The translations under genes were made by a program, and so were the position numbers. A stretch of 64,000 nucleotides of DNA from an uncultured Planctomycetia bacterium (GTDB lineage Bacteria; Planctomycetota; Phycisphaerae; Phycisphaerales; SM1A02), in the NCBI GenBank assembly GCA_937871505.1, contig CALMPF010000026.1:62001-126000 (forward strand), read 5' to 3'. The notes under the pieces were generated by a model that was not told where the DNA came from, ran no database searches, and saw only the letters and a program-made list of their open reading frames with translations. Of the stretch, positions 1-64,000 are shown in pieces (position 1 is the stretch's first letter; each line of letters starts with the position of its first letter).

Positions 1-18
1 CGTCGGAGCCTGCTCGGC

Positions 19-777
19 TCAGCCATCGACCTCGACCCAGAACCAGCCACGCAGATCGCCGGCGCTGAACCCGGTGGCCTGATCGTCGGGGTACTCGCGC
101 GCGATCGCGTCGCGCACCGCAGGTGCGATCATCTCCGCCGGTCCGTGGCACTGGAGGCACTCCGGCATCAGCCGGATCGGCAGCAGGGCGCGCAATCCCC
201 CGTTGCGATGCACCGAGAACCACGGCGTCGCGAGCATCGTCTCCCGCGCCTCTCCGGCAGAGTCTGACTGCGCCGGGCTCCAGCGCCCGTTTCCGAGCGC
301 CTCGATGGCCCAGACGGGCGCGGTGTTCGCGGGATTGCGGAGCCGGACGCCCGTGCGCCCGATTCGCACGCCATGCTCGGCGGCGATCGACTCCGCGATC
401 TGCGGCGCTTCGGCCTTGCAGACCGCGATCGCGGCGACCGCGCCTCCCTCCGGCGGAGGCTCGGCGAGCACCGCGCCCAGCCGTGCGAAGAGCCGTCCGA
501 ACATCGCGTCGCGCGCTGAAGTGGCTCGGTCTCGAAGGGCGCGCTCGGCGACGGAGAGCGAGAGAGGATCGACCGCCTCCCAGCCCTCCGGCGGCGAAGG
601 CGTGCGAGCGCTTCCCGCGTCACTCCGGCGCTCAGTCGACCCTGTCGCGGTCTGCTGCCCGCCGCGAGGCGCCTCATGGCGCTCGCAGCCGGCTCCGCCG
701 AGGATGCCGAGTGCGGAGAGCGCACTCAGTGCCGCCCTCCGCGCAGCCCCGCGACCGGTGCGGAGTCGATCCGTCAT
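19..777 (-). CDS. Tll0287-like (DUF3365) haem-binding lipoprotein
   Basis: Predicted 252-residue exported protein. The N-terminus has a positively charged stretch, a hydrophobic core and a lipobox-like GGAGC ending at about Cys31, so a lipoprotein anchor is likely. The rest matches the DUF3365/Tll0287-like fold: the AVCKAEAP helix, the pattern RIGRTGVRLRNPANTAP, and near the C-terminus a single c-type haem motif CLQCH (about residues 207-211) followed by GPAE. Tll0287-like proteins bind haem and often form sensor domains. Here the domain stands alone. The ATG at 777 overlaps the stop of the upstream rhodanese gene (ATGA), which makes this the last gene of the sulfur operon and fixes the start; the frame stays open further upstream but inside the rhodanese gene. 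A role in sensing or moving electrons during sulfide oxidation is inference. Confidence 0.82.
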   Translation of the reverse strand: MTDRLRTGRGAARRAALSALSALGILGGAGCERHEAPRGGQQTATGSTERRSDAGSARTPSPPEGWEAVDPLSLSVAERALRDRATSARDAMFGRLFARLGAVLAEPPPEGGAVAAIAVCKAEAPQIAESIAAEHGVRIGRTGVRLRNPANTAPVWAIEALGNGRWSPAQSDSAGEARETMLATPWFSVHRNGGLRALLPIRLMPECLQCHGPAEMIAPAVRDAIAREYPDDQATGFSAGDLRGWFWVEVDG

Positions 778-1409
778 CCCGATCGCCCCGTGCTGCACGC
801 GGCGCCCTTGGGAAGCCGATTCCACGGCATCAGCCCCAGCACCGCCGCGAGCGCGCAGGTGCCGGTGGCGCCGGCGAAGAGCAATCCCGCTCCGAAGAAG
901 GCCGGCACGAGGATGAACGCGGGGTTCACGAACCACGTCAGCAGCGCCCCTGCGAGCACGCACGCGCCGACGACGATCTGGACCTGGCGCATGATCGAGA
1001 TCCGCGAGATCGAACGGTCGACTTCGACAGGGAGCATCGCCGCCTTCCACGCCTCGATCCCTCCTTCGAGCTGCATGATCCTCGGCTCCGGTCCCGGGGA
1101 CGCCACCGCCCGGGCGGCTGCGTCGTGCGAGCGCCGCCCCGATCGGCAGTAGAGGACGATCGTGGATCCGCTGGGCGCTGCCTTCCGCAGCGCAGCGGGG
1201 TCGAACGTGGAGAGCGGCAGCAGGACGGAGCCGGCGATGCGCTCGCGATGATGCTCATCGGGCTCGCGCACGTCGACCAAGACCGTCTCGCCGCGCGCGA
1301 GCAGCTCGCGGAGCGCGTGCGGGGAGGCCAGTGCGCCGGGCGCGTGGGCATTGGCTCCGGGCGAACCGGCTGATCGCGCGGTGCGGTCGACATCGGTGGC
1401 GGTGGTCAT
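774..1409 (-). CDS. Membrane rhodanese (YgaP-like, rhodanese + DUF2892)
   Basis: A 211-residue protein with a rhodanese domain (about 28-130) followed by a DUF2892-type membrane region with two hydrophobic helices (about 145-190). The catalytic loop is intact as YCRSGRRS, with the Cys that carries the persulfide. The entry motif VDVREPDEHHRERIAGS and exit motif QLEGGIEAWKAA are typical. E. coli YgaP has the same order of domains and moves sulfane sulfur at the membrane. The ATG at 1409 follows a GGAG six bases upstream. It lies about 150 bp downstream of the TauE/SafE gene and overlaps the next gene by ATGA, so it is probably transcribed with the persulfide dioxygenase-like gene. Confidence 0.9.
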   Translation of the reverse strand: MTTATDVDRTARSAGSPGANAHAPGALASPHALRELLARGETVLVDVREPDEHHRERIAGSVLLPLSTFDPAALRKAAPSGSTIVLYCRSGRRSHDAAARAVASPGPEPRIMQLEGGIEAWKAAMLPVEVDRSISRISIMRQVQIVVGACVLAGALLTWFVNPAFILVPAFFGAGLLFAGATGTCALAAVLGLMPWNRLPKGAACSTGRSG

Positions 1410-1556
1410 GATGTGCTCCAGGGGTCCAGCTGAACCTCGTCATGGGCGGCATGGGCGGACTGAACGGGGCCGCGTCTGCGGGTGAAGCGGCTTGACGGGG
1501 GGTCTGACGGGAGTTCGACGCGCCGCGTCGCGGGCCGGTTCCAATTGTCCGTCCGA

Positions 1557-2669
1557 TCACGGTCCGGGATGCGGTGCCCACCCGAGGGCGGCGGGACCGT
1601 GGCGCAGGAGCATGAAGGTCGCCATCAGCACGAGGAACCCCGCAAAGAGGCGCCGGAGGAGCGGCTGTGGCAGGCGGGCTCCGATGGCGCTTCCGGCGAC
1701 GCTTCCTGCGATCCCGAGCGCGATGAAGAGCAGGATGACGTTCCAGTCGAGGCGCGGCGCGGCCTGCGCATCGCTCGGACCGACGACCAGGATGGCATGC
1801 TTGACGAAGCCCGCGGCGGCGTTGATCGCGATGATCGCCAGACTCGTTCCCACTGCGATCGAAGCCGGCAGGCGACGGAGCAGGACGAGCAGCGGCACGA
1901 TGAGAAACCCCCCGCCGACTCCGACGACGCCGGTCACGACACCGAGCCCGAGCCCCTGAGCGAGGACGACGAGCGTCGCGCGCAGCGGGCTCATCGCGGG
2001 CGCTGCGTCGTTCGGAGCGAGATCGGAGGAACGTCCGACCGCCGCGGCGCCGACGGGGGCCAGTGGGGCCAGTGGGGCGAGTGAGGCGACAGCCTCCGGA
2101 GAATCGCGGGAATCGGGGGGATCGAGCAGATCTGGCGCGTCGAGAGACGTCGGTCCGGCGGACTTCGCCGTCTTCGCGCTCCGCGCCATCAACGCCGCCG
2201 CGGCGAACATCAGCGCCGCGAGAAGCGCGAGCTGCGCCGATCCGGAGATCGCCCGCGCGATCAGCGCGCCGACGGCGGTGCCGACGATCCCCGGCGGCGC
2301 AAGCAGGAGGACGCTTCGCCGGTCGATGGCGCGGCGCCGCACGGCGCCCAAGGCGCCGAACGCGGCCACCGCGGCGACGATCGCCAGCGATTCCGCGATG
2401 GCGCTCTTCTCGTCGTGCCCGACGAGATACACGAGAATGGGCACGGTCAGGATCGCGCCCCCAGAACCGAGGAGCCCGAGCGTGACCCCGACCAGGAGCG
2501 CACCGACCCACGCCAGGAGCCAGGTCGATGGATCGACCCACGCGGGCGCCGCGTCGGCGAGCGCCGCCGAGGCCGGCTCGCGGACTGCGGCATCGGCGAC
2601 GGCGAGGAGGCCGGCAGCGCCGAGCATCGACGCCGTCAGGGCCATGCCGCCGAGCCTCGCCGCGCCCAC
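1557..2669 (-). CDS. TauE/SafE family sulfite/anion exporter
   Basis: A 370-residue polytopic protein with about eight membrane helices in two halves. Each half opens with the family's glycine-rich repeat ([16 protein letters not shown] and [16 protein letters not shown]). A hydrophilic, low-complexity linker of about 60 residues separates the halves, longer than usual. TauE/SafE proteins export sulfite, sulfoacetate or other sulfur anions. Lying 7 bp after a persulfide dioxygenase-like gene, whose product in this family is sulfite, export of sulfite is the natural reading. The first start is GTG at 2669 with a weak AAGGG upstream; ATG at 2645 is an alternative that shortens the N-terminus by eight residues. 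Confidence 0.88.
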
Positions 2670-2676
2670 GGTCGCG

Positions 2677-4092
2677 TCAGCCCTTCATCCACGCTGTCAT
2701 TCCACCTTCGAGGTTGGTCGCGTCGTAACCCTCGCGCTGAAGCAGCGCGGTCGCCCGCGCCGAGCGGCTTCCGCCAAGGCAGTTCACGAGGATGGGGCGG
2801 TCCTTTGGAACTTCGGAGAGGCGCGAACGCAGCCGCGTGTGCGCGATGTTGACGGCCCCGTCGATCCGCCCCTCGGCGAACTCGCTCGCCTTGCGCACGT
2901 CGAGGACGAAGGGAGGAGTGCGCTCGAGCATCGATCTGGCGGCGGCGACCGCGACTTCGCGCGTGGCTTCGAAGCGCGCCCCCGCGGCGCGCAGGGAAGC
3001 GAGGTCGGCGACGTCGAGCCAGCCGACGAACTCGTCGAGCCCGACGCGGATCAGGTCGCGGACCGCCTCATCGAGCCGAGCGGGCTCGATCACAAGGACG
3101 ATCGGCTCGCCTTCGAGGATCATCGATCCGGCGTCGGTCGGGAACGCCTTGTTCAAGGGGAAGGAAAGCGCGCCCGCGAGATGGCCCTCGCGGAAGGCGG
3201 CCCACGGCCGGGTGTCGATGACCGCGGTGCTCCGCGCGTCGATGGCCATCATCTCGTCGACCGTGAGCCGGCGCGGGGCGGGGACGCCGCCGAGCACCTT
3301 CGGGCCCTGCTTGTTGTCGCGCTTCATCCGCGCGAAGTAGAGCGGCGGCTCCGGCTGTCCTGAGAGGATGAACTGCACGAACTCAGCTTCATCCGCGGCG
3401 GCCCTGATCGACCGGTTGAAGCGCTTCTCGTAGCCGACGGTGCTCTGCGGAACCGCCCCGAGGGCCTTGCCGCAGGCGCTCCCGGCACCGTGGGCCGGCC
3501 AGACCTGAAGGTGATCCGGCCAGTCGAGGAAGCGGCGCACCGTTCGATGAAGCTCATGCGCCGATGGGTCGGCCTTGCCTGCGAAGCCCGCCGCGCTTTC
3601 GAGCAGGTCCGGGCGACCGAGGTCTCCGACGAAGACGAAGTCGCCGGTCGCCACGCCCATCGGCTCGTCGGCTCCTCCGCCGCGATCGGTCACCATGAAG
3701 CAGATGTGCTCCGGCGTGTGTCCGGGGGTGTGGACGACGCGGAGCTCGATGTTCCCGATCGAGAAGACGTCGCCGTCGCGAAGCAGCCGGAAGGCGTAGC
3801 TCCCGCTGCCCTGCCTCCGGTGGACCCACTCGTACTTCCACTCCGCGTCGCCCTCGTCGGAGAGGTAGGCGATGGCGCCCTTCTCCGCGAGCTCCCGTGC
3901 GCCGGAGAGGAAGTCGGCGTGGATGTGGGTCTCCGCGACCGCGACGATGCGCAGCCCGTTGGCTGCGGCGAGCCGCTCGTAGCGGTCGACATCGCGCTCG
4001 GGGTCGATGACGATCGCCTCCCCCGTGCGCTGACATCCGATCAGGTAGGCGGCCTGGGCGAGTTTCTCGTCGTAGACCATGCGGAAGAACAC
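2677..4092 (-). CDS. MBL-fold persulfide dioxygenase-like protein with two rhodanese domains
   Basis: A 471-residue protein. Residues about 1-235 form a metallo-beta-lactamase fold of the ETHE1/BlhA kind: THIHADFLSG metal motif, GHTPEH, VGDLGRPDLLE and WPAHG. Two rhodanese modules follow. The first (about 265-355) has no catalytic Cys where one is expected. The second ends with an intact NCLGGSRS loop. ETHE1-type enzymes oxidise glutathione persulfide to sulfite, and the rhodanese part exchanges sulfane sulfur. The start is GTG at 4092, giving a VFFRMVYDEK N-terminus, because AAGGAG sits six bases upstream; the frame stays open further up without family-like sequence. It heads a minus-strand operon with a sulfite-type exporter, a second rhodanese and a haem lipoprotein. 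Confidence 0.92.
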   Translation of the reverse strand: MFFRMVYDEKLAQAAYLIGCQRTGEAIVIDPERDVDRYERLAAANGLRIVAVAETHIHADFLSGARELAEKGAIAYLSDEGDAEWKYEWVHRRQGSGSYAFRLLRDGDVFSIGNIELRVVHTPGHTPEHICFMVTDRGGGADEPMGVATGDFVFVGDLGRPDLLESAAGFAGKADPSAHELHRTVRRFLDWPDHLQVWPAHGAGSACGKALGAVPQSTVGYEKRFNRSIRAAADEAEFVQFILSGQPEPPLYFARMKRDNKQGPKVLGGVPAPRRLTVDEMMAIDARSTAVIDTRPWAAFREGHLAGALSFPLNKAFPTDAGSMILEGEPIVLVIEPARLDEAVRDLIRVGLDEFVGWLDVADLASLRAAGARFEATREVAVAAARSMLERTPPFVLDVRKASEFAEGRIDGAVNIAHTRLRSRLSEVPKDRPILVNCLGGSRSARATALLQREGYDATNLEGGMTAWMKG

Positions 4093-4098
4093 GGGGGA

Positions 4099-4104
4099 CT
4101 CCTT
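4099..4104 (-). promoter_or_regulatory. Ribosome binding site deciding the GTG start at 4092
   Basis: On the minus strand AAGGAG stands six bases before the GTG at 4092. The nearest ATG, at 4080, would cut off four conserved N-terminal residues and has no comparable site, so this element sets the start. Confidence 0.75.
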
Positions 4105-4496
4105 CGGAAGCGGCGGTCTGGAGAGCAGGGGGGCGCGACGGCATCGGCTCAGTTCGGGGCGCCGGGCCGCGGCGGGCATGGGGATCGCTCCGTTCGCCGG
4201 GATGGTCCGGGATGATCCGGGATCACCGGAGCTGCGGTCCTGCCTCCGCGTCTTCCGAGGCACCGCCACGGTCATCGGTTCCAATCGGGGCAACGGTGTC
4301 GAACGGCAGCGTACCCTTGCCGCCCCCGGCGAAGGTGGACTCATCCCGCCCTTCGCCCTCGCCTTCCAAGGAACGATCGTCACAGAGCTTCGCCCCGCTC
4401 CGACCGTGAAGCCCGCGCTTCCGGGCGCGGTGCGGGCGTCCCCCGGGGCGTGCGGCGTCCGTCGCTCCGGCTGCGCATCCATCCACGTCTCCTGCC
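4105..4496. other. Divergent intergenic region, no gene seen
   Basis: About 390 bases between the sulfur operon (leftward) and the HglS gene (rightward). Open frames here run into the neighbours and have no recognisable protein-like sequence. Promoters for both directions must lie here, but I could not pick out convincing -35/-10 pairs in the G+C-rich sequence. Confidence 0.5.
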
Positions 4497-6230
4497 ATGA
4501 CCACCCGCTTCGTCGACCGCATCGAGATGCAGAACCGCCTCTTCGCCGAGCTGTCGCGCATGTTCGGCAGGGAGGTGCCGCTCTACGAGGCCTCCCTCCG
4601 CGTGAACGCCGTGTGCAACCGCGCAGTCTGCGATCTTTGCGCCGAGCGCCATCGCGGCTTCGCGATCGCCGACGAGGCGCTGGAGCGGACCAGCGGCGAG
4701 CGCCACGGCGCGATCCGCATCGGTCGCCCGGACGAGTACCGCTGGGTGACGCGCTTCTTCGCGGCCTTCGCGATGGAGCCGCACAACTTCTACGACATGA
4801 CCGAGGTCGGCTCCAAGAGCCAGCCGGTGATCGCGACGGCGTTCCGCTCGACGGCCGATCCGGAGCATCGCGTCTTCTGTTCGCTGCTGATGGTCGACTA
4901 CTTCGATCCCGCGACGCGCGGCCGGATCGACGCGCTGCTCGCGGCGCGGGAGGTCTTCTCGGCCCGGGCGAAGGAGCTCATCGAGCGGGGCGAGCGGGAT
5001 GGCGGGCTCGGCCGGGAGGATGCCGAAGCGCTGATCCGCGAAGGGACGGAGCGGATCTTCCGCTGGACGGGAACCGCCCACGGCCACGACCTCTATCTCG
5101 AGCTCTGCGCGGCCGGGTTCAGGATCGCGGCGGACATCGCCTGCTTCGACTCGCATCATCTCAATCACCTGACGCCGAACACGCTCTGCATGGATCTCTA
5201 CACCGCCGCGATGCGGCGCTGCCTCGGGGAGATCGACCGCGGGACCTTCCAGGCCCGGGCCGAGCGCGTGCTCGGTCGGCTGGTCGGCTTTGCCGACCGG
5301 GACTGGATGCGGCTGCACTTCCGCCACCTGACGGCGGAGGCGGTCGACGCCTTCCGCGATGGCGAGGTCTCCGCCGGGTGGATCGCCGAGCGGGTCGAGC
5401 GGCTCGCGCAGCGCGTCGAGGAGCCCGACCTTCGCCTGCATGAGCTGCCGCACTCCGGCTTCAAGGACCTCACCGAGGGGCCTCCGCACGATGTGCCGGT
5501 GCTCCTGCGCCAGGACGCCTACAAGGCCCTGACCGAGAAGGTCCGCTTCCGCGAGGCGGCGGGGGCCTTCGTCGAGACGGTCCACACCGCACGATTCGGG
5601 GAGATCGAGCAGCGCTTCTACGCGACGACCGCGGCGGGGCGAGCGCTCTACGACCGCTGCCTCGCCGAGGTCGAAGCGGAGAAGGAGCGCGACGGAGTGG
5701 GGCTGGGCGACCTCGACAGGTACGAGGCGATCCAGGCACGGGCCTTCGCGCCGTTTCCCCGGACGCTCCCCGAGCTCGTCCGCGAAGGTCTCGTCCATGC
5801 CCGCTGGTCCGCGACACCCGAGGGGATCGCCGCAGGACGCGCCGGCGTGATCGACGCGGTTGACCCGCACGAGCTCGCTTCGCGCGGCTGGCTTCGATGC
5901 GAGGGGGTGCGCTATGAGGACTTCCTCCCGGTCAGCGCCGCGGGGATCTTCGCCTCGAACCTCGCGCAGTACGGCACGCGCTCGACGGCCGCGGTGAAGC
6001 CGACCTACTCGCAGGAGATGCTCGAGGAGATCATGGGGCGGAAGATCGTCGATGCCGCCGCGGTCTACGCGGGCGTCGAGGCCGACTCCCTTCTCGCCTC
6101 CTATGCCGCCATGGGGCTTCTCGACCGGCTTCCGCCCGATCGGCGCGCCGCCCTCGAGCGGCTGGTGGACGCATGTCCGGACGCCGCAGTGAGCGACGGC
6201 CCGTCGCTCGCGGCGCCGGTCCGGGCATGA
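4497..6230 (+). CDS. hglS: 2-oxoadipate dioxygenase/decarboxylase (HglS, DUF1338)
   Basis: A 577-residue protein that looks like the DUF1338/HglS family, Fe(II) enzymes with a VOC-like fold that turn 2-oxoadipate into D-2-hydroxyglutarate in lysine breakdown. Visible features are ERHGAIRIG, placing a His at residue 70 as in the characterised Pseudomonas enzyme; FDSHHLNHLTPN (about 218-228), which carries the second metal His and a substrate-binding stretch; and FGEIEQRF (about 366), a likely metal Glu region. Length and motif order fit the full-length family. The ATG at 4497 begins at the expected N-terminus (FVDRIEMQNRLFAELS). It overlaps the following uracil-DNA glycosylase gene by ATGA, a coupling with no clear metabolic logic. 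Confidence 0.9.
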   Translation: MTTRFVDRIEMQNRLFAELSRMFGREVPLYEASLRVNAVCNRAVCDLCAERHRGFAIADEALERTSGERHGAIRIGRPDEYRWVTRFFAAFAMEPHNFYDMTEVGSKSQPVIATAFRSTADPEHRVFCSLLMVDYFDPATRGRIDALLAAREVFSARAKELIERGERDGGLGREDAEALIREGTERIFRWTGTAHGHDLYLELCAAGFRIAADIACFDSHHLNHLTPNTLCMDLYTAAMRRCLGEIDRGTFQARAERVLGRLVGFADRDWMRLHFRHLTAEAVDAFRDGEVSAGWIAERVERLAQRVEEPDLRLHELPHSGFKDLTEGPPHDVPVLLRQDAYKALTEKVRFREAAGAFVETVHTARFGEIEQRFYATTAAGRALYDRCLAEVEAEKERDGVGLGDLDRYEAIQARAFAPFPRTLPELVREGLVHARWSATPEGIAAGRAGVIDAVDPHELASRGWLRCEGVRYEDFLPVSAAGIFASNLAQYGTRSTAAVKPTYSQEMLEEIMGRKIVDAAAVYAGVEADSLLASYAAMGLLDRLPPDRRAALERLVDACPDAAVSDGPSLAAPVRA

Positions 6231-7111
6231 GCGCGGCGCGTCCAGGCGCCGCGCGGGCGCGCGGGCGGCTCGACGAGGCGGCGCCGGCGTCGATCAGGCT
6301 CGCCGCGATCGCCGACGAGATCGTCGCGTGTCGCCGCTGTCCCGAGCTGCGCGCGCACTGCGCCGAGGTCGGCAGCCGGAAGCGTCCCGCCTTCGCCGAC
6401 TGCGTGTACTGGGCCCGGCCCGTGCCTGGCTTCGGCGATCCGAGCGCATCGATCCTGATCGTCGGGCTCGCGCCGGCGGCGCACGGCGCCAATCGGACGG
6501 GTCGGCTCTTCACCGGCGATCGCTCCGGGGACTTCCTCTTCGCCGGCCTTCATCGCGTCGGGCTGGCGAGTCGCGCCGAGAGCGTCGGGCGCGATGACGG
6601 TCTTGAGCTCCGCGGCACCTGGATCACGGCGGCGCTCCGCTGCGCGCCTCCGGCGAACCGCCCGGAAGCGGTCCAGCTTCGTCGCTGCCGTCCGCACCTC
6701 GTCGCCGAGCTGCGGGCGCTGAAGCCCAGGGTGATCGTGGCCCTCGGTGCCATCGGCTGGAACGCCGCGATCGACGCGCTCGTCGAGCTTGACGTCGCCG
6801 TCGCGCGGCCGCGACCGCGCTTCGGCCACGGCGCCGAATCGACGTTCGCGCCCGGTCCGCGGCGCTCTGCGGCGGATCTCCACCCCGCGCCGCCTGTGCT
6901 GCTGGGCTGCTATCACGTCAGCCAGCAGAACACCTTCACGCGCAGGCTCGTGCCCGCGATGCTCGATGCGGTTCTCCGCCGGGCGATCGCGATCTCGGCG
7001 AGCGGAGCGGGGAGGTCGCCCCCGCGCGTTCACGAAGCCGTCGCCGGGAGAGACGGCGCCGGGCGCGGATCCTCCGCCTCCTTCGAGCGCAGCCGGAAGA
7101 GCACGGCGTAG
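6227..7111 (+). CDS. Family 5 uracil-DNA glycosylase (UdgB-like), Fe-S
   Basis: A 294-residue DNA repair enzyme that removes deaminated bases. The family 5 active-site motif is clear: GLAPAAHGANRTGRLFTGD (about 85-103), where Ala replaces the catalytic Asp of other families, followed by the distal CYHVSQQNTFT motif. Four cysteines that can hold a 4Fe-4S cluster are present: the CRRC pair near the N-terminus and the RCAPPANRP Cys plus one further along. The ATG at 6227 overlaps the hglS stop (ATGA). An in-frame ATG at 6173 exists but lies inside hglS. The C-terminus has about 40 extra residues of low complexity, and its last 82 bases overlap the convergent RND pump gene. Confidence 0.9.
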   Translation: MSAARPGAARARGRLDEAAPASIRLAAIADEIVACRRCPELRAHCAEVGSRKRPAFADCVYWARPVPGFGDPSASILIVGLAPAAHGANRTGRLFTGDRSGDFLFAGLHRVGLASRAESVGRDDGLELRGTWITAALRCAPPANRPEAVQLRRCRPHLVAELRALKPRVIVALGAIGWNAAIDALVELDVAVARPRPRFGHGAESTFAPGPRRSAADLHPAPPVLLGCYHVSQQNTFTRRLVPAMLDAVLRRAIAISASGAGRSPPRVHEAVAGRDGAGRGSSASFERSRKSTA

Positions 7112-10110
7112 AGCACGGGCACCATCACCAGCGTGAGCACCGTCGCGAAGGTGAGGCCGGCCATGATCGTCACCGCCATCGCGACGAAGAACGCGTCCGG
7201 CAGCAGCGGGATCATGCCGAGCACCGTGGTGAGCGCGGCGAGGATGACGGGGCTCATTCGGCTCATCGCCGCCTGCCGGATCGCGCGGATCGGGTCGTCG
7301 GAGGTCCGCATCTGGGCGCCGATCTCGTCGAGCAGCACGATCGCGTTCTTGATGAGCATTCCCGCGAGGCTCATGAAGCCGAGCAGGGCCATGAAGCCGA
7401 ACGGCTGGCCGGTGACGAGCAGCCCGAAGGTCACGCCGATGATCGCCAGCGGGACGACCGCGAAGACGATCAGGGGCGGCCGGATTGCATTGAAGAGCGC
7501 AATCACCGTGAGCACCATGAGCAGGCCGACGAGCGGGATGTTCCCGGCGAGGGCGAGCTGCGCGTCGCGAGAGCTCTCGAACTCTCCGCCCCACTCGAGC
7601 GAGTATCCCGGCGGCAGCTCGATCCCTTCGAGCTGCGGAATGAGCCGCAGGACCGCGCTGTTGGCGTTTCCGCTGCGGGCATCCGCGAAGATGGTCACGG
7701 TGGGCAGGCGGTTTCGCCGATGGACGAAGGTGTGCTCCGAAGCCGTCTCGAGTCCCGCGATCACCTGCCGCATGGGGATCCGCCGCTCGGCGATCGGGCT
7801 CCAGATCTGCGCATCCTCGATGTCCGAGATGCGTTCGCGCTGTCCCGCGAGCGGTCGGGCGACGATCGGAAGCAGGGTGTCCCCCTCGCGATAGACCCCG
7901 ACTGTCCGGCCCTGCGTGACGTACTCCAATTCCGCCGCGATCGCGCGCCGGGTGAGCCCCGCATCGCGGGCCTGGATCTCGGCGACGATCGGACGCACCA
8001 CCGGGACGCGGTCGCGCCAGTCGTCCTGGAGGTCGACGATGTCCGGATCGGCGGCCATCAGCGCCTTGGCTTCCGTGGCGAGGGCGTGCAGGGTGTCCGG
8101 ATCCGGCCCGCGCAGGCGGACCTGGACCTTCTGGAGGTCGCCTGGGCCGAGCGCGAACTGCCGGGCGATGATCTTCGCGTCCATCCGCTCGGCGCGGAGC
8201 TCCTCCTCGACCGATCGCAGCAGCCCGTCGACGATCCGGTGGTCCTTCACGGAGACCAGCAGCATCGAGTACGAGGGGTTCCGCGGCTCGGGCGTGTAGG
8301 TGAGCAGGAAGCGCGGCGCGCCGGTGCCGGCGAAGGCAGCGACGTCGGTGACGCCATCGAGCCCGCGCAGCCACTCCGCGGCCTCGAGCGCGAAGACCTC
8401 GGTCTCCTCGATCGTGGTCCCCTGAGGGTGCCAGATGTGCACCATGAACTGCGGGCGCGTCGAGGGCGGGAAGAAGTTCCGCTCGACGTACCGGAAGGCG
8501 CCGATCGCGGTGACCAGCAGCACGAGCGTGACCGCGAGCGTCGGCCAGCGCCAGCGGATGAACCATGCGAGCATCCGGTCGTAGGCCCGGTAGACCACGC
8601 CGGCGTATGGGTCGCGCGCCGAGTCCTTCGGCGCCGCGAGCAGCCAGTAGGCGAGCAGCGGGGTGATCGTGATGCCCAGCACCCAGCTCAGGAGGAGCGA
8701 GTAGAGCATCACGAGGAAGAGCGACCGGGTGTACTCGCCCGTGCGGTCCTGGGAGAGGCCGATGGCCGCGAAGGCGAAGATCGCGACCATCGTCGCCCCG
8801 AAGAGCGGCATCGCGGTCTGCTTGACGACGCGCCCCGCGGCCTCGATCCGGTCGACCCCGCGCTGGATCATGACCTGCATCCCGTCGACCACGACGATGG
8901 CGTTGTCGACCATCAGCGCCAGCGCGATGACGAGGGCTCCGAGGCTCACGCGCTCGAGCATCACGCCGGTGGCGTGCATGATCGCGAAGGTGCCGAGGAC
9001 CGTCAGCACGAGCACGACGCCGATGATGAAGCCGGAGCGGAGGCCCATGAAGATCATCAGCGTTCCGATCACGATCGCGAACGCCTGGATCAGGCTCGAG
9101 ACGAACATGCCGATCGCCTCGGTGACCGTGTCGGCCTGATGGGCGATCAGGCCGATCTCGATGCCGACGGGGATCTGCGACTCCAGCTCGCGCAGCCGCT
9201 GCGTCACCGCTTCGCCCATGCGGACGACGTTGCCGCCCTGCACCGTCGAGATCGCCAGCCCGACGGCCGGACGGCCGTTGAAGCTCATGCGGACCGTCGC
9301 GGGTTCGATGTATCCGCGCGTCACCTCGGCGACATCGCGGAGGTAGAGCTTGGCGCCGTCGGGCGCGGAGAGCAGCAGCAGGTTGGCGATGTCGTCGACG
9401 CTCTTGAACTGACCCGTCGGATCGACGCGCAGCCGGGTGGGACCGACCATCGCGAGCCCGGCCGGCGTCGCGAGGTTCTGCCCGACGAGGACGGCGTGGA
9501 GCGAGTCCGGTCCCATGCCGAGGTTCGCGAGCCGCTCCGGCGAGAACTCGACGTAGATCACCTCCTGCTGCACGCCGAAGAGCTGGACGCTCCCGACATC
9601 CTCGACCAGAAGCAGCTCCCGGCGGAGCGTCTTGGCGTACTCCTCGAGGTCGGCGTCGCCGAAGCCGTCGCCGTAGATCGCGTAGAAGACGCCATAGACG
9701 TCGCCGAAGTCGTCGCGCACGACCGGCGTCGCGGCGCCCGGCGGGAGCGATCGCTCGGCGTCGATGACGCGGCGGCGCAGCTCGTCCCAGACCTGCGGGA
9801 GCTCGGCCGAGGTGAACCGGTCGCGGATGAAGACCCTCACCGTCGAGAGTCCCGGCTCGGAGACGCTCTCGACGCGGTCGAGCTGGCCCATCCGCTGGAC
9901 CGCCGACTCGATCGGATCGGTCACCTCGTCCGCGACCTCGAGCGCCGAGGCGCCGGGGTACGCGGTGACCACGAGGGCCTCCTTGATGGTGAACTCAGGG
10001 TCCTCGAGCCGCCCCATCTGGAAGTAGGCGAGGAGGCCCCCAAGGCACATGGCCACCGTCGCGGCCATCGTGAACGTGCTGTACCGGATCGAGGCTTCGC
10101 CGATGTTCAT
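7030..10110 (-). CDS. RND efflux pump, AcrB/HAE1-like inner-membrane subunit
   Basis: A 1026-residue protein of standard RND length. The N-terminal membrane helix (residues about 13-33) is followed by a large periplasmic loop beginning with the family pattern VVTAYPGASALEVADEVTDPIE. A central helix block (about 335-475) contains the proton-relay helix with ALALMVDNAIVVVDG. A second periplasmic loop and a final helix block (PLVGLLMVLTVIALFN onward, LLIKNAIVLLDE) complete the twofold repeat. It is a proton-driven exporter of unknown substrate. The ATG at 10110 overlaps the adaptor stop by ATGA. No TolC-like outer-membrane gene is adjacent, so the channel must be encoded elsewhere. Confidence 0.93.
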   Translation of the reverse strand: MNIGEASIRYSTFTMAATVAMCLGGLLAYFQMGRLEDPEFTIKEALVVTAYPGASALEVADEVTDPIESAVQRMGQLDRVESVSEPGLSTVRVFIRDRFTSAELPQVWDELRRRVIDAERSLPPGAATPVVRDDFGDVYGVFYAIYGDGFGDADLEEYAKTLRRELLLVEDVGSVQLFGVQQEVIYVEFSPERLANLGMGPDSLHAVLVGQNLATPAGLAMVGPTRLRVDPTGQFKSVDDIANLLLLSAPDGAKLYLRDVAEVTRGYIEPATVRMSFNGRPAVGLAISTVQGGNVVRMGEAVTQRLRELESQIPVGIEIGLIAHQADTVTEAIGMFVSSLIQAFAIVIGTLMIFMGLRSGFIIGVVLVLTVLGTFAIMHATGVMLERVSLGALVIALALMVDNAIVVVDGMQVMIQRGVDRIEAAGRVVKQTAMPLFGATMVAIFAFAAIGLSQDRTGEYTRSLFLVMLYSLLLSWVLGITITPLLAYWLLAAPKDSARDPYAGVVYRAYDRMLAWFIRWRWPTLAVTLVLLVTAIGAFRYVERNFFPPSTRPQFMVHIWHPQGTTIEETEVFALEAAEWLRGLDGVTDVAAFAGTGAPRFLLTYTPEPRNPSYSMLLVSVKDHRIVDGLLRSVEEELRAERMDAKIIARQFALGPGDLQKVQVRLRGPDPDTLHALATEAKALMAADPDIVDLQDDWRDRVPVVRPIVAEIQARDAGLTRRAIAAELEYVTQGRTVGVYREGDTLLPIVARPLAGQRERISDIEDAQIWSPIAERRIPMRQVIAGLETASEHTFVHRRNRLPTVTIFADARSGNANSAVLRLIPQLEGIELPPGYSLEWGGEFESSRDAQLALAGNIPLVGLLMVLTVIALFNAIRPPLIVFAVVPLAIIGVTFGLLVTGQPFGFMALLGFMSLAGMLIKNAIVLLDEIGAQMRTSDDPIRAIRQAAMSRMSPVILAALTTVLGMIPLLPDAFFVAMAVTIMAGLTFATVLTLVMVPVLYAVLFRLRSKEAEDPRPAPSLPATAS

Positions 10111-11243
10111 GGTCGGCCCGGAGTCGTGCGGGCGGGGAGCGAAGCGGCCCCGGGCCGCACGCGGCGGCCCTCCTCAAGCTCGCGGGCGCCCGCGACGACG
10201 ATCTGTTCGCCGGGTGCGAGCCCCTGACGGATGACGATTGCGTCGGCCACCGCCTCTCCCAGCTCCACGTCGCGCCGCTGAACCGTCGCGGTGCCGTCGG
10301 CGGCGGTCGCCCCGACGACCCACACGAAGGCGGTCCCGGCGCCGTCGAGGCTCACGCTCTCGATGGGCACCGCGACATCCCGGGAGGTGCCGGGCTTCTC
10401 GCCGGTGAAGCGCTCGGCGAGCGTGGCGCTCATGCCGGGAAGCACGACGACGTCTGCGGGCATGTCGATCTCGAAGATCGCGAGGAAGGTCTGCGTGGTC
10501 CGGTCGGCCTCGGTGGTGAACTCGACCAGCCGCGCCGCGTAGCGCCGGTCGGGGAGGAAGTCGAAGCGGACCGAGTGCTCGACGGCGCCCTCGAACGTCC
10601 GGTTCAGCGCGACCCGCGCGGCATCGACGTTGATCTCGACGCGGACCGGATCGCTCCCGTGCAGGCGCAGCACGCGCGTGCCGACGGAGACCTTCTGGAA
10701 GCGGTCGACGAAGAGATCGGCCACGACGCCCGCAAACGGAGCGGTCAGCGTGGTGTCCTCGAGCGCCTTCTCCGCGATCTCGAGTTCGGATTCCGCCCGC
10801 TCGGCGGCGGCGCGGAAGCGGATCACCTCGATCGGCGTGGCGGCGCCGCGCTCGGCGGCGCGGGAGACGGCGCCGAACTCCTCGGCGAGCTGCGTCGACT
10901 GGGCGCGGGCCGAAGCGACCCGGCTCTCGAAGTCGCGCTGGTCGAGCTGCGCCAGAAGCTCGCCCTCGGCCACACGCTGTCCGCGGATCACGGGCAGTTC
11001 CTGGATGGTCCCGGGTACCTGAAAGGAGATGGTGACCTCGTTGGTGGCGCGGACCCGGGCGGGAAACGTGCGCTCGATCGTCGGACGGCCGGCGACGACG
11101 GTCGTCTTGACCGGCCGGATTGTCGGCTCGGGCGCCGCAAGCGGCGTGCGCCACTCGATGAAGAAGACCGACCAGATCGCACCGCCTGCGAGCGCGAGGC
11201 CGATGACGATCCCGACTGCCTGAGCGATTCGTCTGAAGAGCAT
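10107..11243 (-). CDS. RND periplasmic adaptor (membrane fusion protein)
   Basis: A 378-residue adaptor for the RND pump encoded directly downstream. It opens with an N-terminal membrane anchor (about residues 6-27), then a beta-barrel/lipoyl region (ERTFPARVRATNEVTISFQVPGTI), a helical hairpin with coiled-coil character (about 95-150), the returning lipoyl half (APFAGVVADLFVDRFQKVSVGT) and a C-terminal barrel ending in QGLAPGEQIVVAGARELEEG. This is the HlyD/AcrA order. The ATG at 11243 (LFRRIAQAVG) starts the anchor helix; the frame continues upstream without family-like sequence. The stop overlaps the pump start, so the two are translated together. Confidence 0.92.
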   Translation of the reverse strand: MLFRRIAQAVGIVIGLALAGGAIWSVFFIEWRTPLAAPEPTIRPVKTTVVAGRPTIERTFPARVRATNEVTISFQVPGTIQELPVIRGQRVAEGELLAQLDQRDFESRVASARAQSTQLAEEFGAVSRAAERGAATPIEVIRFRAAAERAESELEIAEKALEDTTLTAPFAGVVADLFVDRFQKVSVGTRVLRLHGSDPVRVEINVDAARVALNRTFEGAVEHSVRFDFLPDRRYAARLVEFTTEADRTTQTFLAIFEIDMPADVVVLPGMSATLAERFTGEKPGTSRDVAVPIESVSLDGAGTAFVWVVGATAADGTATVQRRDVELGEAVADAIVIRQGLAPGEQIVVAGARELEEGRRVRPGAASLPARTTPGRP

Positions 11244-11713
11244 GGGTCGACTCGCCGGACGACGCGCCGACGCGACGGAGCGTTCCGGCGATCGGAACCG
11301 GCGTCGATGGGCCACAGCGAGATCGGGAATGTACGCTCTCCGATCCGGTGCCACAAGCAACCGAAGGAGGCGGCAGCGGATCCCGACGTCGCGCGCCGGC
11401 GTGCAACGGGTCTCGGTTCGGGCGCAACGGATCTCGCGGCAGCGGGGGGACCTTCGCTCGGACAACTCCGGGGAACCGACTGCGCCGGATCGCGGCGCCG
11501 TCAGATGGCCATCAGATGATCAGGGGCTCGTCCGCCATGAAGCAGGATCCCGGATCCAGAGCCGTTCCTGGGGTACGCGCCGGGGGGCTGCGCGAGCGAG
11601 CCACCGGCTGCCCGCGCTCGGGGACGCTCACCGAGCAGGGGACCGAGGTCGGCGCCGCTGTCGATCCGGTCGCCGTCGAGGTCGGCCGGAGCGATGGTCG
11701 CCCGCGCGGCGGG
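11244..11713. other. 470-base stretch with no intact gene
   Basis: Lies between the RND adaptor start and the DUF1573 stop. Open frames here have biased, protein-unlike composition. The one notable item is a dockerin-like fragment described separately at 11642-11713. The promoter of the RND operon should be in the left part. Confidence 0.5.
11642..11713 (-). pseudogene. Dockerin-like repeat remnant, in frame after the DUF1573 stop
   Basis: Read on the minus strand in the same frame as the DUF1573 gene, directly past its stop, the sequence gives APADLDGDRIDSGADLG followed by PLLGE. This is one half of the Ca-binding dockerin-like repeat seen intact at 23740-23899 and 29610-29780. Only one copy is present, no start is near, and the flanks are not protein-like. 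It is probably the decayed end of a former secreted protein, or the lost C-terminus of the DUF1573 gene. Confidence 0.4.
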
Positions 11714-12283
11714 TCATCGGAGTTTCGCGTGGTGAGGAGGGTGATGACTCGCGCTGGAGGAGTGGTATCGGTCTCCGACGATCGAGTCGCCGAGGAACAC
11801 CGTCGCGCTTGGGCGCACGACCACGGCCCTGAGCCGGCGCGCCTCGATCTCGCCGTCGTCCCAGCGGATCCAGAGCGTGGCCGCGAACCGGCCCGCGGCG
11901 CCGAGCGTGAGCGAGAGGTCAAGCTCGAACGTCCCGCGAGGCGGGATCGCGCCGGTCGGGTGCTGCGCGACCACGCATCCGCAGCTCGTGCGCACCTCCT
12001 CGATGCGACGCGGATGGTCCGCCCGATTGCGCACCGAGAGGCGGTGCGAGCGAACGAGAGCGCCTCGCGGAGCGATGCCCTCCCCGTCCGCCGGTGTGAG
12101 TTCGATCACGCCGAGATCGACCACCTTCTCGGCGGGATCCCAGTCGCTCTCGCTGGGCCCGTCGCTCCGTCCGGGCGGCGCATCCGGAAGGTGTCGGCCG
12201 AGCACCGTCCCGCAGATCGCCAGACCGAGCGCCAGCAGGATGGCGCCGACGAAGCGCTCAGCGCGTCGATCGTTCGAGCCCAT
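11714..12283 (-). CDS. DUF1573 domain protein, membrane-anchored
   Basis: A 189-residue protein. An N-terminal hydrophobic segment (about 12-32) suggests a signal anchor. The following domain has the DUF1573 hallmark: a beta-sandwich pattern with RTSCGCVVAQHPTGAIPPRGTFEL around residues 101-125, where the CGC motif and the following Pro/Gly-rich turn are diagnostic. DUF1573 proteins are common in planctomycetes and Bacteroidota; their function is unknown. The ATG at 12283 has GAGGAGG just upstream. The C-terminal tail (His/Ser-rich) does not look like the domain and is followed in frame by a dockerin-like remnant, so the gene may be prematurely terminated. Confidence 0.8.
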   Translation of the reverse strand: MGSNDRRAERFVGAILLALGLAICGTVLGRHLPDAPPGRSDGPSESDWDPAEKVVDLGVIELTPADGEGIAPRGALVRSHRLSVRNRADHPRRIEEVRTSCGCVVAQHPTGAIPPRGTFELDLSLTLGAAGRFAATLWIRWDDGEIEARRLRAVVVRPSATVFLGDSIVGDRYHSSSASHHPPHHAKLR

Positions 12284-12386
12284 GTCGCCTCCTCGGCGCC
12301 GCGCGGCGAGCCGCTCTCCGCCACGACGGCCAGGTTCCAAGCGAAGGAATGCGTCCCTTCCGGAGCGGCGGCGCTGCGGATCCGCC

Positions 12387-13763
12387 TCATCGCGCCGCGA
12401 TCGCGGAGACCGACCGTCCCGGGCGGTCGCCCCTCTGGCGCGGCCGGCGGCTCCGCACGAGCAGCGCGGATCCGACTCCGGCGGCGACGACTCCGACTGC
12501 GATCAGCGCGGCGCGGCTCGCTCCGCCTGGGTGGGTTGCTGCGCCGGCGTCCGTGCCGGGACTCGTGCGCCCGCGCGACGGGAGTGACGGGCGCGGCGGC
12601 GGCTGGGTCTCCGCGACCTTGACCGCGGACCGGAGCAGCTCCCCGAGGCGCTCGCCCGGATGCGACGTCAGCGGCTCCGCGAGTTCCCAGGCGACGCCGT
12701 CGAGATGGATCCTCCGATCGCCCTCGCGCATGACCAGCTTGATCGAGGAGTCGAAGAGCCGCTCACCGGGCCGAAGCCGCAGAAACTCGGCCATTTCCCC
12801 CTCGAACTCATCGGCCTCGACGAAGGCGGCCTCGCGGAGGACTGCCTCTGCGGTCGTGCGAACGCCCACGAGTGCGGCGCCGGGTTGATCGTCGGAGCAG
12901 CCCCCTCCGCGCAGCCCGGTCGCGAGCGGATGACCATCGATGTCGCGCCAGCCCGTGACTTCGCGGAACTGAATCGAGCCGCACGCTGACGCCGGGCCAC
13001 CGGCGGGCTCGCGCGGGATCGACTCGACCCGGTACTCGGTCAGCCGCGCCCGGCCTCCGTCAAGGACGGAAAGGGTGGAGCGGAACCGGGATGTGAAGCG
13101 CTTCCCGTCGGCGTCAAGAACGAGCGTTCGGAGTGGCCCCTCCTCGATGACGGTCGCACGATCGCACCACTTCCACGACTCGGCCGAAGGGGCGACTCGC
13201 CGCGAGCTCTGGCCTGCGGACGAGCCATACGCGAGCTCGCCGAATGCGTCCGTGTGCTGAAGGAGCATCCCGAGCTTGGCGGCCCGGGGCGGAACCGGAG
13301 GTCGGTCGGCGCGGTCGACGACGAGCCACCCGGGATTGGCCCGGGGGCGGCGCCATGCCCGAGTTCCATCCCACGCGAGCTCCTCCGCGCTTGCTGCATC
13401 CGGCGCGGAGGCGCCCGTCGCTCGCGAGCTGATCGAGAGCACCAGGCGACCATCGGGGGCGACCAGACCCTCGAGCTGGAGACTCCCATGGTCGATCACC
13501 GCGTCAGGCGCGGCGAGCGCCTCGTGATGCTGCGACGCGAAGCTCGCCACGAAGCGCAGCGGACGCTCCAGGCGCGGAAGATCGGCGAGCCACGGCGCCG
13601 TGACGTCGACGACGGAGGTGGGTGGTCGCTCGGGGTGCTCAGCCGGTCGCGTGGCCGTTCCGGCGGACGCTGCTGACATGACGGACATGGAGGACATGGC
13701 GGACACGGCCGCCACGGCGACGACGGCCATCCTCGCGGCGCTGCGGCGGGGGATGCGGCGCAT
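12387..13763 (-). CDS. Exported protein with C-terminal membrane helix, unknown function
   Basis: A 458-residue protein that I do not recognise. It begins with an Arg-rich signal peptide (MRRIPRRSAARM, then a hydrophobic run rich in Ala, Val, Ser and Met). The middle consists of alternating beta-like stretches (SLQLEGLVAPDGRLVLSIS, FTSRFRSTLSVLDGGRARL). Near the C-terminus a Pro/Ser-rich linker leads to a membrane helix (about 420-440) and a basic tail, so the bulk probably faces outside with a C-terminal anchor. The ATG at 13763 has AGGAGG upstream and overlaps the stop of the preceding Cys-rich gene by one base (TGATG), which supports co-translation and the start. Confidence 0.72.
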   Translation of the reverse strand: MRRIPRRSAARMAVVAVAAVSAMSSMSVMSAASAGTATRPAEHPERPPTSVVDVTAPWLADLPRLERPLRFVASFASQHHEALAAPDAVIDHGSLQLEGLVAPDGRLVLSISSRATGASAPDAASAEELAWDGTRAWRRPRANPGWLVVDRADRPPVPPRAAKLGMLLQHTDAFGELAYGSSAGQSSRRVAPSAESWKWCDRATVIEEGPLRTLVLDADGKRFTSRFRSTLSVLDGGRARLTEYRVESIPREPAGGPASACGSIQFREVTGWRDIDGHPLATGLRGGGCSDDQPGAALVGVRTTAEAVLREAAFVEADEFEGEMAEFLRLRPGERLFDSSIKLVMREGDRRIHLDGVAWELAEPLTSHPGERLGELLRSAVKVAETQPPPRPSLPSRGRTSPGTDAGAATHPGGASRAALIAVGVVAAGVGSALLVRSRRPRQRGDRPGRSVSAIAAR

Positions 13764-14233
13764 CACTGCCTCCTGCACGACGGGCGATCGCAGGTCATTC
13801 GCGTTGGCGATGGGTCCCCGAGAGTGCCATTGGGGAGGCACTTCGCCATCCACTGCTTGCCGCAGGTGTAGGCGTCGGCCGTGGTCTCCTCGCAGTCGGC
13901 GAAGAGCGACCAGCCCCCGCCGCACTGCATGATGAGCCCCGACCCCTCGCACCACGTGGCCACCAGCGCAGCGCCGGAGGCGTCCTCGTTTGCGCGGCAG
14001 CCGCCATCCGGAACGCAGGGATTCGATCCCAGCTCGCTGCACGAGCCGAGCGGAAGGCAGAACGAGTGGAACCACGGATCGGTCCACGGGGCCGGCACGC
14101 CCGGTTCGGGCTGGACCGTCGGCGGCATGATGGGAGTCTGGCCGGGCTGCGGGATGTGCCCTTGCGGCGCGGCGGTGCCGACGAGCACTCCTGCTGCGAG
14201 CGACCCAAGCGTTGCGATCAGAAGTCTGGACAT
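13763..14233 (-). CDS. Secreted Cys-rich small protein, unknown function
   Basis: A 156-residue protein with a clear signal peptide (MSRLLIATLGSLAAGVLVGTAAPQG). The mature part starts with a Pro-rich stretch and then carries 11 cysteines in about 95 residues, with short spacings such as CLPLGSCSEL, CVPDGGC and CGGGW. This is consistent with a disulfide-rich extracytoplasmic protein; I do not recognise a family. AAGGAG lies seven bases before the ATG at 14233. It is coupled by a one-base stop/start overlap to the downstream exported membrane protein, so the two probably act together at the cell surface. Confidence 0.75.
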   Translation of the reverse strand: MSRLLIATLGSLAAGVLVGTAAPQGHIPQPGQTPIMPPTVQPEPGVPAPWTDPWFHSFCLPLGSCSELGSNPCVPDGGCRANEDASGAALVATWCEGSGLIMQCGGGWSLFADCEETTADAYTCGKQWMAKCLPNGTLGDPSPTRMTCDRPSCRRQ

Positions 14234-14384
14234 CTCAAGGCTCCTTTCCGGAAGTGAAGGAACTGCCAGTCCGGATGACTTCTGCCCCGGTCTGCGTGGC
14301 GAAGTCCCGGTCGGATTGATCTCAGGTGACGGCGCGGCGGCTCATCCTGCGGACGTGTCTCTCTGGGCGTGTTGCCCGGTCGGT

Positions 14385-16169
14385 TCAGGGAAGGTGAGGG
14401 GCCGGAAGCAGGTCGACGTTGATTGCCGTGCGATGCGCGCGGGTCGCTGCGCGCAGCTCCTTGTAGACCTCGGGCGAAAGCGACGACTTGAGCTCGCGAT
14501 CGGTCCGCCGACAAAGCTCTCCAAGGGCCTCGGCCGCGATCCACGCAGGCGAGCCCGGCGCGAGGCCGGCGCGGCAGCGTCCGCAGAGGCCTCGGAAGGC
14601 CAGGTCGACGATCCGGGCTTCAAGCGCCTCGGCATCGATGGCGTATCGGGTCAGGATCGAGCGAATGGACGCGGCATGCTCGGGTGTGAGAGTCTCCGCC
14701 GGCGCTTCGAGAAGCCACGCGGTTGCGGCGTCGATCGGGGTCGGGCCGACGAGGCGAGGGGCGACGGCCCAGTGGACCTCTCGGCGCCACGCGATTCCGA
14801 GAGCCCGCGCCTCATCCGGGGAGAGCCCCTCGGCCTGCTCCAGGTGGACCGCCACGGCGGCGGCGCTCTCTCTCGCGATCCGGATCGCCTCGAGCTCGAG
14901 AAGCCGCCGCTCCCGCTTCGCGCGCTCCTTGAGCTCCGTGACGCGCTCAATCGAGGGTGCCTGACTCGCGAGCGGGAGGAGCCGCCGCTCCTGGCCTTCG
15001 ATGCGGCGGAGGAGCTGGTCGAGGCGATGCTCGTACTGCGCTGCGATGCGTGCGACGCCGGGAGGAGCGTCCGCGGATCCCGCGCTCTCGCGTGCGCCTC
15101 CGGGCCGCGGCAGCGGCGCATCCTCCTGCGCCAAGCGCCGGTGCGGGCACGCGCGGTGCTCAGCCGAACTCGGCTTGATGGCGGAGGCGCCGGCCCTGAA
15201 CTCCGCCAGTGCGGCTCGCGCCGCGTCGGCGTGGACGCCGACGGAACCTCGGACGATCCGGCGCTCGGGCATCCGCTCGGCGACCGCGAAGAGATCGATG
15301 AGCCCGGTCACTTCCGCCCCCGGAGGAGCGCAGCGCACGCCGCGAGCTCTCCGCACCGTCGCGATCGCGGACTCAGCACCATGCGAGAGGGTCTCCCGTC
15401 CCGGGCTCTCGCTGCGCGGACTCTCACGGCCCGCGATCTCCCTGCCCGCGCCCTCCCGGGCTGGATCGCTTCGGGCGCGGGCGCTGCCGGCGATCGCCTG
15501 GTCCACCCGCTGTTCCGCGCAGTCCTGATGCTCGCGGTCCTGACGCTCGAAGCCCTGCACCGCAACGTCGCGCACGCGAGCGTATAGCGCGTCATCGCAG
15601 GCGCATCCGGCAAGCGCGATCCTCGCGGTGACGCGGCACGCGGCGACCAGCGTGCTCAGTTCGGCGGCCTCGGGATTGGTCACCTCGCCGCGCAGGAGCG
15701 CGGCGGCCCGGCGGCCATCCGCGCTTTCGAGCAGCTCGCGGATCGCTTCGTCGCGGCAGCGCACCCAGTCTGCGACGATCTCCCGGCTGCGGGGCCGCAG
15801 CCACTCCGCTCCGCCAAGGGCTCTGACGAGAAGCTCGGCATTCGCCCATTTCGGGATCGTCCACGCCAGGCCGGGAGCGCCTCCGAAGCCATCCGCGATC
15901 GCTTCGTGCGCGGGAGGCGGATCGGCCCCGTCGGAGCGCTGCGACAGCGATCCGAAGCGACCGCTCGAGCTCGGGGAGGCTGATTCAAGAGATGCCGCAT
16001 CTGCCGGCGTTGGGCTGCTGCCCAGCCTGCTGCTGTCCAGTGTGCGGCCGTCCAGTGTGCCCCTCTCCAGCGCGATGGTCCCGGACGCGGCTGCGCCGAC
16101 AGCGATGACCACAAACGCGGCAATCCGGAAGGACGGACCAAGCGCCCCAAGGCTCGATCCGCCGATCAT
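14385..16169 (-). CDS. Large membrane-anchored helical protein, unknown function
   Basis: A 594-residue protein with one N-terminal membrane helix (about 12-32) and a long, mostly helical extracytoplasmic part that is low in complexity between about 230 and 340 (runs of RESPRSES type). A charged coiled-coil region lies around 410-470 (QYEHRLDQLLRRIEGQERR, ELKERAKRERRLLELEAIR). A pair of cysteines, CGRC, appears near residue 545. I do not recognise the family. The ATG at 16169 (MIGGSSLGALGP) precedes the helix and has GGAG upstream; the frame is open for 49 more codons without protein-like sequence. Confidence 0.68.
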   Translation of the reverse strand: MIGGSSLGALGPSFRIAAFVVIAVGAAASGTIALERGTLDGRTLDSSRLGSSPTPADAASLESASPSSSGRFGSLSQRSDGADPPPAHEAIADGFGGAPGLAWTIPKWANAELLVRALGGAEWLRPRSREIVADWVRCRDEAIRELLESADGRRAAALLRGEVTNPEAAELSTLVAACRVTARIALAGCACDDALYARVRDVAVQGFERQDREHQDCAEQRVDQAIAGSARARSDPAREGAGREIAGRESPRSESPGRETLSHGAESAIATVRRARGVRCAPPGAEVTGLIDLFAVAERMPERRIVRGSVGVHADAARAALAEFRAGASAIKPSSAEHRACPHRRLAQEDAPLPRPGGARESAGSADAPPGVARIAAQYEHRLDQLLRRIEGQERRLLPLASQAPSIERVTELKERAKRERRLLELEAIRIARESAAAVAVHLEQAEGLSPDEARALGIAWRREVHWAVAPRLVGPTPIDAATAWLLEAPAETLTPEHAASIRSILTRYAIDAEALEARIVDLAFRGLCGRCRAGLAPGSPAWIAAEALGELCRRTDRELKSSLSPEVYKELRAATRAHRTAINVDLLPAPHLP

Positions 16170-16581
16170 TGGAACTCTCCATCCATCGGCCGGACCCTGT
16201 GCAAACCGGCGTCCGAGTGCGAATCGGCCGGCGAGAGCTGAAGACGTCCTGCTCGAAGCCCCCGCCCGGACCCTCGCGTGAAACCGCCTAACAACCCGGA
16301 CAGATGCTTCCAACATGCCTCAGGATCGAGCCTCTGTCAAGATCATGTTCACGGATTTCGATCGCGCGAGGACGATCGTCGAAAGGAGAGGCGGCGCCGA
16401 CGGGATCCTGCCCGGCGCCCTGGCTCGACGCCGCGACGTGAGGCTGCGGCCGACCTCAGGCAGCGCAGTCACGGCCCACCCTCGCCCTGCGGAGCGTGCG
16501 TAGTCTCGCCCTCGCGAGCCACGAGGTCTTCGGTGTCTCACCCACCCTGCCAGGAGCCGCGCGATCGCCGAAGCCTGTCCG
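16170..16581. other. Divergent intergenic region, no gene seen
   Basis: 412 bases between a leftward unknown gene and the rightward Mla-like operon. No protein-like frame was found on either strand. It should carry both promoters, but none stands out by eye. Confidence 0.5.
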
Positions 16582-17733
16582 ATGCCACGCACCGATCTCG
16601 CGCCCGCTGACGCTCTCCCGAATGACACGCTCGCGGTCCGCATCGAGCACGCACCCGGCCGCACCTCGATCGCGTTGGCAGGTCGCCTTTCGATCGACTC
16701 CGTCGGGCCCCGCTGGGATGAGATCACCTCCGCAGTGCGCCGCGGAACCGCCGAGAGCGTGGTCGCAGACGGATCGGCGATCCGCTTCTGCGACGGCGCC
16801 GGCATCGGGCTTCTCGTCGAGATCGATCGGCTCGCCCGCAAGCGCGGCGCGGCGGCGACCTTCGAGGGCCTTCCGGAAGACCTCCGAAGCCTGCTCGACC
16901 GGGCGCTCCTCGAAGGCTCGGGCGAAAGCGACGAGCACGCGCCCGGATTCGTCGTGCAGGTCGGTCGCGCGGCATCGCAGATCCTCGGCGACCTGCGGCA
17001 GCTCATCGCCTTCCTCGGTCACCTCCTGATGGCGCTGGGATGGGCGCTTGCCCATCCCCATCGCATCCGATGGCGCGACGTCCTGCTCACCTGCGAGAAG
17101 GCGGGGGCCAACGCGGTGCCGGTGGTCTGCCTGCTCGGCTTCCTGATGGGGCTGATCATCTCGTTTCAGTCGGCGGGCCAGCTCCAGGCGCTCGGCGTGG
17201 AGTCGACGATCCCGATGCTCATGGCCTTCGCGATGGTCCGCGAGCTCGGGCCGCTCGTCACCGCGATCATCCTCGCGGGGCGCTCCGGCTCGGCCTTCGC
17301 TGCGGAGCTGGGAACGATGAAGGTCACCGAGGAACTCAACGCGCTGACCACGCTCGGCGTCGATCCGGTTCGATTCCTCGTCGTCCCGCGCCTGCTCGCG
17401 GCGATGGTGATGACCCCCTTGCTCTCGATCTTCGCAACGCTCTTCGGGCTCGCGGGGGGCTACATCATCATGGCGTCCCTGGGCTACGGACTCCCGTTCT
17501 ACGTCAACGAGGTCCTCCGCGCCGTGGACTGGGTCGACTTCGCGGGCGGGCTCTTCAAGGCGGTGGTCTTCGCCTTCCTCGTCGCGGCGGTCGGCTGCGT
17601 CCGCGGGTTCCAGACCCGCAGCGGACCGGGCGCGGTGGGGGACAGCACGACGCGCGCGGTGGTCACGGGCATCGTCCTCATCGTCGTCGCCGACGGGATC
17701 CTCGGCGTGACCTTCTTCTATCTTGGAGTCTGA
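16582..17733 (+). CDS. STAS-MlaE fusion permease of an Mla-type lipid transporter
   Basis: A 383-residue protein. Residues about 15-110 form a STAS domain like MlaB (VVADGSAIRFCDGAGIGLL). Residues about 135-383 form the MlaE permease with several helices and the conserved stretch SGSAFAAELGTMKVTEELNAL, followed by DPVRFLVVPRL. MlaE permeases work with an ATPase and an MCE-domain protein to move phospholipids between inner and outer membranes. Here the MlaB and MlaE functions lie on one chain. The ATG at 16582 begins a four-gene operon in the order STAS-MlaE, MlaF, MlaD, lipoprotein. Confidence 0.92.
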   Translation: MPRTDLAPADALPNDTLAVRIEHAPGRTSIALAGRLSIDSVGPRWDEITSAVRRGTAESVVADGSAIRFCDGAGIGLLVEIDRLARKRGAAATFEGLPEDLRSLLDRALLEGSGESDEHAPGFVVQVGRAASQILGDLRQLIAFLGHLLMALGWALAHPHRIRWRDVLLTCEKAGANAVPVVCLLGFLMGLIISFQSAGQLQALGVESTIPMLMAFAMVRELGPLVTAIILAGRSGSAFAAELGTMKVTEELNALTTLGVDPVRFLVVPRLLAAMVMTPLLSIFATLFGLAGGYIIMASLGYGLPFYVNEVLRAVDWVDFAGGLFKAVVFAFLVAAVGCVRGFQTRSGPGAVGDSTTRAVVTGIVLIVVADGILGVTFFYLGV

Positions 17734-17781
17734 TCGACCGCGGCGGCAGCGATCGAGCTGAACGAACCCGCGGACCACACG

Positions 17782-18708
17782 ATGGGCGCAGCCGGCGACA
17801 ACCTCCTCGACGCTCCCCGCGCCGCGCCCGCCGTCGCCGCTGCGGCGGCGCCAGTCCGCGATCGCGCGGAGGAACCGCTCGTCCGCGTCGAGGGATTCCG
17901 CGCGGCCTTCGGACGGCGCGTGGTGCTCGACGATGTCTCCTTCGTCGTCCACGGGGGCGAGATCGTCGTCCTCGCCGGCGGCTCGGGGTGCGGCAAGAGC
18001 ACGCTGCTCAAGCACATGATCGGACTCCATCGCCCGGCGGCCGGGCGCATCCTGATCGACGGCGTGGACGTCAGCCAGGTCCAGGGCGAGCGCCGGAGGG
18101 CGCTGCTTCGCACCTTCGGCGTCTCGTATCAGCCCGGCGCGCTCTTCGGCTCGATGTCCCTCAGCCGCAACATCGAGCTGGTGATGGAGGAGTTCACCGA
18201 CCTGCCGCCGGCGGCGCGGCGCGCCATCGCGCTGAGCAAGCTCCGGCTCGTCGGGCTCGAGCGTGCGGCGGAGCAGCTCCCGTCGCAGGTTTCCGGCGGC
18301 ATGCTCAAGCGGGCCGCGATCGCACGGGCGATGGCGGTGGAGCCGAAGATCCTCTTCCTCGACGAGCCCTCGGCGGGGCTGGATCCGATCTCCAGCGCCG
18401 AGCTCGACCAGCTCATCCTCGACCTGCGAAGGATGCTCGGAATGACCTTCGTCGTGGTGACGCATGAGCTGCCGAGCATCTTCACGATCGCCGATCGCTG
18501 CGTCGTGCTCGACGCTGCGCGGAAGACGAAGGTCGCGGATGAAACCCCCGCATGGCTTCGCGATGAGTGCGAGGATGAGTGGGTCAGGCAGTTCTTCAAC
18601 CGGGGAGCCGGCGGCGAGTCGGCCGGTCCGCCAACCGCCGCGACGCCGGTCGCGGCCGGAACACAACGCCCAGCCGGAACGCCGGCACAGAAGGATGCCA
18701 GCGCATGA
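17782..18708 (+). CDS. MlaF-like ABC transporter ATPase
   Basis: A 308-residue ATP-binding subunit. Walker A is GGSGCGKSTLLK, the signature is SGGMLKRAAIARAMA, Walker B is ILFLDEPSAGLDP, and the switch His is in VVTHELPS. An Ala-rich N-terminal extension of about 35 residues precedes the domain, and a 45-residue Ala/Pro-rich tail follows it. It lies 48 bp after the permease and overlaps the MlaD start by ATGA. It is the energy-coupling subunit of the lipid transporter. Confidence 0.93.
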   Translation: MGAAGDNLLDAPRAAPAVAAAAAPVRDRAEEPLVRVEGFRAAFGRRVVLDDVSFVVHGGEIVVLAGGSGCGKSTLLKHMIGLHRPAAGRILIDGVDVSQVQGERRRALLRTFGVSYQPGALFGSMSLSRNIELVMEEFTDLPPAARRAIALSKLRLVGLERAAEQLPSQVSGGMLKRAAIARAMAVEPKILFLDEPSAGLDPISSAELDQLILDLRRMLGMTFVVVTHELPSIFTIADRCVVLDAARKTKVADETPAWLRDECEDEWVRQFFNRGAGGESAGPPTAATPVAAGTQRPAGTPAQKDASA

Positions 18709-19868
18709 CCGAACAGGCGAACGCCTTCAAGCTCGGGCTCTTCGTCATCGTCTCGACGACGCTCCTGATCGCCGGGCTGATCGCCCTCGGCGCCGGCGCG
18801 TTCCTCCGGCAGACGGTGATGGTCGAGAGCTACTTCGTCGAGTCCGTCCAGGGGCTCGATGTCGGGGCCGAGGTCAAGCACCGCGGCGTCCGCGTCGGCC
18901 GGGTCTCGCGGATCGGCTTCGTCTACGAGCGCTACCCGGGTCCGAGCGACGGCGAGCGGACGCTCGCGATCGAGCGCGGATACGTCCTCGTCGACTTCGA
19001 GCTCGATGCCCGATCGACGCTCACGGATCGCCTGATCGAGAATCGGGCCGCGCTCGTCGAGCGCGGGCTTCGGGCCCGCCTCGCCACGGCGGGCCTGATG
19101 GGCGTCGTCTTCGTCGAGCTGGTGCTCGTCGATCCTGATCGGAATCCGCCGCCGACGATCTCCTGGGAACCGGAGTTTCCGTACATCCCCTCGGCGCGAA
19201 GCGTGATGGCGACGATCATCGACACCGCCCAGCGGATCGCCGACGCGGTCGACCAGCTCGATCTCTCGCAGCTTGCAGACCGCATCGATGACTTCTTCGT
19301 GAAGATCGACGGCGGCCTCGCCGGGCTCGATTTCGGTTCGCTCCAGACCGAGGCGCTGGCTTTGCTCGGGGAGCTTCGCGACTCCAACCGCCGGTTCCGC
19401 ACCATCGTCGATGCCCCGGAGATCGAGCTCGTGCTCGGCGACGTCGCCCAGATCACGGGCCGCGTACGCGGGCTGGTCACGGAGCGCGGCGACGACGTCG
19501 ACGCGTTCCTCGCGGAACTGCCGCAGACCGCCGCGGCGGCGCAGGAGGCGCTCGCCCGGGTCCGGGCGCTCGCCGACGACCCGCGGCTTCGCGCGGCGAT
19601 CGACGGCTTCGCCGACGCGACCGCGGCGGCGGCTCCGGCTGCGGGCGAGGCGCGGGCGATGCTGCGGCGGATCAACGTGCTCCTTGCGAGCCAGCAGCAG
19701 GATCTCGAGGCGATCGTGTCATCGCTCCGGCGCGTCCTGGAGAGCGCCGGCGAAGTCGCCGACGATGCGACGAGGAACCCGTCCCGCGTGCTCTTCGGCG
19801 AGCCGCCGCCCCGGGTCAACCCAGCCGAGACCGGCACCGCGCCGAGACGCGGGGAAGGAGCGAGGTGA
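18705..19868 (+). CDS. MlaD-like MCE-domain lipid-binding protein
   Basis: A 387-residue protein anchored by an N-terminal helix (about 8-32) and carrying one MCE domain (about 38-135) with the typical VQGLDVGAEVKHRGVRVGRVSRI. The remainder is a long helical region rich in Ala, Arg, Leu and Asp, as in MCE proteins that form tubes or needles across the periplasm. The ATG at 18705 overlaps the MlaF stop; a longer open frame to the left lies inside mlaF. The last bases run into the lipoprotein gene, so all four genes appear co-translated. Confidence 0.92.
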   Translation: MTEQANAFKLGLFVIVSTTLLIAGLIALGAGAFLRQTVMVESYFVESVQGLDVGAEVKHRGVRVGRVSRIGFVYERYPGPSDGERTLAIERGYVLVDFELDARSTLTDRLIENRAALVERGLRARLATAGLMGVVFVELVLVDPDRNPPPTISWEPEFPYIPSARSVMATIIDTAQRIADAVDQLDLSQLADRIDDFFVKIDGGLAGLDFGSLQTEALALLGELRDSNRRFRTIVDAPEIELVLGDVAQITGRVRGLVTERGDDVDAFLAELPQTAAAAQEALARVRALADDPRLRAAIDGFADATAAAAPAAGEARAMLRRINVLLASQQQDLEAIVSSLRRVLESAGEVADDATRNPSRVLFGEPPPRVNPAETGTAPRRGEGAR

Positions 19869-20566
19869 TGAGATTGCCAGGCGAATGGTCAGGTGGACTC
19901 CCGGGACGCGCGTCGCGCGCGCTGGCGCGGAAGCGGCGCCGGATGACAGGCGCTCGTCGGTCATCTGCGCTCATTCTCGCGTGCGCCGCCTGTGCCGCGT
20001 TCTCGGGATGCGTGAGCCTCGACCGGCCGTACCCGGATCGGGCGCGGTTCGGACTTCTCGTCGAGGAAGCGGGCGAGGAGGTCACGCCTGCGGTGCGGAG
20101 CGGCGCCGTCCGCGTGGCGCGGGTCCGCGTCGCGGCGCCGGCGAGCGGGCGATCGTTCGTCTACCGGATGGGACGCGACGAGTTCGTCGTCGACTACTAC
20201 AACGAGTTCGTCGCGGCGCCGGATCGCCTGCTCACCGCTGCGCTCGTCGATGACCTCGCGCGACGCGGGCCCTTCGCGAACGTCGTCGACCCGGAGGGCA
20301 CAGCCGATGCTCCGCGTCGGGTCGAAACGAGCGTGACCGCCCTCTACGGCGACTTCCGCGACGACTCGCGCCCGCTCGCCGTCGTCGCCGCTCGAGTCGT
20401 CCTGCTCGACGAGTTCGCGGCGATGACCCGGCAGGTGGCGGAGTGGTCGCTCCGCGTCGAAGAGCCGATTCCCTCGCCCGCAGCCGCCGATCTCGCCGCC
20501 GGCTACGGCCGGGCATGGTCGGAGCTGCTGCGACAGCTCCGGGCGGCGCTCGCGTCGACGCGCTGA
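19868..20566 (+). CDS. ABC-type transport auxiliary lipoprotein (PqiC/DUF330-like)
   Basis: A 232-residue lipoprotein. The lipobox AAFSGC places the lipidated Cys at about residue 48, after an unusually long Arg-rich lead. The body fits ABC-transport auxiliary lipoproteins, with VRVARVRVAAPASGRSFVYRMG, DRLLTAALVDDLARRGPF and a C-terminal helix. Such proteins pair with MCE systems, probably on the outer membrane side. AAGGAG seven bases before ATG 19868 favours this start, which overlaps the mlaD stop (TGATGA). An internal ATG at 19943 would give a more usual 22-residue signal but lacks a good ribosome site. Confidence 0.82.
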   Translation: MRLPGEWSGGLPGRASRALARKRRRMTGARRSSALILACAACAAFSGCVSLDRPYPDRARFGLLVEEAGEEVTPAVRSGAVRVARVRVAAPASGRSFVYRMGRDEFVVDYYNEFVAAPDRLLTAALVDDLARRGPFANVVDPEGTADAPRRVETSVTALYGDFRDDSRPLAVVAARVVLLDEFAAMTRQVAEWSLRVEEPIPSPAAADLAAGYGRAWSELLRQLRAALASTR

Positions 20567-21195
20567 GGGCGCGAGCAGCGGGCGGCGCCGCGCTCATGCG
20601 CCGGTGGGGGAGCTGGAGCCGCAGGCGGAAGCGGGCGACGGGGGTTGCCGCCGAGCAGTCGATGGGCGACTTCACGCTGGCCCTCGAGGGACCGCCGCTG
20701 CGGAGCGCCTCCCCCGAGTCCACCGTGTGCCGCCGCCCGGAGCCCGGGTGCTGCGGCGCCATCTCGCCCTCGGGTGGTTCTCGCTCGTGACGCCATCGGC
20801 GCCGTTTGTCGGCCTGATCGCCACCGAGACGCCCGAGAACGCGGTCGCTTCGCGCTCGAAGATCGGCCGGTGCAAGCTCAGATCGGCGGCGGTCTTGCAC
20901 GCACCGGAGCGTGGTGGTAGCCTGCCGACGCGGGTGCGATGGCTCGCTCAGCGCGAGTTCGCCGCTGCCTGCTCGGCCAGCCCTGCTGGCTTTGTGATGG
21001 TGCGGCCCGTGGGAGGTCGCGGCAGGGCTTCGTTCACAGACAGCGCGCAGACGACACGGCGTCCTTTCGAAGGAAGCGACGCGGAGCGGCCTGCGACCGT
21101 CTCGGGCCGGCTCAGGTGCCGATGTCGAGCGTGAACGCCGGCTGACGTGGTGGGACGGAGTCGAAGCACTCCGCGCAAGAGAGAACATTCAGAGC
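20567..21195. other. Intergenic stretch of about 630 bases, no gene seen
   Basis: This is the largest gap in the window, between the Mla-like operon and the haloperoxidase-like gene. Short frames exist on both strands, but their translations are Arg/Ala/Pro-rich and unlike proteins. I saw no tRNA, clear hairpin terminator or repeat. The promoter of the haloperoxidase-like gene should be near the right end. Confidence 0.5.
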
Positions 21196-21208
21196 AAGGA
21201 GCACGTTG

Positions 21209-23899
21209 ATGAAGAACACTCGCAACGCGTATGCGTTTGTCGCTGCGCTGGGTCTCGGGCTGGGAGTCGCGCCCGACCTCGGGCTGAGCACCGGAATGGG
21301 CTTCGGGTTGGGCTTCGGCGCGCGCGTCGCCCACGCGTCGTTCGAACTGGACCCGGCGTGGTCCATCGCCCGGACTTGGGATGAGACGATCCTCCAGGCG
21401 ATTCGCCTGAGCACCCCCCGCCCCCCGGTCCACGCGCGCAACCTCCTCCACCACTCCGCGGCGATGTACGACGCCTGGGCGTCGTACGACCCCGTCGCCC
21501 GCGGCGTCTTCTTCCATGAGAAGCACGTCGCGGCCGACGTCGACGCCGCTCGACGCGAGGCGATCTCATACGCGTGCTACCGCGTTCTCAAGGCGCGCTT
21601 CGTGCCTGGGAACGGTCCCAACATCGCGCAGATCCAGGCGTTCTTCGACGCCCGCTTCGCCGAGCTCGGCTATGACGCGAGCTTCACCTCGACGACGGGC
21701 GATTCGCCCGCCGCGATCGGAAACCGAATCGCAGCGCAGATGCTCGCGCTCTGCCTCGTCGATGGCTCCAACGAGACGGGCAACTACGCGCCGAACAACG
21801 GCTACGTCCCGTCGAACACCGCGATGCCCTTCAAGATCCCCGGCGCCGTGATGGAGCAGCCGAGCAACTGGCAGCCGCTGGCCTTCGACTTTCTCGTCCT
21901 CCAGAACGGCGAGATCGTCGGGGCGGCGATCCAGTCGTTCATCTGCCCGCACTGGAAGGGCGTGACGACCTTCGCGCTCAGCTCGCTCGACCGCAATCCG
22001 CTCAACGGGGTCTACATCGATCAGGGGCCGCCGTGGACGCTCGGCCAGCCCGAGCACCAGAGCGACGCGGTCGACATGGTGGCGAAGTCGGCGGTCATGG
22101 ATCCGCGGCTCACCGAGACGCTCGACATCTCCCCGGGCGTCTGGTTCAACAGCCCCCTCGGCGAGTACGAGTACCCCGGCTACGGGAACAACCCGATCAC
22201 CGGCGAGCCCTATCCGTCGAACGTCGTGAAGCTCTCCGACTACTCGCGCATCCTCGCCGAGTACTGGGCCGACGGGCCCGACTCCGAGACCCCTCCGGGC
22301 CACTGGCACGTCGTGGCGAACGACGTGATGGACACTCCCGGCTTCGAGTACCGCATCGGCGGCGTCGGCGAGGAGGTTCCGCGGCTTGAGTACGAGGTCA
22401 AGCTCTATCTGACGATCGCGGGAGCAGCCCATGACGCAGCCGTCATCGCGTGGGGCCACAAGGGCGAGTACGACTCGGCGCGACCGATCTCGTTCGTGCG
22501 CCATCTCGCGGAGCTCGGGCAGTCTTCGGATCCCGGCCTGCCCAACTACCACCCGTGGGGGATGCCGCTCGTCGACGGGCTGATCGAGCAGGTCCAGCCC
22601 GAGGACGTGCTTCCCGGCGGGCGCTTCGTCGATCTCGCCGAGCTCGTCTACGAGCCGCTCTCCGGCGAGCCCATCGGCGTCAACGATCACGTGGGCTCGA
22701 TCGTGGTGAAGAGCTGGACCGGCGGCTTCTCCGCCGGCACGACTTCGGGACAGGTGACGACCGGCCCGCTGCCCGGGCACGTCTACCGCAACGCGGCGAA
22801 TTCGTGGACGATCGGCGGCTTCATCCCCGGGACCGACGACTCCCCGGGAACGCTCAATCCGGGCCAGCGTCCGGCGAAGGCGCTCCAGATCAACGAGATC
22901 CGGATCGACCAGCCCGGCAACGACCCGGACGAGTACTTCGAGATCGCGGGCCTGCCGGGGACGTCGCTCGACAACGTCTGGTACGTCGTCCTCGGGGACG
23001 AGGTCCAGACCAAGGTGCCCGACTCGCAGGGGCGCGTTCAGGTCGCCATCGACCTCTCGGGCCATGAGATCCCCGCCAGCGGCGTCTTCGTCGTCGCCAA
23101 GCCGAGCTACACGCTCGGCGTCGCCGACCTCACGGCGCAGTTCGTCTTCCGCGAGATCGGCAACTGCACCCACTTCCTCGTCACGGGGTTCAACGGCTAT
23201 CTTGGCCTCGAGTGCGACTACTTCGACAACGGCGTGCTCGATGTCGCGCCGTGGGATGCGGTGATCGACTCGCTCGCGCTCAGGCGCGTTCCGGGCATCG
23301 TCGGGATCTACTCGACGAACCAGATCGGTCCCGACAGCTCGCGGAACCAGCTCTACGGCGTCGACTGGATCCTCGGCGATCGCTGGATGCCCTATCAGGC
23401 ATCGAACTTCGTGACGCCGCCGTTTGCCGGCTACACCTCGGGTCACAGCACCTTCAGCCGCGCCACCGCCGAGGCGATGACCGCGATCACCGGCAGCCAG
23501 TTCTTCCCCGGCGGCTACTACGAGCAGGTCTTCGACACCGACTGGCTCCGCTTCGAGTCCGGTCCGTCGGAGCCGTTCACGCTGATCTACGCGTCCTACT
23601 ACGACGCGGCCGATGACGCGGCGATCTCGCGGATCTACGGCGGCATCCACCCGCGGGTCGACGACCTTTCCGCCCGCGTGACCGGTTCGCAGGCGGGGAA
23701 GAAGGCCGCGGCCCGCGCCTTCGCGCTCTTCAAGGGCCTGGCGGCGCCGCCCGACCTGAACCTCGACGGCGTCGTCGACGCCGACGACTTCGCGCTGCTC
23801 TTCTCGCTCTGGGGGACGAGCGACGTCGCGGGCGACCTGAACGGCGACGGCATCGTGGACGGCGCCGACTTCGGCGTCCTCCTCGCGAACTGGGGATGA
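21209..23899 (+). CDS. Secreted vanadium haloperoxidase/PAP2-superfamily protein with dockerin-like tail
   Basis: An 896-residue exported protein. After a long signal region, the first half fits the all-helical vanadium haloperoxidase relatives. The three vanadate/phosphate-binding signatures are present in order: KGEYDSARP (about 417-425, K-x6-R-P), TSGHSTFSRA (about 742-751) and SRIYGGIHPRVD (about 806-817, S-R-x5-H-x3-D). Between the first two lies an inserted domain (about 558-690) that resembles a lamin-tail-like module (LQINEIRIDQPGNDPDEYFEI). The C-terminus (about 845-896) holds two dockerin-like repeats ending DGADFGVLLANWG. AAGGAG lies seven bases before ATG 21209. Whether it oxidises halides or removes phosphate cannot be told from sequence. 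It appears to be a single-gene unit. Confidence 0.88.
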   Translation: MKNTRNAYAFVAALGLGLGVAPDLGLSTGMGFGLGFGARVAHASFELDPAWSIARTWDETILQAIRLSTPRPPVHARNLLHHSAAMYDAWASYDPVARGVFFHEKHVAADVDAARREAISYACYRVLKARFVPGNGPNIAQIQAFFDARFAELGYDASFTSTTGDSPAAIGNRIAAQMLALCLVDGSNETGNYAPNNGYVPSNTAMPFKIPGAVMEQPSNWQPLAFDFLVLQNGEIVGAAIQSFICPHWKGVTTFALSSLDRNPLNGVYIDQGPPWTLGQPEHQSDAVDMVAKSAVMDPRLTETLDISPGVWFNSPLGEYEYPGYGNNPITGEPYPSNVVKLSDYSRILAEYWADGPDSETPPGHWHVVANDVMDTPGFEYRIGGVGEEVPRLEYEVKLYLTIAGAAHDAAVIAWGHKGEYDSARPISFVRHLAELGQSSDPGLPNYHPWGMPLVDGLIEQVQPEDVLPGGRFVDLAELVYEPLSGEPIGVNDHVGSIVVKSWTGGFSAGTTSGQVTTGPLPGHVYRNAANSWTIGGFIPGTDDSPGTLNPGQRPAKALQINEIRIDQPGNDPDEYFEIAGLPGTSLDNVWYVVLGDEVQTKVPDSQGRVQVAIDLSGHEIPASGVFVVAKPSYTLGVADLTAQFVFREIGNCTHFLVTGFNGYLGLECDYFDNGVLDVAPWDAVIDSLALRRVPGIVGIYSTNQIGPDSSRNQLYGVDWILGDRWMPYQASNFVTPPFAGYTSGHSTFSRATAEAMTAITGSQFFPGGYYEQVFDTDWLRFESGPSEPFTLIYASYYDAADDAAISRIYGGIHPRVDDLSARVTGSQAGKKAAARAFALFKGLAAPPDLNLDGVVDADDFALLFSLWGTSDVAGDLNGDGIVDGADFGVLLANWG

Positions 23900-23943
23900 G
23901 ACCCGAGCGGTCAGGGACCGCCGGGAGACCGATCGGATCCACA

Positions 23944-23971
23944 AGCGCCCCCGCCGCATGGCGGGGGCGCT
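23944..23971 (+). terminator. Perfect 12-bp hairpin after the haloperoxidase-like gene
   Basis: AGCGCCCCCGCC and GGCGGGGGCGCT pair perfectly around a four-base loop, 45 bases past the stop at 23899. There is only a weak T-rich tail (TGTCGTT), so it is a hairpin of terminator type rather than a textbook intrinsic terminator. Confidence 0.6.
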
Positions 23972-24034
23972 GTCGTTGGCGGAGCGGAGGCCCTGATGGA
24001 CGGAGAGTTCCGCCAAAAGACTGCACCGCAAGCC

Positions 24035-24062
24035 TTGACAATGTATCAATGAGTGATACTAT
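24035..24062 (+). promoter_or_regulatory. Sigma70-type promoter of the GntR gene
   Basis: TTGACA (24035-24040, perfect -35) is followed after 16 bases by TACTAT (24057-24062) with a TG one base upstream, an extended -10. This is a rare A+T-rich island in the window. Transcription would begin at about 24069, which is the A of the downstream ATG, so the message is likely leaderless. Confidence 0.7.
24043..24059 (+). promoter_or_regulatory. Inverted-repeat operator inside the GntR promoter
   Basis: GTATCA and TGATAC form a perfect 6-bp inverted repeat with a 5-base spacer, lying between the -35 and into the -10. GntR proteins of the YtrA type bind such sites as dimers and repress their own genes, so autorepression is the likely use. 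Confidence 0.65.
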
Positions 24063-24068
24063 ATGGTC

Positions 24069-24455
24069 ATGCTCTCGATCTCGCTGGCGAGTCCGGTTCC
24101 CATCCACGACCAGATCGTGGCGGGCCTGCGCCGGCTGATCGCGACCGGAACGCTGACCGAAGGCGACGAGCTTCCTCCGGTGCGCCAGCTCGCGGCCGAT
24201 CTGGGCATCAACTTCAACACCGTCGCCCGCGCCTACCGCGAGCTGACCGACATGGGGCTGATCCTCTCCGCGCGCGGGCGCGGCACCGTCGTGATCTCGG
24301 CAACCGAGCGTCCGAGCGGGCGCCCGGCCGAGGAGCGCCGCAGGATCGAGTCGACCATCGCGGGGGCGCTCGCCGATGCGCGTCTCGCGGGCTTCTCGCC
24401 CGACGAGGTCCGGTCCATGGTCGATCGACAGGTGCAAGCGCTCTGGAAGCCGTGA
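24069..24455 (+). CDS. YtrA-subfamily GntR transcriptional repressor
   Basis: A 128-residue regulator. The winged helix-turn-helix of GntR fills residues about 5-75 (VPIHDQIVAGLRRLIATGTL, LPPVRQLAADLGINFNTVARAYREL, GRGTVV). A short helical C-terminal tail follows, as in the YtrA group that lacks a ligand domain. The ATG at 24069 fits the predicted transcription start exactly; an ATG two codons earlier (24063) would lie upstream of it. YtrA regulators usually control adjacent transporter or membrane-protein genes, and the membrane protein 180 bp downstream is the natural partner. Confidence 0.88.
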   Translation: MLSISLASPVPIHDQIVAGLRRLIATGTLTEGDELPPVRQLAADLGINFNTVARAYRELTDMGLILSARGRGTVVISATERPSGRPAEERRRIESTIAGALADARLAGFSPDEVRSMVDRQVQALWKP

Positions 24456-24635
24456 CCATCGGTCGGTCGATCGGCGCCCGGTTCAGCCTCTCCAACCGTC
24501 CCGCTCCCGTCCTCCCGTCCTCCCGTCCTCACGTCATCGATCTCCACGCTCGGATTCTCCACGCTCGCCTCTCGTCGATCGTTCGCAACGAGCGACTCAT
24601 GCGCGTTCCGCCGACTTCACCCTCGGAGCACCACC

Positions 24636-25508
24636 ATGTCCGACCCCGCAATCGTCCTGATCCGGCTTCTGCTGCTGCTCTTCGTGCCCGCGATGCTTCT
24701 CTTCTCCGTGCTCTTCGTCCACTGCACGCCGAACCGCGCGGCCTCGGACGCGGATCGGGCAACTGCGGCGGCACGGCTCATGGCGCTCTGGATCGCGACG
24801 CTGGTCGCACTCGTCATCTGGGGCGCCTGCGTCCTGAGCCCTCGATCGCTGGGCATCCCGGCTCTCTCCTGGGCGGGATACGCCAGCGCGCTCCTCTTCT
24901 TCCCGCTCTGGTTCGCCTTCGCGATGCCGGCGCTGCGGATGAGGAGCCCCGCTTGGGCCGGCCCGCACGCCGTCGGCTCTCCGACGCGGACGGCCTCGCT
25001 CGTCAATCGCTCCCGCGAGAACCCCATCGGCATCGGTCACTGGATCGCGGTCGTCGCGCTCGGCGCGCTCCTCCTCGGGACGATCCTCGCCCGGGGATGG
25101 GCGCGGCCCTTCGACGGTCCGTCGGAGCAGCTTCGATGGATGATCATCTCGATCGTCTACGCGCTCACATTGCTGGTGGCGCTGGGCTTCCAGCCGGTCG
25201 CGATCCGTCAGGCCCTCCGTGAGCCGGAGCCGCTCGATGCGTCCGGCTCGGAGGAACTTCGGCGCATGTACGACGCTGCGCGGACGAGCCGGATCAGGAC
25301 GATGTTCTGGCTGGTCGGCGCCGCGCTTCCGCTGCTCCTCGGCGCCCTGCTCGCGCTGAGCGTCTGGCTCGATCGGCCTTGGGCGATCGGCGTGGTCGGC
25401 GCCGTCGGCGGGACGCTGCTCGGTCTGCTCGGCGCCTGGTTCGGCGTCCGCGCCAGCCTCCGTCGCGTCCGCATCGCCGAGACCAGGGCGCGCCTGGAGG
25501 GATCGTGA
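24636..25508 (+). CDS. Multi-pass membrane protein, unknown function
   Basis: A 290-residue integral membrane protein with about seven hydrophobic helices (about 7-28, 48-65, 78-96, 132-150, 168-190, 229-250, 256-280), arranged with basic loops. I do not recognise a family, and no transport or enzymatic motif is evident. The ATG at 24636 has GGAG seven bases upstream. It follows the YtrA-type repressor gene on the same strand without a clear terminator between them, so it may be the controlled gene. Confidence 0.75.
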   Translation: MSDPAIVLIRLLLLLFVPAMLLFSVLFVHCTPNRAASDADRATAAARLMALWIATLVALVIWGACVLSPRSLGIPALSWAGYASALLFFPLWFAFAMPALRMRSPAWAGPHAVGSPTRTASLVNRSRENPIGIGHWIAVVALGALLLGTILARGWARPFDGPSEQLRWMIISIVYALTLLVALGFQPVAIRQALREPEPLDASGSEELRRMYDAARTSRIRTMFWLVGAALPLLLGALLALSVWLDRPWAIGVVGAVGGTLLGLLGAWFGVRASLRRVRIAETRARLEGS

Positions 25509-25626
25509 CGCTCGCGACGCGGCACCTCCGGAGCGAGTCCGGCCGGGAGCGAGCAGCGGGCGCTGGAGCGCCGCCGCGAAGCTCGCGCCACAGGCTGGGT
25601 CCGCGCGGGCGCGGTACCGTTGATCG

Positions 25627-26355
25627 ATGGCGCCCGAGCCCGAGGCAGTGCCGACGCCGAGACCGGAGAGCGCGCGGAGTCCGACGGGCGGCGCGGGCGT
25701 TCCGTCCGACTCGGGTTCGCCTCCCGAGGCTTCCGTTCCCAGCGCCGTTCCCAGTTGCGCTTTGGGTCGCACTTCGGGTCCCGCCTTGGGCCCCGCTCCC
25801 GGACCCGTGACGGCGCTGCTCGCGCGCTGCGATCAGGATCCGGAGGCGGCCGAGCGGCTGCTCGCGCTGGTCTACGACGAGCTGCGCCGGCAGGCGGCGA
25901 ACCTGCTTCGCCGCGAGCGCCGCGACCACACGCTCCAGCCGACGGCGCTCGTCCATGAGGCATGGATGAGGCTCGGCCTCGACCGCGCGGCGCCGAGCGA
26001 CCGAAGCCACTTCATGGCCCTCGCCTCGATCGCGATGCGGCGCGTCCTCGTCGGTCATGCCCGCTCCCGCCATCGTCTCAAGCGATCCGGCGGGCGGCTG
26101 CGGCTGGAGCTCGGGGACCCCTCGGTCGCTCTGCCGACCGCAGCAACGTTCGACAGCGCCGACCTGCTCTCCCTCGAGGAAGCGCTCTCGCGCCTCGCCG
26201 CCCTCGACCCGAGGCTGGTCCGGCTCGTCGAGCTCCGCTGGTTCGGCGGCCTCTCCGTCGAGCAGTGCGCTGCCGTGCTGCGCGCGGGCACGGCGACGAT
26301 CAAGCGCGACTGGGCCCTGGCCCGCGCGTGGCTGCACCGTGAGCTCAGCCGCTGA
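25627..26355 (+). CDS. ECF sigma factor (planctomycete TIGR02999-like)
   Basis: A 242-residue sigma factor. The first about 60 residues are Pro/Ser-rich and non-conserved. The sigma-2 region follows (AERLLALVYDELRRQAANLLRRERRDHTLQPTALVHEAWMRL, residues about 72-113 in part), with the HTLQPTALVHEAW pattern typical of planctomycete ECF factors. The sigma-4 helix-turn-helix is near the end (LRWFGGLSVEQCAAVLRAGTATIKRDW). A GTG at 25807 would give a more compact protein. Its 3' end overlaps by 11 bp the convergent Ser/Thr kinase gene; in this phylum such sigma factors and kinases often lie together. Confidence 0.9.
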   Translation: MAPEPEAVPTPRPESARSPTGGAGVPSDSGSPPEASVPSAVPSCALGRTSGPALGPAPGPVTALLARCDQDPEAAERLLALVYDELRRQAANLLRRERRDHTLQPTALVHEAWMRLGLDRAAPSDRSHFMALASIAMRRVLVGHARSRHRLKRSGGRLRLELGDPSVALPTAATFDSADLLSLEEALSRLAALDPRLVRLVELRWFGGLSVEQCAAVLRAGTATIKRDWALARAWLHRELSR

Positions 26356-28621
26356 TCCCCGCCCCCGCCCGCGCGGCGCGGGAGAGATCGAGCAAGCGGG
26401 CGATCTCCGCTTCGACCGATGCGCCGACGGTCGGCACCGCCGGGGGCACGGTTCCCGCAGCCTCGGCAGCCTCGGCGAGGAGGCGGTCCGCGGCGTCGAG
26501 CTCGCGGCGCTCGATCAGGCGCGCGGCGAGGGCGCACCGGGCCGTCTGCACCTCCGGGTGATTGCCCGGCAGCAGCGATCGCCGGATGCGCAGGACGCGC
26601 TCGAGCAGCGCGCCGGCGAGCTCGGGTGCCGTCGCATCGTGGGCGATGACGAACGCGAGCCGCTCTAGCAGCGTCGCGGTGGCGAGATCATCGGGGCGGA
26701 TCTCGTCGCGCATGACGAGCGCTCGCCGCGCCGTCTCGATCGCCGCGTCGATCTCGCCGAGGTCGACGAGGAGGATTCCCCTCTGGGCGAGGCTCCAGGA
26801 GAGCTCGGCGACCCGGCCGGGCTGATGACGCTCGACGATCGCGACCGCCGCGTCGATGTCCGCCAGCGCCTGGCGAATCTCGCCGCGGCGCCGGCGGATC
26901 ACCGAGAGATTGTGAAGGCTCTCGGCGATCTCGATGGCGCCTGGCGGCAGTGCCGCGCTGCGCAGCGCGGTCGCCTCCTCGAGCAGCACGAGCCCGCGGT
27001 CGAGGTCGCCCCTGGCCGCGATGGCGTTGGCGAGCCTTGCAAGCCGCCGCGCCCGGCCGAGCGGGTCGCCGCCGACACCCGCGGCCTGCGCCGCCCGCTC
27101 CGCGAGCTGCCAGTGGCGCTCGGCGCGGTCGTGCAGACCCAGTGCCGTGTAGCGCTCGCCGAGAAGCTCGTGGAGCTCGACGGCGAGCGCCTCGCCCTCC
27201 GGAATCTCCGCCGTCACGAGCGCCGCGGCCTCGTCAAGCGCCCGCTCGAGCGAGATCGTCCCTCCTCCGACGAGTCCCGGGTCGAGTCGCTCGATCACGC
27301 CGTGAAGCACCTCGTTGACCCGCCGGACGCGCTCTGCCTCGCGCCGCGCCATCAGCCAGCCGCCGGTGGTCCCGACGACCGCGATGAGAAGCAGGGCCGC
27401 CGCGAGGATGCCGGCGGCGCTCGCGCCGCGGTTGCGGCCCACGAAGCGCTGCATCCGATAGGCGAGCGAGGGCGGTCGGGCCGTGATGGGGCGCGACTCG
27501 ACGATCCGCCGCAGGTCCGCCGCAAAGCCCCCCGCGGTCGCGTAGCGGCGCTGCGGCTCCGGCGCCATCGCGCAGGCCACGACCGTCGAGATGTCGCCGC
27601 GCAGGTCGGGCCGCAGCGCGCCGAGCGGAGCCGGCTCCTCCGTGCGGAGCCGCTCAAGCGCTTCCGTGAGGCTCAGGCCGGCGACGTCCACCGGCAGCCG
27701 GCCGGAGAGCAATTCGTACGCGACGACCCCGAGCGCGTAGACATCGCTCCGCGGACCCACCCTCCCGCGATCGCCGACGAGCTGTTCCGGCGCCATGTAG
27801 CCGGGCGTGCCGGCGATTTCGCCCGCGCGGGTGCGGGGCATGCAGTCCGCGGGCCGCTCGATCGTGGTCGCGATGCCGAAGTCGACGACCTTCGGAAGTC
27901 CCTCGTCATCGACGAGGATGTTGCCTGGCTTGAGGTCGCGATGCACGATGCCGCGGCGGTGCGCGTGCTCGACGGCGTCGGCGACCAGCGCCAGGAGAAG
28001 GAGCAGGTCGCTGCGCGAAGGTCGGCACCGCGCCACGTGATCGGTGATCCTCGATCCCCGGACGAGCTCCATCGCGCAGAACGCGCGCTGCGTCGACGGA
28101 TCGGACGCATCCAGCCGGAACGTCCCGGCCGCGTGGATCGTCGCGATGCCGGGATGCTGAAGTCGTCCGAGCAGCTCAGCCTCCTGCACGAAGCGCGCCG
28201 CGGCGTCGGGTCCGAGCACGGCGCCGCGCACGACCTTCAGGGCCACGTCGCGCGCGGGCGAGGCCTGCCGCGCCGCGTAGACGACGCCCATGCCGCCCTC
28301 GGCGATCCCGGCGAGGATGGTGAAGTCGCCGACGGTGCGCCCGATCAGCGGATCGTCCTCCGCGCCGGCGCCCGGCGGCCGCGGCGCGTCGTCGGTCGTC
28401 GCTTCGCAGGCGTCGGGCCCGTCGACGGCACCCGCGGCCGCAAGCAGCTCCGCGACCTCCTGCCGGACTCCAGCATCGCGCTCCGCGGGAGCTTCCCGCA
28501 GCAGAAACGCCGCTCGCTCGGCGGCGGGGAGCGCCAGCGCGAGGCCGAAGAGCTCGGCGACGCGCGGCCACTCCGCTGGAGGGCAGCGGGTTCCAGACGG
28601 CCGGGAGATCGAGCCGGACAC
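26345..28621 (-). CDS. Transmembrane Ser/Thr protein kinase with TPR-rich sensor part
   Basis: A 758-residue kinase. An N-terminal region of about 90 residues precedes the catalytic domain. The Gly loop is IAEGGMGVVYA (about 107), Lys lies in VALKVV (about 128), the catalytic loop is HRDLKPGN (about 225), followed by DFG (about 248) and APE in YMAPEQL. A membrane helix (about 396-418, LLLIAVVGTTGGWLM) separates it from a C-terminal helical-repeat region of TPR type (about 430-750). The start is GTG at 28621 with no strong ribosome site. This is the classical Hanks-type planctomycete architecture: cytoplasmic kinase, external repeat sensor. It converges on an ECF sigma gene. Confidence 0.92.
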   Translation of the reverse strand: MSGSISRPSGTRCPPAEWPRVAELFGLALALPAAERAAFLLREAPAERDAGVRQEVAELLAAAGAVDGPDACEATTDDAPRPPGAGAEDDPLIGRTVGDFTILAGIAEGGMGVVYAARQASPARDVALKVVRGAVLGPDAAARFVQEAELLGRLQHPGIATIHAAGTFRLDASDPSTQRAFCAMELVRGSRITDHVARCRPSRSDLLLLLALVADAVEHAHRRGIVHRDLKPGNILVDDEGLPKVVDFGIATTIERPADCMPRTRAGEIAGTPGYMAPEQLVGDRGRVGPRSDVYALGVVAYELLSGRLPVDVAGLSLTEALERLRTEEPAPLGALRPDLRGDISTVVACAMAPEPQRRYATAGGFAADLRRIVESRPITARPPSLAYRMQRFVGRNRGASAAGILAAALLLIAVVGTTGGWLMARREAERVRRVNEVLHGVIERLDPGLVGGGTISLERALDEAAALVTAEIPEGEALAVELHELLGERYTALGLHDRAERHWQLAERAAQAAGVGGDPLGRARRLARLANAIAARGDLDRGLVLLEEATALRSAALPPGAIEIAESLHNLSVIRRRRGEIRQALADIDAAVAIVERHQPGRVAELSWSLAQRGILLVDLGEIDAAIETARRALVMRDEIRPDDLATATLLERLAFVIAHDATAPELAGALLERVLRIRRSLLPGNHPEVQTARCALAARLIERRELDAADRLLAEAAEAAGTVPPAVPTVGASVEAEIARLLDLSRAARAGAGISG

Positions 28622-28825
28622 GGCGGATTGTTGCGGGGAGGTGCGTGCAGCGCCTGCTCGCGCTCCAGCGCCCCTCGCCTCCTGCTGCGGCGCCGGAGCG
28701 CTCCGGCGCCCGCTCGCTCACGGCGCGGAATGCTGATCCCGCCTTCGGCGAGATGGCGCATTCGACTGCGGAGGGCTCGATCCACCGAGCCCGAATCCGT
28801 GATCCATCACCCTGAAGGAACTCCC

Positions 28826-29785
28826 ATGAGCAGCCGCTGCACCATCGGTCTCGCGTCCTTTTTCGTCTTCTCGTGCTTTGCCGCTCCGGCGGGTGCCGGA
28901 GCGCTTCCCTTCGCCGCGGGGGGCGCGAACGCCTCCGACGTGCTCTCCGAGCTCGATGCGTTCCGCGCCGCCCTCGGACCGCTCAACGGCAACGTGCCGG
29001 GCTCCTTTGGCGGCGGTCGTCGCGAGATCAACTGGGACGGCGTGCCCGATGGGCTCTCCTCGCCCAACGCCTTTCCCGGCGACTTCTTCAACGCCGCCAC
29101 GCCGGGTCGCGCCCGCGGAGCGCTCTTCGCCACCGACGGCACCCACTTCGAGGTGAGCGCGCGCACGCCGAATCCGACGAACACGCCGCTGAACTTCGGC
29201 AACATCGATCCCGCCTACGAGACGACCTTCCAGGCCTTCTCGCCGCAGCGGCTCTTCACTGCGGTGGGGAGCACCGTCACCGAGACGACCTTCTTCGTCC
29301 CCGGGACCATCACCACACCGGCGACGGTCAAGGGCTTCGGCGCGATCTTCAACGGCGTCGAGATTCTCGGCTCCGCGCGGATCGAGTGCTTCGACGCCCT
29401 CGGCGCGCACCTCGCCACCGTGCTCGCACCGGTCGGCGGCAGCTCCGGCTTCTCCTTCGCGGGCGTGGTGATGACCGGCGCCGAGCGCATCGCCTCGGTG
29501 GTGATCCACTCCGGCACCCTCGCGCCGCTCGCGGGCAACGTCGACGATCTGCTCTATGGCGAGGATGTCGTCGTCATGGACGACTTCATCTATGGCGAGC
29601 CGATCTCGCTCGGCTGCCCTGCGGATCTCAACGGCAACGGCGTCGTGGACGGCGCCGACCTGGGGATCTTCCTCGCCGCGTGGGGTCCCAATCTCGGTCA
29701 CCCCGCGGACTTCGACGGTGACGGCCTCGTCTACGGCTCCGACCTCGGCGTGCTCCTCTCCGCATGGGGCGCCTGCGGCGAGTGA
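28826..29785 (+). CDS. Secreted protein with dockerin-like C-terminus
   Basis: A 319-residue protein with a signal peptide (MSRCTIG-type start, cleavage near PAGAGA). The middle part is beta-rich and resembles planctomycete extracellular proteins with a PEP-CTERM-like style (GALFATDGTHFEVSARTPNPT, TTTFFVPGT-like strands). I do not assign a function. The C-terminus (about 262-318) has two Ca-binding-type repeats, DLNGNGVVDGADLGIFLAAWG and DFDGDGLVYGSDLGVLLSAWG, written here in parts; both carry the Asp/Asn loop of type I dockerins. Such tails are widespread in Phycisphaerae without any cellulosome; their role is probably surface anchoring or stability. AAGGA precedes the ATG. Confidence 0.85.
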   Translation: MSSRCTIGLASFFVFSCFAAPAGAGALPFAAGGANASDVLSELDAFRAALGPLNGNVPGSFGGGRREINWDGVPDGLSSPNAFPGDFFNAATPGRARGALFATDGTHFEVSARTPNPTNTPLNFGNIDPAYETTFQAFSPQRLFTAVGSTVTETTFFVPGTITTPATVKGFGAIFNGVEILGSARIECFDALGAHLATVLAPVGGSSGFSFAGVVMTGAERIASVVIHSGTLAPLAGNVDDLLYGEDVVVMDDFIYGEPISLGCPADLNGNGVVDGADLGIFLAAWGPNLGHPADFDGDGLVYGSDLGVLLSAWGACGE

Positions 29786-29794
29786 GGCTGAACC

Positions 29795-29833
29795 GGGGAG
29801 GGCGACCGGCGACGGAGGCCGGTCGCCCTCCCC
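29795..29833. terminator. Bidirectional 16-bp hairpin between convergent genes
   Basis: GGGGAGGGCGACCGGC at 29795-29810 pairs perfectly with 29818-29833 around a seven-base loop. It sits in the 76-bp gap between the dockerin-like protein gene and ftsK, which converge, so it probably stops transcription in both directions. Confidence 0.7.
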
Positions 29834-29861
29834 ATCGCCTTCCGCGACTTCGTCGCCGGCG

Positions 29862-32570
29862 TCAGCCGTCGTCCTCCTCGAAGATCGTGCCGGCCTTCGC
29901 CTCGGCCTCCTCGAGGGCCTTCATCTGCTGCCACTCCTCGGCGGTGATCATCACCTCGCGGGCGACCGATCCCTTGTGGTCGCCGAGGATCCCCGCAAGC
30001 CCCATCTGGTCGACCAGCCGCGACGCCCGGCTGTAGCCGATCGCCAGCCGGCGCTGGAGGAGCGAGACGCTGCCCCGCCCGGTCTCGATCATGATCTCGA
30101 CTGCCTTGTCGAAGAGCGGATCGCGTTCCGAAGCGTCGAGCTCGCCTGCGGGTTCGTCGTCCTTGGAGACCGAGCGCAGCGAGAGCAGCGAGCGCTCGAA
30201 GCTCGGCGCCGCGACCTCCTTGAGAAAGCGCATCACGCGGCGGATCTCACCGTCGGTCAGCAGCGTTCCCTGGGCGCGGCGGATCTCGCTGGTCTTGGGG
30301 TTGAGGAAGAGCATGTCGCCCTGACCGAGCAGGAGCTCGGCGCCCTTGCTGTCGAGGACGATGCGGCTGTCCATGCCCGAGGCGACCTTGAAGCTCACGC
30401 GGCAGGGCATGTTGCTCTTGATCAGGCCGGTCACCACGTTCGCCTGCGGCCGCTGCGTCGCGAGAATCAGGTGGATGCCGACGGCGCGGGCCTTCTGGGC
30501 GATGCGGACGATGAAGTGCTCGACCTCCTTGTTGGTCATCATGAGATCGGCGAGCTCGTCGATCACGAAGACCATGTAAGGGAGCTTCTTGGGGATCCTG
30601 GCCCGCTCGAGGTCGTTGGTCGGTTCGAATCGCTCGCAGAGCTCCTCCTCCGTCATCGCGTTGTAGCCGGTGAGATCGCGCACGCCTGCCTCTCGCAGGA
30701 GCTCGTAGCGCTCCTCCATCCGATCGACCGCCCACTCGAGGATCGCCGAGGCCTTGCCCATCTCCGTGACCACGGGGCACATGAGATGGGGGATGTCGGC
30801 GAACTGGCTCATCTCGACCATCTTGGGATCCACGAGCACGAGCTTGAGCTCGTCGGGCCGCTTCGTGTACAGCCAGCTCATGATGATCGAGTTCATGCAG
30901 ACGCTCTTGCCGCTGCCGGTGGTGCCCGCGATGAGCATGTGCGGCATCCGCGTGAGATCGGCCACCAGCGGCTCTCCCGAGGCGTCCTTGCCGAGGAACA
31001 TCGGAAGCGCCATCCCCTCGGCGGCCCCGCCCGACATCAGCTCCTTGAGGCGCACCTTCTCCTTCTGGAGGTTGGGCACCTCGATGCCGACCGTGGTCTT
31101 GCCCGCCGTGTTGGGCAGGATGCGGATGTTCTGGGCCTGGAGCGAACGGGCGATGTCGCTCGAGATCGTCTGAAGCCGCGCGACCCGCGTCCCCGGGGCG
31201 AGCTGCACCGAGAAGAGGGTCACCACGGGACCGCTCTCGATGCCGACGACCTCGGCGTCGATCGAGAAGGTCTGGAGCGTTTCCTCGAGCACCTCCGCCT
31301 GCTGCCGGACGAACGCCTCCATCTTCTCCGAGTAGTTGGTCTCCGGGTCGTCGAGCAGCTCGAGCGTCGGGAAGCGGTAGCTCTCCCAGGATCCGTCGGC
31401 GGGCGCCTGCCTCGGAATGTCTTCGTCGCGCGCCACCGTGCTGGGGCGGCTGGTCATGCGCACCGGGAGCCGCGCGATCTTGGCGCGCAGCTCGTCGTGG
31501 GAGAGCGGCTCGCGGCGCTGCGCGTCGCCCTCATCCTCGGATTCGTCCTCCTCCGCGCCGAGCCCGTCGTCAGACCGATCGTCCGCCGGATCCTCCTCGT
31601 CCGTCTCCTCGTCGTCGCCCTCGGCGGCCTCTTCGATCTCCGCCTCGGCCGCGCATGCGTCGTCTTCCCCGAGCCACTCGTCTTCGTGCTCGTGCTCGGC
31701 CGCTGCGGCCTCTTCGTCGAGGGCCGGAGACCGCTCGGCGGGGGAGGCCTCGGTCCAACCGGCCGCATCGAACGCTCCCGCTTCCGTGCCTTGCTCGTCT
31801 CCGGCCCCGTCCTCTCCGATCCGCCGGCCCACGGCGACCGCGGGCGCTGGGCGGCGCAGCGCGGCGAGCCTGCGCAGGGCGGGCACCGGATTGACCGACC
31901 GCGCCGCCCCGGCCACCGCATCGCTCGCCGACCTGGTTGTGGCCGCCACCGCCCGGAGCGTGCGCCAGGTCGCCCGCGGCAGGGCCATGACGACTCCGTC
32001 GGCGGCGGTGACCGCCCCGATCAGGAGTGCGGCCACCAGCGTGAGGCCGACGACGGGGGTTCCGAAGCGCTGCGCGAGTTCCTGCGCCGCCGCAGTTCCT
32101 GCGAGCCCGGCGCTGACTCCAGGAACCCCGCCGAGATCGCCCAGCCAGAGGGCGTGCAGGCCCCCGAAGGCCACCATGAAGATCAGCGATCCGACGGCGC
32201 GGAGGACGGGGTGTCCGATCGGCCGGCCGGCCGCGATGAACCCGAGCAGCGCTCCCGCGCCGATCACCGGGACCCAGACGGCGGGCCCGAAGAGGAGCAT
32301 CAGCCGCCACGCGAGAAGGGCCCCGAGCGAGCCGCCCGCGTTCGCCGTGACCTGCCGATGGACGGCGACCACCTCGGAGGGCCAGTCGGCGAGATCAAAG
32401 GTCGCCAAGGAGAGCACCACGAACGCCCAGAGCGTCGCCGCCACCAGCCAGAGGGCGCGGCGCAGCGGCAGCGCAATGGCGGGCTGGACGAGCGCCTCGG
32501 TGGACGAGGCGCCGCGGCGATGGGGGCGCGCAGGAACAGTGCTCCTGGCCTGACGGGAAGACCGAGCCAT
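29862..32570 (-). CDS. ftsK: FtsK/SpoIIIE DNA translocase
   Basis: A 902-residue DNA pump for chromosome segregation. Four or more N-terminal membrane helices lie within about 38-225. An acidic, Glu/Asp-rich linker spans about 285-370. The beta domain and RecA-like motor cover about 400-780, with Walker A GTTGSGKSVCMN (about 547), KLVLVDPKMVEM (Walker B region) and the helicase-like ILATQRPQANVVTGLIKSN. A winged-helix gamma domain that reads orienting sequences ends the protein (about 813-880, GRGSVSLLQRRLAIGYSRASRLVDQM). The ATG at 32570 precedes the first helix. Upstream lie 60-bp hairpin repeats that separate it from the htrA gene. Confidence 0.95.
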   Translation of the reverse strand: MARSSRQARSTVPARPHRRGASSTEALVQPAIALPLRRALWLVAATLWAFVVLSLATFDLADWPSEVVAVHRQVTANAGGSLGALLAWRLMLLFGPAVWVPVIGAGALLGFIAAGRPIGHPVLRAVGSLIFMVAFGGLHALWLGDLGGVPGVSAGLAGTAAAQELAQRFGTPVVGLTLVAALLIGAVTAADGVVMALPRATWRTLRAVAATTRSASDAVAGAARSVNPVPALRRLAALRRPAPAVAVGRRIGEDGAGDEQGTEAGAFDAAGWTEASPAERSPALDEEAAAAEHEHEDEWLGEDDACAAEAEIEEAAEGDDEETDEEDPADDRSDDGLGAEEDESEDEGDAQRREPLSHDELRAKIARLPVRMTSRPSTVARDEDIPRQAPADGSWESYRFPTLELLDDPETNYSEKMEAFVRQQAEVLEETLQTFSIDAEVVGIESGPVVTLFSVQLAPGTRVARLQTISSDIARSLQAQNIRILPNTAGKTTVGIEVPNLQKEKVRLKELMSGGAAEGMALPMFLGKDASGEPLVADLTRMPHMLIAGTTGSGKSVCMNSIIMSWLYTKRPDELKLVLVDPKMVEMSQFADIPHLMCPVVTEMGKASAILEWAVDRMEERYELLREAGVRDLTGYNAMTEEELCERFEPTNDLERARIPKKLPYMVFVIDELADLMMTNKEVEHFIVRIAQKARAVGIHLILATQRPQANVVTGLIKSNMPCRVSFKVASGMDSRIVLDSKGAELLLGQGDMLFLNPKTSEIRRAQGTLLTDGEIRRVMRFLKEVAAPSFERSLLSLRSVSKDDEPAGELDASERDPLFDKAVEIMIETGRGSVSLLQRRLAIGYSRASRLVDQMGLAGILGDHKGSVAREVMITAEEWQQMKALEEAEAKAGTIFEEDDG

Positions 32571-32746
32571 TCGAGGGGATATCGGCTTCCCGGGAGCCCG
32601 GCGGACAGAATCGGCCGCAGCCTCGATGAACGCCTCCGACGCGCCCCCCGTGGGGGTCCGGCTCGGACGCCCGTTCTCGCCGGGTCGAGCTCGGACCGCG
32701 TCCGCGCGCGTCGCCGCTCTCCGGGCGTCCCTGTCCCCAGGGAAGC

Positions 32747-32890
32747 TCGCTTCGGTCGCGGGATACCAGAAGCGACCGAAGCGATGGTCTCCGGGAAGAG
32801 AGAAACTCGCTTCGGTCGCGGGATACCAGAAGCGACCGAAGCGATGGTCTCCGGGAAGAGAGAAACTCGCTTCGGTCGCGGGATACCAGA
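32747..32890. repeat. Tandem 60-bp repeat, each unit a 12-bp stem hairpin
   Basis: Two nearly identical 60-bp units (32747-32806, 32807-32866) and a truncated third (to 32890) lie between htrA and ftsK. Each full unit contains CGCTTCGGTCGC and GCGACCGAAGCG around a 12-base loop. The stems are at 32748-32759/32772-32783 and 32808-32819/32832-32843. The third unit keeps the left arm but has a degenerate right arm. There are no variable spacers as in a CRISPR. Confidence 0.85.
32798..32843 (-). terminator. Terminator-like hairpin downstream of htrA
   Basis: Read on the minus strand, the stem formed by 32808-32843 is followed by AGTTTCTCTCTTCCC, a T-rich tail. This fits an intrinsic terminator for htrA, about 80 bases past its stop. 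The neighbouring hairpin has a poorer tail. Confidence 0.5.
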
Positions 32891-32924
32891 CGCTTCGCGG
32901 CTCCGAGCCGCCGGAGGAACTCCG

Positions 32925-34445
32925 TCACATCGGAACGGTGACGCTCAGCCGCTGGCCGTCGGGTGCGACCGCTGTCACCGTCACCACCCGGGGGACCATC
33001 CTCGGCACCGAGCGAGGCCCGGCGATGCGCGCGAGCCGCGCGTAGAGCTGATCGACCGTCGCGACCGGCTGGTCGTTGACCGCGACGATCACCGAGCCGG
33101 TTGGGAGCGTCCGCGCCGCATGCGACCCCGGCTCGACCGCCGTCACCAGCACGCCGCGCTGGACGGCGGCTCCGATCGATGCTGCGCGAAGCCCGCTCGC
33201 GGTGACCAGTTCGAGGACTCCGAACCGGCGGAGCGCCCTCGAGGGTCGCTCCGCCAGCAGCGCCGGGTCGAGCTTGTCGAGCACGATGTCAAGGTCCGCA
33301 CTGCCTCCGGGAGCCTCGCCGCTCCCTCCGCGCCAGATGCGCAATCTGATGCTGTCGCCCGGCTGCCGCGAAGCGACCATCGCCGGAATCTGCGTCGTCA
33401 GGCTGATGGGCTGCTCGTCGACGTGCGTGATCACGTCGCGGGTGCGCAGCCCGGCGCGCTCGGCGGGCCCCCCGGATTCGACCTGGCGAACCACGACGCC
33501 GCGCCCCTCGAACTGGAGCAGCCGGGCCATCGTGTCGTCGATCTCCCCGACTCGGACGCCCATGAACCCGCGGTCCACCTCGCCCTTGGCGATGAGCTGC
33601 GCGACGACGGACTCGATCATCGCCATGGGGATCGCGAGGCCGATGCCCGCGAACTGGCCCTGCGTTCCCGTCGTGGACCCGCGGTTGGTCGCGATTGCGG
33701 TGTTCATCCCGACGACGTGACCGCGGATGTCCGTCAGCGGTCCGCCGGAGTTGCCGGGATTGATTGCGGCATCGACCTGGATGAAGTTCTCGAAGTCGAC
33801 GTCGGTCAGCCCGGCGGAGCGACCGAGGCCGGAGACGATGCCTGAGGACATCGAAAAGCGGAACTCGAAGGGGGAGCCGAAGGCGAAGACCATGTCGCCC
33901 TGCCGCACCGACTCGCTCCGCCCGCGCGTCGCGGGAACCAGCCGATCCGCTTCGATCCTCAGGACCGCGATGTCGGTCGCCAGATCGAGACCGACCACCG
34001 TCGCCCGGCGCAGGACTCCGTTGTGAAGCTGAACGTCGATGCGCTCGGCGCCGTCGATCACGTGGGCGTTCGAGACGATGTGCCCCTCGCGGTCGAAGAT
34101 CCAGCCCGACCCCGAGGAGGTCATCATCACGGAGCGGCCGGAGCCTGCATCGGTCATCGTCGCGGCGGTGCTCACGTGGACGACGGAGGGCTCGACCATC
34201 CGGGCGACGTCGGCGGCGGCGGCGTTGAACGCCTCCAGCACCGAGCCCTCCCCGAGCCGCGCGGCGGCGTGGCGAACGCGGGCGTCGGTCCGCTCATCGG
34301 CGAGCCGCCTCACGACCGACGGTCCGAGCAGGAGGACCGCCGCCGCCACCGCCGCGACGAGGACGGTGGGGCCATACGTGTCCAAAGCTGCACGCCGCGG
34401 ACGAGCCGCGCCGTCGCTCAAGTTCCGATGGTCGGTCGCGGGCAT
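32925..34445 (-). CDS. HtrA/DegP-like serine protease with PDZ domains
   Basis: A 506-residue periplasmic protease anchored by an N-terminal helix (about 25-43). The trypsin-like domain has all three catalytic residues: His in SNAHVID (about 125), Asp in ATDIAVLRIE (about 156) and Ser in NPGNSGGPL (about 232). A first PDZ domain follows (about 272-375, MGVRVGEID to DVITHVDEQPI). A second, weaker PDZ-like part lies near the C-terminus (RGVLVTAVEPGS, GSVIVAVNDQPV). It is a protein quality-control protease of the cell envelope. The gene lies upstream of ftsK on the same strand, but a hairpin array separates them. Confidence 0.92.
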   Translation of the reverse strand: MPATDHRNLSDGAARPRRAALDTYGPTVLVAAVAAAVLLLGPSVVRRLADERTDARVRHAAARLGEGSVLEAFNAAAADVARMVEPSVVHVSTAATMTDAGSGRSVMMTSSGSGWIFDREGHIVSNAHVIDGAERIDVQLHNGVLRRATVVGLDLATDIAVLRIEADRLVPATRGRSESVRQGDMVFAFGSPFEFRFSMSSGIVSGLGRSAGLTDVDFENFIQVDAAINPGNSGGPLTDIRGHVVGMNTAIATNRGSTTGTQGQFAGIGLAIPMAMIESVVAQLIAKGEVDRGFMGVRVGEIDDTMARLLQFEGRGVVVRQVESGGPAERAGLRTRDVITHVDEQPISLTTQIPAMVASRQPGDSIRLRIWRGGSGEAPGGSADLDIVLDKLDPALLAERPSRALRRFGVLELVTASGLRAASIGAAVQRGVLVTAVEPGSHAARTLPTGSVIVAVNDQPVATVDQLYARLARIAGPRSVPRMVPRVVTVTAVAPDGQRLSVTVPM

Positions 34446-34862
34446 GGCGGTCGGTCAGCGCGAGGTCGGGCGTGCGCGGGCGATGGGGCAGGGGGCCGCC
34501 GAGCGCGCGTCCGTCGACGCGCGGCTGGGCTCGGCGTCGGCGAGGGTCAAGAGTAGACGCCGCCGCCGAGGAGGACCCCCGGCCGCGGTCACGTCGAAGT
34601 TCTTCGGCCCGTCCTCACGAGCCTCGAGCGCAGCGCCGGGTCGTCGTGCGTCGGCACTCGCTGCGCCGACACGACTGCTGCGCGCTTCCACCGGTCGCCT
34701 GCCGCGCGTCGCCGGATTCGCCTCGAGCGACTTCGAGCCCATCGCGCGGCCGCGCAGCCCGGCGTCGATGAACGTCGGCCGGCGCGCTTCGCTCGCAGCT
34801 CGGCGTGCGCGCCGGTCGGTCCCTCGTCCCGGACGACGGCCGAACGCTCCGGGCCGACCCGA
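34446..34862. other. 417-base gap without a recognisable gene
   Basis: Between the htrA start and the panB stop on the minus strand. Small frames of 95-99 codons on both strands are Arg/Ala/Pro-rich and not protein-like. It presumably carries the htrA promoter; none was clear. Confidence 0.5.
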
Positions 34863-35834
34863 CTACGACGTCCCGCCGCCCGGCGAGGCTCCGCCGTTCG
34901 AACCCGCTCGTGCCTTCAGGTCTGCATCCAGCGAGGCCAGCTCCTCCGGGTTGATCCGATACGGGTGCTCCCCGAGCTCATTCCGGCGCACCCGGTCGAC
35001 CCAGGCGCGCGCAGCCGATTCGAGCGGTCCGCCAAGCTCGACGATCGGCCGGGCGAAGGCGGGCTGCCACTCGGTCAGGCCGAGGAGATCCTGAAGCACC
35101 ACGACCTGCCCGTGGCACGCGGGCCCGGCGCCGCAGCCGATCACCGGCACGCCCACCCGCTCGACGAGGCGCTCGGCGACCTCGATCGGCACCGCCTCGA
35201 CGAGCACGAGGCTCGCGCCGGCCTCCGCCAGTGCCACCGCATCGTCGATGACCGTCCGCGCCTCGCGCGCGGATCGCCCCACCGAGCTGTAGCCGCCGCG
35301 GAGCTTGGTCTGCTGCGGCCGCGAGCCGACGTGGGCGACGACGGCGATCCCCGCCCGGGCCATCTTCGAGACCAGCCCGACGAAGCTCCGGTCGACTTCA
35401 AGCTTCACGATGTCGGCGGATCCCTGCGTCATGAAGCGGGCCGCGTTGCGGAGGGCCTCGGCGTCGTCGGCCTGATAGCTCATGAACGGCATGTCCGCCA
35501 TCACGAGGCACTCCGGCGCCCCGCGCTTGACGGCCGCCGTGATCGTCACGAGAAAGTCCAGCGGCGCGTGGATCGTCCCCGGAAGCCCGAGAATCACCTC
35601 CGCCGCCGTATCTCCAGCGAGCAGCACCTCCACGCCCGCCCGCCGCAGCCATCGCGCCGTCGTCGCGTCGTAGCAGGTCAGGCATGCGAAGCGCCGTCCC
35701 GACGCGCGGCGCCGCTGGAGCGTGCGCAGCGTGACCGGCCCGGGGCGTTCGTCTTCGGTCGACGCATCGGCGGCGCCGGGTGCGGTTGAAGGCCGCCCGA
35801 TCAGAGCGGCGCGGTCGGCGGGGGCCGTCGACAT
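34863..35834 (-). CDS. panB: 3-methyl-2-oxobutanoate hydroxymethyltransferase (PanB)
   Basis: A 323-residue enzyme that makes ketopantoate from 3-methyl-2-oxobutanoate in pantothenate synthesis. The TIM-barrel landmarks are present: ACLTCYDATTARWLRRAGVEVLLAGD with the metal-binding Asp, MADMPFMSY, KLEVDRS, LVLVEAVP with the catalytic Glu, and IGCGAGPACHGQVVVLQDLLGL. In the last motif His replaces the usual Asp. The ATG at 35834 begins a Pro/Ala-rich leader of about 35 residues. Upstream, divergently, lies a degenerate MBL-fold gene and then coaD, which acts later on the same CoA pathway. Confidence 0.92.
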   Translation of the reverse strand: MSTAPADRAALIGRPSTAPGAADASTEDERPGPVTLRTLQRRRASGRRFACLTCYDATTARWLRRAGVEVLLAGDTAAEVILGLPGTIHAPLDFLVTITAAVKRGAPECLVMADMPFMSYQADDAEALRNAARFMTQGSADIVKLEVDRSFVGLVSKMARAGIAVVAHVGSRPQQTKLRGGYSSVGRSAREARTVIDDAVALAEAGASLVLVEAVPIEVAERLVERVGVPVIGCGAGPACHGQVVVLQDLLGLTEWQPAFARPIVELGGPLESAARAWVDRVRRNELGEHPYRINPEELASLDADLKARAGSNGGASPGGGTS

Positions 35835-36129
35835 CGGGCGATGGTAGCGAGGCCGTGGAGCGGGTCCGGAGATCGCCGAAGGGACGCCCGCTTCGCTCGA
35901 TCGAGCACTACAGCGCTGGCAGCCTGTGCAAGCGACGACCGGCGGACGCGTCGCGTCGCCCTCGCTGCGGCGATCAACGCATGTCTGACTCCGGAGAGGA
36001 TCGAACTTCGCCGGATCGCGAGGAGCCCGCTCGCGCGACCGCTCGCCCGCGCAGCGGCGCGACGAAGCCGCGAGGCGCTGGGCGGCTCGGCGCGACCAGG
36101 GGCCCGGTCGGCTACGCTCGCCGAGCCTC

Positions 36130-36810
36130 ATGGCCGACCTGCGCGTGATCTCCATCGGCGCCCTCGCGGCGCACCCGCTCTGGCAGGAGAAGGGGGAGGT
36201 CCGCCCCGGCCACGCGACGACCACGCTGATCCGCTCGGAGGATGCGCGGATTCTCGTCGATCCCTCGCTCCCCGCGAAGGTGCTTCAGGCTCGACTGCGC
36301 GAGCGGAGCGGCCTCGAGCCTCGGGACGTCACGCATGTCTTCCTCACCTGTCTCAACCCGCTTCACCGGCGCGGGCTCGACCTCTTCCCGGAAGCGCAGT
36401 GGCTCGTCGCGGAGGCCGAGCGCGAGGCGATCGGCGTCGGGCTCGTCGAGCGGATGCACGAGGCCCATGCGGCCGGGGACGAGGAACTGGTGGCGATGCT
36501 CGCCGGGGAGATCGCACTCGTGCAGCGGATCGTCGCGGCGCCGGATCGCCTCGCGGAGGGCGTCGATCTCTTTCCTCTTCCGGGCGTGACGCCGGGGCTG
36601 GCGGGACTGCTCCTTGCCTCGGGCAGCGCGACGATCGTCGTCTGCGGCGATGCGATCGTCACCGCCGAGCACCTGGAGGCGGGGCGCGTCCATGCCCCGG
36701 CGCACGACGTCGAGAAGGCGTCGGAGTCCTTCCGCGAGGCGGTGGAGATCGCCGACGCGCTCGTGCTTGGCCGCGACAACATCGTGCTCAACCCGCTGCG
36801 GCGCTTTTGA
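36130..36810 (+). CDS. MBL-fold protein lacking most metal ligands
   Basis: A 226-residue protein with the outline of a metallo-beta-lactamase fold: TTLIRSEDARILVDPSLP, VTHVFLT followed by CLNPLHRRGLDLFPEA, then GVTPGLAGLLL and IVVCGDAI. At the motif that should be HxHxDH the sequence is CLNPLH, so three of four ligands are replaced; the TPGH position is TPGL and the last His motif is absent. The Asp of CGDAI is retained. It is most likely a non-catalytic or altered family member. The gene is in the same orientation as and 30 bp from coaD, so it is probably co-transcribed. Confidence 0.78.
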   Translation: MADLRVISIGALAAHPLWQEKGEVRPGHATTTLIRSEDARILVDPSLPAKVLQARLRERSGLEPRDVTHVFLTCLNPLHRRGLDLFPEAQWLVAEAEREAIGVGLVERMHEAHAAGDEELVAMLAGEIALVQRIVAAPDRLAEGVDLFPLPGVTPGLAGLLLASGSATIVVCGDAIVTAEHLEAGRVHAPAHDVEKASESFREAVEIADALVLGRDNIVLNPLRRF

Positions 36811-36840
36811 GGAGCGCTCGCGGCGTTACCATCCGCCCCC

Positions 36841-37398
36841 GTGACCCGCCATCTTGCGATCTACACCGGGTCCTTCGACCCGATCACGCTCGGCCACCTC
36901 GACGTGCTCGAGCGCGGGCGGCGCCTCTTCGACGAGGTGATCCTCGCCATCGGGCGCAATCCCGACAAGCCCGCGATGTTCAGCTTCGAGGAGCGGCTGG
37001 AGATGGCTCGGCAGCTCGTCGAGGAGCTGAAGCAGCGGGAGCCGAGCGCGGCCGCGGTCCGCGTCGAGCACTACACCGGGTTGACCGTCGACTTCGCGCG
37101 GCATGTCGGCGCCTCGGCGATCCTGCGCGGCATCCGCAATGTCACCGACCTCGCGTTCGAGTGTCAGCTTGCGATCACCAACCGTCACCTTGCCGGCATC
37201 GAGACGGTCTTCGTGGTCACCGGCGAGAGCTTCGCCTACACGAGCAGCAGCCTGATCCGCCAGATCGCCTCGATGGGGGGCTCTCTGGAGACGCTCAGGA
37301 CGATCGTGCCGCCGCTGGTCATCGAGTTCCTCCGCCGCAAGCGCGATGACGCCCGGGCCCCGCTCCTGCGAATCGCCGAGGATCCCCTGAGCGAGTGA
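36841..37398 (+). CDS. coaD: Phosphopantetheine adenylyltransferase (CoaD)
   Basis: A 185-residue enzyme for the penultimate step of coenzyme A synthesis (4'-phosphopantetheine plus ATP to dephospho-CoA). The nucleotidyltransferase signature YTGSFDPITLGHLDVL carries the T/HxGH motif. Further landmarks are RNPDKPAMF, ILRGIRNVTDLAFE and the C-terminal ATP-binding TSSSLIRQIA. The start is GTG at 36841. It follows the MBL-like gene by 30 bp. It converges on a dehydratase gene across a pyrimidine-rich tract. Confidence 0.95.
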   Translation: MTRHLAIYTGSFDPITLGHLDVLERGRRLFDEVILAIGRNPDKPAMFSFEERLEMARQLVEELKQREPSAAAVRVEHYTGLTVDFARHVGASAILRGIRNVTDLAFECQLAITNRHLAGIETVFVVTGESFAYTSSSLIRQIASMGGSLETLRTIVPPLVIEFLRRKRDDARAPLLRIAEDPLSE

Positions 37399-37441
37399 AG
37401 GTCGTCGCCGGACGCTGCGCTCGACGCTCTTCGAAGCGGCA

Positions 37442-37523
37442 CCCCGCCCCCGCCCCTTCCCCTCCGTTCCCCTCCCGTCCCCTCCCTACCCCCCGTAACC
37501 CCCCCTCCCCCCCCGGGGGGGGG
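37442..37523. repeat. Pyrimidine-rich tract ending in C8G9
   Basis: From 37442 to 37514 all but eight of 73 bases on the plus strand are C or T; the tract then turns into nine Gs. The minus strand therefore has many G-runs directly past the dehydratase gene stop. It could form G-quadruplexes, a triplex or a short hairpin; all are possibilities from base order only. Confidence 0.75.
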
Positions 37524-37540
37524 CGCGGTGGCCGGCGCGC

Positions 37541-38218
37541 TCAGGTCACGCCGAGCTGCGCGAGGATCGTCCGGAAGTTCTCGCTGAACACGAAGTTCTC
37601 TTCGGGGAAGTCCTGGCCCGAGAGATTCCGGTCGAGGTGGCTGAAGAGCATGTCGATGGTGGCGATCCGCCGCCATGCCCCGTCATCGCGCCCGCTCAGG
37701 GGGGCAACGGCACCGACCGCAGCGCCCGCGTTCGCCTCGTGAGCGGACGCCCCCGCAGCGTGTGCGGTGCGCTCGGTCGCGGCCGTCTCGACTGAGCGTG
37801 GCTCGGCGGAGCTGGTCCGGGCCGAACTCGTCCCGGCGAAGCTGGTCCCGGCGAGCGCGGCCGGGTCGAGGGCATCGACCACGCCGGTGGTGCTTGCGCC
37901 GGTGGAGTCGATCCGATCGATGATCGCCTCGTAGCGGAGGAGCATCCCCGGGAGCGCGTCGTCGGTGAGCGATGCGGAGGAGATCTTCGCGAGGACGACC
38001 TTCTCGCGGAAGCCACTGGCGGCGCCGACGAGGATGCCTGCCGTCTGGGCCATCCCTTCGAGAATCAGGCATCCGGGCATCACCGGGAACGGTTCGAGGC
38101 CGTTCTCGCTCGGAAAGTGGTCGTGCAGATGCTCCTCCGCGAGGGAGACCGCCTTGATCGCGACGAGGCGGCGCCGCGGTTCATGAACGAGGACGCGATC
38201 GATCCAGAGCCAGCGCAT
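37541..38218 (-). CDS. FabA/FabZ-like hotdog dehydratase with Ala/Ser/Thr-rich insert
   Basis: A 225-residue hotdog-fold protein like 3-hydroxyacyl-ACP dehydratases. The active-site region reads EEHLHDHFP, then FPVMPGCLILEGMAQTAG, so the catalytic His and Glu are both present. A short insert (SENGLEPF) separates the two parts of the usual HFPGxPxxPG motif. Between about residues 120 and 175 there is a low-complexity insert rich in Ala, Ser and Thr. The C-terminal strand part is RIATIDMLFSHLDRNLSGQDFPE. The ATG at 38218 (MRWLWIDRV) marks the natural N-terminus. It follows an ACP gene and a second FabZ-like gene on the same strand, suggesting a dedicated acyl-chain pathway. Confidence 0.86.
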   Translation of the reverse strand: MRWLWIDRVLVHEPRRRLVAIKAVSLAEEHLHDHFPSENGLEPFPVMPGCLILEGMAQTAGILVGAASGFREKVVLAKISSASLTDDALPGMLLRYEAIIDRIDSTGASTTGVVDALDPAALAGTSFAGTSSARTSSAEPRSVETAATERTAHAAGASAHEANAGAAVGAVAPLSGRDDGAWRRIATIDMLFSHLDRNLSGQDFPEENFVFSENFRTILAQLGVT

Positions 38219-38343
38219 GACGATGGGAGCGGGCAGCCTGAGCGACTCTCGCCGCGGGACTCGGGGATGAAGCGGCCGACGCGATCGACGCGGCGCCAAG
38301 GGCGGGCGAGTCTCCCGCCCCTGCCGCCGGCGCAGCCCGGCGG

Positions 38344-38748
38344 TCACGCCGCGAGCTTGCGCTGAACGAAGTCGACGAGGCTCTTCACGGTGAAGAGCTC
38401 GGAGAGCTGCTGCACGTCGGGGTCTGCCTCGAATGCCGCGAAGTCGACGTGCGGCATCCGCTCCTTGAGCATCGCGATCCCCTTCGCCGTGAAGCGGCCG
38501 TCCTCGACGACGGTCGGATCCTTCATCAGGTTCTCGGGGAAGAGCTCGCCCTGCTCGATCTTGAACGGCCTCTCCGGCGTCGAGAACTTCTTCTCAAGTC
38601 GGAAGACGATGTCGAGAAAGTCGATCGACTCGGCGCCGAGGTCGCCGGTGAGGGACGCATCCATGGTGATCTCGTCGCGATCCACGCCGAGGGCGTCTTC
38701 CAGCACGTCTCGGACCGACTCGAAGATCTCATCCCGACTCATCGCCAT
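38344..38748 (-). CDS. Enlarged acyl carrier protein
   Basis: A 134-residue ACP, about 55 residues longer than FabC-type ACPs. Helix I (FESVRDVLEDALGVD) is followed by the phosphopantetheine site DLGAESIDFLDIVFRLEKKF, where the Ser after GAE is the attachment residue. An insert of about 50 residues (FPENLMKDPTVVEDG onward) separates this from the final helix ELFTVKSLVDFVQRKL. GGAG lies seven bases before ATG 38748. The dehydratase genes on each side, all on the minus strand, indicate that this ACP carries the substrates for a specialised fatty-acid or lipid product. Confidence 0.9.
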   Translation of the reverse strand: MAMSRDEIFESVRDVLEDALGVDRDEITMDASLTGDLGAESIDFLDIVFRLEKKFSTPERPFKIEQGELFPENLMKDPTVVEDGRFTAKGIAMLKERMPHVDFAAFEADPDVQQLSELFTVKSLVDFVQRKLAA

Positions 38749-38849
38749 CGTGGGTCTCCATCCCGCCCTCTCCCGAGCGAGCCCGTCGAATGCCGGACGG
38801 ACTCGGGTGAGCAGCGGTCGTTCAGTGGTTCAGCGGCAAACGGGCTCAG

Positions 38850-39401
38850 TCAAGGGGGGCCCCCGGGGGCCCCTGGGGGCTTGGGGGCGGTTTCTCCGCT
38901 CCGAAGGGGACGCATGGTAAACCGGCCCGCGACCGCCGTGTCGCCGCCTGCGGTCGAATCTGTCACGCTCCCTCCGTCCGGCGCCGTTCCGGCAGCGCCG
39001 TCGCCGTGCGCCGGCGTCGCTTTCGAACCGGAGTCGCTGCGGGCCTCCGCCGCCGTCGCCGCGAGGCCGTACTTCACGCGCCGGCCCGTCCCCTTGAACT
39101 GGACCGATCCGTCAGGAAGTCTGCGCTCGAAGAGCACCTCGATGCGGAGGCTCTCCCCCGGACGGACGAAGGTGCCGTAGCGAAGCGCCTTCACGCCTCC
39201 GAGCACGAACCGCCGTTCACCGCGGGCTTCGAGAATCCGCCGCGCGGCCTGGACCATCGCCTCGACCATGAAGACGCCGGGAAGCACCGGGAAGCCGGGG
39301 AAGTGATCGCCGAGGTACTCCTCGGCGAGGGTGACGTTCTTGAGCGTCACGATCCGATCCGACTGCTGTTCGAGGATCGCGTCAACGAGGGCGAAACGCA
39401 T
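38850..39401 (-). CDS. FabZ-like 3-hydroxyacyl-ACP dehydratase with disordered C-terminus
   Basis: A 183-residue protein. Residues 1-120 are a FabZ-type hotdog domain with the intact motif EEYLGDHFPGFPVLPGVF and VEAMVQAA, supplying His and Glu. From about 120 on, the chain is low in complexity (Ala/Gly/Pro/Ser), ending in a run encoded by alternating G and C blocks. The ATG at 39401 (MRFALVDAI) is the natural start; the open frame continues upstream through a minisatellite and is not coding. It is the first gene of the dehydratase-ACP-dehydratase cluster. Confidence 0.88.
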   Translation of the reverse strand: MRFALVDAILEQQSDRIVTLKNVTLAEEYLGDHFPGFPVLPGVFMVEAMVQAARRILEARGERRFVLGGVKALRYGTFVRPGESLRIEVLFERRLPDGSVQFKGTGRRVKYGLAATAAEARSDSGSKATPAHGDGAAGTAPDGGSVTDSTAGGDTAVAGRFTMRPLRSGETAPKPPGAPGGPP

Positions 39402-39849
39402 CGGAGGCCAGCGTACGGCATCCGCGGTCGGTCTGTCGCGGGGGCGTGCGGCTCGCTGGGAGCCACCCGCGTTCGGCCCCCAACGGCCCGCAGGGCCAGA
39501 GGCCCAGACGGTCCACAGGGCCAGAGGCCCAACGGCCCACAGGGCCAGAGGCCCAGAGAGCCACAGTGCCAGAGGCCCGCTGGACTGAAGCGCCCGAGTG
39601 TCGGAGGGCCCGGAGGATCCGACGGGCCCATCGCGCCCGGCGTCCGCAGGCGTGGCGACGGATCGCGTCGACCGCGGCGAGCATGCGGAGCGAGCGGATC
39701 GAGCGACGAGCCTCCGGCCGTTGGACCATGCGCACCGCGCGGCCGCGCTCCTCACCGGCTCACGCTGCCCGCGGCGACCAGCGGTTCCGGTCTGCGAGCG
39801 CGGGTGGCCCCGGCGCGGGCTTGGCCGCCGCCCGAGTAGGATCGCTCCG
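39402..39849. other. Divergent intergenic region holding a minisatellite
   Basis: 448 bases between the leftward lipid cluster and the rightward OppF-like gene. No gene was found. The main content is the repeat at 39481-39577. Both promoters should lie in the flanks. Confidence 0.55.
39481..39577. repeat. Minisatellite, four copies of a 24-25 bp unit
   Basis: Four imperfect tandem copies (39481-39504, 39505-39529, 39530-39553, 39554-39577) share the core CACAGGGCCAGAGGCC. Units differ at a few positions, and one is a base longer, so the repeat is not kept in a reading frame. Its place upstream of the FabZ-like gene could alter promoter spacing. Confidence 0.8.
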
Positions 39850-40776
39850 ATGACCTCGATGAGCGTCGGCGCAACGACGATCGCGATCCCCGACGGCGGC
39901 GCGCAGGGCTCGGTCGGTCGTCAGGAGACTCCGGATCGCCAGACGATTCTCGAAGTCGACGACCTCCACACCCACTTCCCGATCCGGCGCGGAGTCCTCC
40001 GGCGCGTCGTCGGGCACGTGCGGGCGGTCGATGGAGTCACCTTCGACCTGCGCGAGGGCGAGACGCTCGGACTCGTCGGCGAGTCCGGCTGCGGCAAGAC
40101 CACCGTGGGGCGGACGATCCTGCGTCTGGTTCCACCGACCTCGGGCGATGTGCGCTATCGCGGTCGGTCGATCCTCCCCCTCCCTCATCGGGAGATGCGC
40201 CAGCTCCGCCGCGAGCTTCAGATCGTCTTTCAGGATCCCGGCGGATCCCTCAACCCGCGAATGCGCGTCGGCCGGATCATCGGCGAGCCGCTGGAGGTTC
40301 ACGGGATCGTGCGCGGCGAGGCGGTGCGCGAGGAGGTCGAGTCGCTCCTCGAGCGCTGCGGGCTCCACCGCGGGCTCATCGACCGCTATCCCCACGAGTT
40401 CTCCGGCGGGCAGCGCCAGCGCATCGGCATCGCCCGCGCCCTCGCGCTGCGTCCGCGGCTGATCATCTGCGACGAGCCGACCTCCGCCCTCGACGTCTCG
40501 ATCCAGTCGCAGATCCTCAACCTGCTCAAGGACCTCCAGGACGAGTTCGGGCTCGCCTATCTCTTCATCAGCCACGATATGGGCGTGATCGATCACGTCT
40601 GCGACCGGATCGCCGTGATGTTCGCGGGCAAGATCGTCGAGATCGGGTCGCGCGATCAGGTGATCGGCGATCCGCGCGATCCGTATACGCGTTCGCTCCT
40701 CAGCGCCGTGCCCCGCGTCGATCCGCGCCGGCGCCCGGTGCGGACTGGCGCGGCGCCGGCGCCGAACCGGCGATGA
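39850..40776 (+). CDS. Oligopeptide/dipeptide ABC transporter ATPase (OppF/DppF-like)
   Basis: A 308-residue ATP-binding protein. Walker A is [12 protein letters not shown], the Q-loop is [12 protein letters not shown], the signature is [14 protein letters not shown], and Walker B is [12 protein letters not shown] followed by SHDMGVI. The C-terminal [13 protein letters not shown] is the oligopeptide-transporter extension. It would power peptide import with OppB, OppC and OppD, but none of these is next to it, so it works with permeases encoded elsewhere. The ATG at 39850 was chosen because the family-like sequence begins about 30 residues later and no other start is near. Confidence 0.92.
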
Positions 40777-40861
40777 GGGCACTCGGAAAAAGGCAACCTG
40801 GCAAGCGCCCGCTCCAGCGCCGCCACTCGAGCTCTGGGAGTTCGCCCATGAGAGACCTGCC

Positions 40862-41458
40862 ATGAACGCCACTTCCCCGGATGACCGCGGCCCTGAGCCG
40901 GTGCCGACGATCTCGACGCGCACGTTCCTGATCGGCTTCGGGACCGTGATCGTGGCGACGCTGCTCTTCTCGCTCGTCGTCGCCATCAAGGTCCGCCGCG
41001 ATGCGGTGCGATTCACCGATCAGATCCGGCTCGTCGGCGTGGCGATCGAGGCCTACGCGGAGGCGCACGCAGCCTTCCCGCGCTCGCCGCAGGCGCTGGA
41101 GGCGTTCGTGGATGCGCGAGGGGCGGTGGAGGGAGCGCCGACCGGGGACGCCGCGCGCAGCGGCCAGCCCGGCGCGGCCGCCGACGCATCCGCGGATCCC
41201 GCGAGCGTCGGAGGCTCCGCAGGCCGGGCTGCTCCGGCCCGCCGACTCGGCGAGGAGCTCGCGGCGCTCTCGGTGGGTGCCCCGACCGGCCTCGCGCTGC
41301 GGGCCGCGCTGGCGCGGGTGCAGGTCGAGTGGCCCGCCGATCCGGGCGTCCCGCCGACGCTCTCCGCGGGAGGCAGACCCGTCCGGCATGGCGTCGTCAA
41401 GGAGGTCACGGAGCGGCTGGCGACGTGCGCCGAGCGGCTCGCAGCCGGGACGGAGTGA
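40862..41458 (+). CDS. Small single-pass membrane protein, unknown
   Basis: A 198-residue protein with one membrane helix (about 21-43) followed by a helical, Ala-rich extracytoplasmic part. The segment RLVGVAIEAYAEAHAAFPRSPQALEAF resembles the early region of pseudopilins, but the prepilin cleavage motif (Gly before a Phe/Met with Glu at +5) is not present, so I make no assignment. It lies between the OppF-like gene and thyX on the same strand. Confidence 0.62.
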   Translation: MNATSPDDRGPEPVPTISTRTFLIGFGTVIVATLLFSLVVAIKVRRDAVRFTDQIRLVGVAIEAYAEAHAAFPRSPQALEAFVDARGAVEGAPTGDAARSGQPGAAADASADPASVGGSAGRAAPARRLGEELAALSVGAPTGLALRAALARVQVEWPADPGVPPTLSAGGRPVRHGVVKEVTERLATCAERLAAGTE

Positions 41459-41648
41459 TCCAGCTCTCGCCCCCGTTCTCGCGCTCTTTCGCAGTCTCGC
41501 AGAGTCCGCGCGTCCCGATTCCGGTTGCCCGTCCCCACAGGCTGCGAGGACCGGCTGGCTTCTCTCCTTCGCTCTCCGCGTCTCGCCCTCCCGCTCTCCA
41601 TCCTCCGCCGCTCCGCTGCCGCCGCGAATCCGAACCCGCATCGCTCCC

Positions 41649-42584
41649 ATGACCACGACACCGGCATCGACCTCCTCGTTCGGCAGCCCCCGCATCACCC
41701 GGCCGGAGGCTCCGCTCGTCGACGTGATGGGAGGAGCGCTCCGCGTCGAGCTGCCGGTTCACGAGCACGGGTTCATCGCGCTCGTCGATGCGATGCCTCG
41801 ACTGGTTCCGGAGGGCCAGACCGCGGACTTCGCCATCGTGCAGGCGGCGCGCGTCTCCTACGGGGAGGGGACTCGGAAAGTGAACGAGGATCGCGGTCTG
41901 GTCCGCTACCTGATGCGCCATCGCCACAGCACGCCCTTCGAGATGGTCGAGTTCAAGTTCCACATCGCGATGCCGATCTTCGTCGCACGGCAGTGGATCC
42001 GTCATCGAACCGCGAACGTCAACGAGTACTCGGCGCGGTATTCGATCGTCCCGGACCGCTTCTACCGGCCGAACGTCGAGGAGATCCGCCGCCAGAGCCG
42101 GACCAATCGCCAGGGCGGCGAGGGACCGGTCGACGCCGGAACCGCCGAGCGCTTCCTCGCGCTGCTCGATCGGGCCGAGGCGGGGTACCGCGACTACTCG
42201 GCGCTGACGGAGGAGGGGCTCGCCCGCGAGCTCGCCCGCGCCGCCCTGCCGGTGAGCCTCTACACCGAGTGGTACTGGAAGTGCGACCTCCACAACATCT
42301 TCCACTTTCTCTCGCTGCGGATGGACCCCCACGCGCAGAAGGAGATCCGCGACTATGCCGACGCCATGTTCGAGCTGATCCGGCCGATCGTTCCCGTGGC
42401 GTGCGAAGCGTTCGTCGACTACCGCCTCGACGGGATGCACCTGACGCGCCTGGAGGTCGAGGCGCTGCGCTCGTGCGCTCCGCTGGCGAGCGAGAACCAG
42501 CGCGAGCTGGCCGAGTGGACGGAGAAGCGTCGCCGGCTGGGGCTCGAAGAGTCGCGACTCCCCGCCCGTTCGCAGCCCGGCTGA
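41649..42584 (+). CDS. thyX: Flavin-dependent thymidylate synthase (ThyX)
   Basis: A 311-residue enzyme that makes dTMP from dUMP with FAD and methylene-tetrahydrofolate. The ThyX motif RHRTANVNEYSARYS (about 118-132) is present, with Asn where Ser is usual after RHRTA. Other landmarks are MRHRHSTPFEMVEFKFHI, LYTEWYWKCDLHNIFHFLSLR and DPHAQKEIRDYA. No ThyA-like gene is seen in the window. The ATG at 41649 sits after a C-rich run; the frame stays open upstream without family-like sequence. Confidence 0.95.
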   Translation: MTTTPASTSSFGSPRITRPEAPLVDVMGGALRVELPVHEHGFIALVDAMPRLVPEGQTADFAIVQAARVSYGEGTRKVNEDRGLVRYLMRHRHSTPFEMVEFKFHIAMPIFVARQWIRHRTANVNEYSARYSIVPDRFYRPNVEEIRRQSRTNRQGGEGPVDAGTAERFLALLDRAEAGYRDYSALTEEGLARELARAALPVSLYTEWYWKCDLHNIFHFLSLRMDPHAQKEIRDYADAMFELIRPIVPVACEAFVDYRLDGMHLTRLEVEALRSCAPLASENQRELAEWTEKRRRLGLEESRLPARSQPG

Positions 42585-42734
42585 CCTTCGCCGTGTGCGG
42601 CAAGGCGGAGAGGACGCTCGGTCGTCCGAAGTTGCGGGCCGCGGCGCTCGGCGCGGTAGGCTGGTCGCACCGCGCGGCGGGAGGCGATCGGTTCGCGACC
42701 AGGCCGCGGGCGGAGGAGGGCGCGGACTTTGACC

Positions 42735-43481
42735 ATGCAACGACGCGACGCGGCAGATTCCGGCCCTGCCGGGGCGACCGACTGGTCGATGTTCGGGCGC
42801 CTCCACGGCGAAGGCGAGGGCGCGACGGCGGCGCTCGACTCGCTGGTCCGGCGCTACTGGACTCCGGTCTTCGCCTTCGTGCGGCGCCTCGGCTACGACG
42901 TCGAGGAGGCCTCCGATCTCACGCAGGGCTTCGTCGCCGATGTGATCCTCGCTCGACGCCTCCTCCACCGTGCCGATCCGGCACGCGGTCGCTTCCGAAG
43001 CCTGCTCGTGGTCAGCCTGCGCAACTACGTCCGCGCGCAGGAGCGCACCCGTCGGCGCCGCGCGCCGCTGCGGCAGCGGGGGCGATCCGCGACGGATCCG
43101 CAGCTCGATGTCGATCCTCCGGACGCCTCGGCAGCGACCCCCGAGGCCGCCTTCGAGCAGGCGTGGAGCCGCACGCTCATGCTTGCCGTGCTGCGCCGCG
43201 TGGAGGCGGAGTGTCGTCGCGACGGACTCACGCGGCACTGGGCGCTCTTCGAAGCGCGGATCGTCAACCCGATCATGCGCGGGACGGATCCGATCGACTA
43301 CGGGACGCTCGCCGAGAGCACCGGGCTTCCGGATGCCGCCCATGCGGCCAACCTCGTCGTCACCGTGAAGCGCCGGTTTGCCCGGGCGCTCCGCGAGGAG
43401 ATCGCCTCGACGGTCTTCGATGCGACCGAGATCGAGGCCGAGCTCGTCGAGATCGTCGCGATGATGGAGCGGCGTGGATGA
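42735..43481 (+). CDS. ECF-like sigma factor, planctomycete type
   Basis: A 248-residue sigma-70-like factor. The sigma-2 part is RYWTPVFAFVRRLGYDVEEASDLTQGFVADVI, whose DLTQGF motif marks a planctomycete group. The middle has RGRFRSLLVVSLRNYVRAQE. Region 4 (ESTGLPDAAHAANLVVTVKRRFARAL) supplies the helix-turn-helix. The ATG at 42735 was preferred over the TTG two codons upstream. The stop overlaps the next gene's start (ATGA), making the downstream product a candidate regulator of this factor. Confidence 0.88.
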   Translation: MQRRDAADSGPAGATDWSMFGRLHGEGEGATAALDSLVRRYWTPVFAFVRRLGYDVEEASDLTQGFVADVILARRLLHRADPARGRFRSLLVVSLRNYVRAQERTRRRRAPLRQRGRSATDPQLDVDPPDASAATPEAAFEQAWSRTLMLAVLRRVEAECRRDGLTRHWALFEARIVNPIMRGTDPIDYGTLAESTGLPDAAHAANLVVTVKRRFARALREEIASTVFDATEIEAELVEIVAMMERRG

Positions 43482-43948
43482 GCGGGGATCGGGACGACCG
43501 CGCGAAAGGAGGCGAGCGCGCCGACTGGACGTCGATGCGCTGGGCTCTGCGGCCGCGGAACGAGCCGGCCATGACCGCTGCCGACTGGCTCGCGGAAGAC
43601 CTCGTTCCCGGCTGCGCGGGGGCCGTTGCGCTGCTGACGGACCCTCTGACTCCGATCGCGGATCTGCGCCGGGCCAAGGATGGCTTCAAGGCGATGCGTC
43701 TCCTCGGCGAGCAGCCTGCGGACCGCCGCCTGGGCGCCCGGCTCTACCTCGCCGCGATCGCGGCCGGACTGGCGTACCACGGCGAGCGCATCAGCGCTCA
43801 GTCGGACGGCGCCCTGATCGAAGCCCTGACGCAGATGCGCGACGACGCTGAAGTGGTGGAGGAGCTGCGGTCGCTCGCGCTGGCGGCCCTGCGGCGCCTC
43901 GAGGGATCCGACCGACCGCGAAGGCCTCCGGGTGCGGGCGCGCGCTGA
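43478..43948 (+). CDS. Small soluble protein coupled to the ECF sigma factor
   Basis: A 156-residue protein with no signal or membrane segment. The central part (about 45-95) is helical and orderly, with DLRRAKDGFKAMRLLGEQPADRRLGARLYLAAIAAG as the best-formed stretch, written here for identification by position only in part. I do not recognise the family. ATG 43478 overlaps the sigma factor stop, so the two are made together. Anti-sigma function or a helper role is conceivable but not shown. Confidence 0.68.
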   Translation: MSGDRDDRAKGGERADWTSMRWALRPRNEPAMTAADWLAEDLVPGCAGAVALLTDPLTPIADLRRAKDGFKAMRLLGEQPADRRLGARLYLAAIAAGLAYHGERISAQSDGALIEALTQMRDDAEVVEELRSLALAALRRLEGSDRPRRPPGAGAR

Positions 43949-43988
43949 GGAGCCGAGCTCGGGCGGGGTCCGCTGCCGCAGCCGCCCT

Positions 43989-45272
43989 TCAGCGCGGCGG
44001 TGGATCGTCTGGATGCGGCGGCGCGCCCGTCCACTCATGGAGGAAGTGGCTCGCCACGCGGCGGATGTCCTGCTGGATCACGATGCTCTCCGGGCGCCGT
44101 CGCGCCAGGTCGAGGATCCGGGCGAGCTGCGGCGCGAGGGCCGCCTCCGCGAGCGCAGCGTCGCGGCTGCGCAGGGAGCGGGCCGCCGCCATCCAGGCGC
44201 TGAAGCGCGCTCCGACCTCGGCCGCGCCGAGGAAGGACGGATCCTCCTCGAGCGACAGGGCGACGACTCGACCGAGCCTCCGTTCGATCTCCGCCGCGGC
44301 ATCGACGAGAGTCGGAAGCCACTCGGCCGCCGGGTCGGGATCGTGCGCGATCGCGCGCAGCGCGGCGGCTGCGACGGCCGAATCGGCGTCGCGCGCGAGC
44401 AAGGCGACCTCAGCGCGGCCGCCAGGCGTCGCGAGGAGTGCGGCGAGCGTCCCCTCGCGGGTCTCGGGATCGGCGATCGCGGCCGTCCCAGCCCCCCGCC
44501 CGGCGAGCGGCGCCGCTGGATCCACGGGCGAGCGGGCGACCTGCGCGGGGCGCGATGAAAGGTGCTCAGAAGCCTGCGGGAGCGGCCTGAAGCGCACCGC
44601 GAGTCCGGTCTCCGCCGCTTCAGGCGTCCACTCGCTCCAGTCGAAGGTCTCCGTTCGCCAGAGCAGGGCCCTGCCCTTCACCGACCGGCGCATGGCTTCG
44701 ACTCCCTCGGCCTCCAGGCGCGCCACCTCCCTTCGGGGAAGGTGGACGTGGACGACGAGCGGGACGATCCACCGTCCCGCTTCCTGCCGGGCCGCAGCCA
44801 GGTCCGCGCCGCCGGCGTACATCACCGCGCGGATGCCCAGCGCGTCGGCGGAGAGAGACGCGAGGTTGTCGCCTCCGAGCTCCGCGACCGGCGCCGCCGA
44901 TCCCGCCGGGAGCCGCGCCTCGACCTCGAGGGTCGCCAGCGCGCCGTCGGTTCGCTCGCTCGCGAGCGAACCGAGCCACGCGAAGAGGGTCGCGGCAGCC
45001 AGCAGCGCGACCGTGGCGCCGACCGCTGCGAGCCAGGCCGTCCAGCCGGCGAGGCGCTCGGTTGCCGCCTGCGCAGCGATCGACGCGGCAAGTCCGACGA
45101 CGAGACCGAGCATCCCTCCGAGGAGCGCCAGAAGGACGACGAAGTACCCCGACTTCCCCTCCGCGCTCGAGATGCTGTACCAGCGCACGCACGCGCCGGC
45201 GAGGAGCCCCGTGCCGAGGAGGCCGAGCAGCCCGGTCGTGAGGGCCGAGACGATGACGATGAGAGCTGGCAT
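43989..45272 (-). CDS. Membrane protein with HEAT-like soluble part, unknown function
   Basis: A 427-residue protein with three N-terminal helices (about 4-27, 43-70, 78-103). The outer part begins with a beta-like stretch (ARLPAGSAAPVAELGGDNLASLSADA). It ends in a helical region (about 280-400) whose ALRAIAHDPDPA and SLEEDPSFLGAAEVG pieces look like degenerate HEAT-type repeats. I do not recognise it. The ATG at 45272 starts the first helix. It diverges from the TlpA-like gene over 175 bp. Confidence 0.68.
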   Translation of the reverse strand: MPALIVIVSALTTGLLGLLGTGLLAGACVRWYSISSAEGKSGYFVVLLALLGGMLGLVVGLAASIAAQAATERLAGWTAWLAAVGATVALLAAATLFAWLGSLASERTDGALATLEVEARLPAGSAAPVAELGGDNLASLSADALGIRAVMYAGGADLAAARQEAGRWIVPLVVHVHLPRREVARLEAEGVEAMRRSVKGRALLWRTETFDWSEWTPEAAETGLAVRFRPLPQASEHLSSRPAQVARSPVDPAAPLAGRGAGTAAIADPETREGTLAALLATPGGRAEVALLARDADSAVAAAALRAIAHDPDPAAEWLPTLVDAAAEIERRLGRVVALSLEEDPSFLGAAEVGARFSAWMAAARSLRSRDAALAEAALAPQLARILDLARRRPESIVIQQDIRRVASHFLHEWTGAPPHPDDPPPR

Positions 45273-45447
45273 GGTCTCGCCTGTCGAGCACTCAGACGCA
45301 TTTCGCGGAGTCTCGGCGCAGGGGAAACGGAGAGAAGCAGACCGGAATCGCATGATCCGCCGCCGGAACGGGCTCAGGGACGCCGGGGCGCTCGAGGCCC
45401 TTCGCTACCATCGTGCCTCGTCCCGATCGCCCCGCCGGAACCCCCGA

Positions 45448-46962
45448 ATGCCGAACGACTCTGCACTTCAGCGTGCCTTGCCCCTCGCTGCGGCCGTGCC
45501 GGGCGCTCCGCTTCTTCGTGCTCTGGCTGCTCTGGCGGTCGCTGCCGCGATTCACGGATCGGGCATGCGAGCCGGCGCGCAGGGGATCGGGGACTCCGCG
45601 CCGACCGAGTCGATCTCCGAGCGCCCGGCGCCGGAGCGCATGCCCCGCGACCGCCCGCCGATCCGTCCGACGCGCGACGAGGATGGAGTGCCGCTCATCG
45701 ATGCGGCGTCGGCGGCGGCCTTCGCGGAGCTCATTGCGGCGTACCGCGCGATCCCGGCGCTCCGCGTCCGGACGACCACGACCATCGGCGCCTCCGACGG
45801 CGATGTCGCGGCGGAGAGTCGCAGCGTCGATGCCGAACTGCTGCACGCGATCGTCGATGGCCGGCGTCGGGGACTCCTCTCGGTCAGGGGCTTCACGATC
45901 TGGCTGGGCGGGGGCGAGGTCGCCGCGATCCACGAGAGCAACGAAGGCGCGTACTTCGCGGAGGGCGATGGCGGGGCGCCGCTGACCGCGCTGCTGCGCT
46001 CCTTCCGGTCGCTGCCGTTTCCCGACCTTGCGCTGGCCTTCGGGGCGTCCGATCCGGCGGGCGTGCTCAGGGAACTCCATCCGCAGGCGCCGGACGTGCT
46101 GCCGGTCGCGGTCGAGGAGGAGGTCGTCGAGGGACGGGCGGTCCGCGTTCTCCGTCTCGCGAGCGATCGGCAGTCGATCGACCTCGTCGTCGATCCGGAG
46201 ACCGGACTCCTCGATTCGATGACGGCGATCGCGGAGGGGGCGGGGGGCAGCGCGGCGGGGACGCGCATCCGCAGCGATCATTCCTTCGAGTACTTCCGGC
46301 CTGAGGAGGCTCCGGATGCGGCGACGTTCGCCTTCGACCCCGGCTTGCGCACGATGGTCGATCTCATGGCGGCGCTGCCGAAGCAGGCCGCGGTCCGCAC
46401 CGCGGCGCAGGGCCGGCAGCGCATCGGGGCCGATGGCCTCCCCGTGCATCCGCTGCTCGACGCCGAGGTGCCAGCGCTCTTCCTGCCGCTTCTCGACGGC
46501 GGCGCCCTTGATCTCGGAACCGCGCGAGGCAAGGTCCTCGTGCTGGACTTCTGGGCCACATGGTGCGGACCCTGCAAGGCGGCGATGCCCGGGCTCCACG
46601 AGGTCGCGGCGCTGTTCCGCGCCGAAGGCGCGCCGGTCGAGGTCTACGCGGTCAACGTCTTCGAGCAGGAGACGGACCCGGTGAAGCGACGGGATCTCGT
46701 CCGGCGCTTCTGGACATCTCAGAAGTACACGCTCCCGGTTGCGCTCGACGAGCGCTCGGAGGCGGGGGGACTCTTCCACATCGCAGGGATCCCGACGATC
46801 TTCGTGGTCCGCGCCGATGGCCTGGTCCACGCGGTCCTCGTCGGCGGCGGAGGCAAGCAGCGGCTCATCGACGCCATCCGCGGTGCGATCGCCGCGCCGG
46901 GGGAGCCGGGGGCGCCGGGGGCGCCGCGAGCGCCGGAAGCGCCGCAGCCGGCAGGAACCTGA
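45448..46962 (+). CDS. TlpA-like thioredoxin-fold protein with LolA-like N-terminal domain
   Basis: A 504-residue exported protein. A signal region (residues about 12-45) leads to a domain (about 70-310) that resembles LolA/DUF2092 lipoprotein-carrier folds (LIAAYRAIPALRVRTTTT, VVEGRAVRVLRLASDRQSIDLVVDPETG), a common partner of thioredoxins in this phylum. The C-terminal thioredoxin domain (about 340-485) has VLDFWATWCGPCKAAMPGL with the CGPC active site and the cis-Pro in AGIPTIFVV. It probably reduces or carries thiols outside the cytoplasm. A Pro/Ala-rich tail ends the protein. The ATG at 45448 was chosen because the open frame upstream is antisense to the neighbouring gene. Confidence 0.86.
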   Translation: MPNDSALQRALPLAAAVPGAPLLRALAALAVAAAIHGSGMRAGAQGIGDSAPTESISERPAPERMPRDRPPIRPTRDEDGVPLIDAASAAAFAELIAAYRAIPALRVRTTTTIGASDGDVAAESRSVDAELLHAIVDGRRRGLLSVRGFTIWLGGGEVAAIHESNEGAYFAEGDGGAPLTALLRSFRSLPFPDLALAFGASDPAGVLRELHPQAPDVLPVAVEEEVVEGRAVRVLRLASDRQSIDLVVDPETGLLDSMTAIAEGAGGSAAGTRIRSDHSFEYFRPEEAPDAATFAFDPGLRTMVDLMAALPKQAAVRTAAQGRQRIGADGLPVHPLLDAEVPALFLPLLDGGALDLGTARGKVLVLDFWATWCGPCKAAMPGLHEVAALFRAEGAPVEVYAVNVFEQETDPVKRRDLVRRFWTSQKYTLPVALDERSEAGGLFHIAGIPTIFVVRADGLVHAVLVGGGGKQRLIDAIRGAIAAPGEPGAPGAPRAPEAPQPAGT

Positions 46963-47008
46963 GCGCGACCCGATTCCACTCTCCCGGACTCCACTGGTCG
47001 ACCGCACC

Positions 47009-50000
47009 GTGCACCGCAGCGTCCCCGCCTTGCCCGTCGAGAGCGCATCCATCCCGCTGCCCGTGCTCCCCGGGCGCCGTGCCTCCGCTCGGGCCGGACC
47101 GGCGCCGGGGGATCCCGCGGTCGAGCGCGTCGCGCGCGACCTCGCCGCAGCCATGCGCGGGGAGGTCCGCTTCGGTCGGCATGACCGGATGCTCTATGCC
47201 ACCGACGCGAGCATCTATCAGGTCGAGCCGCTGGGCGTCGTCATTCCCTTCGATGCCGCGGATGCGAAGCGCGCCGTCGAGGTCTGCCGCGATCACGGCG
47301 TCGCGCTGCTCCCGCGCGGCGGCGGCACGGCGCTCGCGGGGCAGAGCGTCAACGTCGCCGTGGTGCTCGATCTCTCGGCGCACTGCCGGAGGATCCGCTC
47401 CATCGACGCGAGCGCTCGCCGCGCGGTGGTCGAGCCCGGAGTCGTGCTGGACCAGCTCAACGCAGCGGCCGCTCCCCACGGGCTGATGTTCGGGCCCGAC
47501 GTCGCCACCAGCTCGCACGCGACGCTGGGCGGCATGATCGGCAACAACTCCGCCGGCGCATGGTCGCTCCGGTACGGACGCACGGTCGAGCACCTGCGCC
47601 GCGTCGATGTCCTGCTCGCCGACGGCGCGGAGCTGCGCCTCGAAGAGGGAGCGTCGCAGCGCGATCCTCGAGTCCGCGCGATCAGCGAGCGCGTCGCCGA
47701 GGAGGTCCGCGGGCTGGCGCCGGAGATCCGCAGGCGCTATCCGCGCATCCGCCGGCACGTCGACGGATACAACCTCGACATCCTCCTCGACCAGATCGAG
47801 CGATCGACGCCGGGAACGCTCGATCGCGTCAACCTCGCCCACCTGATCTGCGGTTCCGAGGGAACGCTCGCGACCATCGTCGAGGCGGAGGTCGATCTGG
47901 TGCCGCGGCCGGCGGCGCGGGGCCTTGCGGTCGTCGCCTACCCATCGGTCGATGCGGCGCTGGAGTCGCTCAGGCCGATCCTCGAGACCGGCCCGGCTGC
48001 GGTCGAGCTCGTCGACGACGTGGTGATCGCGATGGCGCTCGCCAACAGCGAGTACCGGCGCTATGTCGAGATCATGCCGAGGACGTCCGACGGCGCCCTG
48101 GGCGCGGTGCTCTACGTCGAGTACTTCGCCGACGACGCCGCGGGCATCGAGTCGGGATTCGCCGCCCTGCGGGCGCTGCTGCCGGCGGCGGCGATCGCGT
48201 TCCATCGCGACGCGGCGGCGATGCTCGCGGCGTGGAAGCTCCGAAAGGCGGGGGAGCCGCTCCTGCACGGCGTTCCCGGCGTGCGCAAGCCGATCACCTT
48301 CGTCGAGGACACCGCCGTGGATCCGCTGCGGCTTCCGGAGTTCGTGCGCGAGTTCCGCTCGATCGTCGCAGGCGCGGGCACGACGGCTGCGTACTACGCC
48401 CACGCCTCCGTCGGATGCCTGCACATCCGTCCGCTGATCTGCCTCCGCGACGAGGAGGACCTTCGTCGGATGGAGTCCATCGCGGGGGAGATCGCCGACC
48501 TCGTGGTCCGCTACGGCGGGGCGCTCTCCGGCGAGCATGGCGACGGGCGCGTCCGCTCGCCCTTCCTCGAGCGCTACTTCGGCGCTGCCCTCTGCGCGGG
48601 GTTCGGACGGATCAAGGCGATCCTCGATCCGCAGGGGCGCATGAACCCCGGGAACATCGTCTCCCCGGGTCCGGTCACGGCGCACCTCCGCGTCCGGCCC
48701 GAGAGCGCGTTCGTGCGGGTGCCGGAGTCGCCGACCTTCTTCCGCTACGAGCGCGAACATGGCTTCGGCCACGCGGTGGAGATGTGCAACGGCGCGGGGA
48801 TCTGTCGCCGGCTCCTCCCGGGCGGCACGATGTGTCCGAGCTACCGCGTGCTCCTCGACGAGCGGCATGCGACCCGCGGGCGAGGAAATGCGCTCCGGCT
48901 GGCGATCACCGGTCAGCTCGATCCCGCAGCGAGCTCGCGGTCGGAGGGGGGCGAAGCGGACGCCGCGCGCGCGCCGGGCTCGACAGCGCGGCGCTGGGAT
49001 GATCCGGGCACGCTCGAGACCCTTCGGCTCTGCCTCTCCTGCAAGGCGTGCAAGACCGAGTGCCCGAGCAACGTCGACATCAGCAAGCTCAAGGCCGAGT
49101 ACCTGGGACAGCGGCACGAGACCGCCCGCCCGTCGCTTCAGACGGTCGTCTTCGGCAACGTGCGCCTCCTCAACCGCCTCGGGTCCATCGCGGCGGGGCT
49201 GGCGAACCGCATCGGCCGCACGGCGATCGCGCGGCGCCTTGCCGAGCGCCTGCTCGATCTGGCCCCGGGGAGGACGATTCCCTCCTTCGCGCCCTCGCTG
49301 CGGGTCTGGTTCGCCGAGCGCGAGCGCGCCCGCCTGCGCGGCGCTTCCGACCTCCCGGAGATTCCGGCCGATGCCCCGACGGTGATCCTCTTCCCCGACT
49401 GCTTCACGCTCTACAACGAGCCGGAAGTCGGGGCCGCGGCGATCCGTGTCCTCGAAGCGATGGGCCATCGCGTGCTGCTTCCCGGCGAGGGTGGCGGAGC
49501 GCTCCTGAGCGGGCGCGGGTTCGTCGCCGCCGCCGCCGTCGGCTGCTGCGGCCGGAGCCAGATCAGCGTCGGATTGATGCGACAGGCCGCGCGGACCGTC
49601 GCGGCGACGGCATCCGGGCTCGATGCGACGGCGCGCCGATTCGGCGCCATCGCCGTCGTCGGGTGCGAGCCGAGCTGCGTGAGCGCGATCAAGGATGACT
49701 GGCTCGAGCTCGAGCTCGCTGCCGGAGGACCCGCGGTCGCGGCGCTGCGGGCGCTCGCGGCGAGGACGTGGCTCGTCGAGGAGTACATTGATCTCGCCTG
49801 GGAGCGGCGCGAAGCCGCTGATGCCGCGCGGGCCGATCGCCGCCCTCCGGCGCTTGGCGAGACCGGCGCGGGGTCACGCCCGGTCCTGCTGCACGCCCAC
49901 TGTCACCAGAAGGCGCTCTGGGGGAGCGAGAGCAGCGCTCGGCTGCTGCGCCGGATCGCAGGGGACCGTCTCCGTGTCATCGACTCGGGCTGCTGCGGGA

Positions 50001-50209
50001 TGGCGGGGAGCTTCGGCTACACCGCCGACCGCTACCACCTCAGCATGGCCGTCGGCGAGCAGTCGCTCTTTCCGCCGCTCCGCGCAGCCCCGGCGGACGC
50101 GGTCATCTGCGCGCCCGGCACGAGCTGTCGGCACCAGATCCACGACGGCACCGGGCGGCGCGCCGTGCATCCGGTGCTGCTCGTCGCCGAGGCGATCGGC
50201 GCCGCGTGA
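47009..50209 (+). CDS. FAD/Fe-S dehydrogenase, GlcD/YdiJ-like (D-2-hydroxyacid)
   Basis: A large redox enzyme (about 1066 residues from GTG 47009). Residues about 60-240 form a PCMH-type FAD domain (LLPRGGGTALAGQSVNVAVVLD, GGMIGNNSAGAWSLRYGRT). The FAD oxidase C-terminal domain follows to about 550, including SGEHGDGRV. A ferredoxin-like part has cysteines in MCNGAGICRRLL and CLSCKACKTECPSNVD (about 675-690). Two CCG domains end the chain (GCCGRSQISVG near 847, DSGCCGMAGSFGY near 994). E. coli YdiJ, a D-2-hydroxyglutarate dehydrogenase, has this layout; glycolate or lactate are alternatives. The true start is uncertain between 47009 and 47030; ATG 47153 would cut the family's N-terminal helix. 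Confidence 0.85.
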   Translation: MHRSVPALPVESASIPLPVLPGRRASARAGPAPGDPAVERVARDLAAAMRGEVRFGRHDRMLYATDASIYQVEPLGVVIPFDAADAKRAVEVCRDHGVALLPRGGGTALAGQSVNVAVVLDLSAHCRRIRSIDASARRAVVEPGVVLDQLNAAAAPHGLMFGPDVATSSHATLGGMIGNNSAGAWSLRYGRTVEHLRRVDVLLADGAELRLEEGASQRDPRVRAISERVAEEVRGLAPEIRRRYPRIRRHVDGYNLDILLDQIERSTPGTLDRVNLAHLICGSEGTLATIVEAEVDLVPRPAARGLAVVAYPSVDAALESLRPILETGPAAVELVDDVVIAMALANSEYRRYVEIMPRTSDGALGAVLYVEYFADDAAGIESGFAALRALLPAAAIAFHRDAAAMLAAWKLRKAGEPLLHGVPGVRKPITFVEDTAVDPLRLPEFVREFRSIVAGAGTTAAYYAHASVGCLHIRPLICLRDEEDLRRMESIAGEIADLVVRYGGALSGEHGDGRVRSPFLERYFGAALCAGFGRIKAILDPQGRMNPGNIVSPGPVTAHLRVRPESAFVRVPESPTFFRYEREHGFGHAVEMCNGAGICRRLLPGGTMCPSYRVLLDERHATRGRGNALRLAITGQLDPAASSRSEGGEADAARAPGSTARRWDDPGTLETLRLCLSCKACKTECPSNVDISKLKAEYLGQRHETARPSLQTVVFGNVRLLNRLGSIAAGLANRIGRTAIARRLAERLLDLAPGRTIPSFAPSLRVWFAERERARLRGASDLPEIPADAPTVILFPDCFTLYNEPEVGAAAIRVLEAMGHRVLLPGEGGGALLSGRGFVAAAAVGCCGRSQISVGLMRQAARTVAATASGLDATARRFGAIAVVGCEPSCVSAIKDDWLELELAAGGPAVAALRALAARTWLVEEYIDLAWERREAADAARADRRPPALGETGAGSRPVLLHAHCHQKALWGSESSARLLRRIAGDRLRVIDSGCCGMAGSFGYTADRYHLSMAVGEQSLFPPLRAAPADAVICAPGTSCRHQIHDGTGRRAVHPVLLVAEAIGAA

Positions 50210-50312
50210 CCCGGCGCGCCGGGCAGCGCGCGGGCAGGAGCTGCACGCAGGCTGCGCTGGCGGGCCGGGCGAGGACGGAGCCGAAGCAGGCGCGGAAGCG
50301 CGCCCGCTCGCC

Positions 50313-50789
50313 CTACCGCGCCTGCACGCGCGGCTGCACGACGATCTGCGAAGCGCCGGGACCGAAGGCGGCGATCCACTCGGCGAAGCTCATGCCGGTG
50401 AGGAATCCGCAGGAGTTCCACGAGGCCCAGAGCGCCTGCGAAGCGATGAGCATCTGAAGCCGCCGGATCGGCATCGGGGGAGCGGGCATCGAGGTGCCGA
50501 CATCCGCGCTTCCTCGGTACGCGATCATCTGCCCCGGGACGATCCCGGGGAAGCCGCCATTCCACAGGATGGGGGCCTGCTCCGCTGGAGGTGGCGGCGC
50601 CTTCGGCAGCGACGGCTGGGCCGGTCCGAGGGCCGCCGGCGGCGCCGGCGCGGCCGTCCGCGCGGTCATTTCGATCGCGTGCGCCTCGCCGGGCGGGCCC
50701 GCGAGGACGATGAGAGCGAGCAGGGCGAGGGCGGCGGTGACCCTGCGGAAGCCGTCACGTCGGGGAGTGATGGAAGTGTCGGTGTTCAT
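50313..50789 (-). CDS. Small secreted protein, unknown
   Basis: A 158-residue protein with a signal peptide (about 1-38, FRRVTAALALLALIVLAG then a cleavage region after HAIE). A Pro/Ala-rich spacer of about 40 residues follows, then a short ordered part (FPGIVPGQMIAYRGSADVG, SQALWASWNSCGFLTGMSF). I do not recognise the family. The ATG at 50789 overlaps the stop of the HTH-TPR regulator gene (ATGA), so it is likely made under that regulator's operon. Confidence 0.7.
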   Translation of the reverse strand: MNTDTSITPRRDGFRRVTAALALLALIVLAGPPGEAHAIEMTARTAAPAPPAALGPAQPSLPKAPPPPAEQAPILWNGGFPGIVPGQMIAYRGSADVGTSMPAPPMPIRRLQMLIASQALWASWNSCGFLTGMSFAEWIAAFGPGASQIVVQPRVQAR

Positions 50790-52204
50790 CGGGATGCTCG
50801 ACCGAAAGTGAAGGCGCGCCGGACCAGAACCCAGCCCAGGCGACGGAAGGAAGGAAACCGGCCCATGACCCCTGAAAGGACTCGGACGTCGTCGACATCG
50901 AGCTCGGCGCGCTCGGCGCCCCCGGCGCGACGAAGGAACTCGACCGTGAAGACCCGCTCGCGCAGCGACCAGTTGGCGGTCGCCTCCGCGACCTCGGTCG
51001 CCTTGTTGCTCAGGATGGCGAGCTGGCGCTCGCGCGTCGGAACGTCATCGATCTCGCGGAGCACGACGTGGCAGGCGAAGATGCACCACCATCCGATCGC
51101 CTCGGCGTCGATGCCGCCGCCGGAAGGAAGCTCGACCCAGGACTCCAGCTCATCGAGCACGCGCTCGATGCAGGCCTCCGGCGCGACCTCGCCGAGGAGC
51201 GTCTCCAGGGCGAGGATCGCCCCGTCGGCGATCCGCGCGAGGCCGTCGTAGTAAGGCAGCTCGTTGAGCAGCGCGACCGCGCGGAGACCGCGCCGCGCCG
51301 CATCGAGATCCTCGATGGCGCGCCGGGCCAGCGGAAGCGCCCGGCGCCGCGCCGACCCGCGCCTCGCGCGGGCGACGCATGTCGCCTCGTCCGCTGCGCC
51401 GGGCCGCATGTCGAGCGAGGGATCGGCGAGCGTCTCGGCGCGCAGCCTCAGGCAGAGACCGCGCACGAAGTGCGCATAGGCGATCCATCCCGGCGCCTCG
51501 GCGTCGTCGGAGGGATCGTGCGCCAGCTCCTCGATGATCCCGGCGGCGACGCCTTCGCCCTCGTACGCGAGGCCCAGCGCGTGATGGCACCACGCGAGAT
51601 TGCAGCGGAGGCGCATGGTGACGCGCCGATCCGCGATCGGCTCGAGCAGCGCCTGCTGGAGGGACTCCGAGGCGGCGTTGTAGCGGCCCAGCGCCTCCCA
51701 CGCGAGCGACTCTCGCAGGAGCGCCTTCGCGCGGTCGATCGGGCCCTCGGCGCGCCGGCGCATCGCACGGGCATGGCGCAGCGCGTCGGCGTAGCGGCCT
51801 TCGAGATAGGCCTGGAACGACTGCTCGTTGTGGGTGGCGATGTCTTCGCGCGTTCGCTCGGGCGCGGCCTCGTCCGACTCGGGCTCATGGAACGTCAGGT
51901 CCTCGAGCACCGCGAAGAGGGGCCAGTCGAGGGCGCGGGCGAGACGAACGACGATGTCCATCCGGAGCACGCCGCCCTTGGGCCAGAGGTTGTGCTCGTC
52001 CCTGCCGAGCGCGTCCGCGAGCTGCCCCTGGGTCCAGTCGTTGTAGATCTTGGCCATCGCCAGCAGCTCGTGGTAGCGGCCGTGATCGGCGACGATCGGG
52101 CCCTGCGCTCCCGCTCCGCGGGCGACGCACCGACCGTTGGTCGACGCGGTCGCCGGGGCGGGCGCGCTGTCGTCCGCGGTCGCGTTCCTTCTCTTGTGAG
52201 CCAT
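50786..52204 (-). CDS. HTH (Cro/C1-type) regulator with TPR-like sensor region
   Basis: A 472-residue protein. Residues about 45-95 contain a Cro/C1-type helix-turn-helix (YHELLAMAKIYNDWTQGQLADALGRDEHNL). The rest (about 115-440) is an all-helical repeat region of TPR type, recognisable from QSFQAYLEGRYADALRHARAMRR and ESLAWEALGRYNAASESLQQAL. Such architecture fits a regulator that senses a peptide or protein through the repeats. GGGGAG lies six bases before ATG 52204. The co-translated downstream secreted protein may be a target or signal, which is inference. Confidence 0.78.
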   Translation of the reverse strand: MAHKRRNATADDSAPAPATASTNGRCVARGAGAQGPIVADHGRYHELLAMAKIYNDWTQGQLADALGRDEHNLWPKGGVLRMDIVVRLARALDWPLFAVLEDLTFHEPESDEAAPERTREDIATHNEQSFQAYLEGRYADALRHARAMRRRAEGPIDRAKALLRESLAWEALGRYNAASESLQQALLEPIADRRVTMRLRCNLAWCHHALGLAYEGEGVAAGIIEELAHDPSDDAEAPGWIAYAHFVRGLCLRLRAETLADPSLDMRPGAADEATCVARARRGSARRRALPLARRAIEDLDAARRGLRAVALLNELPYYDGLARIADGAILALETLLGEVAPEACIERVLDELESWVELPSGGGIDAEAIGWWCIFACHVVLREIDDVPTRERQLAILSNKATEVAEATANWSLRERVFTVEFLRRAGGAERAELDVDDVRVLSGVMGRFPSFRRLGWVLVRRAFTFGRASR

Positions 52205-52555
52205 GGGGATCTCCCCGTCGGGGTGAACGGAAACGACGGCCGACCGCAGCGCCGTGCAACGCCGCGCCCTCCCGCCGGGCTTCCGGTTCCGTCGTCGCCG
52301 TCAGAGCGGACAGTCGAAGCGGAGGCGCTGCCGAAAGCCAACGGTCGGTTCGTCGCCCGACAGAGCGAAGTTCCCCCGCAGTGACCGCGATCCGCCTGTC
52401 CAAGGCGCGGGCTACGAACCGCAGCCCCCCCTCGGCGCAGCGCTCGTCCTGCTCACCGCACGACTTCCGACGCGGCGCGGCGCGCGGGGCCCTGCGCGAT
52501 CGTGAGAAGATTCACGCTTTCTTCGGCGGCGCCGGCTGCCGATCGCCGTCGCGGT
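52205..52555. other. 351-base gap, no gene seen
   Basis: Between the HTH-TPR regulator start and the dacB stop, both on the minus strand. No protein-like frame or clear repeat was found. It should contain the regulator's promoter. Confidence 0.5.
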
Positions 52556-54334
52556 TCACCGGCTCGCACGGCGCGGCGCGGCGCTCTGGGCGGCCGTGAT
52601 CGCCTCGACGACCGCCTCCTGGAGCTTCTTCATCCTGTCGACCTCGCCGGCGCGCACGAGGTCGTTGCCGAGAACCGCGAAGGCCAGCCGCGAGCCGTCC
52701 TCGGCGACGACGAAGCCCGCGAGGCAGGAGACCCCGCGGATGTAGCCGGTCTTGCAGCGCACCGAGACCGGGGAGCCGGACAGCGCTCCGAAGCGTCGGC
52801 GGAGCGTTCCGGTCTCGCCGCCGATCGCGAGGCTGTCGAAGAGCGGCGACCCGAGCCGGGGATCGCGCTCGAACGACGCGAGCCACTCGGTCAGCAGCGA
52901 CGCCGAGAGGCGGTTCTCCCGCGAGAGACCCGAGCCGTCGGAGATGGCCAGGGCGCCGAGGTCGTGATCGGGCAGGCGCTCGGAGACCGCCCGGCGGATC
53001 GCCTCGGCGCCGTCGCTCCATGCGCCGGGTCGTCCGGTGGAGGCGTGCGCGAGCCGCTTGAGGAGCGCTTCCGCGTGGACGTTCTGGCTGTTGGTGTTGC
53101 AGCGGAGCAGCACCTCGGCCAGCGGCGTGCGGATGATCGGTCCGATGCCGGCAAATCCGGGTGCGAGGCGTCCGCCCTCGATGGCGCGAGGATCGTCGGC
53201 GTCGGCGAGGCGCACGGCATCGACGGAGACGCCGGCGGCGCGAAGGCGGTGCGCCAGGAGCTCGGCGAAGTAGCGGGGGGGATCGCGGAGCGGGATCTCG
53301 ATCGGATCGACCGCGGCGAACTTGACGTTCCCCTGGATCGTGAAGGCGTTCCGATCGGCGGCGCGGGCAATCGCGGGCGCGTGCTGGTCGCTCTTGCCGG
53401 TCTTGGTCGTCGCGCGGTTCTGCACCTCCAGCCAGGGCGAGGCCGGGCGGATCGCGACGATCTCGGGGTGCGGGCCGCTCCCCGGACGGAGCAGGAACCG
53501 GAGCACGTTCACCTGGACGTTGAGCCCCGCGACTTCCGCGAAGGATCGCTGGAGCCGCTGGCCCGCAGGCCATGCCGGATGGAAGTGCTCGCGGTCGAAG
53601 ACGCGGTCGTCGACGACGAGCGTGCCGACCGAGCGGAGACCCGCTGCGACGGTCGCCTCGACCCAGATCCCCACCAGCTCGTCCGTCGTCATGCCGACGC
53701 GCTCGGCGCCGGAGGCGTCGCGCCAGCGCGTCCGCTCGAGCAGTGCCGGATCGCCGAACCCCGGATCGCCGCTGCCGACGACGATCAGCCGCTCTGCGCG
53801 CGACCGATCGACTTCGCTCAGTCCGGCGCAGAGGTGGGTCTCGAAGGCGAACTCCGGTCCGAGCAGGTGCAGCGCAGCGCCGCTGGTCAGGAGCTTCATG
53901 TTGCTCGCCGGGATCATCGGCCTGGCTCCGGCGACTTCGACGAGCTCGCGACCCGTCGCCGGATCGCGGACGCTCACCGCGATCGTCGCACGGTCGAGGC
54001 CGGAGGCGCGCAGCGCCGACCTGACTGCCCTCTCGAGATCCGGGCCGATCTCGGGCCGAGGCTGCGCAGCGCTGTCCGGCCGTCGGCCGGAGGGCGCCGC
54101 GTCGGCCGCCGCCGTCCACGCCCACGCCGCGCCCGCGAGCAGGAGCGTCATGGCCGCGGCGAGCGCTCCGGCGTCCCGCGCACGCCGGCGCCCCGACCGC
54201 GCCGACTCAGATCGTGAAGCGCCCGCTCCGGTCGAAGTGGCGGCGAAGCCGATGGGTAGCGGCGCAATCGGCCTCGTCGCGAGGAGGTCCTCGCGCACCC
54301 GTCCGGTTCTTCCATGAACACGTGGTGGGGTCAT
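52556..54334 (-). CDS. dacB: D-alanyl-D-alanine carboxypeptidase/endopeptidase (PBP4, DacB)
   Basis: A 592-residue exported peptidase of the S13 family that trims peptidoglycan cross-links. The three active-site motifs are present: SNMK (about 143), the SQN triad in NTNSQNVHAE (about 414) and KTG in RCKTGYIRG (about 528). A domain between the first and second motif, with VVDDRVFDREHFHPAWP, matches the family insert. The N-terminal part has an Arg-rich stretch before a hydrophobic signal (ALAAAMTLLLAGAAWAW). ATG 54334 gives an unusually long lead of about 60 residues; ATG 54151 within the signal is a shorter alternative. The presence of PBP4 implies a peptidoglycan wall. Confidence 0.92.
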   Translation of the reverse strand: MTPPRVHGRTGRVREDLLATRPIAPLPIGFAATSTGAGASRSESARSGRRRARDAGALAAAMTLLLAGAAWAWTAAADAAPSGRRPDSAAQPRPEIGPDLERAVRSALRASGLDRATIAVSVRDPATGRELVEVAGARPMIPASNMKLLTSGAALHLLGPEFAFETHLCAGLSEVDRSRAERLIVVGSGDPGFGDPALLERTRWRDASGAERVGMTTDELVGIWVEATVAAGLRSVGTLVVDDRVFDREHFHPAWPAGQRLQRSFAEVAGLNVQVNVLRFLLRPGSGPHPEIVAIRPASPWLEVQNRATTKTGKSDQHAPAIARAADRNAFTIQGNVKFAAVDPIEIPLRDPPRYFAELLAHRLRAAGVSVDAVRLADADDPRAIEGGRLAPGFAGIGPIIRTPLAEVLLRCNTNSQNVHAEALLKRLAHASTGRPGAWSDGAEAIRRAVSERLPDHDLGALAISDGSGLSRENRLSASLLTEWLASFERDPRLGSPLFDSLAIGGETGTLRRRFGALSGSPVSVRCKTGYIRGVSCLAGFVVAEDGSRLAFAVLGNDLVRAGEVDRMKKLQEAVVEAITAAQSAAPRRASR

Positions 54335-54459
54335 GATGGCGAGTCTACCGATCTCGCAGGCCTCCAGAGAGTCTCGCGCCGCGGACCGCCGGCGCGAACC
54401 CTGCACGACGAGCTGATGCGGAGACCGCGAGCGGCCGGGTCGATCGCGGCGGCCCGCGC

Positions 54460-57400
54460 TCAGTGCGTCGGATCGGTGCGCGATCCGGTCGCGACGAAGG
54501 AAATCGAGGGACGGTCCTGGACCTGCTCCGAGCGATCTCCCTGAGGCTCCGCGCGCGCCCGGGGCGCCCGCTCGATCCGCATCGTCCCCTCGATCCCCCG
54601 GATGTGCAGGTCTTGCTGCGGGAACGCGATCTCGATGCCCGCCTCGCGGAACGCCCGGTCGATGGCCATGTTCAGATCGTGCCGGACCCGCACGAGGCCC
54701 TCGAGCGAGGGGAGAATGCAGCGCAGCTCGAAGTTGAGCGAGCTCTCGCCGAACCCGATGAAGAGCGCCGCCGGTGCGGGGTCGCCCATCACGGCCGGGT
54801 TGGCGCGGGCGACGTCGACGAGCAGCTTCTCGACCTTGGCAACGTCCGAGCCGTAGGCGACGCCGACGGGAATGACCACGCGCAGCGTCGAGTCGGAGAG
54901 CGTCCAGTTGATCACCTGCCCGGTGATGAACTCCTTGTTGGGGATGATCAGCTCCTTGCGGTCCCAGTCGGTGATCGTCGTCGCCCGCATGCGGATGCGC
55001 GTGACCGTTCCGCTGACGTTGCCGACGGTCACCGTGTCGCCGACGCGGATGGGCTGCTCGAAGAGGATGATCACGCCGGAGACGAGGTTCGCGACGATCT
55101 CCTGAAGGCCGAAGCCCACGCCGACGGTGATCGCCGCGACCAGCCACTGGACCTGCGACCAGCCGATGCCGATGGCGCCGAATGCGACGACCGTGCCGAC
55201 CACCGAGATCACGTAGCGCGAGATCGCCGTGATCGCATAGCGGACGCTCGGCTCGATCGGGAAGCGCTGGAGCATCGCGATCTCCAGCAGTCCTGGGATG
55301 TTCCGCGCAAGGACCACCGTGATCACGATCGCGATCATGCTCACCACGACGTTTCGGAGCGTCACGACGCCGCCGGTCGCCGCGGAAGCCTGCTCCGGCG
55401 CGGTGCTCGCCGGAGGCACTCCCGGGATCGGGAACGCGAGCCCGGGCGTTCCGGAGGCGCTGGGTGGCGAGACCTCGGGTGTCCCCCGGGCCGGCGAGCT
55501 CCCCTGAGCACCCGGCGTCCCCTGCGCACGCGCCTGGGAAGCATCGCCCGCTGCCTGCGGCGCGGGGCGTCCCGCCTCGGTGCCAAGCAGTCTCGCCGCG
55601 TGCGGACCGAGGATCTCCGCGACCGCGGGCGGCACCGCGTCGGCCTCGCGGATGGCGAGAAAGCGCGGCCAGAGCTCGACGCGATCGAACATCCCGAATG
55701 CGGGCAGCGTCTGCGCCCAGACTCCGAGCACTCCGAGCACGAGGCCGATGGTCAGCGCCGTGTGCAGCAGTGTGCGCGTCTGGGCGTCGATCGCCGAGAG
55801 GTCGATCCGCGGCTCCTCGATCTGCACCGTGTCGCCCTCCGCGGAGGCGACCTGCCCCTGTTCCTCGGGCTCGGCGAGCATCGCCGCGCGCCGCTTGCGG
55901 GCCTCCTCCATCGCGAGCCGGCGCCGGGCGACGTACAGCCAGCGCAGCACGAGGCCGTGGGCGACGATGGCGCCGAGAACCAGGAGGATCGTCGCGAGGA
56001 TGTTCTCGCCGAACTGAAGCGCGGTCGCGAACCAGCCGAGCGCCGCGAGGAGGCCGAGGCTCGCAGGGAGGATGACGACCGCCGCCCGGATGAGCCACTG
56101 AAACCGCGCGATCCAGCCTCTCTCCGCCTGCGGATTCGCCTGCCCCGGCCGACCTGGCTCCGCCGCCGCGAGGCCCGCGAGCACGCCATCGACGCCGCGG
56201 AGCAACTTGCCGCCGAGGACCGCGACGAGGATCGCCGCGATCAGGAAGGCCAGCCGCCCGAGGGGATCATCCCCGGCTTCGCGCGACGACCATGTGGTCG
56301 CGCCGATGATGAACGAGAGCGGGAGGACGGCGGGCGTGAACCAGCGAAGCTGCCGGCGAATCAGCAGGATCTTGGCGGGGCTCCAGCGGAAGTGGGCCGC
56401 GGCGAGACCCGACGGACGGACGAGACCGCGCAGCAGCGAGAGCGTCAGAAGCACCCAGGCGACCCGCGCGAGGCCGTCGGCCGCCCCGTCGGGAAACGGG
56501 GGCGTCGCGGCCCCGGCCTCCGTCGGCGGCAGGAGCTGCGCGGAGAGCCACCAGACGATCGAGGGCGCGATCAGCGCTTCGCCGATGGTGATCCCGGCGG
56601 CGGCGATCGTCAGCCCGAAGCGGTCGGTGTGCACTTTGGCGACGCGCGCGGCGATGCCGTCGAGCGTTCGCTGGATGGCGCGCCGCCGGAACAGCCAGGC
56701 GCCGAAGAGCAGCGCGATCCCCGCGGCCGGCAGCGAGTTGGAGCCGAGGCTCTCCACGAACCGTTGCCCGAGGACCGTCCATGTCGAGCCCCGGAGAAGC
56801 GAGGCCGCCGAACGTCCGACATCGCGGATGTCGCCCAGCCCGATCGGCGGCATGCTGCGGATCCACAGAATCCGCGCGCTGATGAAGTCGCCGTAGACGC
56901 GGGTGAGCGCCACCAGCGGGTCGAGCGCCTCCTGGATTCGAAGCAGCCACTCTTCCCGCTCCTGATAGGCCTCGACGAGGGCGTCGAGGCCTGCGCGCTC
57001 CTCGACGAGCCTCCCGCCAAGCTCATCGCGCAGCGCGGCAAGGACGTCCGGCGAGACGGTCTCCGAGAGCGTCGCGACGAGCTGATCGCGCCGGATAGAC
57101 GGCGGGGGGAGGCTCGACCGCTCGAGCTCGAGCTCGGCGAGCTCGAGCTGCGTCTCGGCGAGCGCTGCCCGCAGCCGGTTCTGTCCCGAGCGAAGGAAGC
57201 TCATCGCCGGAAGCGCCGCGTACTGCGCCCGCATGCGGGCGCTGTTGAGGCCGACGTTTCCGCCGAAGGTGGCCCGCTCGCGATCCCGCTCGTACGCGGT
57301 CGCGATCGTCCGAAGCTGCGACTCGACGCGAGCGAGATGGTCGCGGGCTGCGGCGTTGCGGGCGATCAGGCCGTCCTCTCCGCTGCGGCGGCGCACGAAG

Positions 57401-58542
57401 TCCAGGGCCCGCTCGGCGATCGCCCGGACCTCGGGAGGAGCCGCTTCCAGCGCCGCGCGGGCCGCGGCGGCATCGGCCTCCGCATCGGCGGCGACGCGCC
57501 GATCGACGGCGGTGCGCCACTCCCGCAGCACCGCCTCGCGCGCGGTGATCCTCCGCTGCGCGCGCTCGCGGCGGAGCGGCTCGAGCTCCGCGCGGGCCTC
57601 GTCGGTCGACTGCTCGGCGCGGAGCGCCTCGATGAGCGTCGTGAGCGCGCGCTGTCGGGCGACCAGCTCGTCGCCCTCGGCGATCCCCAGCTCGCCGACG
57701 ACTCCCGCGAGGCTCATCGCCGCAAGGCGCGACTCGACCTCCTCGAGCTCGGAGCGCGCGGCGGCGAGCTCGCCGGGAATCTGCGCGCGCCGCTCGGTGC
57801 GGACCGCGTTCTCGCGCTCCAGCTCGGCGAGGCGGTCCTGTCCGAGCCGGAGGTTCGCCTCCGCGTCGTCGCGGAGCCGCCGCAGCTCCGCGAGCGTGGC
57901 TCCTTCGGGCACATCGATCGCCGTCGCCGGCGGCTGCGCGAGCTCGGCGCGGACCTGCTCCAGAGTCCCCGGGGCCTCCGCCCGGCGCTCGGCATGGAGC
58001 CGGAGCCGCTCCTCGTACTGCCGCGCAGCCGCGAGGTGCTGCAGCGCCCGCTCGTAGAGCTCGATCAGCCGCCGCTTCGCCTCCTCGTCGAGGTCGCCGC
58101 GCTCCGCGGCCCGGTCGCGGGCCTCCGTCAGCCGTTCGAGCGTCACCTCGGGCAGCGGCGCCGGGGGTCCTTCAAGGACGTGCACCGGCGGAGGCGCGGG
58201 TTGCGGCGTCGCGGCCGTGCCGGTCGGTCGAGGGGTCGTTGCCGGCGGCGCACCCTGGCCCGCGGGAGGCGCTGCGCCGAGCAGGCTCGCGGCGGCCGCA
58301 AGGCCGGCCAGAACCGCCAGGAGCAGCGCAGCGCTGCGCACGGCGCGCCGAGGCGGATGAACGCTTCGGATGCGCAGGCGCTCCGCGCGCGAGCGCCCCG
58401 CACCGAGGATCGGGAGGACGGGGAGGAGGCGGGTTCGAGTCGACTGGGCGGTCAAGTTCACCGAACTGGGGATGCGGCCGAGGTGGACGCGATCGTAGCG
58501 GCCGCGTCGGCGGGCTCTCACGTTCGGCGAGCCCGCGAGCAT
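54460..58542 (-). CDS. Giant MscS-family mechanosensitive channel with periplasmic coiled-coil part
   Basis: A 1360-residue channel of the MscK/MscM-like kind. A signal region lies at about 65-95. A very long Arg/Glu/Ala-rich coiled-coil region (about 110-560) follows, outside the cytoplasmic membrane. Several helices lie between about 600 and 1000. The MscS pore helix is VGFGLQEIVANLVSGVIILFEQPIRVGD (about 1165-1192 in part), followed by the beta domain (VGNVSGTVTRIRMRATTITDWD) and the C-terminal vestibule. The channel releases solutes on osmotic downshock. ATG 58542 was taken as the start; GTG 58461 is an alternative that would leave more room for a promoter next to the divergent GTPase gene. 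Confidence 0.9.
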   Translation of the reverse strand: MLAGSPNVRARRRGRYDRVHLGRIPSSVNLTAQSTRTRLLPVLPILGAGRSRAERLRIRSVHPPRRAVRSAALLLAVLAGLAAAASLLGAAPPAGQGAPPATTPRPTGTAATPQPAPPPVHVLEGPPAPLPEVTLERLTEARDRAAERGDLDEEAKRRLIELYERALQHLAAARQYEERLRLHAERRAEAPGTLEQVRAELAQPPATAIDVPEGATLAELRRLRDDAEANLRLGQDRLAELERENAVRTERRAQIPGELAAARSELEEVESRLAAMSLAGVVGELGIAEGDELVARQRALTTLIEALRAEQSTDEARAELEPLRRERAQRRITAREAVLREWRTAVDRRVAADAEADAAAARAALEAAPPEVRAIAERALDFVRRRSGEDGLIARNAAARDHLARVESQLRTIATAYERDRERATFGGNVGLNSARMRAQYAALPAMSFLRSGQNRLRAALAETQLELAELELERSSLPPPSIRRDQLVATLSETVSPDVLAALRDELGGRLVEERAGLDALVEAYQEREEWLLRIQEALDPLVALTRVYGDFISARILWIRSMPPIGLGDIRDVGRSAASLLRGSTWTVLGQRFVESLGSNSLPAAGIALLFGAWLFRRRAIQRTLDGIAARVAKVHTDRFGLTIAAAGITIGEALIAPSIVWWLSAQLLPPTEAGAATPPFPDGAADGLARVAWVLLTLSLLRGLVRPSGLAAAHFRWSPAKILLIRRQLRWFTPAVLPLSFIIGATTWSSREAGDDPLGRLAFLIAAILVAVLGGKLLRGVDGVLAGLAAAEPGRPGQANPQAERGWIARFQWLIRAAVVILPASLGLLAALGWFATALQFGENILATILLVLGAIVAHGLVLRWLYVARRRLAMEEARKRRAAMLAEPEEQGQVASAEGDTVQIEEPRIDLSAIDAQTRTLLHTALTIGLVLGVLGVWAQTLPAFGMFDRVELWPRFLAIREADAVPPAVAEILGPHAARLLGTEAGRPAPQAAGDASQARAQGTPGAQGSSPARGTPEVSPPSASGTPGLAFPIPGVPPASTAPEQASAATGGVVTLRNVVVSMIAIVITVVLARNIPGLLEIAMLQRFPIEPSVRYAITAISRYVISVVGTVVAFGAIGIGWSQVQWLVAAITVGVGFGLQEIVANLVSGVIILFEQPIRVGDTVTVGNVSGTVTRIRMRATTITDWDRKELIIPNKEFITGQVINWTLSDSTLRVVIPVGVAYGSDVAKVEKLLVDVARANPAVMGDPAPAALFIGFGESSLNFELRCILPSLEGLVRVRHDLNMAIDRAFREAGIEIAFPQQDLHIRGIEGTMRIERAPRARAEPQGDRSEQVQDRPSISFVATGSRTDPTH

Positions 58543-58556
58543 CACTACAGTCCTCC

Positions 58557-59885
58557 GTGATCGCGGTGGTCACCTGCCCCTCCTGCTGGCACCGGTTCGA
58601 TCCCGGCGCTGCCTGCTTCATCGCCGAGCATGCGGCGCTGATCGGCGATCCGGTTCTCGGGCCGGACGAGTCGCTTCGATTTCACCCGACGCGCCTTGAC
58701 GGGCTCGGCCGCGCCCTCGATCCCGAGGGCGCTCTCTGTTCGCGCGTCGCGTGTCCGCGCTGTCACCTCGAACTGCCTCACGCGGCGCTCGAGCTGCGAA
58801 CGCTGATGGTCTCCGCCATCGGCGCTCCGGCGTCGGGGAAGTCTCACCTGCTGGCGGCGGCGACGTGGAGACTTCGTCGCCTCGCGGCCGCGGGCGGGCC
58901 GGAGTTCGAGGATGCCGACCCGACCCTCAACGCGACGCTGCACGCGCAGGAATCGGCGCTCTTCCTCCCGTGCGCCGCGGCGCGCGACGGCTTCGCGATT
59001 CCGGTGCTGCCGAAGACGGAGACCGGGGGCTCGCGCCTCTACCGCGAGGTGCTCGTGCAGGGACAGGTCGAGTCGCTGCCGGTGCCGCTGCTCTTCGTCG
59101 TCGGGGCCGGCCGCGAGCGGCGCCTCCTCGTGCTCCAGGACAACGCCGGAGAGCACTTCCTGCCCGGGCGCGATCGAGCGGCCCGCGATGCGACGGGACA
59201 TCTCGGTCGCGGCGACGCGATCCTTGTGGTCCTCGACCCCCTCCAGGACCACCGCTTCCGGCGCGCCGCAGGGGTTGGTGACGGAGCCGCCGGAATCCGC
59301 ATCGCCGAGCGTCAGGAGCTGGTCGTCACCGAGGCCGCAGGGCGCATCCGCAGGCTGAGCGGGATCGAGTCCGGAACGCGGATTGCGCGTCCGGTCGTGG
59401 TGGCGCTGACCAAGGCCGATCTCTGGCAGCACCTGCTCCCCGATGTCGACCTCGCGTCTCCTCCGCTTCGGTCGCTTCGACGGGAGACCGCGGCGGTGGC
59501 GGCGGCCTCGCTCTCGCGCGTCGCCGGCGGCGACGCGGAGCGCGACGGGGAGGCCGATGCCGCGCTCTCGCGCGAGGCCGGCGGCGCGGAGACCAGGCGA
59601 GAGCCCCTCGGGCTCGACGCGGTGCGGCTGAGGCAGGCCGATGAACGCTGCTCGGCGCTGCTCGCGGCGCACTCGCCCGAGATCGCCGCCGCCCTCAACG
59701 CAGCGTTCGAGCATCCTCGCCTGGTGCCGGTCAGCGCCCTCGGCCGCTCGCCGATCTGGATCGAGGGCGAGCGCGGCGCGTCGCTCGGAGTTCCCGCGAA
59801 GGAGATCCAGCCGCGCTGGGCGGAAGTGCCCCTGCTCATGCTTCTGGCATGCGCCGAGCGGTCGTCCCAGGAGCGCGGGGCATGA
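58557..59885 (+). CDS. Zinc-ribbon GTPase (DO-GTPase2-like), head of an operon
   Basis: A 442-residue P-loop protein. The N-terminus has a zinc ribbon, with CPSCWHRF at residues about 5-12 and a second pair in CSRVACPRCH (about 62-71). GTPase motifs follow in order: G1 GAPASGKSHLL (about 90-100), G3 LVLQDNAGEHF (Asp near 194) and G4 ALTKADLW (about 282-289). It thus belongs to the TRAFAC-like GTPases that I believe are filed as DO-GTPase2 (double-GTPase type 2), linked to NTP-dependent conflict systems. There is no membrane segment. The start is GTG 58557, with GTG 58566 as an alternative. The stop overlaps the GAP1-like gene (ATGA), so the three proteins of this operon are co-translated. Confidence 0.8.
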   Translation: MIAVVTCPSCWHRFDPGAACFIAEHAALIGDPVLGPDESLRFHPTRLDGLGRALDPEGALCSRVACPRCHLELPHAALELRTLMVSAIGAPASGKSHLLAAATWRLRRLAAAGGPEFEDADPTLNATLHAQESALFLPCAAARDGFAIPVLPKTETGGSRLYREVLVQGQVESLPVPLLFVVGAGRERRLLVLQDNAGEHFLPGRDRAARDATGHLGRGDAILVVLDPLQDHRFRRAAGVGDGAAGIRIAERQELVVTEAAGRIRRLSGIESGTRIARPVVVALTKADLWQHLLPDVDLASPPLRSLRRETAAVAAASLSRVAGGDAERDGEADAALSREAGGAETRREPLGLDAVRLRQADERCSALLAAHSPEIAAALNAAFEHPRLVPVSALGRSPIWIEGERGASLGVPAKEIQPRWAEVPLLMLLACAERSSQERGA

Positions 59886-61051
59886 CCTGGGAGCTCATCC
59901 ACACCTCGGCCCCGCGGGGGCTGCACTCCGCCCATGGAGGCTTCGTCACCGTCGCCGAGACCGCCGGCCTGCCGCGGGCGCTGCGCGAGGTGCTCGAATC
60001 GCTCTCGGCGTTCGATCTCACGCCGAACGCCGAGGCGCGGCAGGGCGGCCGCGGCGCTCTGCACGGGCACTCGATCGTCCACCTCGCGGGTCGGGCCTAC
60101 AGCGTGCTCAGCCGCATCGTCCCCTGCGGGTCGGATCACACCGGCCGGCCCAACCGTCTGGCGCACCACGTCGTGCTCGGCGCCGACGAACGGCCAGCGG
60201 CCGGGCCGGCTGCGGCGCTGGCGGACTTTCCTGCCTTCCTCGATCGCTGGGATGGCCCCCCCGAGGAGCGGCCGTTCGGTCCGATCGTCGCGGCCCGCCC
60301 GCGCGTGCCGGCGCCGTGCGCGACGTGGGAGCGCCTCGTCGGCGACGCCGGCTGGGCGGGCGAGCTCCTGCGGGCGGCGTTCGAGGCGGCGCGAGCGACC
60401 GTCGCGGTCGTCCTGCCGCGCGGGTTCGACACGCCTGCGCTGGCCGACGAGATGGTCGCGCTGGTGCCCGCGGCGCGGCGCTGGGAGCTGACCTTCTGCG
60501 ATCGCGACGGCCGGGCGCGCCCTGATGTCGAGAGCCGGCTCCGCCTCGTCGACGTCGGGGCGATCGATCTCGGCGAGCTGCGCCGCCGACCCGGCACGCT
60601 GATCATCGAAGTCGCCGGGAGCGCCCCGGACTCGGCGTTCTCCCGCGCGGCGCGCGAGGGCGCCTCGATCGAAGCGGCGCTCGACGAGAGCGCGCGCATG
60701 CCGGGGGAGCCTGTCGAGCCGCTGCCTGCGAGCGCTCCCGCGCGGAGCGATCGCGCAGCGGCCGCCCGCGAGCGCATCCTGGTGCCCGCGAGGAGTCCGG
60801 CGCCTGCGCCGCCCGCGGCGACCGCGGAGCGGCGCGTCGCGCCCGCAGCGCCGTCGGCGTCCGCGTCGGCGCCCCATCGGCGGCGCGCCTACTCCGCGCG
60901 CTGGGTCATCGGGGCCGCCGCGGTTGCCGTCGCTGCGCTGCTCGCGGCGATCGTCGCGACTGCGACGCCGGTGATCCGCGATGCGTTCCGGCCCGAGCGC
61001 GTTGCGCTCGATCCGTCCGAGTCGCTCGATCCGGGAGCGCAGGCGCGATGA
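59882..61051 (+). CDS. GAP1-like protein (GTPase-associated) with C-terminal membrane anchor
   Basis: A 389-residue protein. The N-terminal about 130 residues look like the GTPase-associated protein 1 N-terminal domain (type 2): MTWELIHTSAPRGLHSA, GFVTVAETAGLPRAL, RIVPCGSDHTGRPNRLAHH. The middle part (about 140-260) fits the following GAP1 region. From about 265 on there is a low-complexity linker rich in Ala, Pro and Arg, and a single membrane helix near the end (about 341-365, VIGAAAVAVAALLAAIV). This anchoring is not expected from the known family as I recall it. It is coupled by ATGA overlaps to the GTPase gene before it and the giant coiled-coil gene after it. Confidence 0.72.
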   Translation: MTWELIHTSAPRGLHSAHGGFVTVAETAGLPRALREVLESLSAFDLTPNAEARQGGRGALHGHSIVHLAGRAYSVLSRIVPCGSDHTGRPNRLAHHVVLGADERPAAGPAAALADFPAFLDRWDGPPEERPFGPIVAARPRVPAPCATWERLVGDAGWAGELLRAAFEAARATVAVVLPRGFDTPALADEMVALVPAARRWELTFCDRDGRARPDVESRLRLVDVGAIDLGELRRRPGTLIIEVAGSAPDSAFSRAAREGASIEAALDESARMPGEPVEPLPASAPARSDRAAAARERILVPARSPAPAPPAATAERRVAPAAPSASASAPHRRRAYSARWVIGAAAVAVAALLAAIVATATPVIRDAFRPERVALDPSESLDPGAQAR

Positions 61052-64000
61052 CCTTCGTCGACTGTCAGGCGGCGGCGCGGAACGTCCGCAGCATCCTCTC
61101 GCGCGGATCTGCGGAGCGCGGCGAGATCCTCCCGGCGCTCCAGCGCTGGAACGAAGCCGTCGCCTCCGTCGCTGAGCGCCTGGCGCGCTGCCGCCCCTGG
61201 CTCGATCGCGGGCTGGTCGCGGAGGCCGTCGGGTTCGCCGAGGACTCGCGGCTCCTTCATGACGTCGCGGAGCTCTCCCTCGGCGAGGATGCGCCGCGCT
61301 GGGCGGCGCTCTGCGAGCGCGCCGGAGGCGGTCCGCCCGCGCGGCTCGACGGCGCCGATCTCGACGCGATCGAGCGCTCCGTCGCGGGATTCTCCAGGAT
61401 CCGCCCCAAGCTGGAGGCGTGGCGGCGGGCCTGCCTCGCGCGGCGGGGCATCTTCGAGAGGCTCGAGGCGCTGCGCGCCGTGCGCCGCGCCGACGCGAGG
61501 AATCCCGCGCTCGGCGCGATGCTGAGGGAGCTTGAGACCGAGGCGCTGCGCCGCGCCCCGGAGATCCTCGAAGAGGCCGAGTCGCTCGGCGACATCGAGA
61601 CGCTCGCCTCGGCGCGGCGGCAGTTCCGCGAAGGTCGCTGGACGCGGGCGATCCCGGAAGCGATCGCCGGAGCCGCGAGCGCCGCCTACGAGCGCACGGT
61701 GCGGGCGGCCTCGGCGGCGGAGCTGGACGACCTCGAGCAGCGAATCCACGCGGCCGCCGGGTCGATGGACGAGGCGGCGCTGACGTCGCTCCGCGGCGAG
61801 TGGGAGGCGGCCCTGCGGCGCATGGAGATCGGCGAGGATCCCGAACTCGATCGTCGCGTGCACGAGAGCTTCGCCTGGCTCGACGCCCGCGCCGCGCAGC
61901 GAGCCGAGGCGGAAGCCTTCGCCGAGGCGTGCGATCGGCTCGAGCGGGTGCTCGACGAGGATCGGCCCGTCGCCGAGATCGAGCGCGCCTACGCGGCGTC
62001 GACGCGCTTCGATCGGCCGCTCGCGCAGGCCGTCGAGCATCGCGTCGCCGCGCGCTTCGCCGCCGAGCGCGACTCCCGGCGGCGCCGTGCGCGCCTCGTC
62101 AGCACGATCGTCGTGGCGGCGGCGATCGTCGCTGCGGCCACCGGGCTCTACGCGCTCTCGAAGGGCATCGAGCGCCGCCGCCTCGACGGGCTGGCTGAGC
62201 GGCTCGAGAGCCTCCTCGCGAACGGTCAGGTCCCCGAGGCCCGATCGCTGGTCGGGCAGCTTCCCCCGGGGCGCAACGCGCGGCTGATCTCGGCCGTCGC
62301 CCGCACCGAGACGGAGGGAGCGCGGTGGGATGCGCAGCGCGACGACGTCGGCGCGCGGCTGCGCGAGGCCGCGGCGATCCTCGACCGGCCGGAAGTGATG
62401 ATCGACGAGCGGGCGATGGTCGCGGCCCGCGGCGCCCTCGATGGCGCTGCTCCCGCGGCGGCGTCCGTCGAGGAGCGGAGCGAGCTCGCCCGCCTCGAGG
62501 CGATTCACCAGGAGCTCTCGGCGCGGCGGGTGGAGGCGCGGCGCACCGCGGCGCGCGAGGCGTGGAGCGCGCTGCGCGCCGAGCTCGCCGCGCGCGTCCC
62601 TCCCAGCCGCTGGAGCAACGCGGAACGCACCTCGGTGCGGCGCTGGGACGAGCACCGCGGCGAGACGGCGCGCCTGCGCGGCCAGCTTGCAGCGCTGGCC
62701 ATCGAGGCGGGGCCGGCGGAGGCGGCCGAGATCGGCGTCGAGCTGCGGCGGATCGACGGCGAGCTCGCGTCCATCGACGCCAGGACCGCGGCGATGCACC
62801 GCGCCCGCGACCTGCTCGACTTCCTCGACGACCCGCCCCCGGACGAGGATGCCTACGCGGCGCGGATTCTCGAGGACCTCGCCGCCGTCGGGGAGGTCCT
62901 CGCCGAGATCGGACGCCTCTCCGCGATCGAGCGCGTGGCGGACGCCGCCCGTTCAGGCCGGGCCGTGCGCCACTGGCGCGAGGTGGTCCGCCCGCGCGAG
63001 CTGCGAACTCGAGCCCTCGAATCGGGATCGCAGGGGCCGTGGCGGCCGCCGACGCGCATCGCGGCGCTCGAGCTCGCCGCGGTGCTCGCGCTGCACGAGC
63101 AGACGCACCCCGACTCGCCCTATCAGCGCCCTGCGGCGACCATGCGCGGATTTCTCGAGCATCACGCGGGCGACGGCTCCGCGACGCGCGGCGATGCGCT
63201 CGTCGAGGCCATCCGCGCGCTGGGATTCGAGGACCTGCATCGGACGCCGCTGAAGGGAGGCGGGGCGATCTACGTCCGTCCCGGCGCCGGGCCGTTCGAC
63301 AAGGCGCTCTCCACAAAGTCAGATCTTCGACGACCGGCGGGCCAGCTCTCGCCGCGCGGCGATCCGGGTCTTGTTCCCGCGGGCCCGTCGGTGCCGGTGC
63401 TCGCTTCGGTCGCGCTCGCCGACGGGCTGCCCGCGCTCTTCGGGCGCAGCGGCATCGAGCTCATGGAGGCCTTCCTCGGCCTCGTCGAGTCGGTCGAGCG
63501 GGCGGCGCCTGAGGATCCGCTGCTCGCGACCGACCTTCTCGCCCAGCTCTGGCAGGCGTGGCGCGACGTGGCGGCGACCGCCGCGGATCCCCTGCTCGCC
63601 GCGATGGAACCGTGGCTGCGCACCCTTCAGGGACGCTGGCGCGAAGCGCTCATCTTCGATTGGGCAGGCAGGTCCAACGACCTCCGCAGCGGTCCCGCCG
63701 CGGCCGCTCGGAGCGCAGCCGAGTCGGCGCTGGCGGGCCTTCCGGCGCCGCAGCCGAGACGCGCCGCCCTCGGACGCTGGTGGGCGGGACTGATGGACGA
63801 TCTCGCGGCGTGCTCGCCGGCGGGCGCCCTTCTCTTCGCGGACGCCGACGGCATCCGCCGGACCCCGGAGTTCTCCGGCGCCGGCGAAGGGTTCATCATC
63901 GTTCCCCGACCCGGCGAACGCGGGCGGTTCATGTTCGCGCCGGTCCGGATCGTCGACGGCGAGGGGTTGGTCGAGGCTGGTGCGGCGCCGCCCGAGGCCA
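61048..64000 (+). CDS. Giant coiled-coil membrane protein, partial (runs off the window)
   Basis: The reading frame is open from ATG 61048 to the last base (984 codons visible, no stop). The first about 340 residues are Arg/Glu/Ala-rich helices of coiled-coil type. A single membrane helix at about 350-371 (LVSTIVVAAAIVAAATGLYAL) divides the protein. Beyond it, another long helical region (about 375-670) is followed by a more ordered part (about 680-984, with AALELAAVLALHEQTHPDSPY, VPVLASVALADGLPALF and RWREALIFDWAGRSND). I do not recognise the family. The start overlaps the GAP1-like stop (ATGA). Gene-like codon use throughout supports it as real. Confidence 0.75.
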   Translation, partial: MTFVDCQAAARNVRSILSRGSAERGEILPALQRWNEAVASVAERLARCRPWLDRGLVAEAVGFAEDSRLLHDVAELSLGEDAPRWAALCERAGGGPPARLDGADLDAIERSVAGFSRIRPKLEAWRRACLARRGIFERLEALRAVRRADARNPALGAMLRELETEALRRAPEILEEAESLGDIETLASARRQFREGRWTRAIPEAIAGAASAAYERTVRAASAAELDDLEQRIHAAAGSMDEAALTSLRGEWEAALRRMEIGEDPELDRRVHESFAWLDARAAQRAEAEAFAEACDRLERVLDEDRPVAEIERAYAASTRFDRPLAQAVEHRVAARFAAERDSRRRRARLVSTIVVAAAIVAAATGLYALSKGIERRRLDGLAERLESLLANGQVPEARSLVGQLPPGRNARLISAVARTETEGARWDAQRDDVGARLREAAAILDRPEVMIDERAMVAARGALDGAAPAAASVEERSELARLEAIHQELSARRVEARRTAAREAWSALRAELAARVPPSRWSNAERTSVRRWDEHRGETARLRGQLAALAIEAGPAEAAEIGVELRRIDGELASIDARTAAMHRARDLLDFLDDPPPDEDAYAARILEDLAAVGEVLAEIGRLSAIERVADAARSGRAVRHWREVVRPRELRTRALESGSQGPWRPPTRIAALELAAVLALHEQTHPDSPYQRPAATMRGFLEHHAGDGSATRGDALVEAIRALGFEDLHRTPLKGGGAIYVRPGAGPFDKALSTKSDLRRPAGQLSPRGDPGLVPAGPSVPVLASVALADGLPALFGRSGIELMEAFLGLVESVERAAPEDPLLATDLLAQLWQAWRDVAATAADPLLAAMEPWLRTLQGRWREALIFDWAGRSNDLRSGPAAAARSAAESALAGLPAPQPRRAALGRWWAGLMDDLAACSPAGALLFADADGIRRTPEFSGAGEGFIIVPRPGERGRFMFAPVRIVDGEGLVEAGAAPPEA

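Follow-up and report, generated by a model that had tools for sequence, protein, structure and literature searches.

The window (the whole stretch of 64,000 nucleotides that was analysed, bases 62001-126000 of 326,771 on contig C26 of the source genome) ends inside a six-gene operon that, in our reading, encodes one GTP-switched, ion-driven and envelope-spanning machine, analogous to the MglA-AglRQS system of Myxococcus. The probability of this reading is put at roughly 0.6. ORF and Pfam reading placed six genes on one strand, coding in this order for a GTPase, a GAP1 protein, a long protein termed gene 3, a MotA/TolQ/ExbB-like protein and its two single-TM partners B1 and B2. The reading draws on what was observed in the window and its relatives: the order and the domains of the genes, the residues that are invariant in the motor proteins, the matching histories of the six proteins and the losses of modules. 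From there we infer a scheme that covers complex formation and stoichiometry, ion flow, GTP control and its direction, docking and force transmission. The MotA/TolQ-like protein would form an ion-driven inner-membrane motor together with B1 and B2, which probably sit as a heterodimer within a pentamer formed by the MotA-like subunit. Ions passing via the invariant Asp residues would set the periplasmic domains of the B proteins in motion. The GTPase and GAP1 would act as a membrane-tethered cytosolic switch, and gene 3 would cross the membrane, with a cytoplasmic helical half that docks the switch and a long periplasmic half that works with the motor. The GTP state would then decide whether or where the motor engages.

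The original prediction was a three-gene operon reaching the window end. The three genes are real and are joined by two ATGA overlaps (gene 1/gene 2 and gene 2/gene 3; a further one joins genes 5 and 6), but gene 3 ends 29 bases further on. Reading beyond base 64000 for coupled genes, as had been advised, revealed at least three more co-directional genes 3' of gene 3 (locus L005); genes 4-6 are the missing output module. The operon is flanked by unrelated genes of the opposite strand, with DUF1501 and a large Planctomycete gene on the downstream side. The divergent upstream neighbour is a KefA/MscS-like mechanosensitive channel with porin-like and MscS_TM domains. The coordinates are collected in Table 1.

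Table 1. Positions of the operon genes and of other features mentioned in the text. Window positions are given unless a locus or contig is named; L005 coordinate + 55999 = window coordinate.
Feature	Position	Strand	Basis or remarks
KefA/MscS-like channel, 1361 aa	54460-58545	-	
Gene 1, zinc-ribbon DO-GTPase2, 442 aa	58557-59885	+	PF19993; G1/G3/G4 motifs; two CxxC pairs
Gene 2, GAP1-N2 + GAP1-M-like, C-terminal TM helix, 389 aa	59882-61051	+	PF20013; PF20014 below cut-off
Gene 3 (CC), 993 aa, putative coupler	61048-64029 (29 bases beyond window)	+	AlphaFold2 model; conservation
Gene 4, MotA/TolQ/ExbB-like	64165 (or 64204)-65139, extrapolated; L005 8166-9140	+	PF01618; TM3/TM4 motifs
B1 (gene 5), single-TM	65143-66126, extrapolated; L005 9144-10127	+	Invariant TM residues
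B2 (gene 6), single-TM	66123-67085, extrapolated; L005 10124-11086	+	Invariant TM residues; model fold ranking
Ordinary ExbD loci, source genome	G000:C26:276769-277892, C72:41594-41956, C20:51360-52189, C66:26835-27209		PF02472
Ser/Thr kinase-FGE-sulfatase gene, directly upstream of second-family motor	L073:6968-9154	+	
Ser/Thr kinase-FGE-sulfatase gene, directly upstream of second-family motor	L077:4606-6624	-	

Gene 1 was found above the Pfam cut-off for DO-GTPase2 (PF19993; 2.5e-9, 37.6 bits, cut-off 27). Its translation contains G1 (GAPASGKS), G3 (LQDNAGE) and G4 (TKAD), all of them after a CPxC...CPxC zinc module. Gene 2 likewise exceeded the cut-off for GAP1-N2 (PF20013; 6.6e-22, 78.5 bits, cut-off 24). 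Its match to GAP1-M (PF20014) was weak and below cut-off (0.0018, 18.9 bits, cut-off 24), and this domain stood clearly above cut-off in the gene 2 homologues of loci L128 and L138. A single hydrophobic helix lies near residue 342 of gene 2. The GAP1-N2 gene is directly downstream of the DO-GTPase gene, which is the GAP1-N2-type arrangement (Kaur et al. 2020). No Ras/MglA family match was found for gene 1 in Pfam, and profile searches of genes 1-3 against NCBIfam and PADLOC gave no match. In the Pfam scan of the operon, genes 1-6 yielded no effector, be it a nuclease, a helicase or one of another kind, and none of the SLATT, FGS, tubulin, HSP70 and kinase effectors was among the six proteins. 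FN3 had zero Pfam matches in these proteins, FNIII repeats being fast-evolving. Several features that had been read from the letters alone are thus borne out: the complete GTPase motifs after a zinc ribbon, the GAP1 family of the second gene, the lack of a recognisable family for the third (no accepted Pfam match), membrane helices in the partner proteins (in gene 3 near residue 350) and the lack of a toxin-like effector. The assignment of the first two proteins to GTPase/GAP1 families withstood the profile searches proposed as a check.

The G1/G3/G4 motifs are retained in most gene 1 homologues. In five loci (L079, L083, L084, L090 and L086) the P-loop is missing and the zinc module is kept. 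Since L086 stands apart from the other four in the MotA tree, the loss of the P-loop was counted as at least two events. Gene 1 would then have given up GTP binding on two or more occasions, with the motor retained each time.

Gene 4 matched MotA_ExbB (PF01618) above the Pfam cut-off (4.1e-10, 39.9 bits, cut-off 22.9). The TM3 motif PVLGFIGT was present in 80/88 MotA-like proteins and the TM4 motif AFxTT in 88/88, counts to be read with scan patterns that favour both motifs. In ExbB, Thr148 and Thr181 are essential (PMC12905483); according to our own sequence mapping, the GT of TM3 and the TT of TM4 correspond to these positions. When the MotA profile was run against the PDB, TolQ was matched at 0.045. 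B1 and B2 each have a single TM helix with an invariant Asp at its start. Invariant residues were F17, F19, Q20 and D21 in all 67 B1 sequences (motif FxFQD) and D23, N27, F29 and G30 in all 64 B2 sequences (motif LLLDxxxNxFG). The two proteins are homologous (hhalign E 7e-22), with their TM Asp residues aligned. The essential Asp of known B subunits sits at the same place, as seen for Asp25 of ExbD (PMC12905483) and D24/D21 of ZorB (PMC11890865). With this MotA/TolQ/ExbB-type subunit and two MotB/ExbD-like partners beyond the window, and with the family calls for genes 1 and 2, the original suggestion that GTP controls a complex at the inner membrane holds up.

The relation of B1 and B2 to ExbD and TolR is less direct. 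Neither protein has a Pfam match, ExbD/TolR (PF02472) included, so they are not filed as PF02472 members. Comparison with the ExbD profile was weak (hhalign E 0.02 for B2 and 0.11 for B1), a level at which sequence homology is not established. Sequence searches of the PDB with B1 and B2 returned coiled-coil look-alikes only, which were rejected. The AlphaFold2 model of B2 (pLDDT 86.8) consists of a TM helix, a long coiled coil and a periplasmic alpha/beta domain. When 998 PDB chains were re-aligned to this periplasmic domain, TolR (5by4) ranked first (Z 5.3, 86 aligned residues, 2.9 Å) and ExbD (8pek) second (Z 5.1), Z values near 5 being low; Foldseek gave E near 1 with B2. The modelled fold suggests kinship insofar as the expected family fills the top two ranks, a Z near 5 alone saying little. 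The weak profile comparison, the low Z and the missing PF02472 match of both B proteins count against the machine reading. The source genome also carries several ordinary ExbD (PF02472) loci distinct from B1/B2 (Table 1), some of them tandem pairs, and its relatives likewise hold several.

No accepted Pfam family is matched by gene 3, and a fold search returned generic helical-repeat matches only, so no family was assigned. Its AlphaFold2 model (pLDDT 87.7) is helical, with a cytoplasmic domain of ~348 residues, one TM helix and a periplasmic part of ~620 residues that terminates in a small beta domain (residues 922-990). The sequence RRRRAR lies on the cytoplasmic side of the TM segment. In two genomes (loci L066 and L067) the motor is present and GTPase and GAP1 are absent. 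A gene 3 profile built without these two sequences matched there the TM region and the last 300-410 residues only (profile positions 288-373 and 581/694-990). Both loci are nested among switch-bearing members in the MotA tree, which points to a secondary, joint loss of the switch and of the cytoplasmic half of gene 3. Since the cytoplasmic half alone went missing where GTPase and GAP1 were lost, gene 3 is probably the coupler between switch and motor. Taken together, the five loci without a P-loop and the two without the whole switch indicate that the switch is not strictly needed, which counts against the machine reading.

These losses also bear on another explanation, in which the motor performs energy transduction of the Tol/Ton type for outer-membrane upkeep or uptake, and GTPase/GAP1 only regulates its assembly. 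The TolR/ExbD-like periplasmic domain of B2 is in line with it, as are the persistence of the motor with the periplasmic half of gene 3 in the absence of a switch and the double loss of the GTP site with the motor kept. Against this, most members retain the GTPase, no TonB/TolA-like transducer, TonB-dependent receptor or Pal-like gene was found among the Pfam-scanned members, and the ordinary ExbD loci described above already exist in the source genome and its relatives. We regard this explanation as quite unlikely.

In order to evaluate the conservation of the operon independently, a MotA alignment was used as sole query against 84,980 species genomes. Confirmed relatives numbered 466, and the 80 loci retrieved came from Planctomycetota, Verrucomicrobiota, Lentisphaerota (Victivallales) and Desulfamplus. 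Upstream genes were counted where 9 kb or more of upstream DNA was available, which was the case for 37 loci. GTPase was found in 36 of them, GAP1 in 35 and gene 3 in 36, in the order seen in the window, so that the three-gene order first noted there is shared by related genomes. B1 and B2 followed the MotA-like gene in 60/62 loci. As the upstream genes were recovered with the MotA query alone, chance adjacency is ruled out. Pairwise distance matrices of the six proteins from 39 loci correlated with r = 0.85-0.98, the pattern that a single system would give and to which shared vertical descent contributes too.

A further possibility is that two independent modules merely adjoin: GTPase, GAP1 and gene 3 on the one hand and an unrelated MotA-B1-B2 motor on the other. 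Each module does occur alone. The motor lacks a switch in L066 and L067, and GTPase, GAP1 and gene 3 lack an adjoining motor in L029, L030, L035, L037 and L039, some of these contigs being short; the latter loci count against the machine reading. Gene 3 is common to both modules, as it was found with the switch alone and with the motor alone. Independence is nevertheless very improbable given an order fixed in 36/37 loci of several phyla, the correlated distances of the six proteins and the pattern of loss: where the switch is gone, exactly the cytoplasmic portion of gene 3 is gone too, which would hardly be expected of physically unconnected parts.

Most loci are metagenome-assembled; cultured members include Victivallis vadensis and Botrimarina colliarenosi. 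At low-GC loci gene calls based on GC3 were unreliable and refined coordinates were used. In Desulfamplus MAGs (L143, L144, L148 and L150) the operon occurs outside the PVC group and is nested within the PVC tree, which suggests acquisition by horizontal transfer. At L152 (10055-10894) the MotA-like gene is split across two frames and no switch genes were found upstream; this is either a decaying copy or an assembly error.

By our own count, strong MotA matches occur in 59/151 genomes of the family of the source genome and in 9/246 of a phylum sample, in which GAP1-N2 was present in 19/246 genomes. The closest MotA-like relatives (E < 1e-45) are in G181, G134, G102, G242, G024, G081, G171 and G056. 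Five of these eight have the motor a few kb downstream of GAP1-N2, G102 is split by broken contigs, and GAP1-N2 was not found in G171 and G056. In one genus the system is present in 13/14 genomes. No relative was found in 50,697 phage records, and a search of 72,556 plasmids, among which PVC plasmids are probably few, gave only two distant cyanobacterial MotA matches.

This distribution has to be weighed against a Zorya-like anti-phage role, in which GTPase/GAP1 senses infection and activates the motor; this would then depolarise the envelope, disrupt it or bring in a killing activity. Such a role is unlikely in our judgement, although it has precedents: Kaur et al. 2020 (PMC7159879) proposed in their main text that pairs of GAP1-N2 and DO-GTPase are conflict systems, and ZorAB shows that motors of the MotAB-like type can serve defence (PMC11890865). 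The family and phylum counts given above and a weak similarity to ZorA in PADLOC (0.018 at best for the window protein, 1e-4 for L031) also speak for it. On the other side, the operon is without nuclease, helicase or other effector, and its MotA-like protein is without the long cytoplasmic tail of ZorA. PADLOC matched none of genes 1-3, B1 and B2 of the window, ZorB gave no match, and the six genes share one history. Fixation in one genus, co-inheritance of the six genes and the lack of an effector favour a standing cellular function over a rapidly exchanged defence. The original prediction had placed the complex in defence or envelope stress. This is not shown. The 13/14 fixation and the outcome of the phage and plasmid searches are no less compatible with a long-term function in the envelope than with a mobile defence system.

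Zorya and the operon are alike in having a MotAB-like motor with a TM Asp that is tied to an NTP-dependent system, with conflict roles proposed or proven. Unlike Zorya, the operon has a short MotA-like subunit, two B subunits and GTPase/GAP1, and no ZorC/D/E. The nearest working analogue would be the gliding machinery of Myxococcus, with AglR (MotA-type), AglQ and AglS (TolR-type), the cytosolic Ras-like GTPase MglA and GltG, which takes up the work of the motor (PMC3169522). Both combine a single subunit of the MotA/TolQ family with two distinct TolR-like partners, and both have a small GTPase in the cytosol and a membrane-spanning protein leading from motor to envelope. They differ in that DO-GTPase2 stands here instead of MglA, no Glt proteins were recognised by Pfam and all genes are in one operon; moreover, AglQ and AglS match PF02472, whereas B1 and B2 do not. 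The likeness would be one of plan, not of family.

The GAP1-N2 systems in the main text of Kaur et al. 2020 (PMC7159879) resemble the operon in having a zinc-ribbon DO-GTPase2 followed by GAP1-N2, a C-terminal TM helix in GAP1 and, in planctomycetes, membrane proteins or trypsins that carry a GYF domain (encoded by GYF-TM and GYF-trypsin genes). In contrast, the FNIII component and the effectors named there were not recognised here; their place is taken by a helical coupler of 993 aa and a motor of three genes. The terms MotA, TolQ, ExbB, proton and stator do not occur in that main text. In PVC bacteria, loci with tolQ and a heterologous tolR pair are described with vWA transducers (PMC12204202). 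These loci and TolQR/ExbBD share with the operon the 5:2-type motor family, heterologous B pairs and an occasional nearby vWA (L128 here), but GTPase and GAP1 are not mentioned in that paper. As heterologous tolR pairs had already been noted in PVC, the pairing of B subunits is not in itself a novelty. In the open-access literature, no paper was found that joins GTPase, GYF domain and TolQ, nor anything on GAP1-N2 beyond Kaur 2020. What may be new is the operon link of DO-GTPase2/GAP1 to a MotA/TolQ-type motor, of which no description was found in that literature and the Kaur main text.

Many PVC members have genes for GYF_2-domain membrane proteins, located either within the motor or in the interval from gene 3 to it. 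Their partners vary, including trypsin-like, vWA, prenyltransferase-like toroid and DUF4190 proteins. A second planctomycete MotA-B1-B2 family (L069, L070, L071, L073, L077) carries the TM Asp in B2 only, B1 having FPFLS/FPFIS at this site, a pattern that hints at naturally heterodimeric B pairs in which just one Asp carries the ions. An iterated stop-to-stop GTPase profile drifted, flagging neighbours of other planctomycete motors as GTPases. The matches checked with Pfam (L071, L073 and L077) are Ser/Thr kinases, those of L073 and L077 being fused to an FGE-sulfatase domain (Table 1), and the flagged matches were therefore discarded. Judging from these neighbours, the second-family motor may be kinase-switched, in contrast to the GTPase-switched motor of the window operon.

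The biological role of the proposed GTP-switched machine is argued more weakly than the machine itself. By analogy with MglA-controlled AglRQS or Tol/Ton, it would tentatively be force transmission to the cell wall, the outer membrane or the surface, for which the odds fall slightly short of even. A role other than force transmission or infection-triggered defence seems rather doubtful. The chances are about even that the operon stands for a class of trans-envelope machine not described before and common across PVC bacteria, in which DO-GTPase2/GAP1 controls, via a membrane-spanning coupler of 1000 residues, the engagement of an ion-driven motor with an obligate B1/B2 heterodimer. If so, the GAP1-N2 'conflict' GTPases of Gram-negative lineages would be motor controllers.

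To our knowledge, DO-GTPase/GAP1 systems are known from comparative genomics only, with no tested output. The fixed operon with a MotA/TolQ-type motor provides the GTPase switch with a measurable output, namely ion flow, force or localisation. The natural losses, of the cytoplasmic half of the coupler together with the switch and of the P-loop on two occasions, mark functionally informative parts. If the reading is true, a motor of this type would for the second time be found under the control of a GTPase, seemingly independently of the myxobacterial MglA-AglRQS.
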